Below are positions 1 to 47,410 of a stretch of 47,410 nt of DNA, piece by piece (the stretch's first letter is position 1; each line of letters opens with the position of its first letter). A program made the translations under genes and the position numbers. The notes under the pieces are model-generated. The model did not search any database. It was not told the DNA's origin and saw nothing but the letters and a program-made list of their open reading frames with translations. This DNA is from Parcubacteria group bacterium GW2011_GWA2_42_14 (GTDB taxonomy: Bacteria; Patescibacteriota; Minisyncoccia; Sungbacterales; GWA2-42-14): positions 1-47,410 of the forward strand of contig LCCV01000015.1 of NCBI GenBank assembly GCA_000998135.1, given 5' to 3'.

Positions 1-93
1 TATTGTGAGATTTCAGTATGTGCTCTACCATTCTTTCATACTACCACCCTTCCTATTCGGTTCCTACCGATGCAAGCATCGGGGTAAAGTTAG

Positions 94-1387
94 AATTTAC
101 TCCATAGATACATCCAAAATCGCTTCTTTGCGCTTTCCCACATTTTGGTTTGAGCCAACTCCGCAAGGTTTGTTTATGCTTCAAGTCGCCTTTGGCCAAT
201 CAAAATACTATTCCGACAATTTGTCGGAAAACGTAAAGCGCGGGATTCGCCAAAAACTCAGGCGTGGAGAGTGACCCAGCCTTGCGCCGTTCGGATATGT
301 AAACAATCCGAAAACCCGAACCATTGAGCCAGACCAGACCAAAGCGAGGGTTATTAAAAAAGCGTTTGAGGAATACGCGCAAGGCCGCCATACGCTTTTA
401 TCACTGGGCGATCGCCTGAGTTTTTGGGGCGTGGTGAGCGGGACCGGAAAACCGCTCTGTAAAGCAACGCTCCAAAGAATGCTGACGAACAAAGTGCATC
501 TCGGCTTAATCGTTCACAACGGCGAAACATACGAGGGCGGTTTTCCGTCAATTGTTTCCCGAGCGACTTTTGAGAAAGTGCAGGAAGTTTTGAAAAACAG
601 AGCCAAGCCGCGCCACTCAAAGAAACGCCACAACTTTCCATTTACCGGGCTGCTCACTTGCGGCGAATGTGGCGCGGCCATTACCGCCCAATACGCGCAC
701 GGACACGGCGGAACATATAAATACTATCGTTGCACCAAACGGCTTGGCTCGTGTTCGCAAAGTTATCTGCGTGAAGATTTACTTACCGAACAATTAAAAA
801 CAGAAATCTCAAAAGTCGCTCTGTGCGAAGACTGGAAAGAAAAGATGTTGGTAAAAGTGGAAATGTGGGAAAAGGAAAATATCCAGTCTTCGCAATCTTT
901 CGCCCAAAATCTGGAAAAAGAAATCAAGGAAACCGAAACAAAGCTCGATAGGTTGGTGAACGCCTTTTTGGACGGGAGTATTGAGAAGGAAACCTATCTC
1001 GCCAAAAAGGACGAGCTTATCACTACCAAAACAGACCTCCAACGAAGGAAATCTGATTTTGGGCGAAAGGGAAACAATTGGATCGAACCTTTGCGTGAAT
1101 GGATTTTAGCCGCTCACCACGCTGAAAAACTGGCTTCGTCAAACGAATTTGATGAAATCAAATCGTTTGTGGAAAAAATTGGAACGAACCGCCGCTTGCT
1201 TTCCAAAAAAGTCCTCGTCGGGCTTCGCCCGCCGTTTGATTTAATCACGAAACAACGGGCTTTTTGCGAAGCGAGACCCGCCGAAGGCGTGGCGAGCGAG
1301 CAATCATCTCGTCCTGAAAAATCGTTAAGTTTTGATTGGTCGACGATTCTTAACTTTGCTCTAACTTATTTTACAGAAAACTCTTGA
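94..1387 (+). pseudogene. Large serine recombinase, 5'-truncated and interrupted (copy 1)
   Basis: Translation aligns closely with the intact recombinase at 3098-4624 from its motif IYSID onward (recombinase domain, zinc ribbon with CGECG and CTKRLGSC, coiled coil, terminal KIGTN segment). The catalytic N-terminal resolvase domain is absent: bases 1-90 are not homologous to the intact copy and carry a short palindrome (CCGATGC-AA-GCATCGG). A single in-frame TGA at 272-274 replaces the conserved Trp of GEWLT; the frame is otherwise open to the TGA at 1385-1387. Other genes here end in TGA, so this is a nonsense mutation and not recoding. The stop codon lies inside the 99-bp repeat that begins at 1377. 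The protein is almost certainly inactive. The C-terminal tail differs completely from copy 2. Confidence 0.85.
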
Positions 1388-1475
1388 AAAGCAAAAGAGC
1401 GTAGCCCCCGCGCCGTTTTCGGCGCGGGGGCTACCATAAATTTGCTCGGGAGCGATGGAATGGGAGGCGTGGAGG
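1377..1475 (+). repeat. 99-bp inverted repeat, left arm (IR-a)
   Basis: Reverse complement of 2909-3007, identical over 99 bases by eye. It contains the last codons and stop of recombinase copy 1, then a perfect 15-bp-stem hairpin with a TTTT loop (arms GTAGCCCCCGCGCCG and its complement, 1401-1434), and ends seven codons into the following P-loop gene, whose ATG at 1455 lies inside it. The two arms enclose exactly the two-gene cargo. Flanking bases on both sides of each arm differ, so the boundaries are sharp. Confidence 0.95.
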
Positions 1476-2003
1476 GTCCCCCTTACTTTTACTAATGGAA
1501 CGGATGTTTATAAGGAGCTTGGCGAGACGTATATTAAGCACAAGGTTGGTTTTTTTATTTTAGCTCCCTCTGGCGCAGGTAAAACCCATTTTATAAAAAA
1601 TCAAAAAGAATCACATTGGATTGATGGGGACGAGATTTGGATGGCGGCAAAAGCTCATCCAGATGGCCAGTGGTGGCTAGAAGATATATCAGTAATTGAT
1701 GAAATTGACCAACGAAGTGATGTTATTACAGTGGAAGCAAAGAAATTGGGTTTTTGGATTATGGGCGCATCTAACTACTGGCTAAAACCCGATGCCGTCG
1801 TTATACCAGATTGGGAAAGCCACAAAAATTTTATTTCTAAACGAGAAAATAATGCTTATGATGGCGGTGCAACCAGTGAAGATTTAGAAAGAGTAGAAAA
1901 AAGCAGAAACTGGATGTCTAGGTGGAAAAAGGAGGGTGTTCAAATTTTTCAGTCCATTGAAGACGCGGTAAATTATTTAGTTGAAAAGCACAATAAATTA
2001 TAA
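1455..2003 (+). CDS. P-loop NTPase, small kinase-like protein
   Basis: 182 aa. A Walker A motif APSGAGKT lies at about residues 37-44, followed by WIDGDEIW and a later VIDEID stretch. The overall size and the DGDEIW signature resemble small nucleotide or shikimate-kinase-type P-loop proteins, but I cannot name a substrate. No alternative ATG, GTG or TTG occurs in frame before the Walker motif, so translation must start at the ATG inside the 99-bp repeat; a GGGAG stands only 2 nt upstream of it, which is unusually tight. The next gene (histidine phosphatase) starts 4 bp after the stop, so the pair is probably co-translated. It is cargo between the two 99-bp inverted arms. Confidence 0.7.
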   Translation: MEWEAWRVPLTFTNGTDVYKELGETYIKHKVGFFILAPSGAGKTHFIKNQKESHWIDGDEIWMAAKAHPDGQWWLEDISVIDEIDQRSDVITVEAKKLGFWIMGASNYWLKPDAVVIPDWESHKNFISKRENNAYDGGATSEDLERVEKSRNWMSRWKKEGVQIFQSIEDAVNYLVEKHNKL

Positions 2004-2007
2004 AAAT

Positions 2008-2862
2008 ATGGGGAAAGAAAATTTTGAACCAACTCTTCCTAGAAAGATTGAAAAAAGTGGTATTGAGCCGAATCTACCAGATATTGGGGGAACTGAAATA
2101 ATTTTACAAAGACACGGGAAATATGAACGCTCTGCCGACAGTCCTAATGTGGGCAGCTTGACCGAAGAAGGTGCTGAAGAAGTTTATACTTCGGGTAAAG
2201 AATTTTTTCAAAAATTATTCGAGTCAGTAGCTGAATCTGAAAGAAAAAATATAGATATTTTAGTATTGGCAAGCGATACACAATATAAAGATGGAGGCCG
2301 TAGGTCTATGGAAACTGCTGAACAAGTAATTAGGGGGTTAAAAGAAGAACTAAAGAGGTTAAATTTGGATGATTCTCAATTATTAAATACTTCTAGTAAT
2401 GTTTCCGGTGATGGAGGCTCCAGGCCAACTCCTAAACTTAGAGAACCTCAAATGTTTGATAATTCTCCAGAATTCGTTGAATTTCTTAAAGAAAAATATG
2501 GCGACTTAAATTTAGATTTTTGGATTGCTTTTGAGGAAGACAAGGAAAAAGAAACAAGAGAAAAAATGGGAGCAGAAGGTCCAGATGAAATTACGGATAG
2601 AATGAAGCTGATGGTGGACGTTCTTACTCGATACAGCAGATTTTATCACAAAAAACATCCTGACCGACGCTTAATTATCTGGGCAGCCACGCATTATGAC
2701 ACCATTAGCCCGTATATTAAAAGGGGAATTTTTGAGGTTGGAAAAGATATTCCTTTGGGAGTTGACTATGGTGCAGGTATATTAATCAATTTAGACCAGG
2801 ATGGTAAAGGTACGGTTAAAATAGCGGGCAAAGAATATAAAGTCCCAAAAGAAAAATCATAA
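2008..2862 (+). CDS. Histidine phosphatase superfamily protein
   Basis: 284 aa from ATG 2008; an upstream in-frame TTG at 1981 overlaps the previous gene and is less likely. The phosphohistidine motif is QRHGKYERS near residue 36, and the second catalytic histidine is in WAATHYDT near residue 231. Both are hallmarks of the phosphoglycerate-mutase-like histidine phosphatase superfamily. A central insert rich in Ser, Gly and charged residues separates the halves. No signal peptide or membrane segment is seen, so it is probably cytosolic. It is paired with the P-loop kinase-like gene just upstream, giving a possible kinase/phosphatase couple. Substrate unknown; phosphoprotein, nucleotide and sugar phosphate are all possible. 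Confidence 0.8.
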   Translation: MGKENFEPTLPRKIEKSGIEPNLPDIGGTEIILQRHGKYERSADSPNVGSLTEEGAEEVYTSGKEFFQKLFESVAESERKNIDILVLASDTQYKDGGRRSMETAEQVIRGLKEELKRLNLDDSQLLNTSSNVSGDGGSRPTPKLREPQMFDNSPEFVEFLKEKYGDLNLDFWIAFEEDKEKETREKMGAEGPDEITDRMKLMVDVLTRYSRFYHKKHPDRRLIIWAATHYDTISPYIKRGIFEVGKDIPLGVDYGAGILINLDQDGKGTVKIAGKEYKVPKEKS

Positions 2863-2891
2863 TTATTTAATTGATCAGACCTCAACTGCGA

Positions 2892-2936
2892 GGGAGCGAT
2901 GGAATTTTCCTCCACGCCTCCCATTCCATCGCTCCC
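2892..2936. repeat. 14-bp-arm palindrome at the cargo/IR-a boundary
   Basis: GGGAGCGATGGAAT at 2892-2905 is the exact reverse complement of 2923-2936. The right arm lies inside IR-a and the left arm just outside it. This looks like a partial second copy of the repeat end, and suggests repeated rearrangement at this boundary. Confidence 0.8.
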
Positions 2937-3007
2937 GAGCAAATTTATGGTAGCCCCCGCGCCGAAAACGGCGCGGGGGCTACGCTCTTTTGCTTTTCAA
3001 GAGTTTT
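2909..3007 (-). repeat. 99-bp inverted repeat, right arm (IR-a')
   Basis: Perfect inverted copy of 1377-1475. Read on the minus strand it carries a recombinase stop codon, the long GC hairpin, and an ATG that opens only a 15-codon frame here instead of the P-loop gene. It directly abuts the 73-bp repeat at 3008. Confidence 0.95.
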
Positions 3008-3080
3008 GGGCGCGTCCCGCGAGGCGGGACCCAAGAAAATCAGATGGTGGAATGAAGGAAAAAGAAAGAGAGCGGTCTGA
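2997..3080 (-). pseudogene. Orphan 3' end of a serine recombinase gene, inverted
   Basis: On the minus strand, 3080 to 2997 encodes the last 27 residues of a recombinase. It starts SDRSLSFSFIPPSDF exactly like intact copy 2 and then ends RAQNS-stop, where copy 1 ends TENS-stop. It is therefore a chimera: its upstream 73 bp match copy 2 (4475-4547) and its downstream part matches copy 1 and its flank. The crossover point is at 3007/3008. This is what an inversion or recombination between recombinase copies would leave behind. Confidence 0.8.
3008..3080 (+). repeat. 73-bp inverted repeat, left arm (IR-b)
   Basis: Reverse complement of 4475-4547, identical over 73 bases by eye. It sits immediately after IR-a' and 17 bp before the start codon of the intact recombinase. 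It includes a small GC palindrome (GTCCCGC-GAG-GCGGGAC, 3014-3030). Confidence 0.95.
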
Positions 3081-3097
3081 TTAAAAGAAAAACAATT

Positions 3098-4624
3098 ATG
3101 AAATATTTTCTCTACGCCAGAAAATCAACAGAAGACGAGGAGCGACAAGTGATGAGTATTGAAGCTCAACTTGCCGAACTCCAAGAATACGCCAAGCGCG
3201 AAAATATTTTGATTACCGAAACTTTTATTGAATCGAAAAGCGCAAAGAAACCAGGCAGAGAAATATTTAACGAAATGATGGCGAAAGTCGCCTTATCAAA
3301 AGAACCTATCGGCCTTCTTGCGTGGCATCCTGATCGCTTGGCTCGCAATTCTATTGATGGCGGTCAAATTATTTACAGTATAGACATTAGCAAAATTGTT
3401 TCTTTGCGCTTCCCTACTTTTTGGTTTGAACCAACACCCCAAGGATTATTTATGTTGCAAGTGGCGTTCGGGCAATCTAAATATTATTCAGATAATCTTT
3501 CCGAAAACGTCAAAAGAGGTATTCGCCAAAAACTTCGCCGGGGAGAATGGCTAACTAAAGCTCCTTTCGGTTATTTGAATAATCCCAAGACAAGAACCAT
3601 AGAACCGCATCCCACGCTCTCAAAAATCCTCGTCAAAGCATTTGAAGCATACGCGACTGGAAAATATACTTTAGAAAGTTTGGGAAAGTTTTTGGCGGAA
3701 TATGGCATTGAATCAAAGAACCGAACGCCAGTTTCAAAAGCAAATATCAAAAGAATTCTTACTAACCAAGCATATCTAGGTCTCATTGCCCATAAAGGAG
3801 AATATTTTGAGGGCAAATTCCAACCAATTCTAGATCATGCGACATTTGAAGCCGTGCAGGAAGTTCTGAAAAGAAAAGCCAAACCTCGAAAAACAAAACA
3901 AGGCCATGATTTCCCATTCACTGGTCTGATGACTTGTGGACAATGTAATTCTCCCATCACTGCCCAATGGGCAAAGGGAAAATCGGGAGGAATATATCGC
4001 TATTATCGTTGCACTAAAAAGCGTGGAATTTGTTCTCAAAAATATATTCAAGAAAAGGATCTTGCCAATCAAATTAAGGCACGGCTTCAATCTGTTGCGC
4101 TTCCCGACACTCATACGGATTGGATGCTAAAGAAAGTTGAAGAATGGGAGAAAGAAGAAACAAATAAATCCATGTCGTCCGTCCAAAATATCAAATACAA
4201 AATCAATGAAACGCAAGAGAAACTTGATAAACTTGTTTCCGCCTACATAGACGGCGATATTCCAAAAGAAAACTATCTAACCAAAAAAGAAGAATTGCTC
4301 AAAACCAAAGTTTCTCTTGCTGAAAAGAAAGAGAATGGACGGACGACCAAAAACCCGCTCGAACCCCTCCGTCAATGGATTTTAGACACGAAAAAAGCCA
4401 GTTTCCTAGCTTTTTCCGATGACTACCCAGAAATGAAGCAGATTATCCAAAAGATTGGAACGAACCCCAAACTTTCAGACCGCTCTCTTTCTTTTTCCTT
4501 CATTCCACCATCTGATTTTCTTGGGTCCCGCCTCGCGGGACGCGCCCCCACCATTCCATTCGCGCCTTTGGCGATAAAATTCTCAACCCCGAAGCGCACG
4601 CCTGCTCCGCGTCACTTCTATTAA
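3098..4624 (+). CDS. Large serine recombinase (site-specific integrase), intact
   Basis: 508 aa, the usual size of large serine recombinases. The N-terminal resolvase domain has the nucleophile in YARKSTED (Ser10) and the arginine motif WHPDRLARN (about 77-84). The recombinase domain covers roughly 140-265. A zinc ribbon follows (CGQC and CTKKRGIC, about 285-320), then a coiled coil (about 350-430). The domain order is standard for phage- and transposon-type integrases that use attP/attB sites. The start is ATG 3098. The last 50 residues are low-complexity and basic. Part of that tail is encoded by IR-b' (4475-4547), so inversion between IR-b and IR-b' would swap the tail for one ending RAQNS. 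Probably active. Confidence 0.92.
   Translation: MKYFLYARKSTEDEERQVMSIEAQLAELQEYAKRENILITETFIESKSAKKPGREIFNEMMAKVALSKEPIGLLAWHPDRLARNSIDGGQIIYSIDISKIVSLRFPTFWFEPTPQGLFMLQVAFGQSKYYSDNLSENVKRGIRQKLRRGEWLTKAPFGYLNNPKTRTIEPHPTLSKILVKAFEAYATGKYTLESLGKFLAEYGIESKNRTPVSKANIKRILTNQAYLGLIAHKGEYFEGKFQPILDHATFEAVQEVLKRKAKPRKTKQGHDFPFTGLMTCGQCNSPITAQWAKGKSGGIYRYYRCTKKRGICSQKYIQEKDLANQIKARLQSVALPDTHTDWMLKKVEEWEKEETNKSMSSVQNIKYKINETQEKLDKLVSAYIDGDIPKENYLTKKEELLKTKVSLAEKKENGRTTKNPLEPLRQWILDTKKASFLAFSDDYPEMKQIIQKIGTNPKLSDRSLSFSFIPPSDFLGSRLAGRAPTIPFAPLAIKFSTPKRTPAPRHFY
4475..4547 (-). repeat. 73-bp inverted repeat, right arm (IR-b')
   Basis: Lies within the 3' coding end of the intact recombinase and is the inverted copy of 3008-3080. 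Together the arms enclose nearly the whole recombinase gene. Confidence 0.95.
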
Positions 4625-4651
4625 ACTATCTTTTCTAAAAGCGTACTCCCG

Positions 4652-5743
4652 TCAAAATCCTTTCGGATATTGAATCAATCCTGCGCTTCCAGCTTTTCGC
4701 ACAATAGCGTTGAGGATTATTTCTTGCCAAGGTAACGTTATTTCAGTTTGTGATCCTTTTTCTTTTATTTTTGGAAAATTTTTGTAAAGGCGCTCTGCAA
4801 GAATTCTTGCAAGACCAGTTGGCTTCCCGCCGATATTTGTATATGCGCGTTCCGTTTCCCATGCACTTATAAAAAGCTCGCGACAACGCTCTGAAAGTTC
4901 GGGCACTTCCTGTGCTTCTCTATAAATTTTGGAAACCTCCTTGTATTGCTCCCTCGCGATAGTTTCTGCCTCAAAATCTTTTTCATGTCGCAACACAAGG
5001 TCGATCTTCGCCTTCTCTTTTCCCTGGAAAATTCCGAGTTTTGAACGCCGTCTCCGCAATCCTTCAAAAAATTCTTGCGGCGATTCCAAAGAACTGTACA
5101 AATCTTGCATCCTGAATATGGAAGGATTATTTTTTGATATAACGTCAGCGTCAACAATCGTACGTCTGACAATCTTATTAGCTTCTTCAATAGCTTGAAC
5201 GGCTTTTTGCTCTTCTTCTTTCAGTTTTTCAACTCGTAACGCCTCTTGTTTAATTGATTCTGCTAATTCATCGATTTTTCGTTCAAGCTCTTGTACTGAC
5301 TTCGTAAATTCTTTTTCCGCTTCCAGCGTCCGTTCATTTTTTTCAGCTGATTCAACGATGCGCTTACCAATCTCCGGTTGTTCATAGATTGATTTGATAC
5401 GGGTATTTATTGTTTCAAAATCATTTTCAATAGTACGTACCTGTTTTTCAAGCTCTTCAAGATTCTTTTTATCTTCTGCGTCAAGCAACCCTGCTTCATC
5501 AACACCCCGATAATATTCTAACGTATCATTCGCTTCATTATAAAGAATTTGCTTTTGGCGCGCTTCTTCAATCAACGCGTCATACTCGGTAATTTTTTCT
5601 TCAACATGTTTTTCTTTCATCCTTTTCACGTTTTCAATTTTTGTTTTCAAGTTCTGAGTTGCCCGCTGTAATCCTTTAACGGTCAGTTCTTCTCCGGCTC
5701 CCTCTAGCGGGTGCTCTGCTGGCATTTCAATATTGTTTGTCAT
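4652..5743 (-). CDS. Hypothetical coiled-coil protein
   Basis: 363 aa, dominated by long charged heptad-like helices (about residues 25-200) rich in Glu, Lys and Arg, followed by a more globular C-terminal part ending ARILAERLYKNFPKIKE and a short tail. There is no signal peptide or transmembrane segment. The start is the only sensible ATG at the N-terminus (MTNNIEMPAEH). It converges on the recombinase with a 27-bp gap and no obvious terminator between. I do not recognise a family. Similar coiled-coil proteins of unknown role are common in these genomes. Confidence 0.75.
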   Translation of the reverse strand: MTNNIEMPAEHPLEGAGEELTVKGLQRATQNLKTKIENVKRMKEKHVEEKITEYDALIEEARQKQILYNEANDTLEYYRGVDEAGLLDAEDKKNLEELEKQVRTIENDFETINTRIKSIYEQPEIGKRIVESAEKNERTLEAEKEFTKSVQELERKIDELAESIKQEALRVEKLKEEEQKAVQAIEEANKIVRRTIVDADVISKNNPSIFRMQDLYSSLESPQEFFEGLRRRRSKLGIFQGKEKAKIDLVLRHEKDFEAETIAREQYKEVSKIYREAQEVPELSERCRELFISAWETERAYTNIGGKPTGLARILAERLYKNFPKIKEKGSQTEITLPWQEIILNAIVRKAGSAGLIQYPKGF

Positions 5744-6086
5744 AATTTTATTTTATCGGCGTATATATCCTTGTGCAGCTTCATAATGAAGACCCAAAAG
5801 AATTTCTGCCGATATTAATTACTAACTTGTTTTTATTTACCCTTTCCCGTGGAAAGCAAAATACAAATCAAAAATCAAAAGAATGGTCCAGCCGAATAAT
5901 AATACAAATCACCTATTAATTCAATCACCTCGCCCTTAGGCGCTCTTTTAGTGGCTCCCATTACGAATAGTATAAGTTATCTTTTGATTTGAGGCATGAT
6001 TTAGAAGCAATAATAAACGCAAACGATTACGCTATTTTAAACTTCATTTTGCAAAAACTTATCTGTGACACTTTTATATTTCTTTC
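5744..6086. other. 343-bp intergenic stretch, nothing firm
   Basis: AT-rich spacer between the coiled-coil gene's start and the end of valS. One 28-codon minus-strand frame (5875-5961, starting MGATKRAPKGEV) is present without a ribosome binding site. It is not called as a gene. The promoter of the coiled-coil gene should lie at its left edge. Confidence 0.5.
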
Positions 6087-8294
6087 CTATCCTATGTAAT
6101 TTGTTTTAGAAGATTCTTGTTCTGGCCAACTTTCAATAATAAGCATTTTTTTATCCTCTATTGGCAATTTTGACCAGATTTCTTCAGTGATAAATGGCAT
6201 AAAGGGATGGAGAAGTTTTAGAGTCGTTAAAAGTGTATTGGCCAAGATTTGTTTCGTTTCCCTATCTTCGTTTGTTTTTGAATATTCAATGAATTTATCC
6301 GCGAATTCGTGCCAAACAAATTCATGAATTGAATGAAGCGCTTGGCCGAAATCAAATTTTTCGATATCTTCATTAACGCCCTGAACCAGCGCAATAAGTT
6401 GATAGTGGAGTTGCGCGTTGGCTCCGTGTTCATTTTTGAAAGGAAAGATAAAATTTGTATCAAGATTGCCTTCGGTTTTTAGGAGAATAAATCTTGTTAT
6501 ATTCCATATCTTATTACAAAATTTCCTTCCCGCGACCACATGTTCCTCCGCCCAGTGTATATCCTGCCCCCCCATTGATTGCCAAATCAATCCGAAACGC
6601 GTGGCATCTGCCCCATATTTTTCAATTAAAGTCATGGGGTCAATTCCTGTGCCAAGGGACTTAGACATTCTTTTTCCGTCTTTGGTAAGGATGGTTGCGT
6701 GCACTAAAACATCAGAAAAGGGCGGACTCGCCATAAATTCAAGGCCGGAAAATATCATCCTTGACACCCATAAGTTAATTATATCACGGGCAGTAGAAAG
6801 TACTTGTGTCTGGTAAAATTCTTTTAAATCGGTCCCGTTTTTCGGGTCGCATGTTTCATGTTTCATGTCGCATGACTGCGGCCACCCAAGAGTCGCAAGG
6901 GGCCATAAGGCAGACGAAAACCATGTGTCAAGAACGTCGGTCTCTCCCTCAATAGGAACTCTGTGTCCCCACCATATCTGGCGGGAAATATTCCAATCGC
7001 GGATGTTTTCTATCCAATCAAGAAAAATATTTTTCCATCGTTCCGGATGAAATTTTACCTTGCCGGATTCAACGGCTTTTTTCGCAAGTTCAGCAAGCTC
7101 CTTCATTTTTAAGAACCATTGTTTAGAAAGGAGCGGTTCCACAACTGTTTCACAGCGATAACACAAAGAAATGTTGTGCGCGTAGTCCTCAATTCGTTCT
7201 ATTAAACCGAGTTCTGTCAGGTCTTTTACGATTTGTTCTCGCGCCTCCAAAATTTTCATGCCCTCATAGCGAATTCCTGCTTTATCAGTCATGCGGCCTT
7301 TTTCTCCGATAACTTTTAGAATAGGAACTTCTTGGTGTCTTTGCCAAATTTCAAAATCCGCATGGTCGTGCGCGGGCGTTACTTTTATTATTCCGGTTCC
7401 GAAATTCGGGTCGGCTGCGTCGTCCGCGATAACACGGATATGTATTTCTTTAGGATTGGCGGGTTTGTCGCGCGGAATTGAATTATCTACGGATTGGATT
7501 AAGATATCTTTTCCGACATACTTTTTATATCGCTGATCTTTAGGATTAACAGCCAAAGCCGTATCGCCGAGTTTGGTTTCCGGCCGCACGGTGCCGATAG
7601 TGAGTGGCCCGTATTTTATATAATAAAATTTTCCTTTTTCTTCCTTATACTCAAGCTCAAGGTCGGATAAACTTGTTTGGCATCGTGAGCACCAGTTAAC
7701 AGTGCGCTCCCCCTGATAAATCCATCCCTTTTTATAATAATGGATAAATGCTTCCTCAACCGCTTTTTGGTACTCGGCATCCATGGTGAATCTGGTACGC
7801 GACCAATCCATTGATGCTCCGAGTTTTTTAAATTGGTCCAAAATTATATTTCCGTATTTTTCTTTCCACTCCATGATTTTTTCAATGAATTTTTCGCGCC
7901 CAAGGTCGTGGCGAGAGATACCCTGTTTTTTCAAGTCCTTTTCCACTACGTTTTGCGTGGCAATTCCCGCGTGGTCGGTTCCCGGAAGCCATAAGGTTTT
8001 ATAGCCCTCCATTCTTTTTTTGCGTATTAAAATATCCTGAATTGTCGCGTTCAGGGCATGGCCCATATGAAGAGAGCCGGTGATGTTGGGAGGAGGAACA
8101 ACTATTGTGAATGTCGAGTGTGGAGTGTTGAGTGTAGTTTTTTTCTTTTTACCACCCTCCACCTTCAACTTTCCACTATCAAGATTATCCGGATTGAAAA
8201 AACCGGAATTTTCCCAGAGCTTATAAATTCTATCTTCCACTTTTTTGGGGTCGTATTGGGGCTCAAGGTCAATTTTTTCAGCATTATTTGACAT
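6087..8294 (-). CDS. valS: Valyl-tRNA synthetase, short form
   Basis: 735 aa; charges tRNA-Val in the cytosol. The class I motif HMGHAL lies near residue 78, the editing-domain signature GTGIIKVTPAHD follows mid-protein, and KMSKSLGTG is the KMSKS loop. Bacterial ValRS is usually 870-950 aa. Two shortenings are visible. The segment that normally separates WWGHR(I/V)P from DVLDTWFSS is cut to about four residues, and the C-terminal coiled-coil arm is missing because the protein ends soon after FMPFITEEIWSKLP. Two word-repeat insertions are in frame: a Lys/Thr-rich block near residues 38-60, just before the first motif, and CDMKHETCDPKN near residue 475. It is divergently transcribed from the P5C dehydrogenase gene across an operator-like dyad. 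Confidence 0.95.
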   Translation of the reverse strand: MSNNAEKIDLEPQYDPKKVEDRIYKLWENSGFFNPDNLDSGKLKVEGGKKKKTTLNTPHSTFTIVVPPPNITGSLHMGHALNATIQDILIRKKRMEGYKTLWLPGTDHAGIATQNVVEKDLKKQGISRHDLGREKFIEKIMEWKEKYGNIILDQFKKLGASMDWSRTRFTMDAEYQKAVEEAFIHYYKKGWIYQGERTVNWCSRCQTSLSDLELEYKEEKGKFYYIKYGPLTIGTVRPETKLGDTALAVNPKDQRYKKYVGKDILIQSVDNSIPRDKPANPKEIHIRVIADDAADPNFGTGIIKVTPAHDHADFEIWQRHQEVPILKVIGEKGRMTDKAGIRYEGMKILEAREQIVKDLTELGLIERIEDYAHNISLCYRCETVVEPLLSKQWFLKMKELAELAKKAVESGKVKFHPERWKNIFLDWIENIRDWNISRQIWWGHRVPIEGETDVLDTWFSSALWPLATLGWPQSCDMKHETCDPKNGTDLKEFYQTQVLSTARDIINLWVSRMIFSGLEFMASPPFSDVLVHATILTKDGKRMSKSLGTGIDPMTLIEKYGADATRFGLIWQSMGGQDIHWAEEHVVAGRKFCNKIWNITRFILLKTEGNLDTNFIFPFKNEHGANAQLHYQLIALVQGVNEDIEKFDFGQALHSIHEFVWHEFADKFIEYSKTNEDRETKQILANTLLTTLKLLHPFMPFITEEIWSKLPIEDKKMLIIESWPEQESSKTNYIG

Positions 8295-8327
8295 ATAAAA
8301 TGGTTTTTGTTACTTATGAAATTACGA

Positions 8328-8351
8328 TTATGCGATAACATTATCGCATAA
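8328..8351. promoter_or_regulatory. Operator-like dyad between valS and the P5C dehydrogenase gene
   Basis: TTATGCGATAA and its exact reverse complement are separated by CA. The site lies in the 155-bp divergent intergenic region, 34 bp upstream of valS and about 100 bp upstream of the dehydrogenase. Size and symmetry fit a homodimeric repressor site. No regulator gene is adjacent, so the binder is unknown. Confidence 0.5.
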
Positions 8352-8378
8352 AATTTGAACTTTGAAAACCGGCCTAAT

Positions 8379-8393
8379 CCCGCCTGAGGCGGA
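8379..8393. repeat. CCGCC-N-GGCGG dispersed palindrome
   Basis: Core CCGCCTGAGGCGG. Members of the same small family occur at 27953-27982 (two), 37493-37507 and 41930-41944, always intergenic. Confidence 0.75.
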
Positions 8394-8449
8394 ACGGCTA
8401 AAGAAGCCCTAATTCCGTTAAAAGCGGAACAGGCAAGGAGAAAACAAAA

Positions 8450-10171
8450 ATGGCATTTATGGCTAACGCAATTCCCAATTTTCCCAAACCGGAAAATTCT
8501 CCGTTTGTGAGTTTTGCCAAAGGAACGAAAGAACGCGAACTGCTTGAAAAAGAAATTGCCTATCTTCGCCATCCCGCGTTAACTCCTCCAACCCTTCCTC
8601 TCTGGATAAACGGTCCGATTAAAAAAAATGAAACCCGGCCATGCATTGTTCCACACGACCACCAGCGCCTTTTAGGGCATTACAGCGTTGCTTCCGAGGA
8701 AGACGTTCATAACGCAATTAAAACCGTTCTTGGGGCGCGCGACAAATGGATGCAGTTGCCTTGGTTCTGGCGATTGAATATTTTCCGCAAAGCAGCCGAG
8801 CTTCTGGAAAAGAAACATCTTTACGAGATGGTTGCCGCGGTTATGGAAGATTATTCCAAAAATCCTTTTGAAGCGTTTATTGATGTTCAGGAGTTGATTG
8901 ATTTCTGGCGCTTTAATGCGTGGTACGCGTATGAACTCTATAAAAACCAGCCGGATTCCGACAACGGAAGTTTCAATATGCTTGATTATCGGCCGCTGGA
9001 AGGATTTGTTTTTGCCATTCCGCCGAATAACTTCGTGGCCATTGAAGGCAATTTGCCCACTGCCCCGCTTATCATGGGCAACGTGGTTATTGTTAAACCC
9101 TCTTCGGATGTAGTCTATTCATTCCATATGGTTTTGAGAATTCTTCTTGAGGCAGGACTTCCTAAAGATGTAATGGCCGTGCTTCAAGGCGATTCGGGAT
9201 TAATCGGCAATATTGTTTTAAATCACAAGATGCTGGCAGGAATTCATTTTACCGGCGGTACCGATACTTTCAAAGCCATTCGCTGGCAAGTCGCGCAAAA
9301 TGAGCACAATGGATTATATAAAAATTTTGTGCGGATTGCGGGCGAGACCGGCGGAAAAGACCCGATTATTGTTTATGACGACCATGACCCGGTACAAACC
9401 GCGGCAGGAATCGTAGTTGGCGGATTCGGAGCACAAGGCAGAAAGTGTTCTGCTACTTCGCGGGTTTATATGACTCCCAAAATGTGGCAAATAGATGTAA
9501 AACCTCATCTTTATAAATTTATGGACCAGATTCGCGTGGGTGATGTTGCTGATTTTAAGAATTATATGGGCGCGATTATAAATGAAAGAGAGTTTAAAAA
9601 AATTGTTGGTTATATTGAAAGGGCGCGACATGCGGAGAAATATGATAAAACGAATTTTGAATTTCCTGTCCAGAAACACGGAGTTGAGGAAATTTACGGC
9701 GGCGAGCATAAGGGAGAACAAATCGCCAACAATAACGGCTATTTTATCCGTCCGATGGTAATCGTCACACGCCATTATCCCGATGGGATATACGAAACAA
9801 TGGTTGAAGAAATTTTCGGTCCGGTGGTAACAATTTGTCTTCTTCCCAAAGAAAGTTTTGAAAACGGAAAAGTGTTGAAGATTTGCGATAAGACATCCGA
9901 CTATGCCCTCACGGGCGCTATTCAAACTAACGATATTTATCAATTCTGCGAAGCGCTTGAAGATCTTAAAGACAATTGTGGAAATATCTATGATTGGAAG
10001 ACCACCGGCGCTATGGTTAACCGCCAGCCCTTTTCCGGCGCCAGAATGTCCGGCACCAACAGCAAAGTCGGCTGGTGGCTGAATCTTTTAAACTGGACAA
10101 GTCCGCGTACCATCGGAATGACTTTTGTAAAGCCGAATCATTTTGCTCCTTCATATCTTGACAGAGAATAG
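8450..10171 (+). CDS. L-glutamate gamma-semialdehyde (P5C) dehydrogenase
   Basis: 573 aa, matching the ALDH4/RocA-PruA-type length. Oxidises glutamate-5-semialdehyde (in equilibrium with pyrroline-5-carboxylate) to glutamate with NAD. The catalytic Cys is C333 in GRKCSATSR, the general-base Glu is E299 in AGETGGKDP, and the GxTxTG-like cofactor motif reads FTGGTDTF. The start is ATG 8450 with AAGGAG nine bases upstream; a second ATG is nine bases later. It heads an apparent four-gene operon: 2-bp gap to a zinc-ribbon microprotein, then a second tiny gene, then an NlpC/P60 gene. A class III aminotransferase at 29565 could supply the substrate. Free-living amino-acid catabolism is not expected in a very reduced cell, so the role may be salvage or redox. 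Confidence 0.92.
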   Translation: MAFMANAIPNFPKPENSPFVSFAKGTKERELLEKEIAYLRHPALTPPTLPLWINGPIKKNETRPCIVPHDHQRLLGHYSVASEEDVHNAIKTVLGARDKWMQLPWFWRLNIFRKAAELLEKKHLYEMVAAVMEDYSKNPFEAFIDVQELIDFWRFNAWYAYELYKNQPDSDNGSFNMLDYRPLEGFVFAIPPNNFVAIEGNLPTAPLIMGNVVIVKPSSDVVYSFHMVLRILLEAGLPKDVMAVLQGDSGLIGNIVLNHKMLAGIHFTGGTDTFKAIRWQVAQNEHNGLYKNFVRIAGETGGKDPIIVYDDHDPVQTAAGIVVGGFGAQGRKCSATSRVYMTPKMWQIDVKPHLYKFMDQIRVGDVADFKNYMGAIINEREFKKIVGYIERARHAEKYDKTNFEFPVQKHGVEEIYGGEHKGEQIANNNGYFIRPMVIVTRHYPDGIYETMVEEIFGPVVTICLLPKESFENGKVLKICDKTSDYALTGAIQTNDIYQFCEALEDLKDNCGNIYDWKTTGAMVNRQPFSGARMSGTNSKVGWWLNLLNWTSPRTIGMTFVKPNHFAPSYLDRE

Positions 10172-10173
10172 CC

Positions 10174-10296
10174 ATGTGCGAAATTTGCCGAAGGGAAATC
10201 GGAACAAACCAGGCCCAGGGACCTAACGGAGAACTTTATTTTATCTGTGACGGCTGTCTTGCGGATTTGGAGAAAAAAGAAAAGGAGAAAGATTAA
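10174..10296 (+). CDS. 40-aa zinc-ribbon microprotein
   Basis: Starts MCEICRREIG and has CxxC (CEIC) near the N-terminus and a second CxxC (CDGC) about residue 29, followed by a highly charged Lys/Glu tail. This is the layout of a single zinc ribbon. The ATG is 2 bp after the dehydrogenase stop and the TAA is 1 bp before the next ATG, so translation is coupled to both neighbours. Function unknown; a metal-binding adaptor or small regulator is possible. Confidence 0.6.
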   Translation: MCEICRREIGTNQAQGPNGELYFICDGCLADLEKKEKEKD

Positions 10297-10297
10297 A

Positions 10298-10420
10298 ATG
10301 GAAGAAATTGCCGGAAAAAAGTATGAACATTGCGGAGTTTATGTCAAGCAGGATAAAGAACACCGATGTCCAAAACAGGTTGAATCAAAAAAATCCCTTC
10401 TTGTTAATATTTTAGGATGA
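10298..10420 (+). CDS. 40-aa small protein, Cys/His-containing
   Basis: Starts MEEIAGKKYEHCGVYVKQ and has HC near residue 11 and HRCPKQ near residue 22, enough for a degenerate metal site but not a full zinc ribbon. The upstream AAGGAG (inside the previous gene's Lys-rich end) supplies a good ribosome binding site. Its TGA overlaps the ATG of the NlpC/P60 gene (ATGA), the signature of translational coupling. No family recognised. Confidence 0.55.
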   Translation: MEEIAGKKYEHCGVYVKQDKEHRCPKQVESKKSLLVNILG

Positions 10421-11079
10421 GAACAAAAAAAAGAAGATATATGGAATATCGAGCTGTTGGAAGTCGTTGCGCAATAGACCTTAATTGCCTGAATTTGTCC
10501 GTATCGCGCAAAACGGTTCTGGACATACTTAACCAAAATGGTTTTATGGAGGTAGACGTTGATATGATTTCTTTGGCGCGGCAATGTATAGGTGTTTCAA
10601 AGTATCGGCGTGCCGCGCGGCCATCCGAAGCGCCCAATATCGTAGATTGTTCAAGTTTCGTAAAATGGCTTTATGCCCAGCGCGGAATTTGGCTGCCACG
10701 CCGGACTATTCAACAACGGCAATATGGTAAAACGGTTGATATTAATGAGCTGACTGCGGGCGACCTTATATTCCTTTCGGGCAGACTAAATTATTATGAT
10801 GATGATACAACTGACGGCGTAGGCCATGTCGGTATAGCCACCAGCAAAAACACGGTAATTCATGCTGTAAATAGTAGGGTCAACATCATAGAAGTTCCGC
10901 TTGACGTATTCGTTGACAAATCGAAATATCGCGGCACAAAACGCTATATTCCGAAAGATGCAGACCTTCTCACGCTGGAAACTCCGCCTCAGCGGGAAAT
11001 AGAAGTTGCGGATGATATTAAATGGGTAATCTTTCAGTATTTAAAAAACAAACAATCAGGAAAAGATAACATTGTGTAA
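10417..11079 (+). CDS. NlpC/P60-type cysteine peptidase-like protein
   Basis: 220 aa. The catalytic Cys lies in VDCSSFVKWLYAQ (about residue 75), and the His in GVGHVGIATSKNTVIHA (about 130), with AGDLIFL between them as in NlpC/P60 folds. These enzymes usually cleave peptidoglycan peptides. Unusually, no signal peptide or anchor is visible, and a basic N-terminal extension of about 50 residues of unknown fold precedes the domain, so export would need another route, or the enzyme is cytosolic. It is the last gene of the operon that begins with the P5C dehydrogenase, with a terminator 17 bp downstream. Confidence 0.8.
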   Translation: MRTKKRRYMEYRAVGSRCAIDLNCLNLSVSRKTVLDILNQNGFMEVDVDMISLARQCIGVSKYRRAARPSEAPNIVDCSSFVKWLYAQRGIWLPRRTIQQRQYGKTVDINELTAGDLIFLSGRLNYYDDDTTDGVGHVGIATSKNTVIHAVNSRVNIIEVPLDVFVDKSKYRGTKRYIPKDADLLTLETPPQREIEVADDIKWVIFQYLKNKQSGKDNIV

Positions 11080-11095
11080 CGACGTAAATTCGCAT

Positions 11096-11126
11096 CCGCT
11101 TGGGTATTTTTCCAGGCGGTTTTTTA
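11096..11126 (+). terminator. Rho-independent terminator after the NlpC/P60 gene
   Basis: Eight-pair stem (CCGCTTGG with CCAGGCGG, one G-U pair), 8-nt loop and a T-run. Confidence 0.75.
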
Positions 11127-11162
11127 TTTCCATCAAATCATTTTCGCTTTTCTGCTGTTCCC

Positions 11163-11438
11163 CTATTCGCGCGAATTAGAGATGGTAGAAACAAGCATAT
11201 TAACCGGATGCGGGAGGGTATGTGAAAACCGATAGTATGCCGTCAGCCCGACCTGATTTCTGTCGACAATATCTAACTGACGCAAAACGGATAAATGTTT
11301 TGAGGTTGCCTTGAATGACAATTTAATTTGCTTCGCAATGTCGGTTACGGACAATTGTTTATTTTTGGCCAAAAGCTTAATTATAGCAAGACGTCTTCTA
11401 TTGGCGAGCCCTTTAAAAATTTTTTCCAGATTTTTCAT
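11163..11438 (-). CDS. ArsR-family winged-helix regulator
   Basis: 91 aa, the standard size of a minimal ArsR/SmtB repressor. It starts MKNLEKIFKGLANRRRLAII, with the HTH around residues 28-62 (LSVTDIAKQIKLSFKATSKHLSVL) and a wing after it. No cysteine pair typical of metal sensing is present, so it probably does not sense arsenic. It is a single gene; a long dyad lies about 25-60 bp upstream of its start, consistent with autoregulation. The target beyond itself is unknown; tsaD is the next gene upstream and is also minus-strand. Confidence 0.88.
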   Translation of the reverse strand: MKNLEKIFKGLANRRRLAIIKLLAKNKQLSVTDIAKQIKLSFKATSKHLSVLRQLDIVDRNQVGLTAYYRFSHTLPHPVNMLVSTISNSRE

Positions 11439-11463
11439 AATTTTTTATTTTTACTTCTATTTC

Positions 11464-11499
11464 TATATATCCCTTATTCGAGCGAATAAGGGATATATA
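11464..11499. promoter_or_regulatory. 17-bp-arm dyad, likely ArsR-type operator
   Basis: Perfect inverted repeat with arms TATATATCCCTTATTCG and complement around a 2-nt centre. It lies upstream of the ArsR-like gene. Length and symmetry suit a winged-helix dimer site; an intrinsic terminator is less likely because no T-run follows. Confidence 0.65.
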
Positions 11500-11543
11500 A
11501 ACAGGAAGCAAATTGATTGAATTTATTTTTACTTACTTATTAC

Positions 11544-12911
11544 TTAATCGTCTATGCGTAAATTAGCACAAGCAAAAATTTTTTGCCAGTTTTTTGTTTT
11601 TTTATTTTTTCCGAAATGGGCCGCGAGGGCAATCATTAAGGCGTTATCGCCGGTAAAACGGGTATCCGATATTAAGTATTGTGTATTTGATGTGTATTTT
11701 TGCAATTCTTCTCCGAGACGCTGCCGTAATAATTTATTGGCGGCAACTCCGCCGCCCAACAGAACGGTTTTAACTTTAAATTCTTTGGCGGCGCGGATGG
11801 TTTTGGAAATCAAAACATCAACCACGGCATTTTGAAACTCATTAGCAATTGCCGCCTTTCTCCAGCGGCTTCTCAGAAGTTCGGGGTGGTCCTCTAATAA
11901 ATACAGCACGGCGGTTTTCAGGCCGGAAAATGAGAAATTGTAGTCTCCGCTTCCCATCATGGGCCTCGGGAGCCGGAGCTCCCGCGCAGAATTACGCGGA
12001 ACAGACGCAGAAGGTCGCGGAAAGATTTCTGCATTAGTCCGCGTTAAGTCAGCGCGTTTCTGCGCAATTTCCGCAAGTGCGGAAATTTGAGGACCTCCCG
12101 GATATTTTAATCCCAAAAGCCGCGCCACTTTATCAAATGCCTCTCCCGCGGCATCATCCAATGTTTCTCCGATAATTTTATATTTCCCGTATCCTTTCAT
12201 TAAAACCAGCTCCGTATGCCCTCCGCTTACCAGCAATGCTAATGCCGGAAACTTAATTGAATGTAGAGTATAGAATGTAGAAGGTTGTTTATTATTTCTA
12301 CTCTTCACATTCCACATTCCACTTTTGAGTAAAGCAGAATATAAATGCCCTTCCATATGGTTTACCGGAATTAACGGTTTATTCCAAATATAAGCCAGCG
12401 CTTTAGCAAAATTAACCCCTACCCAAAGCGCCGGTGCCAACCCCGGTCCGTAAGTTACGGCAATAGCGTCAATTTTTGGAGGCCTTAAGGGCGGTATTTG
12501 TTTTTTAAATTTTTCGAGAAGTTCCGGTTCTCGTTCCAAAATAGTATCCAGTATTTTATATTTAGTATTTTGTATATGTTTAATTTTTGGAATTTTGAAT
12601 TTTAGGTTTTGTTTGGAAATTGAAAATTGGAAATTGGAAATTTTAAGCAATTTGCTTTCTATCAATGCTGTTATTAATATCGACGGCAAATTGCGTTGGT
12701 GTTCCCTCTTGGCCAAATTCGGCACTACTCCTCCGAATTTGGCATGGAGTTTAATTTGCGAGGAAGTGATATTAGAGAGGATTTTTACACGGATGTTTTT
12801 ATCCGCGTCTATCCGTGCTTTTATAGTCCGCAACTGTTCGCGGTGATAGCCAAATTCCGCAATAGCAATCGCGGTTTCATCACAACTGGTTTCTATGGCA
12901 AGAATTTTCAT
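11544..12911 (-). CDS. tsaD: tRNA N6-adenosine threonylcarbamoyltransferase, with in-frame inserts
   Basis: 455 aa against the usual 330-350. Transfers threonylcarbamoyl from its AMP adduct to A37 of ANN-decoding tRNAs, working with TsaB/TsaE. The family motifs are intact: ETSCDET at the N-terminus, HMEGHLYSA (metal ligands), LVSGGHTEL, FSFSGLKTA, GGGVAAN and TGDNALM. The extra length is accounted for by four in-frame blocks made of dispersed word repeats: about residues 28-46 (KARIDADKNIRVK), 92-126 (NFQFSISKQNLKFK), 197-222 (MWNVKSRNNKQPSTFY) and 289-325 (RADLTRTNAEIFPRP). All four sit between, not within, conserved motifs, so the enzyme is probably functional with surface loops. Confidence 0.95.
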   Translation of the reverse strand: MKILAIETSCDETAIAIAEFGYHREQLRTIKARIDADKNIRVKILSNITSSQIKLHAKFGGVVPNLAKREHQRNLPSILITALIESKLLKISNFQFSISKQNLKFKIPKIKHIQNTKYKILDTILEREPELLEKFKKQIPPLRPPKIDAIAVTYGPGLAPALWVGVNFAKALAYIWNKPLIPVNHMEGHLYSALLKSGMWNVKSRNNKQPSTFYTLHSIKFPALALLVSGGHTELVLMKGYGKYKIIGETLDDAAGEAFDKVARLLGLKYPGGPQISALAEIAQKRADLTRTNAEIFPRPSASVPRNSARELRLPRPMMGSGDYNFSFSGLKTAVLYLLEDHPELLRSRWRKAAIANEFQNAVVDVLISKTIRAAKEFKVKTVLLGGGVAANKLLRQRLGEELQKYTSNTQYLISDTRFTGDNALMIALAAHFGKNKKTKNWQKIFACANLRIDD

Positions 12912-13015
12912 ATGCTCTATATTACATAATATTTGGCATGTTTGTCCATTTGTGTTTTTAAAATTGTTTAGTTACTTTTAAATCAGCGTTCTTTTACAAA
13001 ACCGGAATAAAAACA

Positions 13016-14308
13016 ATGTTTGAATGCGAACGGCTCATTTTACCCAACGGATTAAGAATTATAATTACTCCCATGTCCAATTCTTCCACTATCACCTCAA
13101 TGGTTATGGTTTTAGGCGGATCGCGTTTTGAATCAAAGGAAAAGAGGGGCATTTCTCATTTTATGGAACATATGTTTTTTAAGGGCGGCGTAAAATACCC
13201 TACGGCTTTTGATCTCGCAAAATTGGTTGATGCCGTGGGCGGCAGGCGCAATGCCTCGACCGGAAAAGAAGATGTGATGTATTTTGTCAAACACGGGGCA
13301 TCTTGCGGAAATCTTGGCTTAGACATTCTTGCCGATATGATTATTGGCGGCAGTTTTCCGGAAGAAGAGTTAAGAAAAGAACAAAAAGTCGTGCTGGAAG
13401 AATTCAACATGAGAAAAGACGACCCCGAAGTAAATCTTTTTGATTCTTTTCCCGAATACCTTATTTACGGAGACCATCCTTTGGGCAATTCTCCTATCGG
13501 AACCAGAGAAACTATCCAAAAAATTACAAGAAACGATCTATTTGAATACCGGAATACTTTTTATAAGCCGAATAATATGGTTATTTCCGTGGCCGGAAAC
13601 ATCAACGCGCAAAACTTTTTGCAAGAAATTCAAGACCGCTTCGGCAGAATGACCCCCGGCCCGGTTCCGGAATGGCGTTTATTTGACGGGATACGAATTA
13701 AAAATAACCGCGTTTTTACCCTGCCACGCAAAGAAATGGAACAAGCCGTTATGATACTTGCCGTCCACGGCATGGGATACCAACACCGTGATTATCTGCC
13801 ATTACATGTTTTGATTTCTCTGCTTGGTTCCGGAGAAAGCTCCAGACTGTTTCAGGAAATAAGAGAAAAAAAGGGGCTTGTTTATGGAATTTATTCCGGC
13901 GGAGAAATGTATAAAGAAAGCGGATTAGTTTTAAGCCAATGGGAAACCTCCAACGAAAATATAGAAAAATCGCTAAGGGTGGTTATTGATGAATATGAAA
14001 AAATAAAACAATACGGCATTGAGGAAGAAGAACTGAAAAGAGTTAAGGGTATGATTATCGGTTCCAAAGAAATGAGTTGTGAGAACAACGGATATCTTGC
14101 CCGCGAATACGGTCAGGATGAACTTATGTTAGGAAGAGTAATTACTTTTGATGAATTTTGTAAAATAATCAATGAAGTTACCCAGGATGACGTTCTTCGG
14201 CTTGCCCGAACTTATTTAAAAACGGAAAAATTAAAGGTAGCCATGGCCGCGGAAGAAAAATACTGCGATAAAGAAAAACTGGAAAAAATTTTGGAAAACG
14301 CCCAATAA
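13016..14308 (+). CDS. M16-family zinc peptidase
   Basis: 430 aa, the size of a single-chain M16B peptidase (PqqL/YmxG-like). The inverted zinc motif HFMEH lies near residue 48, with the distal glutamate in VVLEEFNMRKDD. The C-terminal half carries the substrate-binding R/Y signature GESSRLFQEIREKKGLVYG. No signal peptide. It is divergent from tsaD, and a terminator overlaps its stop codon. Family members degrade peptides or process presequence-like substrates; the specific substrate is not inferable. Confidence 0.93.
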   Translation: MFECERLILPNGLRIIITPMSNSSTITSMVMVLGGSRFESKEKRGISHFMEHMFFKGGVKYPTAFDLAKLVDAVGGRRNASTGKEDVMYFVKHGASCGNLGLDILADMIIGGSFPEEELRKEQKVVLEEFNMRKDDPEVNLFDSFPEYLIYGDHPLGNSPIGTRETIQKITRNDLFEYRNTFYKPNNMVISVAGNINAQNFLQEIQDRFGRMTPGPVPEWRLFDGIRIKNNRVFTLPRKEMEQAVMILAVHGMGYQHRDYLPLHVLISLLGSGESSRLFQEIREKKGLVYGIYSGGEMYKESGLVLSQWETSNENIEKSLRVVIDEYEKIKQYGIEEEELKRVKGMIIGSKEMSCENNGYLAREYGQDELMLGRVITFDEFCKIINEVTQDDVLRLARTYLKTEKLKVAMAAEEKYCDKEKLEKILENAQ

Positions 14309-14321
14309 TTAGGGCGTTTTT
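14295..14321 (+). terminator. Rho-independent terminator overlapping the M16 peptidase stop
   Basis: AAAACGCCC pairs with GGGCGTTTT around an 8-nt loop containing the TAA stop, followed by T's. Confidence 0.85.
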
Positions 14322-14515
14322 AATAATTATGCCGAGTATTCTTGTAGATACCCATGGGCAAGCCCGTGGAACTCTGCGATAATATTTAGAAACATTGGAA
14401 ATGAAGTCATAATTTCCAATTTTTCCGGCTCCGTCTTCGCCGAGAGATTAGCGCACAGCACCAGTGTGAGAAATCGGAACAAAAACAACAAATTTTACAT
14501 TTTTAGTTTCCATAA

Positions 14516-14806
14516 TTATTTCAAAGGTTCGTTTGCTGAAACCCCAAGCACATCAGCCAATTTTTGAATTGTCGCAAAAGTTACCGGAACAGATTCCTGT
14601 TCTGTTAAATCTTTGTCATAAGTAAATTCTAAGGGCATACCGGTCCACACCAAATATGGTCTTTTAAAATAATCTTTAGCCTGTGGTCTATATTTTTCCA
14701 CTCTTGCTCTCAGAATATCCTGATTAACTTCTACCTTTTCAGGTTGTAGTTCGATTTCTTCTTTGGTAGGCTGAGCAACTTTTTGTGATTCGTCTTCAAT
14801 GGTCAT
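14516..14806 (-). CDS. Small hypothetical protein ending in an XRE-like C-terminus
   Basis: 96 aa from ATG 14806, which has a good AGGAGA site upstream. The first ~73 residues are acidic and match nothing I recognise. The last 23 (VTFATIQKLADVLGVSANEP) match the C-terminus of the XRE regulator encoded at 16502-16708 (IATIQKLANALGVSADELLK) in protein and, more loosely, in DNA. It lacks the DNA-recognition helices. It looks like a fusion formed when an unrelated N-terminus was joined to the 3' end of a duplicated XRE gene, so it may be non-functional. Confidence 0.5.
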   Translation of the reverse strand: MTIEDESQKVAQPTKEEIELQPEKVEVNQDILRARVEKYRPQAKDYFKRPYLVWTGMPLEFTYDKDLTEQESVPVTFATIQKLADVLGVSANEPLK

Positions 14807-14977
14807 AATTTCTCCTAAAATAAAATTATAAAAAATTTCCTTTCCCAAAATTAAAACGCGGTTCGAGCCGATATTTTTACAGGTTCTTTGGCAGTTTTTA
14901 TCGGCGCGGCGAAGCCGCGATTTCGTAATTTCGCGGGGAGATTTCCTCGCCGCTTGCGGCGGCGAAAACCGTCCGAA

Positions 14978-15610
14978 CTATTTCAAGAATAGACCACATT
15001 TTAAAAAACCGCAAGGAATTGGAAGCCGCCTCGCTTCGCTCCGGCGGAACGCTCGGGCGCGGCGGAATTCCCCCCACACCCCCCTTCCGCCGCGCTCAAT
15101 AAGGTCGTCGTTTCCAACAACGTTTTTCATTGGGATGAATTTCAGCTTATTGTCCTCGCAAAACTTCTTAATCGCATTATCAAGTCGCTCAATGTTTTCA
15201 TTGTAATAAGATTTATCGGGCTTCCACGGACAAGGGGTAGTTTTTGATTCATCTACAGCGGCCAAACCAACGAAAACAACTTTGTCGGTAAATTTCTTGG
15301 CGATAGAAAGAAGTTTTGCGAGATTTTGCTGAAATTCATCAAGCGAAACGCGTAAGCCGTTTGTAGAGTGGATAAATTGAGCGTCATTGATTCCAATAGC
15401 AAAAATTATCAAGTTCGGCTCGCGCGATTTCGCTTCAATTTCAATCCTGTTGAGCAAGGCGGCTGTGGTGTCGCCGGAAATACCAAGATTGTAAACATCT
15501 GTGTCATTATCTTTTTCCTCAAAATAATTTCGCAAGCGAGTAGCCCAGCCGCCTTGCTCCGGATCGTATGCACCCCAAGTTATACTATCGCCAAAAATTA
15601 GAATGTTCAT
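14978..15610 (-). pseudogene. SGNH/GDSL hydrolase, C-terminus lost
   Basis: Start MNILIFGDSITWG at 15610; its ATG overlaps the upstream kinase stop (ATGA). The Ser nucleophile is in FGDSITWG, block II is in LGISGDTT and block III in IGINDAQ. The family requires a final block V with Asp and His (DGLHPN-like). Here homology breaks off right after GNDDLIE, where block V should come, and runs into a GC-rich palindromic region encoding an Arg-rich tail. The catalytic His is therefore missing and the enzyme is probably dead. The tail includes the 28-bp inverted repeat at 14997. Confidence 0.75.
14997..15024 (+). repeat. 28-bp inverted repeat, left arm
   Basis: Exact reverse complement of 16782-16809. 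The pair encloses the XRE/kinase/GDSL operon, and weak similarity continues into the tRNA-Ala 3' end on the other side. Confidence 0.9.
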
Positions 15611-16499
15611 TTTGTTGCTAGTTCTTTCCTTAATCCGCTCCGCCCCAAATTGAGCCAATACTCCGTTTCTTCGGTGGCGTTGCCTTTGATAAATTTTTCT
15701 TGATGACCGCCCATAAATTCCATAGCAACGCCAGCCAGCGCATAAGCATACAAATGTTGCTTTTCTTGCGGCGTAAGAGGATTTAACTTGTCGTATTCAC
15801 TCACAATTAACTCGGTTCTACCGCGAAGTGATTTTGAGCCACTTTCTTCGTGTAATAAATTTGCGGCAATGACGGCAAGTTCTTGAGTTCGTGGATACCA
15901 ATTAGCAACCGAGAAATCTAAGACGTAGATTTTGCCGTCTTTGCCTTTCATTACATTGGCTTTCGTAAAATCTCCGTGGACAAAACTGGGATAGCCCAAG
16001 AATCTAAAAGATAAGGCGGATGATAATCAATGCCATTTACTTTTACCGCCTGCTCAACTACTGCTTTTTGTTCTCCCTCGTCGGGAGCCCGATCAAGTTC
16101 AAGAAAAGTTTGGCCGTCCACAAATTTCATCAATACCATCGAAATTCCGTTTGCTTCGCTGTCAGGATAAACCACTCCGCCATCAGCAGTTTTTATTAGT
16201 AGCGGATGGTTTACGCCTGCTTCAACAGCTTTTTCCATTATTGTGCTGTAGCGAGTAATGGCTTCTGGGTTTCTGTCTTTAGAAAATATTTTTGCCACAT
16301 ACTTTCCGCTAGGGGTTTCTATGACGACATTGCAATCCTCATACCCAATACCGATTACAGAAAAATTTGTCGGGCTACCGATTTCGTACGCACTAGCAAG
16401 ACGATTCACAACCACTCCGAGTTCACCGGAATAATCTAACCTATCAAGCGGTGTTTGTTTTTCAGTAGCCATAGTTTTTGATTTATCCATATTTTCCAT
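15607..16499 (-). pseudogene. Aminoglycoside-phosphotransferase-like kinase, frameshifted
   Basis: The two halves are in different frames. The N-lobe (16499 down to about 15990) reads MENMDKSKTMATEKQ...NGIDYHPPYLLDSW. The C-lobe continues one frame away as GYPSFVHGDFTKANVM with the catalytic HGDxxxxN motif and the metal-binding LDFSVANW. Joined, they make a complete APH/choline-kinase-type fold of about 295 aa. The shift is near 15991-16000 and equals a one-base deletion. I see no slippery heptamer or stimulatory structure, so mutation or assembly error is more likely than programmed frameshifting. It starts 2 bp after the XRE gene's stop and its own stop overlaps the GDSL start. Confidence 0.8.
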
Positions 16500-16501
16500 A
16501 A

Positions 16502-16708
16502 CTATTTCAAAAGCTCATCGGCAGAAACACCAAGCGCATTAGCCAGCTTTTGGATTGTCGCAATGGTAGGATTTTTCTTGCCGTTCTCAATATTGCTAAT
16601 ATAACCCCTATCAACCTCTAAAGCCCTCGCGATATCGCCTTGCGACATTCCCTTTTTGGCTCTAATGCGCTTCATATTTTTTCCAAGTTGTTCAGAGATT
16701 TTATCCAT
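16502..16708 (-). CDS. XRE-family transcriptional regulator
   Basis: 68 aa from ATG 16708; an in-frame GTG at 16723 would add five residues. It is a minimal Cro/C1-type HTH: LGKNMKRIRAKKGMSQGDIARALEVDRGYISNIENGKKNPTIATIQKLA. It heads the XRE / APH-like kinase / GDSL operon, a layout reminiscent of regulator-kinase stress modules. Upstream (about 16738-16765) two TATACTA words lie 18-20 bp apart and may form its promoter/operator. A decayed copy of its C-terminus lies at 14516. Confidence 0.9.
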   Translation of the reverse strand: MDKISEQLGKNMKRIRAKKGMSQGDIARALEVDRGYISNIENGKKNPTIATIQKLANALGVSADELLK

Positions 16709-16781
16709 ATTTGAGTTATTCACATTTTAGCACTTTGGTATACTACTGGACAATGTTATACTAAAGTACATTATGGTATTT

Positions 16782-16809
16782 TTCCAATTCCTTGCGGTTT
16801 TTTAAAATG
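16782..16809 (-). repeat. 28-bp inverted repeat, right arm, abutting tRNA-Ala
   Basis: Inverted copy of 14997-15024. Its edge overlaps the CCA end of tRNA-Ala (16808-16810), placing the operon boundary at a tRNA 3' end, a classical integration position. Confidence 0.9.
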
Positions 16810-16881
16810 GTGGACCCAGGGAGAATCGGACTCCCGCCTCGGCAATGCGAATGCCGCGTAATGCCACTTTACTATGGGCCC
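16808..16881 (-). tRNA. tRNA-Ala (CGC)
   Basis: 74 nt with encoded CCA. Acceptor GGGCCCA pairs with TGGGTCC (one G-U). D-stem GTAA/TTAC, anticodon stem CGGCA/TGCCG with loop TTCGCAT (anticodon CGC, reading GCG), and T-arm GGGAG/CTCCC are all intact. Confidence 0.93.
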
Positions 16882-16916
16882 CATTGGATGTATTTTGAAA
16901 TTATAACATTAAATAT

Positions 16917-16944
16917 AAAAACGCAAGAATTATTCCTGCGTTTT
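16917..16944 (-). terminator. Terminator after pyrF
   Basis: AAAACGCA/TGCGTTTT stem with an inner GAAT/ATTC pair and a T-run on the minus strand. Just upstream, the 3' end of pyrF overlaps a dispersed ACTACGCTCA/TGAGCGTAGT inverted word. Confidence 0.7.
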
Positions 16945-16950
16945 AATGGT

Positions 16951-17652
16951 TTAACTACGCTCACTATTAATACTGAGCGTAGTCGAGGTATTAAATATTT
17001 CATATTTAATTCTTTCCACTGCTTCTAACGGATTATCGGATTTAGTGATTGGGCGGCCTATTACTAAAAAATCTGCCCCGGCTTTAAAAGCTTCTCGCGG
17101 CGTAGCAATTCTTTTTTGATCGTCTTTTTCGTTTATATCAGTTTTAACAGAATTCCACCAAACCGGCCGTACTCCTGGGACGATTTTAATAAGCTGTTTG
17201 TATTCCGGCTTTTGATTAAGCGTTTTTATGTCTCCTGTTCCTATCACAATGCCATCGGCCCGAGACACGAGCACGTTGAATGCGGCTATCATTAATTTTT
17301 GTTTGGACACTTGTTTTTGAGAAGTTAGGGCGCTAACCCCAATTATTTTGCTAGAGCCGCTGTTTTTCACGGCGGCAACCAATAATTTAATATCTTCTGC
17401 CGCATGAACGCTTATCATATCGGCTCCGGCCCTGGAGAGTTTTTTGACGGAATTCGCAACGGTTGAGGGAATATCATAAAGTTTAGGGTCGCAAAACACG
17501 CAGCCGTACCGGTGTAGCCGAGAAATTATCAAAATACCAGAATGCAACAGTAAATCATTAATTTTAAATCCCCAAACCCGGCCGGAAAGAACACTTGCCG
17601 TATACAATGCTTCATTGGCTTCCACCCCGTCAAGCGCCACAATAATTTTCAT
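16951..17652 (-). CDS. pyrF: Orotidine-5'-phosphate decarboxylase
   Basis: 233 aa, typical length. Makes UMP from OMP, the last step of de novo pyrimidine synthesis. The catalytic D-x-K-x-x-D array is present as CDPKLYDIPSTV, preceded by FKIND. The phosphate-binding end is PGVRP and VIGRPIT. TIM-barrel features are otherwise standard. The last ~12 residues (STTLSINSERS) come from a dispersed repeat at the gene end. It appears monocistronic with its own terminator; no other pyr gene is in the window. Confidence 0.92.
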   Translation of the reverse strand: MKIIVALDGVEANEALYTASVLSGRVWGFKINDLLLHSGILIISRLHRYGCVFCDPKLYDIPSTVANSVKKLSRAGADMISVHAAEDIKLLVAAVKNSGSSKIIGVSALTSQKQVSKQKLMIAAFNVLVSRADGIVIGTGDIKTLNQKPEYKQLIKIVPGVRPVWWNSVKTDINEKDDQKRIATPREAFKAGADFLVIGRPITKSDNPLEAVERIKYEIFNTSTTLSINSERS

Positions 17653-17720
17653 TTTCTCTTCGTCGTTATTTTAAAGATCGGCATTTCTACCATATTAATA
17701 GATTTATAAAATATATCAAT

Positions 17721-17757
17721 AAAAAACCGCTTTTTATAGATCAAAAGGCGGTTTTTT
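17721..17757 (-). terminator. Rho-independent terminator (bidirectional form)
   Basis: AAAAAACCGC...GGCGGTTTTTT hairpin with T-runs on both strands. Serves the response regulator gene on the minus strand. Confidence 0.8.
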
Positions 17758-17774
17758 AAAGCAATAATTAACTT

Positions 17775-18155
17775 TTAAATAATCTCCTTTATTTTTTTAA
17801 TCAATTCGCTGACCAGGGTATTTGATTTTATCAGATAATCCCTGACACCCAACCTTTTTGCCAGTTTTTTGTATTCAGGATTGCTATAATTGGTTAATAT
17901 AAAAACCGGAATTTTTTTGCCCTCTTTCAATTCACGGATATCTTTTAAGGCCTCAAGGCCGGTCATGCCGGGCAGAAGTATGTCCAGAACAATTAAATCC
18001 GGTTTGTATTTTTTGAATTCTTTTAAAATATCGCTACCGTCATTTACTATTTGATAATTTGTCAAACCAGCTTGATTAAATTCCCGCGTCAAAATCCGCA
18101 CCATGAACTGGTCGTCTTCAATAATTAAAATTTTTGGAGTTGGTTTTTTAACCAT
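17775..18155 (-). CDS. Single-domain response regulator (CheY-like)
   Basis: 126 aa, receiver domain only. The acidic pair is in LIIEDDQ, the phosphoacceptor Asp in LIVLDILLPGMTG (about residue 57), the Thr in FILTNYS and the conserved Lys in YLIKSNT. No output domain, so it acts by protein contact. It resembles the receiver at 28048 and may belong to the same pilus-linked signalling, but it is not adjacent to a kinase. Confidence 0.92.
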   Translation of the reverse strand: MVKKPTPKILIIEDDQFMVRILTREFNQAGLTNYQIVNDGSDILKEFKKYKPDLIVLDILLPGMTGLEALKDIRELKEGKKIPVFILTNYSNPEYKKLAKRLGVRDYLIKSNTLVSELIKKIKEII

Positions 18156-18269
18156 AAAACATTAGTAAATTTTGTTTATGGGCTGAATCCGACCCTAAAA
18201 CAAATTATGTTAATAATTTGTTTGGGTTTAGAATCGCCAGATCATTCCGCTGGAAGCGGAATGATTTAG

Positions 18270-18342
18270 GGAGACATAGGGGAATCGAACCCCTGCTAGC
18301 AGTTCCACAAACTGCTGTGCTAACCGTTACACCAATGTCTCC
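18270..18342 (-). tRNA. tRNA-His (GTG)
   Basis: 73 nt including the encoded G-1 opposite C73, the His identity pair. Acceptor GAGACAT/ATGTCTC, anticodon loop TTGTGGA, T-arm AGGGG/CCCCT. CCA is not encoded. A perfect 11-bp-arm palindrome (ATCATTCCGCT and complement) lies 5 bp beyond its 3' end. Confidence 0.93.
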
Positions 18343-18345
18343 ATT

Positions 18346-18535
18346 ATAACAAATAATTATGCTAACAACTAAAAATACTAATGAATTAATCGCTCCCGGG
18401 AGGAATCGATTCGTCTTCTCGACGAAATCCCGGCCGATTTTTAACGGCTCGCGGGACGCTCGCCTAAATCGTCCGTCGGAGCAAAGCAGTTTGCTCCGAC
18501 CCCCATATCCGCTAGAAGTCCGGAGTTCTATCTTC
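18346..18535. other. Palindrome-rich spacer between tRNA-His and tRNA-Arg
   Basis: No gene. Contains CTCCCGGGAG, a perfect hairpin GTCGGAGCAAA-GCAG-TTTGCTCCGAC around 18471-18500, and an imperfect TAGAA..TCCGGA..TTCTA palindrome. Confidence 0.6.
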
Positions 18536-18634
18536 ACCCCGTTAGACACCCCCCCGGCAGGAATCGAACCCGCATCAGCGCCTTAGAAGAGCGCTGCTTT
18601 ATCCATTAAGCTACAGGGGGTTGTCTAACGGGGT
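18536..18634. repeat. 13-bp perfect inverted repeat flanking tRNA-Arg
   Basis: ACCCCGTTAGACA at 18536-18548 is the reverse complement of 18622-18634. The arms abut the tRNA ends (zero and one base away), so a transcript could extend the acceptor stem by 13 bp beyond one mismatch. Confidence 0.9.
18549..18620 (-). tRNA. tRNA-Arg (TCT)
   Basis: 72 nt. Acceptor CCCCCTG/CGGGGGG (one T-G), anticodon loop CTTCTAA (TCT), T-arm GCGGG/CCTGC, discriminator G. CCA not encoded. Confidence 0.92.
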
Positions 18635-18784
18635 AAGTTGAACTACGGGGGCAGAAGTTAAGAACCTTGAATGGTTATTCGCGTGCATCCGCTTTATCAT
18701 CTGCGTTTATCCGCTTCTATGAGCAACTAAACTGTGTTGGAAAATAAAAAGATTATTGCAATGCGCTATTTCCGGCATTAAGCT

Positions 18785-19084
18785 TTATCTAAACATCGGC
18801 GGAGCATCCTTAATGCCGAATTGCAAAATAAAATCAAATTTATTTTTTCTCTCATCCAGCATATTGATAATTTCAGTCAGGTCTTTCCTTTTTAAGGTTA
18901 TGGTATAATCACTTATCACGGCGGTATTTACAACTTTATAACCATACACATAAAAAATCCAAATATCAAGCAAGGGCCCTGTAGACACGAGGCCGACAAC
19001 CGCCCAAAGCGAAATATAAACAACAGATTTGTAGGAGAAAATCTTTTTTAAATCCTCAATTTTTTTTATGTTCGGCAGAACCAT
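18785..19084 (-). CDS. Small membrane protein of the pilus operon
   Basis: 99 aa with one clear hydrophobic segment (VVYISLWAVVGLVSTGPLL, about residues 21-39) and a second weaker one, then a charged C-terminus. It is the last gene of the minus-strand pilus cluster, after PilO. No homology recognised; position suggests an accessory inner-membrane component. Confidence 0.6.
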   Translation of the reverse strand: MVLPNIKKIEDLKKIFSYKSVVYISLWAVVGLVSTGPLLDIWIFYVYGYKVVNTAVISDYTITLKRKDLTEIINMLDERKNKFDFILQFGIKDAPPMFR

Positions 19085-19100
19085 TAACGTTTGCGGATTT

Positions 19101-19165
19101 GACCACTAATTTCATGAACGATGTTCGCGCGATTAGTGGAAAAATTTGCGCATATTCGCGATTAT
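19101..19165 (-). repeat. Gene-end word repeat, copy 1
   Basis: Shares its last ~36 bp exactly with 19726-19790 (GCGATTAGTGG...TTCGCGATTA). On the minus strand its first bases TAATCGCG provide the TAA stop of pilO. Confidence 0.85.
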
Positions 19166-19710
19166 CGGCTAAGGGCATTAACTTTCATGCCGGCTTTATA
19201 CGGAGAATCTTTCGTTCCTCCTCCAGTAATAATAATATCCTGAATTTCCATTTCATAAGGAGCCATCTCCAAAAGATTTAAAAAGATAAATATTCCCTTG
19301 CCGGAACCGTCAACGTTAATATTGACCCCGGCCCCATATTCAAGAATTCTTGGCGAAGAAGGGCCCTTGGATTCCGTTAGCCTTACGTCAATGAAGGCCT
19401 TGCTTGAAGAAGCGGCAGAATAAAGGAATTCAAAAAAATCCAGAGGGTTGGAATGGTCAACTGCCAAATTTTTAACCCGTCCAAGGTCGGTCGAAGATTC
19501 CTCTATCAGCTCTTCAACTCTTTTTATCTGATGGCGTTTGGTTTCAAGCAGGGCCAATTCATTTTTCATTTCAAGTATTTGATCAGCTCCTTTCTGCAAA
19601 AGAGGTAAAACGTAGAATAAAATAAACAACGCCATCAAACAGGTTGCTAAAATTAAGACCATAATAATTATAATAAACTTTTTTTGGGGACTGAGATTCT
19701 CTGGAATCAC
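19162..19710 (-). CDS. pilO: PilO-like type IV pilus assembly protein
   Basis: 182 aa: short cytosolic N-terminus, one transmembrane helix (about 12-35), coiled coil (about 38-70), then a ferredoxin-like periplasmic domain. Topology and position right after pilM-pilN identify it. It works with PilN to form the inner-membrane alignment complex. The start is a GTG; no strong ribosome site is seen because a word repeat occupies the upstream sequence. Confidence 0.75.
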   Translation of the reverse strand: MIPENLSPQKKFIIIIMVLILATCLMALFILFYVLPLLQKGADQILEMKNELALLETKRHQIKRVEELIEESSTDLGRVKNLAVDHSNPLDFFEFLYSAASSSKAFIDVRLTESKGPSSPRILEYGAGVNINVDGSGKGIFIFLNLLEMAPYEMEIQDIIITGGGTKDSPYKAGMKVNALSR

Positions 19711-19725
19711 TAATGTTCACGAACA

Positions 19726-19790
19726 TGACCACGAATTTCACGAATAGTATTCATGCGATTAGTGGAAAAATTTGCGCATATTCGCGATTA
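19726..19790 (-). repeat. Gene-end word repeat, copy 2
   Basis: Same element as 19101-19165. Here TAATCGCG supplies the TAA stop of pilN. A related variant lies at about 40128-40197. Confidence 0.85.
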
Positions 19791-20327
19791 CTTAAGCTTG
19801 CCTCTTAAGGTAAATGACACATTTTTTAATTTAACCAGGTTGTCCGGCGGAGAAATAATTTTTTCCGTAAAATACGGCAGTTCATCAAGGGCATCCTTAA
19901 ACGCAAGAAATTTTTTAATATCGTCGGCTTGTCCCCTAATCATCACTTCTTTGGGGGTAAGAGTGTATTTTAATTCTGAAATCGTCGCAAGGTTTACGCT
20001 TGCGCCAAAAACACTTGAAACAACCGGAGAAATTCTGCTGATTTTTGCTTCAGCCAGCTTTAAAGATTGTATAATGCCGTTATTGACTTCTACCGCGTTT
20101 TCTGCTTCAGACACTTTGACATTTTCCTGGCTTTTTTGCTCAATTTCTAAGTCGTGTTTAAGGTCACTCTTTTGGAATAAAAGAAATATAAATGTTGGTA
20201 TAAGAAGCACGGAAAAAATAATCATTATGGCCACAAGAGTAATGCCTATTTGTATTAAAAAACGGTTATAAATTTCAAACCGGACTTCGGTTTTTTGTTT
20301 TTCGGATAGTAAATTAAGGGTGAACAT
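19788..20327 (-). CDS. pilN: PilN-like type IV pilus assembly protein
   Basis: 179 aa. N-terminal FTLNLLSEKQKTEVR carries the short NLL(P)-type motif that binds PilM, followed by a transmembrane helix (about 25-52), a coiled coil and a small periplasmic domain. It lies between pilM and pilO in the conserved order. Its ATG overlaps the start of a CATGAATCAT word repeat that fills the 74-bp gap to pilM. Confidence 0.8.
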   Translation of the reverse strand: MFTLNLLSEKQKTEVRFEIYNRFLIQIGITLVAIMIIFSVLLIPTFIFLLFQKSDLKHDLEIEQKSQENVKVSEAENAVEVNNGIIQSLKLAEAKISRISPVVSSVFGASVNLATISELKYTLTPKEVMIRGQADDIKKFLAFKDALDELPYFTEKIISPPDNLVKLKNVSFTLRGKLK

Positions 20328-20401
20328 GAATCATAAATCATGAAGCATGAACCATAGAACACGACTTTTTGTGTTACAAGTTTCATGTTTCACGTTTCAA
20401 A

Positions 20402-21499
20402 CTACTCGCGCAAAGCGAGACCGATTGCCGTTGTATATTTCAACGAAGCGTTTTTGGGTATCGGCGGCACGATTTTATATGGATTGCCGTAGACGTTTAC
20501 GAATGGGTCGGCGGTAATAACCGGTTTTTTTAATGATATGGAAAGAAACTTTTCGAGACCTATTAAGTTGGCGTCTCCACCAACTAAAATTATTTTTGAA
20601 ATATCTTTCAGGCCTCCATGGCGGTGTTCGGCACGGTCTTTATAAAACCAAATTTGTTTCCTGATTTCTTCAACCAATGCCGGAAGAAGCGGTATTAAGG
20701 CCTCAATCATAATGCCATTTTTATAATTTTTATTAAGGCCGTATTCCTTTTTTATTTTTTCCGCTTCTTCCAGGGGAATCCCGAGTTTTTCTGCGATTGC
20801 CTTGTTAAAATCCTGCCCGCCGAGCCTTATGGAAATTGTTAATATAATGGAGCCGCCGCCGAAAACCATAAAGCTGGTTCTGGTCATGCCGATATCAACA
20901 ATAATAACCGCGTCGTTGATAAGGTCATTGGTTATAACAGTGCGCGATATGGCCTGGGATTCAAGCTCAATTGCCAAAGGATAATAGCCGGCACTGCGTA
21001 TAACTGAAATATAAGAATCCACAGTAAGGCGCGGAAAAGCGGTAATTAAAACATCGGTATGATCCAGGGGAATTTCCGGAGAATTTATGATTTCGTAATC
21101 AAAATAAACCTGTTCTACCAGAAGAGGAATATTGGCTTCAAGTTCCCAGCGAACGGCTGAAGCGATTTCCGCTGGCTTTAATTTGGGAAGCTGAATTATC
21201 CGCACGAAACTTTTTTCTTCGGGTAAAGACGCGACTACGAATTTTTCCGAAATTTTTTTGTTACGCAAATCCTTTAGATTATTTTTTAAAATATCAATAA
21301 GCTCTTTTTCTTTTTTTATTTCTCCTTCGCTAACCAGCCCTTTTTCAATATTAATTTCACCGAAGTAATCAATTTTTTTATTGATTCCTTCCCGGTCTTT
21401 GCTGATTTTTGCGAACTTGATTGTAAGGTCGGAAATATCAATGCCCAAAAAAGGAGGATATAGAATGCCGCTTATTCTTTTGGAAATTACTGATAACAT
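20402..21499 (-). CDS. pilM: PilM, actin-like cytoplasmic ATPase of the type IV pilus
   Basis: 365 aa from ATG 21499 (MLSVISKRISGIL); an upstream in-frame start would add 12 residues. Actin/FtsA-like features: phosphate 1 in FLGIDISDLTIK, VVDIGMTRTSFMVF as phosphate 2, and ILVGGDANLIGLEKFL as the adenosine motif. It binds the PilN N-terminus. The operon order pilM-pilN-pilO is the usual one. Confidence 0.92.
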   Translation of the reverse strand: MLSVISKRISGILYPPFLGIDISDLTIKFAKISKDREGINKKIDYFGEINIEKGLVSEGEIKKEKELIDILKNNLKDLRNKKISEKFVVASLPEEKSFVRIIQLPKLKPAEIASAVRWELEANIPLLVEQVYFDYEIINSPEIPLDHTDVLITAFPRLTVDSYISVIRSAGYYPLAIELESQAISRTVITNDLINDAVIIVDIGMTRTSFMVFGGGSIILTISIRLGGQDFNKAIAEKLGIPLEEAEKIKKEYGLNKNYKNGIMIEALIPLLPALVEEIRKQIWFYKDRAEHRHGGLKDISKIILVGGDANLIGLEKFLSISLKKPVITADPFVNVYGNPYKIVPPIPKNASLKYTTAIGLALRE

Positions 21500-21520
21500 G
21501 AATTCATTATACCAGTAAAC

Positions 21521-21543
21521 AAAAAACCCCGCCAATAATTGGC
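21521..21543 (-). terminator. Probable intrinsic terminator downstream of the rod-like RNA
   Basis: On the minus strand GCCAA-TTA-TTGGC is followed by GGGG and six T's. The stem is short, so confidence is moderate. It lies between the RNA candidate and the pilM start, and could also act as an attenuator inside the operon. Confidence 0.5.
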
Positions 21544-21581
21544 CAATAAGGGTATGTTCGTAATACTACTAAGTTTTTCAG

Positions 21582-21705
21582 ATAAGGTGAGTCCACCATA
21601 ATTTTCTGAACTCAAGGGGGAATCAATGTGCCGAGAACGGCTTATAAATTGGGGGGTTGTAAGGTCACCCCCTTGGTGAAGAAAATTATGGCAGACGAAC
21701 CTTAT
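21582..21705 (-). ncRNA. Candidate rod-like structured RNA (strand assumed minus)
   Basis: Nested complementary segments stack into one long rod: 21699-21705 with 21582-21588 (7 bp), 21681-21691 with 21596-21606 (11 bp, CCATAATTTTC), 21668-21674 with 21614-21620 (7 bp, AAGGGGG), capped by the hairpin GCCG-TTCT-CGGC near 21630-21641. Internal loops separate the stems. The shape recalls 6S RNA or another polymerase- or protein-binding rod, but I see no 6S, SRP, tmRNA or riboswitch consensus. The outer stem overlaps the stop codon of the PilX-like gene. Because of the symmetry the plus strand would fold too. Confidence 0.5.
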
Positions 21706-23135
21706 TCCACCTCTCTCCATTCTTCAACCACATATCCGCCCTGCGGCCCGGACGAAAACGTAATATCCGACAACCCGCTTTCGTAAGTAAGCACAGCGTT
21801 ATTTTTCATATGGACCAGATAAGCGGTCACTTCTTTAAGAGCGGTATTGTTTTCTATTAAAACCTTGCCGTGGCTTGTGTAAAAAACCGAAGCGGCCTGA
21901 TTATTTTGTGATTGTATCGCCACTTCGTTTCCGCCTGTTTCAGCAGAATTATTCTGGGAAATAAGAATAATATGGCTGCCACTTGAACCGGAACCAAGAA
22001 CCTTTGCGTTGTTCTGAATTAATATTTTACTGGAAGTCAGCCGATTAGAAGGATTATCAGCTATTAATACCTCGCTGTTGGCGCCATAACTTGGGTCTAT
22101 CTTAATCTGTCCGTCATTTTTTATATCAATGCTTCCGACAACCCAAACGGGACCTTGTAAAATAACCACGCCGTCGTTTTGTACTGTAAGGTCGCAATTT
22201 ATTTTTAGAGGCCCCAAATAAGTAGAAGGAAGGTCGTCTTCTATAATATAAGGACAGGGACTGGTATGTGTTCCGCCTGCTTCTGCCGCCGTCTCCCAAT
22301 CGGAAATTTGCTGGTCGGATATAGGAAAATCTAAAATAGGCAGATCTGCCGGGGCAGGCGTTCCCGGATAGGAAGACATGCCAACCGAGCTCGTGGCAAT
22401 CGATGTCTGATAATATGCGTTTATGCCTATAGTATCTCCGGAAATAATATCGGCGTGAGTTGAACTGGCAATTTTGCTTTTAGCAATCACTGTAGTGGAT
22501 GTAGCGTTTTTGAAAATATTCGCATTAAAAATATAATGAGCCCTGGCATTTCCTTGAATTTTCGGGTCATTGGGGTTGCCGTTATATCCTCCGCTAATAT
22601 ATGAAGTAGAAGCGACCAAGGTGTCACCGGTAATTTTAGCGCTATCTTTCAAAATTATGTTTCCGGTAGTATAAACGCTTCCATTTAAAGTTGCGCCGTT
22701 TTCCATAAAAAAACCGCCTCTTCCAAGCTGAACCCCATACACAAAACTCACCCCGCCGCCAGTTTCCAAAACAGATTTTATTTTTCTGAAATTCTGCTGG
22801 ACGCTGGCCAAAGTTTCAATTTCTCTTTTGGCGCCTACGGTAGTAGTTGTGGTTGTGGCCGTGTAGCCGTCTAAAACAATTATTTCTTGCGCCGAATATG
22901 ATTTGCCGTTATTCATCCGATAAATTACGTCTTCGGTTCCCGACTCGGCCAAATAATAGCTTTTTTCCGAAATAAGTATGTCTCTTGATGCTTTGGAGCG
23001 GTTCAAGGCCAGATAGGAAAACGCCAAAACCCCGATTCCTCCCAAAAAAAGCATGAAAAAAACTATGGTCATAACAGCTTGCCCATTTTGTCGATTAGGT
23101 TGTAGGTTATAGGTTGTAGGTTGTAGGTTAATCAT
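21702..23135 (-). CDS. PilX-like pilus protein with polymer-forming repeats
   Basis: 477 aa. A hydrophobic helix near the N-terminus (AVMTIVFFMLFLGGIGVLAFSY without a strict prepilin cleavage motif) resembles PilX/GspK-type minor pilins. Residues ~130-440 are Gly/Asn-rich beta-helix-like repeats (GSVYTTGNIILKDSAKI; DLTVQNDGVVILQGPVWV; SIDIKNDGQIKI), like bactofilin or DUF2807-type solenoids. The first ~18 residues (INLQPTTYNLQPN) are encoded by a word repeat, so M22 may be the real start. It overlaps the upstream pseudopilin by 8 bp. Probably exported and pilus-associated. Confidence 0.7.
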   Translation of the reverse strand: MINLQPTTYNLQPNRQNGQAVMTIVFFMLFLGGIGVLAFSYLALNRSKASRDILISEKSYYLAESGTEDVIYRMNNGKSYSAQEIIVLDGYTATTTTTTVGAKREIETLASVQQNFRKIKSVLETGGGVSFVYGVQLGRGGFFMENGATLNGSVYTTGNIILKDSAKITGDTLVASTSYISGGYNGNPNDPKIQGNARAHYIFNANIFKNATSTTVIAKSKIASSTHADIISGDTIGINAYYQTSIATSSVGMSSYPGTPAPADLPILDFPISDQQISDWETAAEAGGTHTSPCPYIIEDDLPSTYLGPLKINCDLTVQNDGVVILQGPVWVVGSIDIKNDGQIKIDPSYGANSEVLIADNPSNRLTSSKILIQNNAKVLGSGSSGSHIILISQNNSAETGGNEVAIQSQNNQAASVFYTSHGKVLIENNTALKEVTAYLVHMKNNAVLTYESGLSDITFSSGPQGGYVVEEWREVE

Positions 23136-23631
23136 AACTTCCTCTTAATATTGCTGTTCCGTAAAAGGTGCTGGAGGCGGTTGATTTTGGAGTTGACGCG
23201 GAAAGCCCCATTTCAAACTTTATGGCTTTGGAACTGGAAGCGATGATTTGTGAAAAAAGCAGACGGGTTAAGACAACATCTGAATCCGTAAGAAAAATCG
23301 GGGAAGCGGGATTTTTTTTAAAAACCAACCTGCCCGAATCCAGATAAAAGTCAGCGTCGGTAAGAAAGGTGCTGGTGGCGCTAACATAAGTTCTTAACGA
23401 CAAATCACCCGGGGTTACGTCAAGGGTACTCGAAGCATTAATATCGCTTGCCTGGCGGATTTCTCTTATTAATTTTTGCATGGTCTGGTCCGCGCTAAGT
23501 ATTAATTTTCGTTCCAACCGGACTCTGGTTAAGGCCTTATTTATGATAACAATGCTGTTTACGACGAATGCGGAAATAACCGTTAAAATAGCGGCATAAA
23601 CAATGATTTCGATTAGACCAGTTCCCTTCAA
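23128..23631 (-). CDS. Pseudopilin, PilW/GspJ-like
   Basis: 167 aa starting MKGTGLIEIIVYAAILT. A very short leader ends in Gly before TGLIE, the prepilin peptidase site with the conserved +5 Glu. The hydrophobic helix runs to about residue 30. The start codon appears to be TTG. The Ser/Thr-rich C-terminal domain is typical of minor pilins. Confidence 0.8.
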   Translation of the reverse strand: MKGTGLIEIIVYAAILTVISAFVVNSIVIINKALTRVRLERKLILSADQTMQKLIREIRQASDINASSTLDVTPGDLSLRTYVSATSTFLTDADFYLDSGRLVFKKNPASPIFLTDSDVVLTRLLFSQIIASSSKAIKFEMGLSASTPKSTASSTFYGTAILRGSYD

Positions 23632-23697
23632 CTAACTTACAACTTACAACTTACAACTTACAACACGTGTTGTCAGTTGTTGGTGGTTGGTCGTTGG

Positions 23698-24168
23698 TTA
23701 ATTATTGAATATATTCATAATATAGGTTTTGACGGTTTCTGTTTTGATTACGCTCTTTGAGGTCCATTCCACTACCGCTTTGACCAATTTGGTATCCGGA
23801 TCATTTGTGCCTGACGCGGAAATATCATTCGTCGCAGGATCGCGGTTCACGTTTTCCAAAATAAAATAACGATTGAATTTGCCGTCAATTAGGGCGGGCT
23901 GAACCGTTGTTGTTTCATAGTGATCGCCAACGAATAAAAGATAATAGCTGGTTCCGGCGGCAAGCGGAGCTATGCGAGTAGTCCAATTTGAATCCCTCAT
24001 GGTTTTTAACGCCTCTATTGTTTCTGATGCCAAAAAAACCGCCTGAAGACGTTCGGTGGAAACCTTGGACACTCCTATGGAAAATTGGGCAATTGAACCC
24101 AGTGCCAAAAGGATGATTGAAATAATCGTAGCGCCTATAATAACTTCAATTAGAGATACTCCTCTCAT
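23698..24168 (-). CDS. Pseudopilin, PilV/GspI-like
   Basis: 156 aa from ATG 24168. The leader is only MRG, followed by VSLIEVIIGATIISIILLA with Glu at +5. The body contains an aromatic-rich beta domain. A 66-bp spacer of TTACAACTTACAAC word repeats separates it from the next pseudopilin. Confidence 0.82.
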   Translation of the reverse strand: MRGVSLIEVIIGATIISIILLALGSIAQFSIGVSKVSTERLQAVFLASETIEALKTMRDSNWTTRIAPLAAGTSYYLLFVGDHYETTTVQPALIDGKFNRYFILENVNRDPATNDISASGTNDPDTKLVKAVVEWTSKSVIKTETVKTYIMNIFNN

Positions 24169-24287
24169 TAACAAGTTAAAACAACAAATCAGTTTTTATT
24201 AATTTCTATAAATTTCTATGAGTTTCAGAAATTCATAGAAACTTGTTCCTCGCTTCGCTCGGAACGAAATTAATAGAAATTTATTGT

Positions 24288-24740
24288 TTATTTAATTTCT
24301 ACCAACCCCGAATTATAAACCTCAATACTTTTTGTTTTATCAGAATTCCTTTTGATTATCATTTTTATAGTTCCCGGATTATCGGTCTCTCCGGATAGTC
24401 TTTTAAAGACAATATTCAAAGATGTGGACGAGTTGGCAAAATTGTTTATTTCCACCATGGGGGGCATATTTATAGTTTCATTTGAAGAGTCAGAAGGATT
24501 ATATCCATTGCCCTTAAAAAAGATTACGCTAGTGGAAGCAAGCCGGATCCCATAGCCGGATTGTTCCTTAGAGGCAAGTGTCTGTACCCGCGCCTTATTT
24601 AAGGTATCCGCCACTAAATCAACTCCGCGAAGAAGGTTGTTTGATTCCCGAAAAGAAGTTAAACCGGCAAAAATAATTACTGCCAAAATTATCACTACGG
24701 CAGAGGCAATAAGCATTTCTATTAAAGTGTAACCATGCAT
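24288..24740 (-). CDS. Pseudopilin, GspH/FimT-like
   Basis: 150 aa from the ATG of MHGYTLIEMLIASAVV, which gives a normal short leader cleaved after Gly. The frame is open 14 codons further upstream, but that extension (QNPCHMSHVTCHM) is translated TGTGACATG word repeat and is unlikely to be used. The C-terminal domain has the FimT-like pattern of basic strands ending SIEVYNSGLVEIK. Confidence 0.82.
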   Translation of the reverse strand: MHGYTLIEMLIASAVVIILAVIIFAGLTSFRESNNLLRGVDLVADTLNKARVQTLASKEQSGYGIRLASTSVIFFKGNGYNPSDSSNETINMPPMVEINNFANSSTSLNIVFKRLSGETDNPGTIKMIIKRNSDKTKSIEVYNSGLVEIK

Positions 24741-24824
24741 ATGACATGTGACATGTGACATGTGACAAGGGTTTTGTGACATGTTTTATCTTCCATGTCG
24801 CTTGTTGCATGTCTCTTGTCGCTA

Positions 24825-26045
24825 TTATAACCCGCCCAGCCCTCCATAAATCGGCTGTATTATGGAAACGGCAAAAAGCCCGACTACTCCGCCGATGAAT
24901 ATCATCAGCATCGGCTCAACAATGGTGGAGAGATTTTTGGTGGTGGTAGTGACATCTTCTTCGTAAAATATGGCCAAGCGAAAAAGCATTCGTGATATGG
25001 TGCCGGTTTCTTCTCCGACCGATATGGTCTGGGTGAACATCGGCGGAAAAAGCTTAGGGAATTTTTTAAGGGTTTCGTTAAGAGGTTTGCCTTTTTGTAT
25101 GTCTTCCGAGGCCTGAGCTATGGCTTGTCTGAATAAAACATTACCCAATACCGAAGAAGTTATTTCTAGGGCCTTGGTTATGGAAACGCCCGAGATTATC
25201 AGGGAGCCGAAGGTTCTCGCCATCCTGGCAATATTGAATTTTTGAATAAGCGGGCCAAATACCGGAATTTTGATTATAATTTTGTCAAAAATTTCCTTAC
25301 CGCTCTTTGTTTTTATAATTCTAACAAACAGCGCAATAAAACCGGCAAAACCAATGACTACATAAAGATAATAGGTTAAAAGAAAACTGGATGAAGCAAT
25401 AAGAATTCTCGTGGTGATAGGCAGTTGTATTTCCAATTCCGCGAAAGTTGAGGTCAGGGTGGGGACCACATAAACAAGCATTAAAATGCCTATGGCCAGG
25501 AGCACCGTAACAATTATGGCAGGATAGATCATCGCGCTCCTTACGCGGGATCTTAAGTCATAATCGCGTTTCATTTGGCGCGAAAGAAGAATCAGGGTTT
25601 TTTCAAGTTTTCCCGAAACTTCGCCGGAAGCAATCATGTTTATGAAAATATCGCCAAAAATTTTATTATGAGGCATCATGCTTTCGGAAAAATTTTTGCC
25701 CTTGTTGACGTTTTCAATAATATCAACTATGATTTTTTTGAATTTTAAATTATTGGTTTGTTCGGCCATGGCATCTAAGCTTCTTATTAATGAAAGTCCG
25801 GCTCCTATCATAACCGCCAAGTTTCTCGCAAAATTTATTTTTTCCACCAAACTTACACGGCCTAACCTCCATAAAATGCTTTGAATTTCAAAACTCTTTT
25901 TTTGTTTTGAATCTTTGGCCCACGATTCAATAAGGAGTAAGTTTTTTGCTCTTAATTTGGCTGCCAGGTTCCGCTCGTTTTCGCCATCTTCCTCTCCTTC
26001 AATTTTAGCGCCGGTTTTATCTACGGCAACATACTCAAATAACAT
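24825..26045 (-). CDS. pilC: PilC/GspF inner-membrane platform protein
   Basis: 406 aa. Two repeated GspF domains: the first around 65-190 (FARNLAVMIGAGLSLIRSL), the second around 270-395 (IARMARTFGSLIISGVSITKAL), with three transmembrane helices at about 170-195, 215-240 and 375-398. The N-terminal FEYVAVDKTGAKIEG is standard. Starts 83 bp after pilB across a CATGAATCAT word repeat. Confidence 0.95.
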   Translation of the reverse strand: MLFEYVAVDKTGAKIEGEEDGENERNLAAKLRAKNLLLIESWAKDSKQKKSFEIQSILWRLGRVSLVEKINFARNLAVMIGAGLSLIRSLDAMAEQTNNLKFKKIIVDIIENVNKGKNFSESMMPHNKIFGDIFINMIASGEVSGKLEKTLILLSRQMKRDYDLRSRVRSAMIYPAIIVTVLLAIGILMLVYVVPTLTSTFAELEIQLPITTRILIASSSFLLTYYLYVVIGFAGFIALFVRIIKTKSGKEIFDKIIIKIPVFGPLIQKFNIARMARTFGSLIISGVSITKALEITSSVLGNVLFRQAIAQASEDIQKGKPLNETLKKFPKLFPPMFTQTISVGEETGTISRMLFRLAIFYEEDVTTTTKNLSTIVEPMLMIFIGGVVGLFAVSIIQPIYGGLGGL

Positions 26046-26127
26046 GAATCATTAATCATGAATCGTGGAACATTAAACACAAATATTTTTTAATTCATGT
26101 TACCTGTTTCAGGTTTCATGTTTTAAA

Positions 26128-27882
26128 TCACTCGCTGGTAACTCTCAATACTTCCTCAATCGTCGTTATCCCTTGAGATGCTTTTAATAGGCCGTCTTCA
26201 AGCATGGTAATCATTCCTTCGGCTCGCCCCCTTTTTTCAATTTCATCGGAACTTGCGTTTTTTATTATCAGCTCCCTTATGGAATCTGTTACCTCCATAA
26301 CTTCATGAATTCCGACTCTTCCCTTATATCCGTCCTTGCATTCCTGGTTCGGTTTGGTTCTGGTCCAGGAAATCTTGTCTATTCCCTCATATGGCCCAAT
26401 TGTCCGTTCATTCCTCAAAATTTTTATAATTTGTTCAATATTGACAACTTTTCCCAGGGCCGTTTTTTCAGCGTCATTCATTACATAAGTTTCTTTTTCC
26501 GGGCAAAGAGTTCTGATAAGGCGTTGGGCAATAATGGCGTTAACCGTGGAGGCGATAAGAAACGGCTCCACTTTCATGTCTAAAAGCCGCGGCAGAGCGC
26601 CGGCAGCGGAATTGGTATGAAGGGTTGAAAGTACAAGATGCCCTGTAAGAGCCGCGTTTATGGCTAACCCAGCGGTTTCGTTGTCGCGAATTTCTCCGAC
26701 CATTACAATATCAGGGTCTTGCCGTAATATGCTTCGCAATCCATTGGCAAAGGTTAAACCGATTTCCGGCTTTACCTGTGTTTGGTTGATACCCGGCATT
26801 CTGTATTCAATCGGGTCTTCTACTGTAACAATGTTCACTCCGGGTTTGTTTAAAATATCCAAAATAGTGTAAAGAGTTGTTGTTTTTCCCGAACCGGTCG
26901 GACCGGTAGCAAGAATCATTCCGGTCGGGCGCCTGATGGCTTTGTGCAAAAGCTCGAGGTCGTGAGTATTAAAACCAAGAGTTTCAAGCGTAAACCCTTT
27001 GGAAGTTTCCGGAAGAAGACGCATAACGATTTTTTCTCCGTCAAAAACCGGCATAATGGAAACTCTGAAAGAAATTTTATATTCTGTGGTCTCAATTTTA
27101 AAACGTCCGTCTTGCGGAAGCCGATGTTCATCCAGTTTAAGATTGGACATTACTTTGATTCTGGCCACTGCACCAGCCGCCACCTGCTTGGGCAGGGTCA
27201 TGGCCGGGCGCAGAATCCCATCAATTCGGTATCTTACAATAACTTCGCGCTCGGCCGGTTCAATGTGAATGTCGGAGGCATCTTGCAGTATGGCATGGCG
27301 AAGCAGGGTGTCGACTATCTTTATAACCGGCAGGTCTTCCGCCATTTTTTTCAATTCTTCCGTCTCTTTTTCCTCGTATCCTTTTTCCTGAATGAATTGG
27401 AGCGTGCTTTCCGTTTCCTTTTTTATGATTTCTCCGAATTCCGCCTGCAAACTCTTTTGGTATAATTTCAAAATCTGCTTAATGCTTTTTGGGGTGGTTA
27501 AACGCGGCAGTATTCTTAAATTCGCCTTCTTTTTTATAAATTCAATGGTTTGAATATCATCCGGGTCAAGCATGGCAACCTGAAGTTCGTTTCCATTTTT
27601 TTTGAAAGCAACAATGTTGTTTTTTTTGGCAACGAGCTCGGGTATGATATTTAAAACATTGGGGTCTATATTTTCTTTTTCCAAATTAACAAAAGGAATG
27701 CCCAGAATATAGGCCTCCAGTTTTTTCAAATCTTCCTCCTGCATCAATTTTTTTTCAATCAAAATTTCACTCAGACTCGTTTCTTTCTTTTCCGCTTCTT
27801 CCAAAGCGGCGTTCAAATCCTTTTCTTTCACGAATTCGCTGTCCAGAATAAACGCTTTTAATTGTTCATTAGATACCCTCAT
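26128..27882 (-). CDS. pilB: PilB/GspE extension ATPase
   Basis: 584 aa. N-terminal MshEN/GspE-N-like domain (about 1-150), then the ATPase core: Walker A GPTGSGKTT, Asp box and Walker B DPDIVMVGEIRD, His box GHLVLSTLHTN. Family members usually carry a tetracysteine zinc site near the C-terminus. Here only one Cys of each pair remains (TLCPEKETY and ECKDGYKGR), so zinc binding is probably lost. It drives pilus polymerisation with PilC. Confidence 0.95.
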   Translation of the reverse strand: MRVSNEQLKAFILDSEFVKEKDLNAALEEAEKKETSLSEILIEKKLMQEEDLKKLEAYILGIPFVNLEKENIDPNVLNIIPELVAKKNNIVAFKKNGNELQVAMLDPDDIQTIEFIKKKANLRILPRLTTPKSIKQILKLYQKSLQAEFGEIIKKETESTLQFIQEKGYEEKETEELKKMAEDLPVIKIVDTLLRHAILQDASDIHIEPAEREVIVRYRIDGILRPAMTLPKQVAAGAVARIKVMSNLKLDEHRLPQDGRFKIETTEYKISFRVSIMPVFDGEKIVMRLLPETSKGFTLETLGFNTHDLELLHKAIRRPTGMILATGPTGSGKTTTLYTILDILNKPGVNIVTVEDPIEYRMPGINQTQVKPEIGLTFANGLRSILRQDPDIVMVGEIRDNETAGLAINAALTGHLVLSTLHTNSAAGALPRLLDMKVEPFLIASTVNAIIAQRLIRTLCPEKETYVMNDAEKTALGKVVNIEQIIKILRNERTIGPYEGIDKISWTRTKPNQECKDGYKGRVGIHEVMEVTDSIRELIIKNASSDEIEKRGRAEGMITMLEDGLLKASQGITTIEEVLRVTSE

Positions 27883-27884
27883 AT

Positions 27885-28035
27885 ATCTAAAAATCCTAAA
27901 TTCAAAATCCTAAATCCTAAATAATTTCTAAATTCAAAATTCTGAACGTTTTTCCGCCAAAGGCGGATCCGTCTCCGGCGGAGAATTTTGGATTTGTGAT
28001 TTTGGATTTGTTTAGGATTTAGATATTAGAATTTA
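27885..28035. repeat. AAATCCTAAATTC word-repeat spacer with two CCGCC palindromes
   Basis: The gap between pilB and the response regulator is built of inverted and direct copies of a TCCTAAATTCAAAAT word, with TCCGCC-AAA-GGCGGA and TCCG-TCTC-CGGCGGA side by side at 27953-27982. The same words recur at 41805-41826 and 41921-41980. Confidence 0.8.
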
Positions 28036-28047
28036 GGATTTTGTGGT

Positions 28048-28416
28048 TTATAGGTTGAGAGATGTTTTTACTTTTGCCACCAATTCATCAAGTTTATAAT
28101 TGGTTTTTACAAGATAATCCCTGGCTCCCAATTCTATGACTTTTTGAACCTCACCCATACCCTCAAGGTTCGTAAGCACTACTACCGGTATGGATTTTGT
28201 TTCCGGGTCCGCCTGTAGTTGGCGCAATACCTCAAAACCATCCATTTTTGGAAGAATGAGATCAAGAAGTAACAGATCGGGCTTTTTCTGCCTAGCTAAA
28301 CGGACTCCTGTTTCGCCGTCAAGGGCCTGTATTACCTCAAATCCTTCGCTGGTAAAAGCGCTGGAAAGAGTTTTTTGTAAAGCCGGTTCGTCCTCGATGA
28401 ATAAAATCTTTTTCAT
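28048..28416 (-). CDS. Single-domain response regulator beside the pilus locus
   Basis: 122 aa from ATG 28416 (MKKILFIEDEPALQK); an open extension upstream is word repeat. Acid pair IEDE, phosphoacceptor in LLLLDLILPKMDG, Thr in VVLTNLE, Lys in YLVKTNY. It lies between a histidine kinase (59 bp upstream) and pilB and is likely the kinase's partner, with no DNA-binding domain. Confidence 0.92.
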   Translation of the reverse strand: MKKILFIEDEPALQKTLSSAFTSEGFEVIQALDGETGVRLARQKKPDLLLLDLILPKMDGFEVLRQLQADPETKSIPVVVLTNLEGMGEVQKVIELGARDYLVKTNYKLDELVAKVKTSLNL

Positions 28417-28474
28417 GAAACTTGAAACATGTAGCACGAAACTCGAATCAAAAATATGATTCATGATTCATGAT

Positions 28475-29422
28475 TCATGGTTTAATAGGTAAAGTAAACC
28501 AAAAAGTAGACCCCGTATCAATTTCGGACTTAAACCCGATTTCTCCTCCAAGTTCTTCAACAACCGCCTTGGCAATAAATAAACCAAGCCCCGATCCTTG
28601 GGTTTGGTGTTTTACCGCGTTATCAGAACGGAAAAATTTCTGAAAAATAAATTTTTGTTGTTCTCTCGGGATGCCCACGCCGTCATCGTGAATTTCCCAT
28701 TTTAAAAATCTGCCTTCGCTCTTTATATAAACATCAATCTTGCCCTTGCCGCGTGAATAACGGATAGCATTATCAATTAAATTTTGAACAACCATTTTCA
28801 CTCTGTCCATATCCCCTATGATATCCGGCGGAGACAATAAGGGATGCAGTTCAATTTCAACGTTATAGGCCTTGGCGTACCAAATCACCGAGTTAACCAT
28901 ATCTTCGGTAATTTTGTAAAGAGGTATGGGATTTCTTGCTAAAACCAATCTGTTAGATTCAATGCGGTTTGCTTCCAAAAGTAAACTTACCAGCTGAATC
29001 ATGCGTTCGGTATTTTCTTTCAGAATATTTAAATACATGCCGTCGTCCCGATTAAATTTTTGGCCCTCGGATTCTTTTATAAGAATATCCATGGTCCATT
29101 TGAATATGGAAAGAGGAGAACGAAGCTGGTGCGACACAATGCTTATAAATTCGCTTTTTAAAAGATTGGCTTCGGCTATTTTGTTGAAACCGGATATAAT
29201 GAAGTTTCCGATAACAAGAATAAGAACAGAGACAGAAACAACCACCAATGCCGCAACCATCGGCTCATCGGTATAGCGCGATGCCAGAAAATAACTTCCC
29301 AGCATGGCGCAAATATTTATAAAGCCCATCACAATGAAAAGAAAGGGCGGGCACTCCCAAAGCCCCAAACCGCTTCTTTTACATTCACCGAAAACATGAC
29401 CATCTTTTATAAAACCAAACAT
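28475..29422 (-). CDS. Membrane histidine kinase
   Basis: 315 aa from ATG 29422. Two hydrophobic segments lie at about 24-45 and 55-78. The H-box is ISIVSHQLRSPLSIF, followed by an N-box (NLIDNAIRYS), G1 DDGVGIP and G2 GSGLGLFIAKAVVEELGG. No sensor domain beyond the membrane helices, so it likely senses a membrane or protein cue. Choice of start: an upstream in-frame ATG lies inside the probable -10 region, so the next ATG is preferred, and its mRNA may be leaderless. Confidence 0.9.
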   Translation of the reverse strand: MFGFIKDGHVFGECKRSGLGLWECPPFLFIVMGFINICAMLGSYFLASRYTDEPMVAALVVVSVSVLILVIGNFIISGFNKIAEANLLKSEFISIVSHQLRSPLSIFKWTMDILIKESEGQKFNRDDGMYLNILKENTERMIQLVSLLLEANRIESNRLVLARNPIPLYKITEDMVNSVIWYAKAYNVEIELHPLLSPPDIIGDMDRVKMVVQNLIDNAIRYSRGKGKIDVYIKSEGRFLKWEIHDDGVGIPREQQKFIFQKFFRSDNAVKHQTQGSGLGLFIAKAVVEELGGEIGFKSEIDTGSTFWFTLPIKP

Positions 29423-29428
29423 GTTTTC

Positions 29429-29459
29429 AGTATAGCACATTTCGGAAAGGGTTAATCAA
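29429..29459 (-). promoter_or_regulatory. Promoter of the histidine kinase, possibly leaderless
   Basis: Minus strand reads TTGATT (29459-29454), 19 bp, then TGC-TATACT (extended -10, box at 29434-29429). Transcription would begin about 7 nt later, at or within a base of ATG 29422. Confidence 0.5.
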
Positions 29460-29564
29460 TATTCCAAGTATTAATTATTAACACTTTAAATGATATTGAC
29501 TTTTCAACGGTTTCTGTGCTACGGATAAAGCATTAATATTTCTTTGAAAACAAGGAAAACCGCG

Positions 29565-30887
29565 ATGAACACTGAATCTTACGCTGATTTGCACAGAAAA
29601 TGGATTATTCCGACAACTATCGGCTCCGAAGAAAAAGATGCCTTGGTTCGGGGAAACGGTGTTTGGGTATGGGATGAAAACGGCAAAAAATATTTTGACG
29701 CCTGCTCGCAGGTAAGTTGCGCCAACATCGGGCATAATCATCCGAAATTTACAGCCCTTATGAAACATTTTTGGCATGAAGCAGGACTAAAAAATGCCAT
29801 AAGCGTTACTATGGGAACAGATTTTTTTTATGAAAACTATCTATATAAAAGACAGGCATATGATTTTGATCTTACACCGATAGCCCTGGCAGACCGTTTA
29901 GCCCCCCATCTTTTTGGTAAAGATAATACAATATTCGGTTTTCAATCCACCGGCGCTGAAGGGGTAAATTTAGCCATTCGTTATTTCCGAACCATCACTG
30001 AAAAAAAATACTGGATCTCTTTTGAAAAAGCGTTTCATGGCAGGCACGGAGAATCACGCGACAGTTCGGATTCAAACCCGGTGCATTGGAATGAGGCCGA
30101 AAGAAACGGAAATGTCTTTTTCCTTCCTTTTCCCGAAACCTTCGAAGACCTGAAACGAGCCAAAGAACGGCTTAATGGCATTCCCTTAAAAGAATGCGCC
30201 TGTTTGATTTATGAGCCGGTGCAGGGCGAAGGCGGAGGCATGAGGGTCGGCTGGTACCTTCGTCAGCTGGAAACAATTCTTAAAGAAGAAGGAATTTTTT
30301 CCATATCGGACGAAATCCAGTCGGGACTCGGCCGTTGTGGCGCATGGTTCGGTTATCAGCAGCTCGGCCTTAATCCGGATGCGGTGGTTATGGGAAAAAC
30401 ATTGGGTTCCGGAGTTCCGGTCAGCGCTATCGGCATCAAACGGGATGCTGTCGGGAAAAAACCATTTATGCCGGGCAAGGTATCCGGCACATTTTCCATG
30501 AGTCCTATTGGAATGGCCGCGGCCAATATTACCATGCATATTTACGAAGAAGAAAAAATCGTGGAAAACGCGGCAAAGCTTTCGCCGTTATTCCATAAAA
30601 TTTTGTATGAAGCAATTGAATCGTTTAATGAAAATGACGGCTTTAATCCTTACTTTAAGGTTGACGGCATAGGACTTTATAAAAGCATTAAGCCTTATAC
30701 TTTTACAGGAAATCATGACGCTGGTAAACGTAACCAACTCGTAGAAAAACTACGGGAACTCGGCGTTTGGACCCTTGGCGCTTCCAAGAATTATCCGGCA
30801 GTGCGCTTAACCCCTCCGTTGATTTCCACCGAATCCGACCTCAAATTCCTGGCTGATGCGCTTGCCAAGGCAATTCGTTCAGCATAA
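29565..30887 (+). CDS. Class III (omega) aminotransferase
   Basis: 440 aa from ATG 29565 with AAGGA upstream; a TTG 21 bases earlier is also open. Fold type I, class III: cofactor loop STGAEGVNLA, ISDEIQSGLGR (Asp binding the pyridine N), and PLP lysine K278 in VMGKTLGSGVP. Size and motifs fit ornithine, lysine-6, 4-aminobutyrate or similar aminotransferases. With the P5C dehydrogenase at 8450, ornithine delta-aminotransferase activity would complete ornithine to glutamate, but specificity cannot be read from sequence alone. Confidence 0.88.
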   Translation: MNTESYADLHRKWIIPTTIGSEEKDALVRGNGVWVWDENGKKYFDACSQVSCANIGHNHPKFTALMKHFWHEAGLKNAISVTMGTDFFYENYLYKRQAYDFDLTPIALADRLAPHLFGKDNTIFGFQSTGAEGVNLAIRYFRTITEKKYWISFEKAFHGRHGESRDSSDSNPVHWNEAERNGNVFFLPFPETFEDLKRAKERLNGIPLKECACLIYEPVQGEGGGMRVGWYLRQLETILKEEGIFSISDEIQSGLGRCGAWFGYQQLGLNPDAVVMGKTLGSGVPVSAIGIKRDAVGKKPFMPGKVSGTFSMSPIGMAAANITMHIYEEEKIVENAAKLSPLFHKILYEAIESFNENDGFNPYFKVDGIGLYKSIKPYTFTGNHDAGKRNQLVEKLRELGVWTLGASKNYPAVRLTPPLISTESDLKFLADALAKAIRSA

Positions 30888-30894
30888 CCACCAC

Positions 30895-30916
30895 AGGCCT
30901 CAATCGAGGCCTTTTT
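30895..30916 (+). terminator. Terminator after the aminotransferase
   Basis: AGGCCTC-AATC-GAGGCCT followed by TTTTT. Confidence 0.88.
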
Positions 30917-30936
30917 GCTGTCTTTTTTAGCCAAAG

Positions 30937-30972
30937 TATCTATTTATTTATCTATCGTCCAATAAATAGATA
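30937..30972. promoter_or_regulatory. 12-bp-arm inverted repeat upstream of recG
   Basis: TATCTATTTATT (30937-30948) and its complement (30961-30972) with a 12-nt spacer, 50 bp before the recG start. Could be an operator or cruciform site; function unknown. Confidence 0.45.
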
Positions 30973-31022
30973 TCAAGCAAAAATATGTTTTCATGCGCTT
31001 TCTTTTATGTTAGTTTTAACTT

Positions 31023-33278
31023 ATGAAATTGGAAGATAAAATAGAAAATATTTTTCGTTTGACTCCGGCCAAAAAGTCGGCGTTAAAAAAACTGGGCATT
31101 ACAACAGCGCGAGATATGCTTTATTATTTTCCCTTTCGTTATATTGAATTTTCCGGACTGAAAAAAATCAGTGAATTGGTTATTGGAGAACATGCGTCCG
31201 TCATTGGCGAGGTCGTAAAAATAGAAGCGGAAAAAACCTGGAAGAAAAAAATGATAATTGCTCAGGGAGCGCTCAAAGACGATACCGGCTTAGTCAGTAT
31301 TGTCTGGTTTAATCAGCCGTATTTAGCCAATATCTTAAAACCCGGAGCCAAAATAATGATTTCCGGAAAGGCAGCATATAAAAAAGGGAAATTATTTTTT
31401 GCCAATCCGGAGTGGCAAATTCTAACTAACAACCTACAACTTACAACTGACAACAAACAACCGACTACTCTATTGCCAGTATATTCCGAAACTTACGGGG
31501 TTTCTTCAGAATGGCTAAGGTGGCAGATAAAAAGATTATTTGATGAAATAGGGGCTCTTCCAGAAATAATTCCGGAAGAAATTTTGAAAAAATATCACTT
31601 GCCTGGCGTAAAAAGAGCTTTAATGGCCGCGCATTTTCCTAAAACCATGGCTGAAGCCGGGGCCGCAAAAAAACGATTTGCTTTTGAAGAAATATTTTTC
31701 ATACAGCTGGAAAGGCAAAAACAAAGAAAAAAGAATGAAGAAATAAAAGGAGTATCAATTAAACCAAACGAAGAACTCATAAAAGAATTTAAGGGCTTTT
31801 TGCCGTATAAACTTACTTCTGCCCAGGAAAAGGTTATTTCCCAAATTTTGGATGATTTTAAAAAACCGCATCCTATGTCGCGTTTACTTGAAGGAGATGT
31901 GGGTTCCGGAAAAACAATTGTGGCGGCCGCTGTGTCGCTTAGTGTCGTTAATAACAATTATCAGGTTGCTTTTATGGCCCCAACTGAAATTCTGGCGCGA
32001 CAGCACTTTGAAGAATTTATCCGCCGTCTTGAGCCCTTTCGCGTTTCCATCGGACTTCTTACTTCTTCCGAATCAAAAAAATTTCCGTCAAAACTATCTT
32101 TTAAAAAATCTGCCGTTCTTTCCAAAAGCCAGCTTTTAAAATTCGTTGAAGCGGGAGACATAAAAATTTTAATAGGCACCCACGCCTTAATTCAGGATAA
32201 AGTTAAATTTAAAAAATTGGGGCTGGTTATAATTGACGAACAACATCGTTTCGGAACGGAACAACGGGCTCACCTCGTCAAAAACAAAGAAGAAATAAAA
32301 CAATATGGCGATTCCCCCAAACTCCTTAAAAAATCCCAAATTGGTTTTGTAAAATCAGCTCCGCATCTTTTATCAATGACCGCAACCCCGATTCCGAGAA
32401 CCCTTGCCCTGACTATTTATGGAGACCTTGATTTGTCGGTTTTAGATGAAATGCCGCCCGGCCGTATAAAAATTATCACCAGGGTAGTCTCGCCAAAAGA
32501 ACGCGTAAACACTTACGAATTCATTCGGGAAGAAATTAAAAAGGGCAGGCAGGCATTTGTTATTTGCCCTCGCATTGATGCTGCGCCGCGGAATAACGCG
32601 GACAAAACGCGGACTAACGCAGGAACGTTTCCGCGACTATCTGCGTCAAGTCCGCGTAATCCCGCGCTCCCCTTACAGGAGATGAAGGCGGTAAAGGAAG
32701 AATATAAAAAGTTAAAAGAGCATATTTTTCCGGAATTTGAAATTGCCATGCTTCACGGAAAATTAAAGCCCAAAGAAAAAGAAGAAGTAATGAAAAAATT
32801 TTCCGCCCCCGCCGGAGACCACAAAATTGATATTCTCGTTTCAACTTCCGTTGTTGAAGTCGGCGTGGATGTTCCCAATGCCACCATTATGATGATTGAG
32901 GGCGGAGAAAGATTTGGTTTAGCCCAGCTTCATCAATTCCGTGGCAGAGTTGGAAGAGGCGAACATCAATCGTATTGTTTTGTATTTACCGAGCATTCAT
33001 CGGGACGCGTCAGAGAAAGATTACGTGCGCTTCAGGATTCAAAAAACGGCTTTGAACTTGCTGAATATGACCTAATGTTTCGTGGGCCCGGAGAACTTTC
33101 CGGCAGAAATCAATGGGGAATGAGTGATATGGGAATGGAAGCCCTAAAAAACATAAAAATGGTTGAAGCGGCGCGTCTTGAAGCTCAAAATCTCATCAAT
33201 CAAGACCCGGAATTAAAAAAATACCCGTTTTTACAAAAACGGGTTCAGGAAATCGGTGAAAAGCTTCATTTTGAATGA
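31023..33278 (+). CDS. recG: ATP-dependent DNA helicase RecG
   Basis: 751 aa against the usual ~690. It has an N-terminal OB/wedge domain. Helicase motifs are I (GDVGSGKT), II (DEQH), III (SMTATPIPRT), V and VI (QFRGRVGRGEHQSYC), plus the TRG-region FELAEYDLMFRGPGEL...QWGMSD. RecG regresses stalled replication forks and branch-migrates Holliday junctions. Two word-repeat blocks are inserted in frame: NNLQLTTDNKQPTT near residue 140 and PRNNADKTRTNAGTFPRL near residues 520-555. The latter is the same element as the fourth tsaD insert. Both lie between motifs. Confidence 0.95.
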   Translation: MKLEDKIENIFRLTPAKKSALKKLGITTARDMLYYFPFRYIEFSGLKKISELVIGEHASVIGEVVKIEAEKTWKKKMIIAQGALKDDTGLVSIVWFNQPYLANILKPGAKIMISGKAAYKKGKLFFANPEWQILTNNLQLTTDNKQPTTLLPVYSETYGVSSEWLRWQIKRLFDEIGALPEIIPEEILKKYHLPGVKRALMAAHFPKTMAEAGAAKKRFAFEEIFFIQLERQKQRKKNEEIKGVSIKPNEELIKEFKGFLPYKLTSAQEKVISQILDDFKKPHPMSRLLEGDVGSGKTIVAAAVSLSVVNNNYQVAFMAPTEILARQHFEEFIRRLEPFRVSIGLLTSSESKKFPSKLSFKKSAVLSKSQLLKFVEAGDIKILIGTHALIQDKVKFKKLGLVIIDEQHRFGTEQRAHLVKNKEEIKQYGDSPKLLKKSQIGFVKSAPHLLSMTATPIPRTLALTIYGDLDLSVLDEMPPGRIKIITRVVSPKERVNTYEFIREEIKKGRQAFVICPRIDAAPRNNADKTRTNAGTFPRLSASSPRNPALPLQEMKAVKEEYKKLKEHIFPEFEIAMLHGKLKPKEKEEVMKKFSAPAGDHKIDILVSTSVVEVGVDVPNATIMMIEGGERFGLAQLHQFRGRVGRGEHQSYCFVFTEHSSGRVRERLRALQDSKNGFELAEYDLMFRGPGELSGRNQWGMSDMGMEALKNIKMVEAARLEAQNLINQDPELKKYPFLQKRVQEIGEKLHFE

Positions 33279-33348
33279 ATTTACGGGGTTCAATCTTATA
33301 AAAACAATAGAAAAATCCGGGTTTTAGTTCGAATCTTGACTATATTAT

Positions 33349-33792
33349 TTAGGCATTAATTTCTGCCAACTGTTGGTTGATAAATTCTTCACAACGCGTC
33401 TTCAAATTATCCTCTTTATGTTTTTCCGCCCTTGCAACCTCAAGTTCAATTGTCTGGTTTCGCAATAATTCAAGTATTACTTCAAGCTGTTCTTCGGTAA
33501 GATTAACCTCTGTATTTGTTCTGCCTGCTATTTCAGTGAAAATGGGAATGGGTTCATCCTGTCCGTGTACCCACGAGGTAAACACTTCCCGATACCTTTG
33601 AATGTCCAATGTTGAAGGCGCTGATGCGTGCCGTAAGAAATTCATTTTGCTTACAACAGTTCCAAATCCACCTCCACGACTAAACAAGTCCTTCCAAGAA
33701 GTGTAATGAACCAAGTTCGCCTGCTCTTGGCGATATGGAATCAAGGAAGAAAAACGCGGATCGCTCCATACGTTTACGAAACTAATTCCCAT
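33349..33792 (-). CDS. Hypothetical protein
   Basis: 147 aa, no signal or membrane segment. N-terminal half contains FVNVWSDPRFSSLIPYRQEQ; the C-terminal half is helical and charged (LTEEQLEVILELLRNQ onwards). No family recognised. It converges on recG and lies 27 bp downstream of the VirB2-like membrane protein gene, both on the minus strand. Confidence 0.6.
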   Translation of the reverse strand: MGISFVNVWSDPRFSSLIPYRQEQANLVHYTSWKDLFSRGGGFGTVVSKMNFLRHASAPSTLDIQRYREVFTSWVHGQDEPIPIFTEIAGRTNTEVNLTEEQLEVILELLRNQTIELEVARAEKHKEDNLKTRCEEFINQQLAEINA

Positions 33793-33819
33793 GCTTTGGC
33801 CAGTAGACCATTATTTAGT

Positions 33820-34173
33820 TTATTGGCATGTGGTCGGAAGAGAGCCGCCCAGAAAACTTGAAATAATTCCTGGTATGTTGAAAGCAATTATGGCTATGGC
33901 CAAACCAACGATAACCCAAATAATATTGCTTCTGGCGGTTTTAACTTTTTCAGCATCTCCTCCGGCCGTAAGAAATTGAAAAGCGGCAATAAGCATCATA
34001 ATAACCGTAATTGCTCCGATAAAAGCCGAGAGGGTCTTGCCAACATCATTGGCAATAAAAGCAAGAAGTTCTGAGCAGGTTGTTGGCAGGGTGGCAGCTA
34101 ATGTCTTTAATGGAAAAATTAGTGTTATAACAGATGTAGTGTAGAAATAGTTATAAATTAGACTTTTTTTCAT
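33820..34173 (-). CDS. VirB2/TrbC-like small membrane protein
   Basis: 117 aa. N-terminal signal-like hydrophobic segment ending near AATLPTTC, then two transmembrane helices (about 45-70, LSAFIGAITVIMMLIAAFQFLTAGG; and 82-105, IIWVIVGLAIAIIAFNIPG). Size and layout match type IV secretion pilin-type proteins (TrbC/VirB2) found widely in these bacteria. No other secretion-system gene is adjacent. Confidence 0.65.
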   Translation of the reverse strand: MKKSLIYNYFYTTSVITLIFPLKTLAATLPTTCSELLAFIANDVGKTLSAFIGAITVIMMLIAAFQFLTAGGDAEKVKTARSNIIWVIVGLAIAIIAFNIPGIISSFLGGSLPTTCQ

Positions 34174-34320
34174 ATATTTTAATTATATCATATTACGTTA
34201 TTTAAGTCAATAGCATATAAAAATTGCGTAAAATGTTGATGAATAATGCATATTTAAGCCATTTTTTAGCATTCGGGGAAATGTTTTTAACAAATATATA
34301 AGGGGTATTTTCGGAATTTT

Positions 34321-34346
34321 AAAAACCGCACCAGCAATGATGCGGT
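34321..34346 (-). terminator. Terminator after the TrpF-like gene
   Basis: On the minus strand ACCGCA and TGCGGT pair around a 10-nt loop and run into TTTTT. Confidence 0.75.
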
Positions 34347-34359
34347 AATATTTTTAGAT

Positions 34360-35118
34360 TTACCCAAATATTTTAACGGCCTTAACAAGATAAGTTTTCA
34401 TTGCTTCCACATCAAGGTCATTTTCTGAATTGCGGAGTTTTCCCTGGGCATCAATGTTTAAATTCGGAAAATCAGCAATCAATGGCTCAACAAGATTTAA
34501 TGTGTCCGGACCAAGCCCTCCGGCAACTCCTAGGCCGATACCGTATTTTCTTTTTCTAATTTCGGTAAGAAATTCACGGGTGCGTTCTGTATCAAACGAT
34601 TTTCCTTGTCCGCCGCTTGGGTCAAGAAGCACATCATCAATAAATTCCGCGTATTGTTCAAATTTGTCAGCAACACTTTCTGGAGTTCCTCCGGCCATTT
34701 CAACCGCTTTTTGCCCGATTTGAAGTACAACTCTATATTTATAACCCACAGCATTTCTATATTCGTCCAGTATCCTAACTTCCGGCCAAGCAATATTTAA
34801 CTGAAACCCGTGGAAATGCCATCCGGCTAAATTATGAATTTTAACCATGTCATTAAGAATAGATCTTTCCTGGCCTTCTTCGGTGCTATAATGAACAAGA
34901 TTTAACACGCGGCTATCTTCTAAAAACAGCTCATTAATTGCCAATGGCGAAGGGGTTTGCTTTTGCCATTTTGGCTTAATTGGCAAATATCTTAATGATT
35001 TCCATGTTGCGCAAACCCCGACCATTAATTCCCTGTCATAATTTTTCGGAAAAACGCTTAAGGCCGACGAAACTTCTTCTTTTTTGGTAAAACCGGTAAC
35101 GCCGATATATGGTTTCAT
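34360..35118 (-). CDS. TIM-barrel protein, TrpF (PRAI)-like
   Basis: 252 aa. The C-terminal half resembles phosphoribosylanthranilate isomerase: LLDPSGGQGKSFDTERTREF followed by GVAGGLGPDTL (phosphate-binding loop) and a terminal NIDAQGKLRNSENDLDVEAM. The N-terminal IGVTGF also fits. No other trp gene is present, and the catalytic residues are not clearly alignable, so it may act on a different substrate. Monocistronic. Confidence 0.6.
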   Translation of the reverse strand: MKPYIGVTGFTKKEEVSSALSVFPKNYDRELMVGVCATWKSLRYLPIKPKWQKQTPSPLAINELFLEDSRVLNLVHYSTEEGQERSILNDMVKIHNLAGWHFHGFQLNIAWPEVRILDEYRNAVGYKYRVVLQIGQKAVEMAGGTPESVADKFEQYAEFIDDVLLDPSGGQGKSFDTERTREFLTEIRKRKYGIGLGVAGGLGPDTLNLVEPLIADFPNLNIDAQGKLRNSENDLDVEAMKTYLVKAVKIFG

Positions 35119-35258
35119 TGTTCACTTTTTTTGTTAAAGTTCGCTTTGCGTACTTTACCTTATCAGATTTAAATTAAATGTTCAAGGAAGAATTTGGGAA
35201 GAATTTGGGCAGCAATTTTTCAAGTTAATACGCGGAGATTATATTAATCAATTTTTAT

Positions 35259-36440
35259 TTATCTTCTTCGCGTTAATTCTTGAAAAGTGAAATCGCTTTT
35301 AACCATGCGGGCTAAAGTTTCGTTTGGATTAAGTAAGGCCGTTTCTCTTAAAACAGCATCTATCCCTTTTTGCCGCAAATCGCGCACCAATTCTTTGGCT
35401 TGTTCGTCTTCTATGTAGTCATAAGCAAGCGCTCCGGCAATGCCGGTTGCAAGATAAGCCGGTGTAATTCCGGCTTCTAATGCTCCTTGGGCAGGAGCGA
35501 TCAGTCGGTCGGTGGGATGAAGTTTGCGTTTTGGCTGGCGGGCAACACGGACGATTTCATCAGACAGTTTAGGATTTTTTAATCTTTTAAGAGTTTTTTG
35601 AACGTAATTTTGCTGTTCTGCTTCGCTAATGCCGTGCTTTAATTCAAGTAATTGACTTATCTCCGCCATTGCTCCGTTAAGAAGGGTTTGTACGCGCGTA
35701 TCTTCAAGGGCCTCATGAACATATTGAAAACCGGCAAGGTAGCCGTAATACCCGACAATGGCGTGGGCCATATTCAGAGTAAAAAGTTTTTGTTCCAAAG
35801 CTCCTTTTATGTTTTCGGTAAATTCCGCGCCCTGCAAATTAAGAATTTTATTTCCTAACACTTTTTTATCTATTACAAATAGTGCGTATTCTTCTACTGC
35901 CACCGCCAAAGGATGAATAAGTTCATCCGGCGATATGTTGGGAATAATTCTATCTACTACGCAATTTGGAAAACTAACCAGATTTTCAATTTCATTCCAT
36001 TCTTCCGGGGCAATATAGGGCAAGATTAATGATTTAAGATAAGAGGTATTGTCGTTTACATTCTCGCAAGCAATTACGATAATGTGTATTGGTTCTGAAG
36101 AAATTTTGGATAACTGAAGTTTTTTCAAAAGCCCCTCGGCAATAAGCGGGGCTACTTTTTGAAGGGATTCTTTGCCAACCGCCGTAGTAATAATATTGGC
36201 TTCAGCAATTGCTTTTATCACTTCTTCTTGGTTATTCGCCCAAAGGCCCTTGTAACCTTCAACTTCTTTGGTTGTTTCATCTTCGCCAACGATAATGACG
36301 GGGTAGCGCGGATTGCTGTTTAGTAAATCAATCTTTCTTTCATCTACATCAATAAAAGTTACCTCGTAACCATTTTCAACCAGCAATAAACCAATAAAAC
36401 CGCGTCCTATGTTTCCTGCGCCAAAGTGAACTGCTTTCAT
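35259..36440 (-). CDS. mtlD: Mannitol-1-phosphate 5-dehydrogenase-like
   Basis: 393 aa from ATG 36440, fixed by a perfect AGGAGG four bases upstream. The N-terminal Rossmann motif is AVHFGAGNIGRGFIG, followed by a long-chain mannitol-dehydrogenase fold with the N-x-x-H site in LFTLNMAHAIVGYYG. Would interconvert mannitol-1-P and fructose-6-P with NAD. No PTS or mannitol transporter is nearby, so it may serve redox balance or mannitol synthesis. The Shine-Dalgarno is the strongest in the window. Confidence 0.88.
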   Translation of the reverse strand: MKAVHFGAGNIGRGFIGLLLVENGYEVTFIDVDERKIDLLNSNPRYPVIIVGEDETTKEVEGYKGLWANNQEEVIKAIAEANIITTAVGKESLQKVAPLIAEGLLKKLQLSKISSEPIHIIVIACENVNDNTSYLKSLILPYIAPEEWNEIENLVSFPNCVVDRIIPNISPDELIHPLAVAVEEYALFVIDKKVLGNKILNLQGAEFTENIKGALEQKLFTLNMAHAIVGYYGYLAGFQYVHEALEDTRVQTLLNGAMAEISQLLELKHGISEAEQQNYVQKTLKRLKNPKLSDEIVRVARQPKRKLHPTDRLIAPAQGALEAGITPAYLATGIAGALAYDYIEDEQAKELVRDLRQKGIDAVLRETALLNPNETLARMVKSDFTFQELTRRR

Positions 36441-36537
36441 AGTGCCTCCTTTTGTCAAGGTGCATTTATATAAACGATGAATGAATAAAAATAGTTAAAA
36501 GAGGAAGTCGGAGAAAACTATATCACCTATATATCAT

Positions 36538-36566
36538 AAATCGCGCCTTTTCGGGCGCGATTTTAT
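36538..36566 (-). terminator. GC-stem hairpin between the hydrolase and mtlD
   Basis: AAATCGCGCC pairs with GGCGCGATTT. The following T-run is short, so termination may be weak. Confidence 0.55.
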
Positions 36567-36586
36567 TCTTTAAATGTCCGTGTTTA

Positions 36587-36634
36587 TTGGCCGTCTTCAG
36601 TTAGAGCCGTTAACGGCCAAACCCCATAAGACGG
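36587..36634. other. Overlapping inverted repeats, possible pseudoknot
   Basis: TTGGCCGT (36587-36594) can pair with 36613-36620, while the overlapping CCGTCTT (36591-36597) can pair with 36628-36634; a GCCGTTAACGGC palindrome sits in the middle. Mutually exclusive stems in the 3' region of the hydrolase gene. Confidence 0.4.
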
Positions 36635-36651
36635 TTTAGCTCAATTTTATA

Positions 36652-37431
36652 CTACGCAATTGGTACATCTCGGGCAAGATTATCTAAGAATTGGCCGGTA
36701 ATCTTGTTTACCTCCTCAACAATTTTTTGGTGATAACGATAATCATGTTCGGAATCTAAGGCGTGAATCATTTTTGGGTCTGCCGCTTCCTGATATGCTT
36801 CTTTAACATATTTCGGATCATTCATATTATCTTGTGTTCCATAGAAAAAGAGTTTTGGTTTGATGCAGTTTCTTAAACCAGGTAAGGCGTTATATTGCGC
36901 TCCATCTTTAAAGTAATTAAGTGGTAATTCAAATTTTTTTTGCTCCTTAGTTTTTATTGCCCCGGGCGGCAGATCTCTATAACTAATTACTTTTCCGCCG
37001 ACTATCCGCCCTTTTTCCGGGTCACTGGGCGCTCCATAATACGAAAAAATCGTAATGAAATGAGTCACATAAATATTATTTGGTCCAGCCAACATAGCAA
37101 TGGTCCCTCCTCTGCTGTGACCCATAAGTAGGGTCGGCCTATTACCAAAACACCCCATCAGTTCGTCTACTGCTTTCAGGCAATTCGTGGTTGTGTAGAG
37201 GCCAATGTCTCCGGGACTTTCCCAAGTACCCGGCGGATCAAAAGATAACGCAAAATAACCTTTGTTGGCTAGATAATCAACAATGCTTGTATTGTGAATA
37301 TAATCTTTAGTATCCAATCTGCCGGGTATAATAATTGCAAGTTTAGGTGACGAGAGATTGCCTTTCGAATAAACGGCTAGTTCAAAGTTTTTTGTTTTTA
37401 TTATACCCATATGACCATATTCTTTATACAT
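36652..37431 (-). CDS. Alpha/beta hydrolase
   Basis: 259 aa from ATG 37431; another ATG at 37410 is equally likely. Nucleophile elbow GHSRGG (about residue 110), oxyanion region PGRLDTKDY, acid in FYGTQDNMND, and His in DSEHDYRYH. No signal peptide. Esterase, lipase or peptidase-like; substrate unknown. Same strand as the alcohol dehydrogenase upstream, with a 105-bp gap containing a CCCGCC-AGA-GGCGGG palindrome. Confidence 0.85.
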   Translation of the reverse strand: MYKEYGHMGIIKTKNFELAVYSKGNLSSPKLAIIIPGRLDTKDYIHNTSIVDYLANKGYFALSFDPPGTWESPGDIGLYTTTNCLKAVDELMGCFGNRPTLLMGHSRGGTIAMLAGPNNIYVTHFITIFSYYGAPSDPEKGRIVGGKVISYRDLPPGAIKTKEQKKFELPLNYFKDGAQYNALPGLRNCIKPKLFFYGTQDNMNDPKYVKEAYQEAADPKMIHALDSEHDYRYHQKIVEEVNKITGQFLDNLARDVPIA

Positions 37432-37536
37432 ATAAAACTGAATCGGCCGCAACTATTGAACGGCGTCCTCGTTTTCTGTTGCCACCGAATTTCCCGCCAG
37501 AGGCGGGCAGACGTGCCAACGAAGTTGACGCATCGT

Positions 37537-38562
37537 TCATTGTATTTCTAACACAATTTTGCCAAAATGCTTACCTTCAACCATTCGCTTCTGCGCTTCG
37601 GCCGCGTCTTTGAGCGAGAATGTTTTATCAATAATCGGCTTCAGTTTTCCTGCCGCGACAATCTCCAAAACTTTCTCAAACTCCTCCTTTGTTCCCATTC
37701 TCGCTCCAAAGATCGAAAGTTGGCGAACATAAATATCGCTCAAATCTTGCGTTCCCATATCGCCGCTTGTTGTTCCGGCGATGACGACACGACCGAAAGG
37801 GCGAAGCATAGCAAGTGTCGTACCCCACGTTTTTTCGCCAACACTTTCAAAAACCACATCAACTCCAAGACCATTCGTCAGATTTTTTACTGCATTTTCA
37901 ACATTTCCTTTGGTATAAATTATAATTTCATCTGCGCCAATCTCGCAGATTTGCTTTGCGTCTTCCTCGGATTTCGCGGCGGCGACAACTTTCGCGCCAA
38001 GATATTTTGCCACTTGGATAGCAGATGAACCTAAACCGCCGGACGCGCCCCAAACAAAAACTGTTTCGCCTTTTTGCAGATTTGCTCTTCCAACGAGCAT
38101 ATGCCAAGCAGTGAGAAATGTAAGTGGAAACGCCGCCGCCTCAGCAAAAGAAATGTTTTGTGACTTTGGATAGAATTGCGAGATTGGCGCGGTAATGTAT
38201 TCAGCATAACTGCCCTGATTTTTAACGCCGAAAATTTTAACAAGCTCGCACGACTTTCCATTTTTGCAACGCGGGCAAGTGCCGCAAGGAATAGCCGGAT
38301 TCAAAACCACTTCTTGCCCCGCCTTGAGCGGGCCTTCGCCGTTTATTTCCTCAACTATTCCGGCGGCGTCCGAGCCGGAAATGTGCGGCATGGGGATATT
38401 TCGGGCATTCTCTTTGTCCTCTCGTAGCCAAATATCAAGGCGATTTAGACCAGCCGCTCGCACTCGCATAAGGGCTTCGCCCTTTTGCGGTTTTGGAGTA
38501 GGCAATTCTCCATATTGGAGAACCTCTAACCCGCCTGGTTTTTCGAAAAATACTGCTTTCAT
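37537..38562 (-). CDS. Zinc-dependent medium-chain alcohol dehydrogenase
   Basis: 341 aa. GroES-like domain with a structural zinc site whose ligands read CGTCPRCKNGKSCEL, Rossmann fold with VWGASGGLGSSAIQVAKYLGAKVVA, and a C-terminal AGKLKPIIDKTFSLKDAAEAQKRM typical of the quinone-oxidoreductase/Zn-ADH branch. Keeps the catalytic-site HISGSDAAG region. The real substrate cannot be told. Confidence 0.92.
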   Translation of the reverse strand: MKAVFFEKPGGLEVLQYGELPTPKPQKGEALMRVRAAGLNRLDIWLREDKENARNIPMPHISGSDAAGIVEEINGEGPLKAGQEVVLNPAIPCGTCPRCKNGKSCELVKIFGVKNQGSYAEYITAPISQFYPKSQNISFAEAAAFPLTFLTAWHMLVGRANLQKGETVFVWGASGGLGSSAIQVAKYLGAKVVAAAKSEEDAKQICEIGADEIIIYTKGNVENAVKNLTNGLGVDVVFESVGEKTWGTTLAMLRPFGRVVIAGTTSGDMGTQDLSDIYVRQLSIFGARMGTKEEFEKVLEIVAAGKLKPIIDKTFSLKDAAEAQKRMVEGKHFGKIVLEIQ

Positions 38563-38574
38563 AATTTATCTTTT

Positions 38575-38958
38575 TCAAATTTTATCATCAGGCGCAAAAG
38601 CAACCTGATAATCCGGTATGCCAAGCGAAATGCCATAACGTTTCGCTTCGTCATACTGCTCTTTATTTATCCGGTCAATATAGAAAATTTTGTTACGGAA
38701 AATGATATAGTGATAAGTGTTGTTTTTGAAATCGGCATACCATGAATGTTCATTATCGAGAGATTGGCTTATTTCTTTGGCAATCGTTTTCGCTTCTGAT
38801 TCCGGCAATTCGATTGTATGCAGGGTCCACTGCGAAAACCACGGCGTTTGATGTTCGCCGGTAACTTTCTCAACCTTTGTCGAGACGATTTTTATTTTTT
38901 TGAGGATATTTTTATTCGTAAGAGATTCCTCAATAATGACGCCTTTATAGTTATTCAT
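38575..38958 (-). CDS. Hypothetical protein
   Basis: 127 aa from ATG 38958 (MNNYKGVIIEESL). The frame stays open for another 127 codons upstream, but that stretch is the translated tandem repeat and tRNA region and is not coding. Alternating strands and helices with aromatic residues (FSQWTLHTIELPES; NNTYHYIIFRNKIFYID) suggest a small alpha/beta domain. No family recognised. It ends 12 bp before the alcohol dehydrogenase start, so the two may be co-transcribed. Confidence 0.6.
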   Translation of the reverse strand: MNNYKGVIIEESLTNKNILKKIKIVSTKVEKVTGEHQTPWFSQWTLHTIELPESEAKTIAKEISQSLDNEHSWYADFKNNTYHYIIFRNKIFYIDRINKEQYDEAKRYGISLGIPDYQVAFAPDDKI

Positions 38959-39015
38959 ATTCAGGAATTTGATCTGTCTTAATTGGTCGGACCGCTGGGA
39001 ATCAATTTGCTTCTC

Positions 39016-39165
39016 GCAAATTCCCGGGAATGCCCCCAGCATTCCCTTCGATTCCCAGCAACCCTCTTTGCATATCTTTAGTTGTATCGGGCAAATTCCC
39101 GGGAATGCCCCCAGCATTCCCTTCGATTCCCAGCAACCCTCTTTGCATATCTTTAGTTGTATCGG
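39016..39165. repeat. Two tandem 75-bp repeats at the tRNA-Pro locus
   Basis: Identical units at 39016-39090 and 39091-39165. Each contains a hairpin with an AATGC..GCATT core, an inverted T-arm-like word (TTCGATTCCCAG), and the sequence lying 3' of the broken tRNA, and each ends at the acceptor 3' strand of that tRNA. So the repeat unit is a duplicated tRNA 3' flank. Confidence 0.9.
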
Positions 39166-39215
39166 GCTACTGGGAATCGAACCCAGTCTACCTAAATTCC
39201 TTTTCGGAATTTCCA

Positions 39216-39236
39216 GAAAATGCCCCCGGCATTTTC
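39216..39236. repeat. AATGCC-GGCATT hairpin
   Basis: Nine-bp arms around CCC with core ATGCCCCCGGCAT. Relatives: 39026-39046, 39101-39121 and 45490-45510, all beside tRNA genes. Outer bases differ among copies but stay complementary within each. Confidence 0.85.
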
Positions 39237-39334
39237 GTTGAGAACTTATTCGGGGAGCCGGGAATCGAACCCGGTCTACCTGCTCCCAAAGCAGGCGTAC
39301 TACCGGTATACTACTCCCCGAATAAGTTCTCAAC
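39237..39334. repeat. 14-bp perfect inverted repeat flanking tRNA-Pro
   Basis: GTTGAGAACTTATT (39237-39250) is the reverse complement of 39321-39334. It is continuous with the acceptor stem, giving an uninterrupted 21-bp helix. Confidence 0.92.
39250..39320 (-). tRNA. tRNA-Pro (TGG), intact, nested in a broken tRNA-Pro
   Basis: 71 nt. Acceptor CGGGGAG/CTCCCCG, D-stem GTAT/GTAC, anticodon stem CCTGC/GCAGG with loop TTTGGGA, T-arm CCGGG/CCCGG, A73, no CCA. Confidence 0.93.
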
Positions 39335-39413
39335 CCCAAAGCAGGCGTACTGCCGGTATACTACGGCCCGTTTCATATGAACTGCTTTCACAAAAGCACA
39401 ATGTTTCACGCTT

Positions 39414-39806
39414 TTAATAGTATTCTTCCCAAAGGATATTTTCAAGATGTTCTATATTTTGTTTACCAGTTTCACGATTTATATTAATAAAGATGGCATC
39501 TACCTGCCACTCCTGATTTTGTTGGCAATTCTTATCAATCAAGTATAATTGACAAATTCTCTTGAGATTTTTCCGTTTTTTGTTATTTATACTGAATCCT
39601 ATTGGAAAACTTGTTTCATGTAGAACATCTCTTGTTTTAACCTCAAAAAAGGTTAGTTTTCCATTTTTCTCGCAAACAATATCAATTTCTCCAAGGTTTC
39701 TTATTCTATAATTCTTATCCAGTATCTTATATCCTTTTTTAACCAAAAAACCTTCTGCGATTTTTTCACCAACATCGCCGAATTCTCTCTTTTGTGTTTT
39801 TGGCAT
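39414..39806 (-). CDS. yraN: YraN/UPF0102 family protein
   Basis: 130 aa, endonuclease-like fold. Signature GDVGEKIAEGFLVKKGYKILDKNYR, then GEIDIV and the FFEVKTR motif that form the predicted nuclease site (E, D, E-x-K). Function still undefined in the family; possibly linked to DNA repair or division. Confidence 0.92.
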   Translation of the reverse strand: MPKTQKREFGDVGEKIAEGFLVKKGYKILDKNYRIRNLGEIDIVCEKNGKLTFFEVKTRDVLHETSFPIGFSINNKKRKNLKRICQLYLIDKNCQQNQEWQVDAIFININRETGKQNIEHLENILWEEYY

Positions 39807-40203
39807 ATGTTTCCCGTGTTACATGGTTTTACAAAACTTAAAAACTATAAATATTATAAATCAACTCGTTTCATGTGTTACTTAAGATTTTTTGCAAAAT
39901 AAGGATTACTGCCAAAATTTTATTCCCTGAGCATGTCGAATTGTAAAACTTTGGCTTAAAATCAAGGTATGTCTTCGACAAGCTCAGACAATATTAGTAG
40001 TATGTCGTTAATGTCTTTTAGATGTCGCTGAGATTTTGATACTTTCAATGCTTATTATTGATTTTGGCTTATTTATTTATAATGCTATAATAGTTTAAAT
40101 ATTTAACTTCCACAAATCAAACACGAATTTTTCATGAACTACACGAATTTTTATTAGTGTTATTCGTGTATAATTGGTGCGCGATTAATGGTTTTTCACA
40201 ACA
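39807..40203. other. 397-bp spacer with dispersed words
   Basis: No gene found. Contains an inverted pair CTGAGCATGTCGAA (39927) / TTCGACAAGCTCAG (39974), a word that recurs at 47369, and at 40128-40197 a variant of the CGATTAGTG/ACGAATTTTTCATG element seen in the pilus operon. The promoter of the next gene should lie at its right edge. Confidence 0.6.
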
Positions 40204-41145
40204 ATGAAAACAAATAAAGGAATTGCTTTTCCGGTTATTCTCGTGATATTGGCGCTTCTTGGGGTTGGAGGAGGGGTCGGATATACGCAAATAAAAAAGA
40301 TTGCCGAGAAAAGACGGGTAAAATTTGAAGAAGAACAAAAAATTGTAAAAGAAAAAGAAATGAAAGAAGCCGGGGAAAGAGCGGAAAAAGAAAAAATGGA
40401 AATGGAAAAGAAAAGGGCCTTTGAAGAAAAGGAGTTGCGCGAAAGAATATTTGCCAAAGCGCAAGTAGTTGACCTTAAAGACATGGTTCGCGGAAAATCA
40501 ACCGGAAAAGCGTGGCTGGCCTTATACGAAGGAAAAACTTATCACCGCATAAAATCTGCCGGTTTGTCTAAACTAGAAGGCACAAGTTTTTATGAAGGAT
40601 GGCTAATAAAAGACGCTAAAAAAGACGACTTTTTTTCAACAGGCAAAATGGAATTACAGGAAAACGGCGATGGAATCCTGGAATTCGTAACAGAAGGCGA
40701 TAAAACATTCTATAGGACCGCTGTTTTGACTTCAGAACCGAATGACGGAAACCCTAAACCGGATAAACATATTCAAGAAGGCGTTTTCAGTTCAAAATTG
40801 AAAAACAGTGATTTTGTGGTAGTGCTTAAAGAAATAACTGAAGGAAAAGACATTGGGCCCTCATCTGCTTCAACGAAAAATATTGAAATTACTTCTTCAG
40901 GATTTTCTCCTGCCACTCTTGATATCAAAGTTGGAGATACTGTTATATTTACAAATCGCGATAGCGTTCAGCACTGGCCAGCTTCCGAAGTTCATCCATC
41001 ACATCTTCTTTGCGCCGGTTTTGATTCTTTAAAAGGGCTCAACAAAGGAGAAACTTACAATTTCACATTCAAAGAAGCAAAAGAATGCCCTATGCATGAC
41101 CATTTGAATCCATCACTTAAGGGAAAAATAAAGGTTATGCAATAA
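40204..41145 (+). CDS. Membrane-anchored cupredoxin-domain protein
   Basis: 313 aa. N-terminal membrane helix (IAFPVILVILALLGVGGGVGY), a highly charged coiled coil (about 30-85), a middle beta domain (about 90-215) of unknown family, and a C-terminal plastocyanin-like domain (about 222-313): FSPATLDIKVGDTVIFTNRD, His in VQHWPAS, then ECPMHDHLNPSLKG providing Cys, His and a possible axial ligand of a type 1 copper site. Likely faces the cell exterior; electron transfer or copper binding. Confidence 0.8.
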   Translation: MKTNKGIAFPVILVILALLGVGGGVGYTQIKKIAEKRRVKFEEEQKIVKEKEMKEAGERAEKEKMEMEKKRAFEEKELRERIFAKAQVVDLKDMVRGKSTGKAWLALYEGKTYHRIKSAGLSKLEGTSFYEGWLIKDAKKDDFFSTGKMELQENGDGILEFVTEGDKTFYRTAVLTSEPNDGNPKPDKHIQEGVFSSKLKNSDFVVVLKEITEGKDIGPSSASTKNIEITSSGFSPATLDIKVGDTVIFTNRDSVQHWPASEVHPSHLLCAGFDSLKGLNKGETYNFTFKEAKECPMHDHLNPSLKGKIKVMQ

Positions 41146-41347
41146 ATTTAAACTGTTTTTGCGTATTACCAAAAAACTCGTATAAAAACGGGTCTTTTGG
41201 TGTCTGATTCCATGCCTTTAAAATCCTTCGCTTTCAGATGAAAGTAGTTTAAATTTGACCAATTATCTATACGTGTTAAGGATTCTATTTTTTCGGAAAA
41301 AACAAAAATGGTAAATTATCCTTGTTTTTGCTATGTTTAGATAGGGT

Positions 41348-41818
41348 ATGGAATATCTATATAAAAATTGGGAATATTTGGGTTTATTTGCTGTTTTCGC
41401 GGCAAACATTTTGCTTTTTTGGCTGGTTTGGGATTTGCGACAAAAATGGAATTTAATTTTCGGTAAAAAAATAAGCTCGCAGGAAGATCTTATCAAAAAC
41501 GTGGTTTCCGGAATTACCAAGGCCGGAGAGAAAATTGAAACCCTTGAATCAAAAACAAAATTTTTAGATGGAATTGCTAAGATTTCTATACAAAAAATCG
41601 GATTTAAACGTTATAACCCTTTTACCGAAACCGGGGGCGATCAAAGTTTTACTTTGGCCTTGCTCAACCAAAATAACGATGGCGTAATCATTTCAAGCCT
41701 TTACTTAAGAGAAGGAGTAAGAGTATACGGCAAACGTATAGAAGCCGGAAAACCTAAACAACCCTTGTCGGAAGAAGAAAAAGAAGTACTACAAGAAACC
41801 CTAAATCCAAAATTTTAA
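41348..41818 (+). CDS. DUF4446 family membrane protein
   Basis: 156 aa. One N-terminal transmembrane helix (LGLFAVFAANILLFWLVWDL), short coiled coil, then the family signature KIGFKRYNPFTETGGDQSFTLALL...VIISSLYLREGVRVYGK and an LSEEEKEVL end. Function unknown; the family is widespread in Gram-positives and these lineages. Confidence 0.9.
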   Translation: MEYLYKNWEYLGLFAVFAANILLFWLVWDLRQKWNLIFGKKISSQEDLIKNVVSGITKAGEKIETLESKTKFLDGIAKISIQKIGFKRYNPFTETGGDQSFTLALLNQNNDGVIISSLYLREGVRVYGKRIEAGKPKQPLSEEEKEVLQETLNPKF

Positions 41819-41821
41819 ATC

Positions 41822-41985
41822 CTAAACAGACCAATGGGTCGTCCTGAACGCGGCGAAGAAACCCACGAGTTCCTTCAGTCGCTTCACTCCTTCAGGGTGA
41901 CTTATTTATTACAAATCAATTTAGAATTTTCCGCCAGAGGCGGATTCGCCTTCTGCGGAAGATATTAGGATTTAGAATTTAAAAA
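41822..41985. repeat. Dispersed-repeat spacer before infB
   Basis: Contains GTCGTCCTGAACGCGGCGAA...CTTCAGGGTGA, a REP-like inverted word, and TCCGCC-AGA-GGCGGA followed by TTCGCCTTCTGCGGAA, all framed by AAATCCTAAA words. Confidence 0.7.
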
Positions 41986-41993
41986 GGACTTTT

Positions 41994-43532
41994 ATGGTTA
42001 AAAAAATTAAGAAAACTGAAGAAACAGAAAAATATGTTAGGTCTCCAATTGTAGTTGTGATGGGCCATATTGACCATGGAAAAACGAAAATTCTTGATTG
42101 GTACAGAAAAACAAAAGTTGTTGAGTCGGAATCCGGCGGCATTACCCAACATATTGGCGCTTATGAAGTTCTGCACAAAGGTAAAAAAATCACTTTTATT
42201 GATACTCCCGGACACGAAGCATTTTCTAAAATGCGTTCCCGGGGCGCCAAAGTAGCCGATATAGCAATTTTGGTCGTGGCCGCGGATGAGGGAGTAAAAC
42301 CGCAAACCAGAGAAGCAATTGAAATAATACGTCAAAATAACCTTGCTTTTATTGTGGCCATAAACAAAATAGATAAACCCGAAGCAAATCCGGAAAAAGT
42401 AAAACAGGAACTTGCTAAAGAAAACGTGCTTGTGGAGTCCTATGGCGGAAAGGTGCCGTCAGTCGAAATCAGCGCTAAAATTGGGAAAAACATGGATGAT
42501 TTGCTTGAGTTAATATTGCTTATGGCCGAATTGGAAAACCTTGAAGACGACCATAAAAAACCGGCTGAGGGCGTTGTGGTTGAATCGCATCTTGACCCCA
42601 GGCGCGGCGCTACCGCTACTCTGCTTTTACAAACCGGCTCGTTTATCAAAAATGATTTTCTGGCTATAGGCGGATTTGCGGAATCAATAAAAATATTGGA
42701 AGATTTTTTGGGCCGGCCAATTGAATCTGCTTCATCATCCATGCCGGTTATTGTTGCTTCACTTCAGCACGTACCGGTTATCGGAGATACCTTCGCGAGT
42801 TTTGAAGAAAAAACCGATGCGGAAAAATTTGCTTCTTCAGAACAAATTCAACAATCAAAAAAAATAGAACCCCTGACAGAAGAAACGACAATAGAGGAAA
42901 TTGCCGTCAAAGAAAAACCGCTCCTTGAAATTGTTCTGAAATCAGATGTGGCCGGATCCAGGGAAGCGCTTGAAGCCACGATTATAGCGCTTGATTACCC
43001 GGAAGCGGGCGTAAAAATTTTAAAAAATGAACTCGGAGATATCGTGGAATCAGACATAAAAACGGCACAGGCCGGAAAAAATATTATTGTATGCGGATTC
43101 AAGGTGGAAATTGGGCCGGTAATAAAACAGCTTGCCGAATCCAACGGCATAAAAATTATCATTAAAGAAATAATCTATGAATTGATCGACGCTTTAAAAT
43201 CGGAAATGTCGGACCTGATTCTGCCGGAAATAAAACGGAATGTTGTCGGAAAAGCAAAGATTCTCGCGACATTCAAATTAACCGGAACAAAACAGGTTAT
43301 CGGAGGAAAGACAACATACGGAAAACTAAAAAGAGGTTTGAAATGCAATATTATTCGCAATAAAGAATCCGCGGGCGAAGGGAAAATACTCCAATTGCAG
43401 CAACAAAAAAAGGATGTTAATGAGGTGGCCGAAGGCATGGAGTTCGGGGTATTGGTTGATTCAACGGTAAAAATCCAAAAAGACGACGAAGTAGAGGTTT
43501 TTGAGGAAGAAATTTTTAAAAAGCGACTCTAA
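41994..43532 (+). CDS. infB: Translation initiation factor IF-2, short form
   Basis: 512 aa. Starts directly with the G domain ([32 protein letters not shown]) and continues through domains II, III and C2 (fMet-tRNA binding; [20 protein letters not shown]-type region). The long N-terminal domain of most bacteria is absent, as is usual in reduced genomes. In the position usual for GHVDHGKTTLLD it reads KTKILD. First gene of an infB-rbfA-DHH operon. Confidence 0.95.
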
Positions 43533-43544
43533 ATATACCAATAA

Positions 43545-43584
43545 CACTCAAATGACACGAATACGTATTCGAGTCATTCGAGTG
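43545..43584. repeat. 40-bp palindrome containing the rbfA start codon
   Basis: CACTCAAATGACACGAATAC and its near-complement, 16 of 20 positions paired. ATG 43552 lies inside, so the palindrome encodes the first ~11 residues (MTRIRIRVIRV). In mRNA the hairpin would bury the start codon. Confidence 0.8.
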
Positions 43585-43959
43585 AATTCGAATAGTATTA
43601 GAGTCGCCCCTATCCTGAAGAGGCTGGAAAAATTAAATGAACTCCTTAAAGAGGAGCTTTCAAAAATTATTGCCCGTGAAATTGATGTGCCGTCGGGCGC
43701 TTTAATTACTATAACCAGAATTGAAACTACAGAAAATAAAATCGCAAGCCGCGTATTTTTTTCCGTATTTGAATCAAAAACCGGAGACGAAGAATTCCTT
43801 CTTAAAGAATTAACAAAACAAACCAGGTTTATTCAGAGGATGCTTAACAGACGCCTGCGAATCCGGCCCGTTCCCAAAATCAGGTTCATGATCGATAAGG
43901 AGGAGAAGAAAAGGGAAGGGGTGGAGAAATTATTAAGCGACATGAAACATGGGACATGA
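43552..43959 (+). CDS. rbfA: Ribosome-binding factor A
   Basis: 135 aa. Homology begins at ILKRLEKLNELLKEELSKII and runs through ITRIETTENKIASRVFFSVF to RPVPKIRFMIDKE, the KH-like core that matures the 30S subunit. Residues 1-17 are non-homologous and encoded by the palindrome at 43545. It starts 19 bp after infB and its end overlaps the next gene by 11 bp. Confidence 0.9.
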   Translation: MTRIRIRVIRVNSNSIRVAPILKRLEKLNELLKEELSKIIAREIDVPSGALITITRIETTENKIASRVFFSVFESKTGDEEFLLKELTKQTRFIQRMLNRRLRIRPVPKIRFMIDKEEKKREGVEKLLSDMKHGT

Positions 43960-44971
43960 AACATGTCACTTATCGCGTGCCACTTGTTACAAAGTGCAAA
44001 ATAAATTCATTGAGGCCTATAACTTAATCAAAAGCTCCGAACGTATATTGCTGGCTACTCACGAATCTCCCGATGGCGACGGCATTGCTTCTATGCTCGC
44101 CGTATACAATTGGCTGGAATCAATAAATCCCGGCGCGGTCTTTCTTTACTCTAAAGATGAAATTCCGGCATATTTAAAATTTTTGCCGTGTCTTGAAAAA
44201 ATTCAGCCCTCGGTTCCTGAAGGCGAATTCAATCTTTTAATCGGATTTGATTACGGCGATTTTAAACGGCTCGGCCTTGATGAATGGCTTAAAATCCAGC
44301 CGGAGATAAAAATAATTACCTTTGACCATCATTCAACCGGCAAACAACTCGGAACAATAAATCTTATTGATACCTCGTCTTCTTCAACAGCGGAACTTGT
44401 TTATGATTTTTTTGAAGCAAATGATGTGGAATTCGGCAGAGATTCCGCTAAATGCATTTTATGCGGAATTATGGTTGATACGGGGATTTTTAAACATTCC
44501 AATACGACTCCGAAAACATTGCGCGTTGTTAAAAACCTTCTTTTAAAAGGAGTTACCATAAAAGAAGTGGCAAAAAATATTGAAAAGGACTTACGCCCCA
44601 TTAGAGCGATACGTCTTTGGGGAGAAGCGTTATTGCGAATTAAGATTGACCCTAAAAGCGGCCTTGCGGTTTCTTTCGCGAAAAAAGAAGATTTTTTGAA
44701 ACATAATGCCGGAAAAGAGTATTTGTCGGAATTTTCTTCTCTCATGGCAACAGTTCCGGAAGCAAAAATTTCCGTTTTCCTGACGCAAAATAACGAGGAA
44801 CCGCGATTTATAAGGGGTAGTTTACGAACCGAGCATTATAAAAACGCTGATGTGTCCGCTATTGCCAAACATTTTGGGGGCGGAGGGCACAAACTGGCTT
44901 CGGGGTTCAGAATTGAATCAACCATGGAAGAAACACTTGAAAAATTGATAAATATCGTAAAAACTGTATAA
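43949..44971 (+). CDS. DHH/DHHA1 phosphoesterase (NrnA-like)
   Basis: 340 aa. Motifs THESPDGDGIAS, DYGDFKRLG, FDHHSTGK (DHH) and the DHHA1 end HFGGGGHKLASGF fit bifunctional oligoribonuclease/pAp phosphatase NrnA. The first ~15 residues (GHETCHLSRATCYK) are word-repeat sequence; a GTG at 43994 may be the true start. The infB-rbfA-nrnA order is a common gene cluster. Confidence 0.9.
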   Translation: MGHETCHLSRATCYKVQNKFIEAYNLIKSSERILLATHESPDGDGIASMLAVYNWLESINPGAVFLYSKDEIPAYLKFLPCLEKIQPSVPEGEFNLLIGFDYGDFKRLGLDEWLKIQPEIKIITFDHHSTGKQLGTINLIDTSSSSTAELVYDFFEANDVEFGRDSAKCILCGIMVDTGIFKHSNTTPKTLRVVKNLLLKGVTIKEVAKNIEKDLRPIRAIRLWGEALLRIKIDPKSGLAVSFAKKEDFLKHNAGKEYLSEFSSLMATVPEAKISVFLTQNNEEPRFIRGSLRTEHYKNADVSAIAKHFGGGGHKLASGFRIESTMEETLEKLINIVKTV

Positions 44972-44998
44972 TAAAGGCGAAATTTTGAAATGGTGGAG

Positions 44999-45095
44999 TT
45001 ATGTCCAACACATAAATTTGGCACGGTGGAAAAGAGGATAAAAGTAATGTTATTACTTTTATCCGGAAGTCTGTCCCGACTTTCATAGAAAGTCG
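44999..45095. repeat. Three consecutive perfect hairpins
   Basis: TTATGT-CCAAC-ACATAA (44999-45015); GGATAAAAGTAAT with GTT loop (45036-45064, 13-bp stem); CGACTTTC-ATA-GAAAGTCG (45077-45095). Non-coding; between the DHH gene and tRNA-Cys. Confidence 0.8.
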
Positions 45096-45105
45096 AGGAT
45101 CCTCA

Positions 45106-45216
45106 ATAACTGAAAATTGCAAAACATGGCATGGTAGCCAAGAGGTAAGGCGGGAGTCTGCAAAACTCCTATGCGAGGGTTCGAATCCCTCCCATGCCTC
45201 TGCGATTTTCAGTTAT
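45106..45216. repeat. 16-bp inverted repeat flanking tRNA-Cys
   Basis: ATAACTGAAAATTGCA (45106-45121) matches the reverse complement of 45201-45216 at 15 of 16 positions, with the tRNA between. Confidence 0.88.
45128..45199 (+). tRNA. tRNA-Cys (GCA)
   Basis: 72 nt. Acceptor GGCATGG/CCATGCC, anticodon stem GGAGT/ACTCC with loop CTGCAAA, T-arm GAGGG/CCCTC, T73. CCA not encoded. Confidence 0.93.
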
Positions 45217-45240
45217 CGGGACAAAACTTTTATTCGCGGG

Positions 45241-45324
45241 GTCAAAAATGAACTATTTCATTTTTGACGGGAAATTTAGCCGAGGCTCCGACCAAGGCGG
45301 AAAAAATTTCCCCGGGTTTTTCCG
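45241..45324. repeat. Two hairpins upstream of tRNA-Leu
   Basis: GTCAAAAATGAA-CTAT-loop, 12-bp stem (45241-45268), and CGGAAAAA...TTTTTCCG (45298-45324) with a CCCGGG core. Confidence 0.8.
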
Positions 45325-45355
45325 AGGAGGAAAAACAATTCCCGCCTGCGCCCTT

Positions 45356-45439
45356 GCCGGGGTGGCGAAACTGGCATACGCGTCAGACTTAAGATCTGAT
45401 GTCCGCAAGGACGTGCGGGTTCGACCCCCGCCCCCGGCA
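45356..45439 (+). tRNA. tRNA-Leu (TAA)
   Basis: 84 nt with a long variable arm (GTCCGCAAGGAC). Acceptor GCCGGGG/CCCCGGC, anticodon stem CAGA/TCTG with TAA, T-arm GCGGG/CCCGC, A73. Flanked by an 8-bp inverted repeat (AAACAATT at 45333-45340 and complement at 45445-45452). Confidence 0.93.
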
Positions 45440-45489
45440 TTATTAATTGTTTGGAACAAACAAATATATACGGCAGGGCGAGACAAGAA

Positions 45490-45554
45490 GGAAATGCCGG
45501 GGGCATTTCCGGGGATTTCGCGAGGAGTGAAATCGACCCCCGCCCCCGACACTT
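45490..45554 (+). repeat. AATGCC-GGCATT hairpin and tRNA-Leu 3' remnant
   Basis: Nine-bp-arm hairpin at 45490-45510, then 45530-45552 repeats the tRNA-Leu 3' end (TCGACCCCCGCCCCCG) nearly exactly without the rest of a tRNA. Confidence 0.7.
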
Positions 45555-45829
45555 AAGAAATTATGTTAAGATAACTGCGGAACCGCACCGCTCAAAACCG
45601 CAATGGTTCGACTTCGCTCACCACAAGAAGAACCCGGAGAAAAACACTCGCCTCGCTGAAGCTCCGGCGAAGCGAGTCGGCTCGCCGCACCCATCCGAAG
45701 CTTTTTTGACCTCTGAAGTTTTAACGATGGGGGTAGCGTAGGAGGGAACCATATTTTAATTTTGGAGAAAGTTTTTTTGCTAAAGACCGTTTTAAAATTG
45801 GCCGTGATTAAAAATAATTTAATAACATT
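45555..45829. other. 275-bp non-coding GC-rich spacer
   Basis: Contains an 11-bp-arm stem (45646-45656 with 45667-45677, one mismatch) and GCGAG..CTCGC words; open frames here look spurious. No gene called. Confidence 0.6.
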
Positions 45830-46222
45830 ATGAAAGGTTATATAATCAATATTGAAAAAGAGACTAAAGAGAATATAGATTTCCGCCGCGTGCTTTATAC
45901 GGCGCGCAATAGTCAACTTGTGTTGATGAACATAATGCCCGGAGAAGAAATTGGCGAAGAGACGCATGGTCTCGACCAGTTCATCAGATTTGAAACAGGC
46001 AAAGGAAGGGTTGTTTGGGATGATATAGAGCATGATGTTGAAGGCGAATACGCTGTTGTTATTCCCGCAAGAACAAAACATAATGTTGTAAATACAGGAA
46101 ACGCGGAGCTGAAACTTTATACGATTTATTCTCCTCCCGAACATCGAGATGGCGTGGTTCATAAAACTAAAAAAGAAGCGTTGACAGATGATGAACATTT
46201 TAATGGTAAGACCACTGAATAA
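45830..46222 (+). CDS. Cupin-domain protein
   Basis: 130 aa, single cupin barrel. Motif 1 is degenerate (PGEEIGEETHGLDQFIRFETGKG keeps His and Glu-like positions); motif 2 is IPARTKHNVVNTG with the His. Binds a metal or small ligand; function unknown. Overlaps or abuts the next gene. Confidence 0.85.
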   Translation: MKGYIINIEKETKENIDFRRVLYTARNSQLVLMNIMPGEEIGEETHGLDQFIRFETGKGRVVWDDIEHDVEGEYAVVIPARTKHNVVNTGNAELKLYTIYSPPEHRDGVVHKTKKEALTDDEHFNGKTTE

Positions 46223-46235
46223 TCCGCATAAAATT

Positions 46236-47270
46236 ATGTCTATTGAAAATCCAAAGGAAAATTTAGCTGATAATCGCGGTAAAGAAAAGGTTGAGAATTT
46301 TGAAACGCGGGCTTCGTTTGAGGGTTTCAGCGATGAAGAAAAAAAACGGATATTTGAAAATGCGAAAAAAGTCGGCGCTTGGCGACCGATTCAGGAAGGA
46401 TTGCGAATTGGAATATCAAAATCTAAATTGATTTTGTACGCGGAAGAAGTTCTTGCCGAAAAAGCCAACACCGGAGATGCCGAAGGCGTTGCGAATTTTA
46501 AGGGCGCCTTAGAGCGTCATGGGTTTGTAACTTCTAAAGATGAACGGGGGAAATTTTTGGTGAACATATCAAGCGCGAACGAAAAACAACCGGAAAGCCC
46601 GGAAGAACAATTTGAAAAAACTAAATTAACAGGAGCGCTTGCCGCCATAGAACTGGGCTTTCAATTAAGAATTTCTGGTGGAAAAATAGAAGAATTTGCC
46701 AAAACCACCATTGCTGAAAACATAAACATGGGCCGCTATCTTGAAGCGATAAATATTCTGGCAAGGGCCGATATGGGCGGGTTGAACATGGGTTCTTCTG
46801 AAGAAATTGAAGCAACCACAACAGGGCTTTATGGAAAATGCCTGCAAGAAAAAAAATATCACGCGGCCATAGAGATTGCCAGAATGAAGTGGGGAAAACA
46901 AAGCGAACAATATAAAGGCGCCTTGAAGGCGTACGAAGAAGACCCTGAAAACAAAGCATTGCGAGAGGCAGAGGAAAAGAGAGAAAAAGAACTTGAAAAA
47001 TGGAGCGCTAAAATATCAAAGGATGCAACGATTGCCGATTTGCTTGAAGCCGTTGAAGAGAGTGACGAAAATCTCGGGCAATCGGATATTTTTTACGGAG
47101 AACTTCATGATAATTTTAATCCTGAAGTCGCAGACGAATTATTAGAACTTGACTTAGCGGGGCGGCAAAATATCAAAGTCGTTGATTTTTTCAAAAAACA
47201 CGGTTACTCCAAAAAAGATATAGAAATATTTCTACCGGTTAAATTTAAAAGAGAACGCAGGAAAAATTAA
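46236..47270 (+). CDS. Hypothetical helical protein
   Basis: 344 aa from ATG 46236 (MSIENPKENLADNRG); an alternative start 48 bases upstream would overlap the cupin gene. Predominantly alpha-helical and acidic. Two similar segments (GAWRPIQEGLRIGISKSKLILYAEEVLAEKANTGD and GALAAIELGFQLRISGGKIEEFAKTTIAENIN) look like a repeated helical pair. No signal peptide. Family not recognised. Confidence 0.7.
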   Translation: MSIENPKENLADNRGKEKVENFETRASFEGFSDEEKKRIFENAKKVGAWRPIQEGLRIGISKSKLILYAEEVLAEKANTGDAEGVANFKGALERHGFVTSKDERGKFLVNISSANEKQPESPEEQFEKTKLTGALAAIELGFQLRISGGKIEEFAKTTIAENINMGRYLEAINILARADMGGLNMGSSEEIEATTTGLYGKCLQEKKYHAAIEIARMKWGKQSEQYKGALKAYEEDPENKALREAEEKREKELEKWSAKISKDATIADLLEAVEESDENLGQSDIFYGELHDNFNPEVADELLELDLAGRQNIKVVDFFKKHGYSKKDIEIFLPVKFKRERRKN

Positions 47271-47410
47271 AATAAATAGGGCGCTTAGCGAAGCGGGTTG
47301 AAAGCAAATAATTTTGCTTTCAACGGGCATTACGAGCATCAGACCGTCCGAAAACTATATTTTTACTGCCTGAGCTTGTCGAATGCTTACATAAATAAGC
47401 CAAAAAGTTG
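47271..47410. other. Window end: hairpin and dispersed word
   Basis: A perfect 12-bp-arm hairpin GTTGAAAGCAAA-TAAT-loop (about 47298-47325) follows the last gene and could terminate or protect its transcript. CTGAGCTTGTCGAA at 47370 is the same word as at 39927 and 39974. The window ends without another gene. Confidence 0.6.

Follow-up and report, generated by a model that had tools for sequence, protein, structure and literature searches.

A probable decayed copy of a tRNA-targeting serine recombinase element with mirrored arms in a Parcubacteria genome

When analyzing contig LCCV01000015.1 of Parcubacteria group bacterium GW2011_GWA2_42_14 (positions 1 to 47,410, the whole stretch of 47,410 nucleotides, referred to here as the window), we noticed two serine recombinase genes of one family separated by a kinase-like gene and a histidine phosphatase gene. 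Long inverted repeats surround both the gene pair and the second recombinase gene. In the list of features, Tail stands for the 3′ end of the recombinase gene and Q for a conserved motif that lies left of the crossover core in relatives.

89-1339, + strand: rec1, remnant of the first recombinase, of the same family as rec2 (57% identity), with one TGA inside
1340-1342, no strand: TCG, putative crossover core of the attL of the rec2 element, short and placed by alignment with the internal site of relative L067
1343-1376, - strand: Q motif, a conserved attP-like half-site, forming the outer left arm beside the core; in this copy at attL only
1377-1475, + strand: left cargo arm A, which continues the Q arm; it holds a hairpin (1401-1434) and, at 1460-1475, 16 nt copied from the cargo 3′ flank
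1455-2003, + strand: P-loop (APSGAGKTH) kinase-like protein of 182 aa, no Pfam family
2008-2862, + strand: histidine phosphatase superfamily protein of 284 aa, RHG motif intact
2863-2924, + strand: native cargo 3′ flank, also present in Nealsonbacteria (L060), overlapping the right arm by 16 nt
2909-3007, - strand: right cargo arm A′, a perfect inverted copy of A
3007-3008, no strand: junction without the internal attP-like site (Q-core-outer Tail); L067 has 106 bp more here
3008-3080, - strand: arm B, the 3′ coding end of rec2 repeated in inverse orientation upstream of the gene
3098-4624, + strand: rec2, large serine recombinase of 508 aa with Resolvase, Recombinase, and Zn_ribbon_recom domains
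4475-4547, + strand: arm B′, the rec2 3′ coding end

Arms A and A′ are 99 nt each, 100% complementary, and separated by a spacer of 1,433 nt. This repeat is found nowhere else in the genome, and a perfect pair of that length is far beyond chance. The first-pass annotation had described the pair correctly, and everything it had read within the arm is present, namely, the TGA stop codon of the first recombinase frame (1385-1387), the hairpin with its 15-bp stem, and the ATG of the kinase open reading frame (1455). It had missed a second perfect inverted pair, B and B′ (73 nt), which flanks rec2 and abuts the first pair at 3007/3008. Its proposal that the arms are made from the end of a recombinase gene is right for B and B′ but not for A and A′, which consist of an attachment-site arm joined to 16 nt from the 3′ flank of the cargo itself (2909-2924 aligns with L060). 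The first recombinase frame merely runs into arm A.

The rec2 protein has the domain order of the large serine integrases, a Resolvase catalytic domain followed by a Recombinase domain and a zinc ribbon in about 500 aa, and it matches the structures of the YokA and A118 integrases. Its scores against the CcrA and CcrB models were 77 and 75, below the cut-offs of 700 and 900. The rec1 remnant lacks the N-terminal ~90 residues at the contig start and has an in-frame TGA at 272-274; its 3′ end (..AAGTTTTGATTGG) resembles a Tail end. No relatives of the kinase, the phosphatase, or the recombinase were found in viral contigs.

We investigated the distribution of rec2 and found relatives in 24 of 55 near genomes (E ≤ 1e-60) and in 73 of 380 sampled species of the phylum (E ≤ 1e-100). 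The final non-redundant survey comprised 58 relatives with 38% identity or more. At its 3′ end, the recombinase gene nearly always runs up to a tRNA or tmRNA gene in antisense orientation, and the recombinase is always oriented toward the tRNA; an antisense tRNA lies downstream in 52 of the 58 and just upstream in none. Tail arms, in which the recombinase 3′ end is mirrored upstream of the gene, were likewise seen in 52 of the 58 (44 to 159 nt, medians of 121 nt and 99.2% identity), and detectable Tail arms were absent from six. The upstream inverted Tail copy reaches 3 to 6 nt into the tRNA 3′ end.

If the recombinase region kept a complete attP-like site, Q-core-rcTail (rc, reverse complement), a mirrored Q would be expected at the left end of the element. 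This was predicted beforehand and then found in seven loci by matrix search; the aligned Q arms were 84 to 100% identical over about 100 to 270 nt. Thirty relatives have at least 2.5 kb of sequence to the left; Q arms, the second mirrored pair, surround varied cargo in 25 of these and are absent from five. For all Q arms found, the medians were 148 nt and 99.3% identity. The same genomes also encode three distant serine recombinases, and these lack both Tail and Q arms. The general layout is host|core-rcQ-cargo-Q-core-rcTail-recombinase-Tail-core-tRNA, with the tRNA antisense and with a core of 4 to 6 nt of the tRNA 3′ end present at both element ends in the relatives. The closest relatives, L066 (92%) and L067 (89%), retain the intact internal site. 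A single attP in the circle, which is split upon integration, is usual for large serine integrase elements, though not strictly defining, and integrated members of this family have an intact attP-like site inside; we therefore call the family a variant of such elements.

For the element of genome G233, the joined flanks are contiguous across tRNA-Ser in the congener G549, which represents the empty site. A joined-flank search for the element of G624 did not yield a clean empty site, as its left flank lacks conservation. Relatives thus have hybrid attL/attR sites with a shared core as well as an empty attB, while the window copy has a likely attL and no recognized attR. In L067, a tRNA 5′-half-like stretch alone follows the Tail (L067:2960-3080), and ARAGORN calls no tRNA, which suggests that this element lies within a tRNA gene. 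The stretch CGACAAAAAGATACTTTCGGAT occurs both just after tRNA-Pro in Nealsonbacteria (L064:3660-3710) and in the outer Tail of L067 (L067:1365-1386), so Tail sequence and tRNA trailers may have been exchanged.

The extent of arm identity differs within and between elements. Between elements, conservation is confined to about -40 to +10 around the core, while within elements the arms are near identical for 44 to 312 nt. The arms of the window and of G481 are identical internally at 73/73 and 72/73 positions, respectively, and at 67 to 68 of 73 positions between the two elements. Since the identity extends far past the conserved site, and the arms of one element resemble each other more than those of different elements, we conclude that the arms are kept alike by copying, and the suggestion of ongoing homogenization in the first-pass annotation was borne out. 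Comparison of sequences among the relatives establishes how the elements are built, that they target tRNA genes, that one empty site exists, that the cargo varies, and that arm identity reaches well past the conserved site.

In the window, the reverse complement of 1336-1395 aligns with the internal site of L067, which places an attL-like end near 1340. The Q motif at 1343-1376 is the second best Q-matrix match of the window, with a moderate score of 17.4 against 16.9 for the next matches elsewhere. Judged by sequence, this attL-like end abuts the rec1 Tail end, and the element would have inserted behind an older one. On the right, similarity to the tails of L066 and L067 continues to 4573 and then stops, and neither a recognizable core nor a tRNA was found to the right of that position. 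The window copy looks decayed and is probably immobile. Two other readings of 3007/3008 were considered and dropped. A circle junction formed by the 172-nt composite of A and B would have a zero-nucleotide overlap, unfit for a serine recombinase core, and relatives put the true core about 35 nt left of 1377 and show the internal junction to be a deletion; the same core position and deletion dispose of a reading as two tandem elements, each with terminal inverted repeats.

Several further repeats were noted in the window. An orphan attP-like site (Q-core-rcTail) of the L045 type lies at 14858-15060 with no recombinase beside it, and its Q motif (14970-15003) is exact and single-copy in this genome. 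Around tRNA-Pro (39249-39321; window 39226-39380), there are 36-nt direct repeats (39285/39335) and a 32-nt inverted pair, and 75-nt tandem copies at 39007-39156 adjoin these partial duplications. Two 87-nt direct repeats (19078-19164 and 19704-19790), 82% identical and 626 bp apart, overlap gene ends.

No convincing family was found for the kinase in Pfam, NCBIfam, PHROGs, or PADLOC, and its structure model (pLDDT of 45.5) was too poor for use. The phosphatase has both the RHG motif and the fold of its superfamily. The closest homolog of the cargo is in Nealsonbacteria (L060/L064), beside tRNA-Pro, with 89% DNA identity over 1509-2924. Homology of the kinase to its relatives starts exactly at 1476, and the N-terminus is replaced by arm sequence (MEWEAWR); the Nealsonbacteria N-terminus (MERKYIKKSFDLLKLG before VPL) is taken from L064 alone because the kinase there is split over two contigs. 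At the right end, the cargo homology covers 16 nt of arm A′. Those 16 nt are mirrored at 1460-1475 within the kinase start, which indicates that the right arm served as the template for the left and that this copying truncated the gene. A 14-nt fold-back at the right edge of the cargo (2892-2905/2923-2936, GGGAGCGATGGAAT / ATTCCATCGCTCCC) is absent from L060, which suggests template switching during the fusion of cargo and arm.

Taking the window and the relatives together, we consider it very probable that the locus is a decayed copy of a family of integrative elements which targets tRNA and tmRNA genes, is widespread in Patescibacteria, and keeps an inverted internal attP-like site, with the kinase/phosphatase pair as a passenger. 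The recombinase, whose activity we assume from homology, would integrate a small circular DNA at tRNA or tmRNA 3′ ends. Both element ends would then be hybrid sites of the attL/attR type, and a complete attP-like site (Q-core-Tail) would stay inside, inverted, just upstream of the recombinase. With such an internal site and hybrid ends, the cargo comes to lie between inverted Q arms and the recombinase between inverted Tail arms. The excised circle is predicted to carry attP twice, in inverted orientation, and we infer that gene conversion between these two copies keeps the arms identical. In the window, an arm copy apparently extended into the sequence that flanks the cargo on its 3′ side and was placed at the left end, which removed the N-terminus of the kinase. 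More speculatively, the internal site might supply a recombinase promoter or autoregulation after integration. For the A118 integrase, recombination of attP with attP occurs at <5% of the normal rate (PMC3556126), which makes an enzyme-driven exchange conceivable. It is a rather doubtful extension that the two inverted, homogenized attP sites of the circle, which separate recombinase and cargo, recombine through the element's enzyme or through the host in a way that serves the element, for example, in recombination-driven amplification of copy number like that of the yeast 2-micron plasmid or in cassette exchange. If true, this would define a distinct class of integrative element.

The first-pass annotation had proposed a defense, addiction, or modification/reversal module carried by the recombinase; such a module might have been selected together with it. 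The arrangement of a kinase gene and a phosphatase gene fits this proposal, and some related elements do carry restriction-modification cargo (GmrSD_N/HNH with EcoRI_methylase, N6_N4_Mtase). Yet the pair was found without the recombinase in four other genomes, those of Nealsonbacteria (L060/L064), Moraniibacteriota (L061), Patescibacteria (L010/L062), and an archaeal metagenome-assembled genome (L063), and its association with this recombinase was seen once. Half of what the annotation had named as evidence against itself, the occurrence of the pair without recombinases in relatives, was thus observed, and a role in defense or addiction tied to the recombinase is not supported. The phosphatases of L061 and L063 have lost the catalytic RHG motif, PADLOC gave no match of the pair to a known defense family, and the cargo of related elements is unrelated and varied: besides the restriction-modification genes and the DNA methylase, it includes a histidine phosphatase, HAD hydrolases, a sodium:solute symporter, a glycosyltransferase, and others. 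We regard the module as distinctly improbable. What held up was the more general claim that the two genes are cargo of a mobile element encoding a recombinase; the pair appears to be an ordinary passenger from a Patescibacteria chromosome. A third gene, gamma-glutamylcyclotransferase-like by eye, adjoins the relatives of the pair in two places (L061:7968-9983 and L063:6533-9150).

The repeats themselves might have other origins. Perfect identity, a length near common k-mer sizes, a contig start inside a recombinase gene, and contigs of relatives that often begin within the same arms would all fit a fold-back chimera or a misresolved graph. Yet dozens of assemblies made independently share the two-pair layout; its ends are anchored to the 3′ termini of tRNA genes, and the arm sequences vary from one element to the next. 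The layout is also present in the single-contig genomes G059, G184, G155, and G215, which makes an assembly artifact unlikely as a general cause; we consider an assembly or amplification artifact very unlikely for the repeats, and possible at the single junction 3007/3008. The sharp arm ends and symmetrical boundaries of A and A′ would suit a separate transposon with 99-bp terminal inverted repeats, inserted between the two recombinases. Against this, the sequence left of 1377 continues as the Q arm known from relatives, and in those relatives the cargo arms extend as far as the tRNA-derived core and lie next to the recombinase arms; there is no transposase, and no target duplication was found at 1376/1377 and 3007/3008, so that a transposon of this type is highly improbable. 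Phase variation by a switch that inverts the cargo would likewise place long perfect inverted repeats beside a serine recombinase, and the attP-by-attP reaction of A118 offers a precedent. In the open reading frame lists, however, the cargo points away from the recombinase in 13 cases, toward it in two, and both ways in two, a bias that speaks against frequent flipping. As the recombinase always faces the tRNA and no promoter logic was seen, we find such a switch clearly unlikely.

The literature search covered little of the subscription papers and preprints, and within its scope this layout was described nowhere; the mirrored-arm family is apparently undescribed so far. With relatives in 73 of 380 species, it may be a main route of gene movement in very small genomes with few known mobile elements, and the genes moved would include those for restriction-modification. 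Mirrored arms are probably the reason why many such assemblies break inside recombinase genes. A large serine recombinase family that accepts many tRNA 3′ ends would also be of interest to those searching for integrases.

Among known systems, the large serine integrases (the phiC31, Bxb1, A118, and SPbeta YokA type) share with this family the order of Resolvase, Recombinase, and zinc ribbon, the hybrid attL/attR ends, and a short core. Of the two, only this family keeps a second, inverted attP-like site inside the integrated element, with homogenized arms of 44 to 312 nt, and it targets tRNA and tmRNA 3′ ends generally. SCC elements (CcrA/CcrB) also combine a large serine recombinase with small cassettes of variable cargo, insertion at the 3′ end of a gene, and tandem accretion. 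The SCC target is rlmH, whereas this family has tRNA targets, a single recombinase, and a duplicated inverted internal site; with ccr scores below the curated cut-offs and targets other than rlmH, it falls outside SCC. The yeast 2-micron plasmid is a circle with two inverted FLP sites, and the predicted excised circle resembles it in having two inverted recombination sites that separate the recombinase from the other genes. Its recombinase is unrelated, and this family is integrative rather than autonomous; amplification here would be speculation by analogy. Tyrosine-integrase islands share the tRNA 3′ end as the target and the restoration of the tRNA gene, but this family differs from them in its serine recombinase, its core of 4 to 6 nt, and its mirrored arms.
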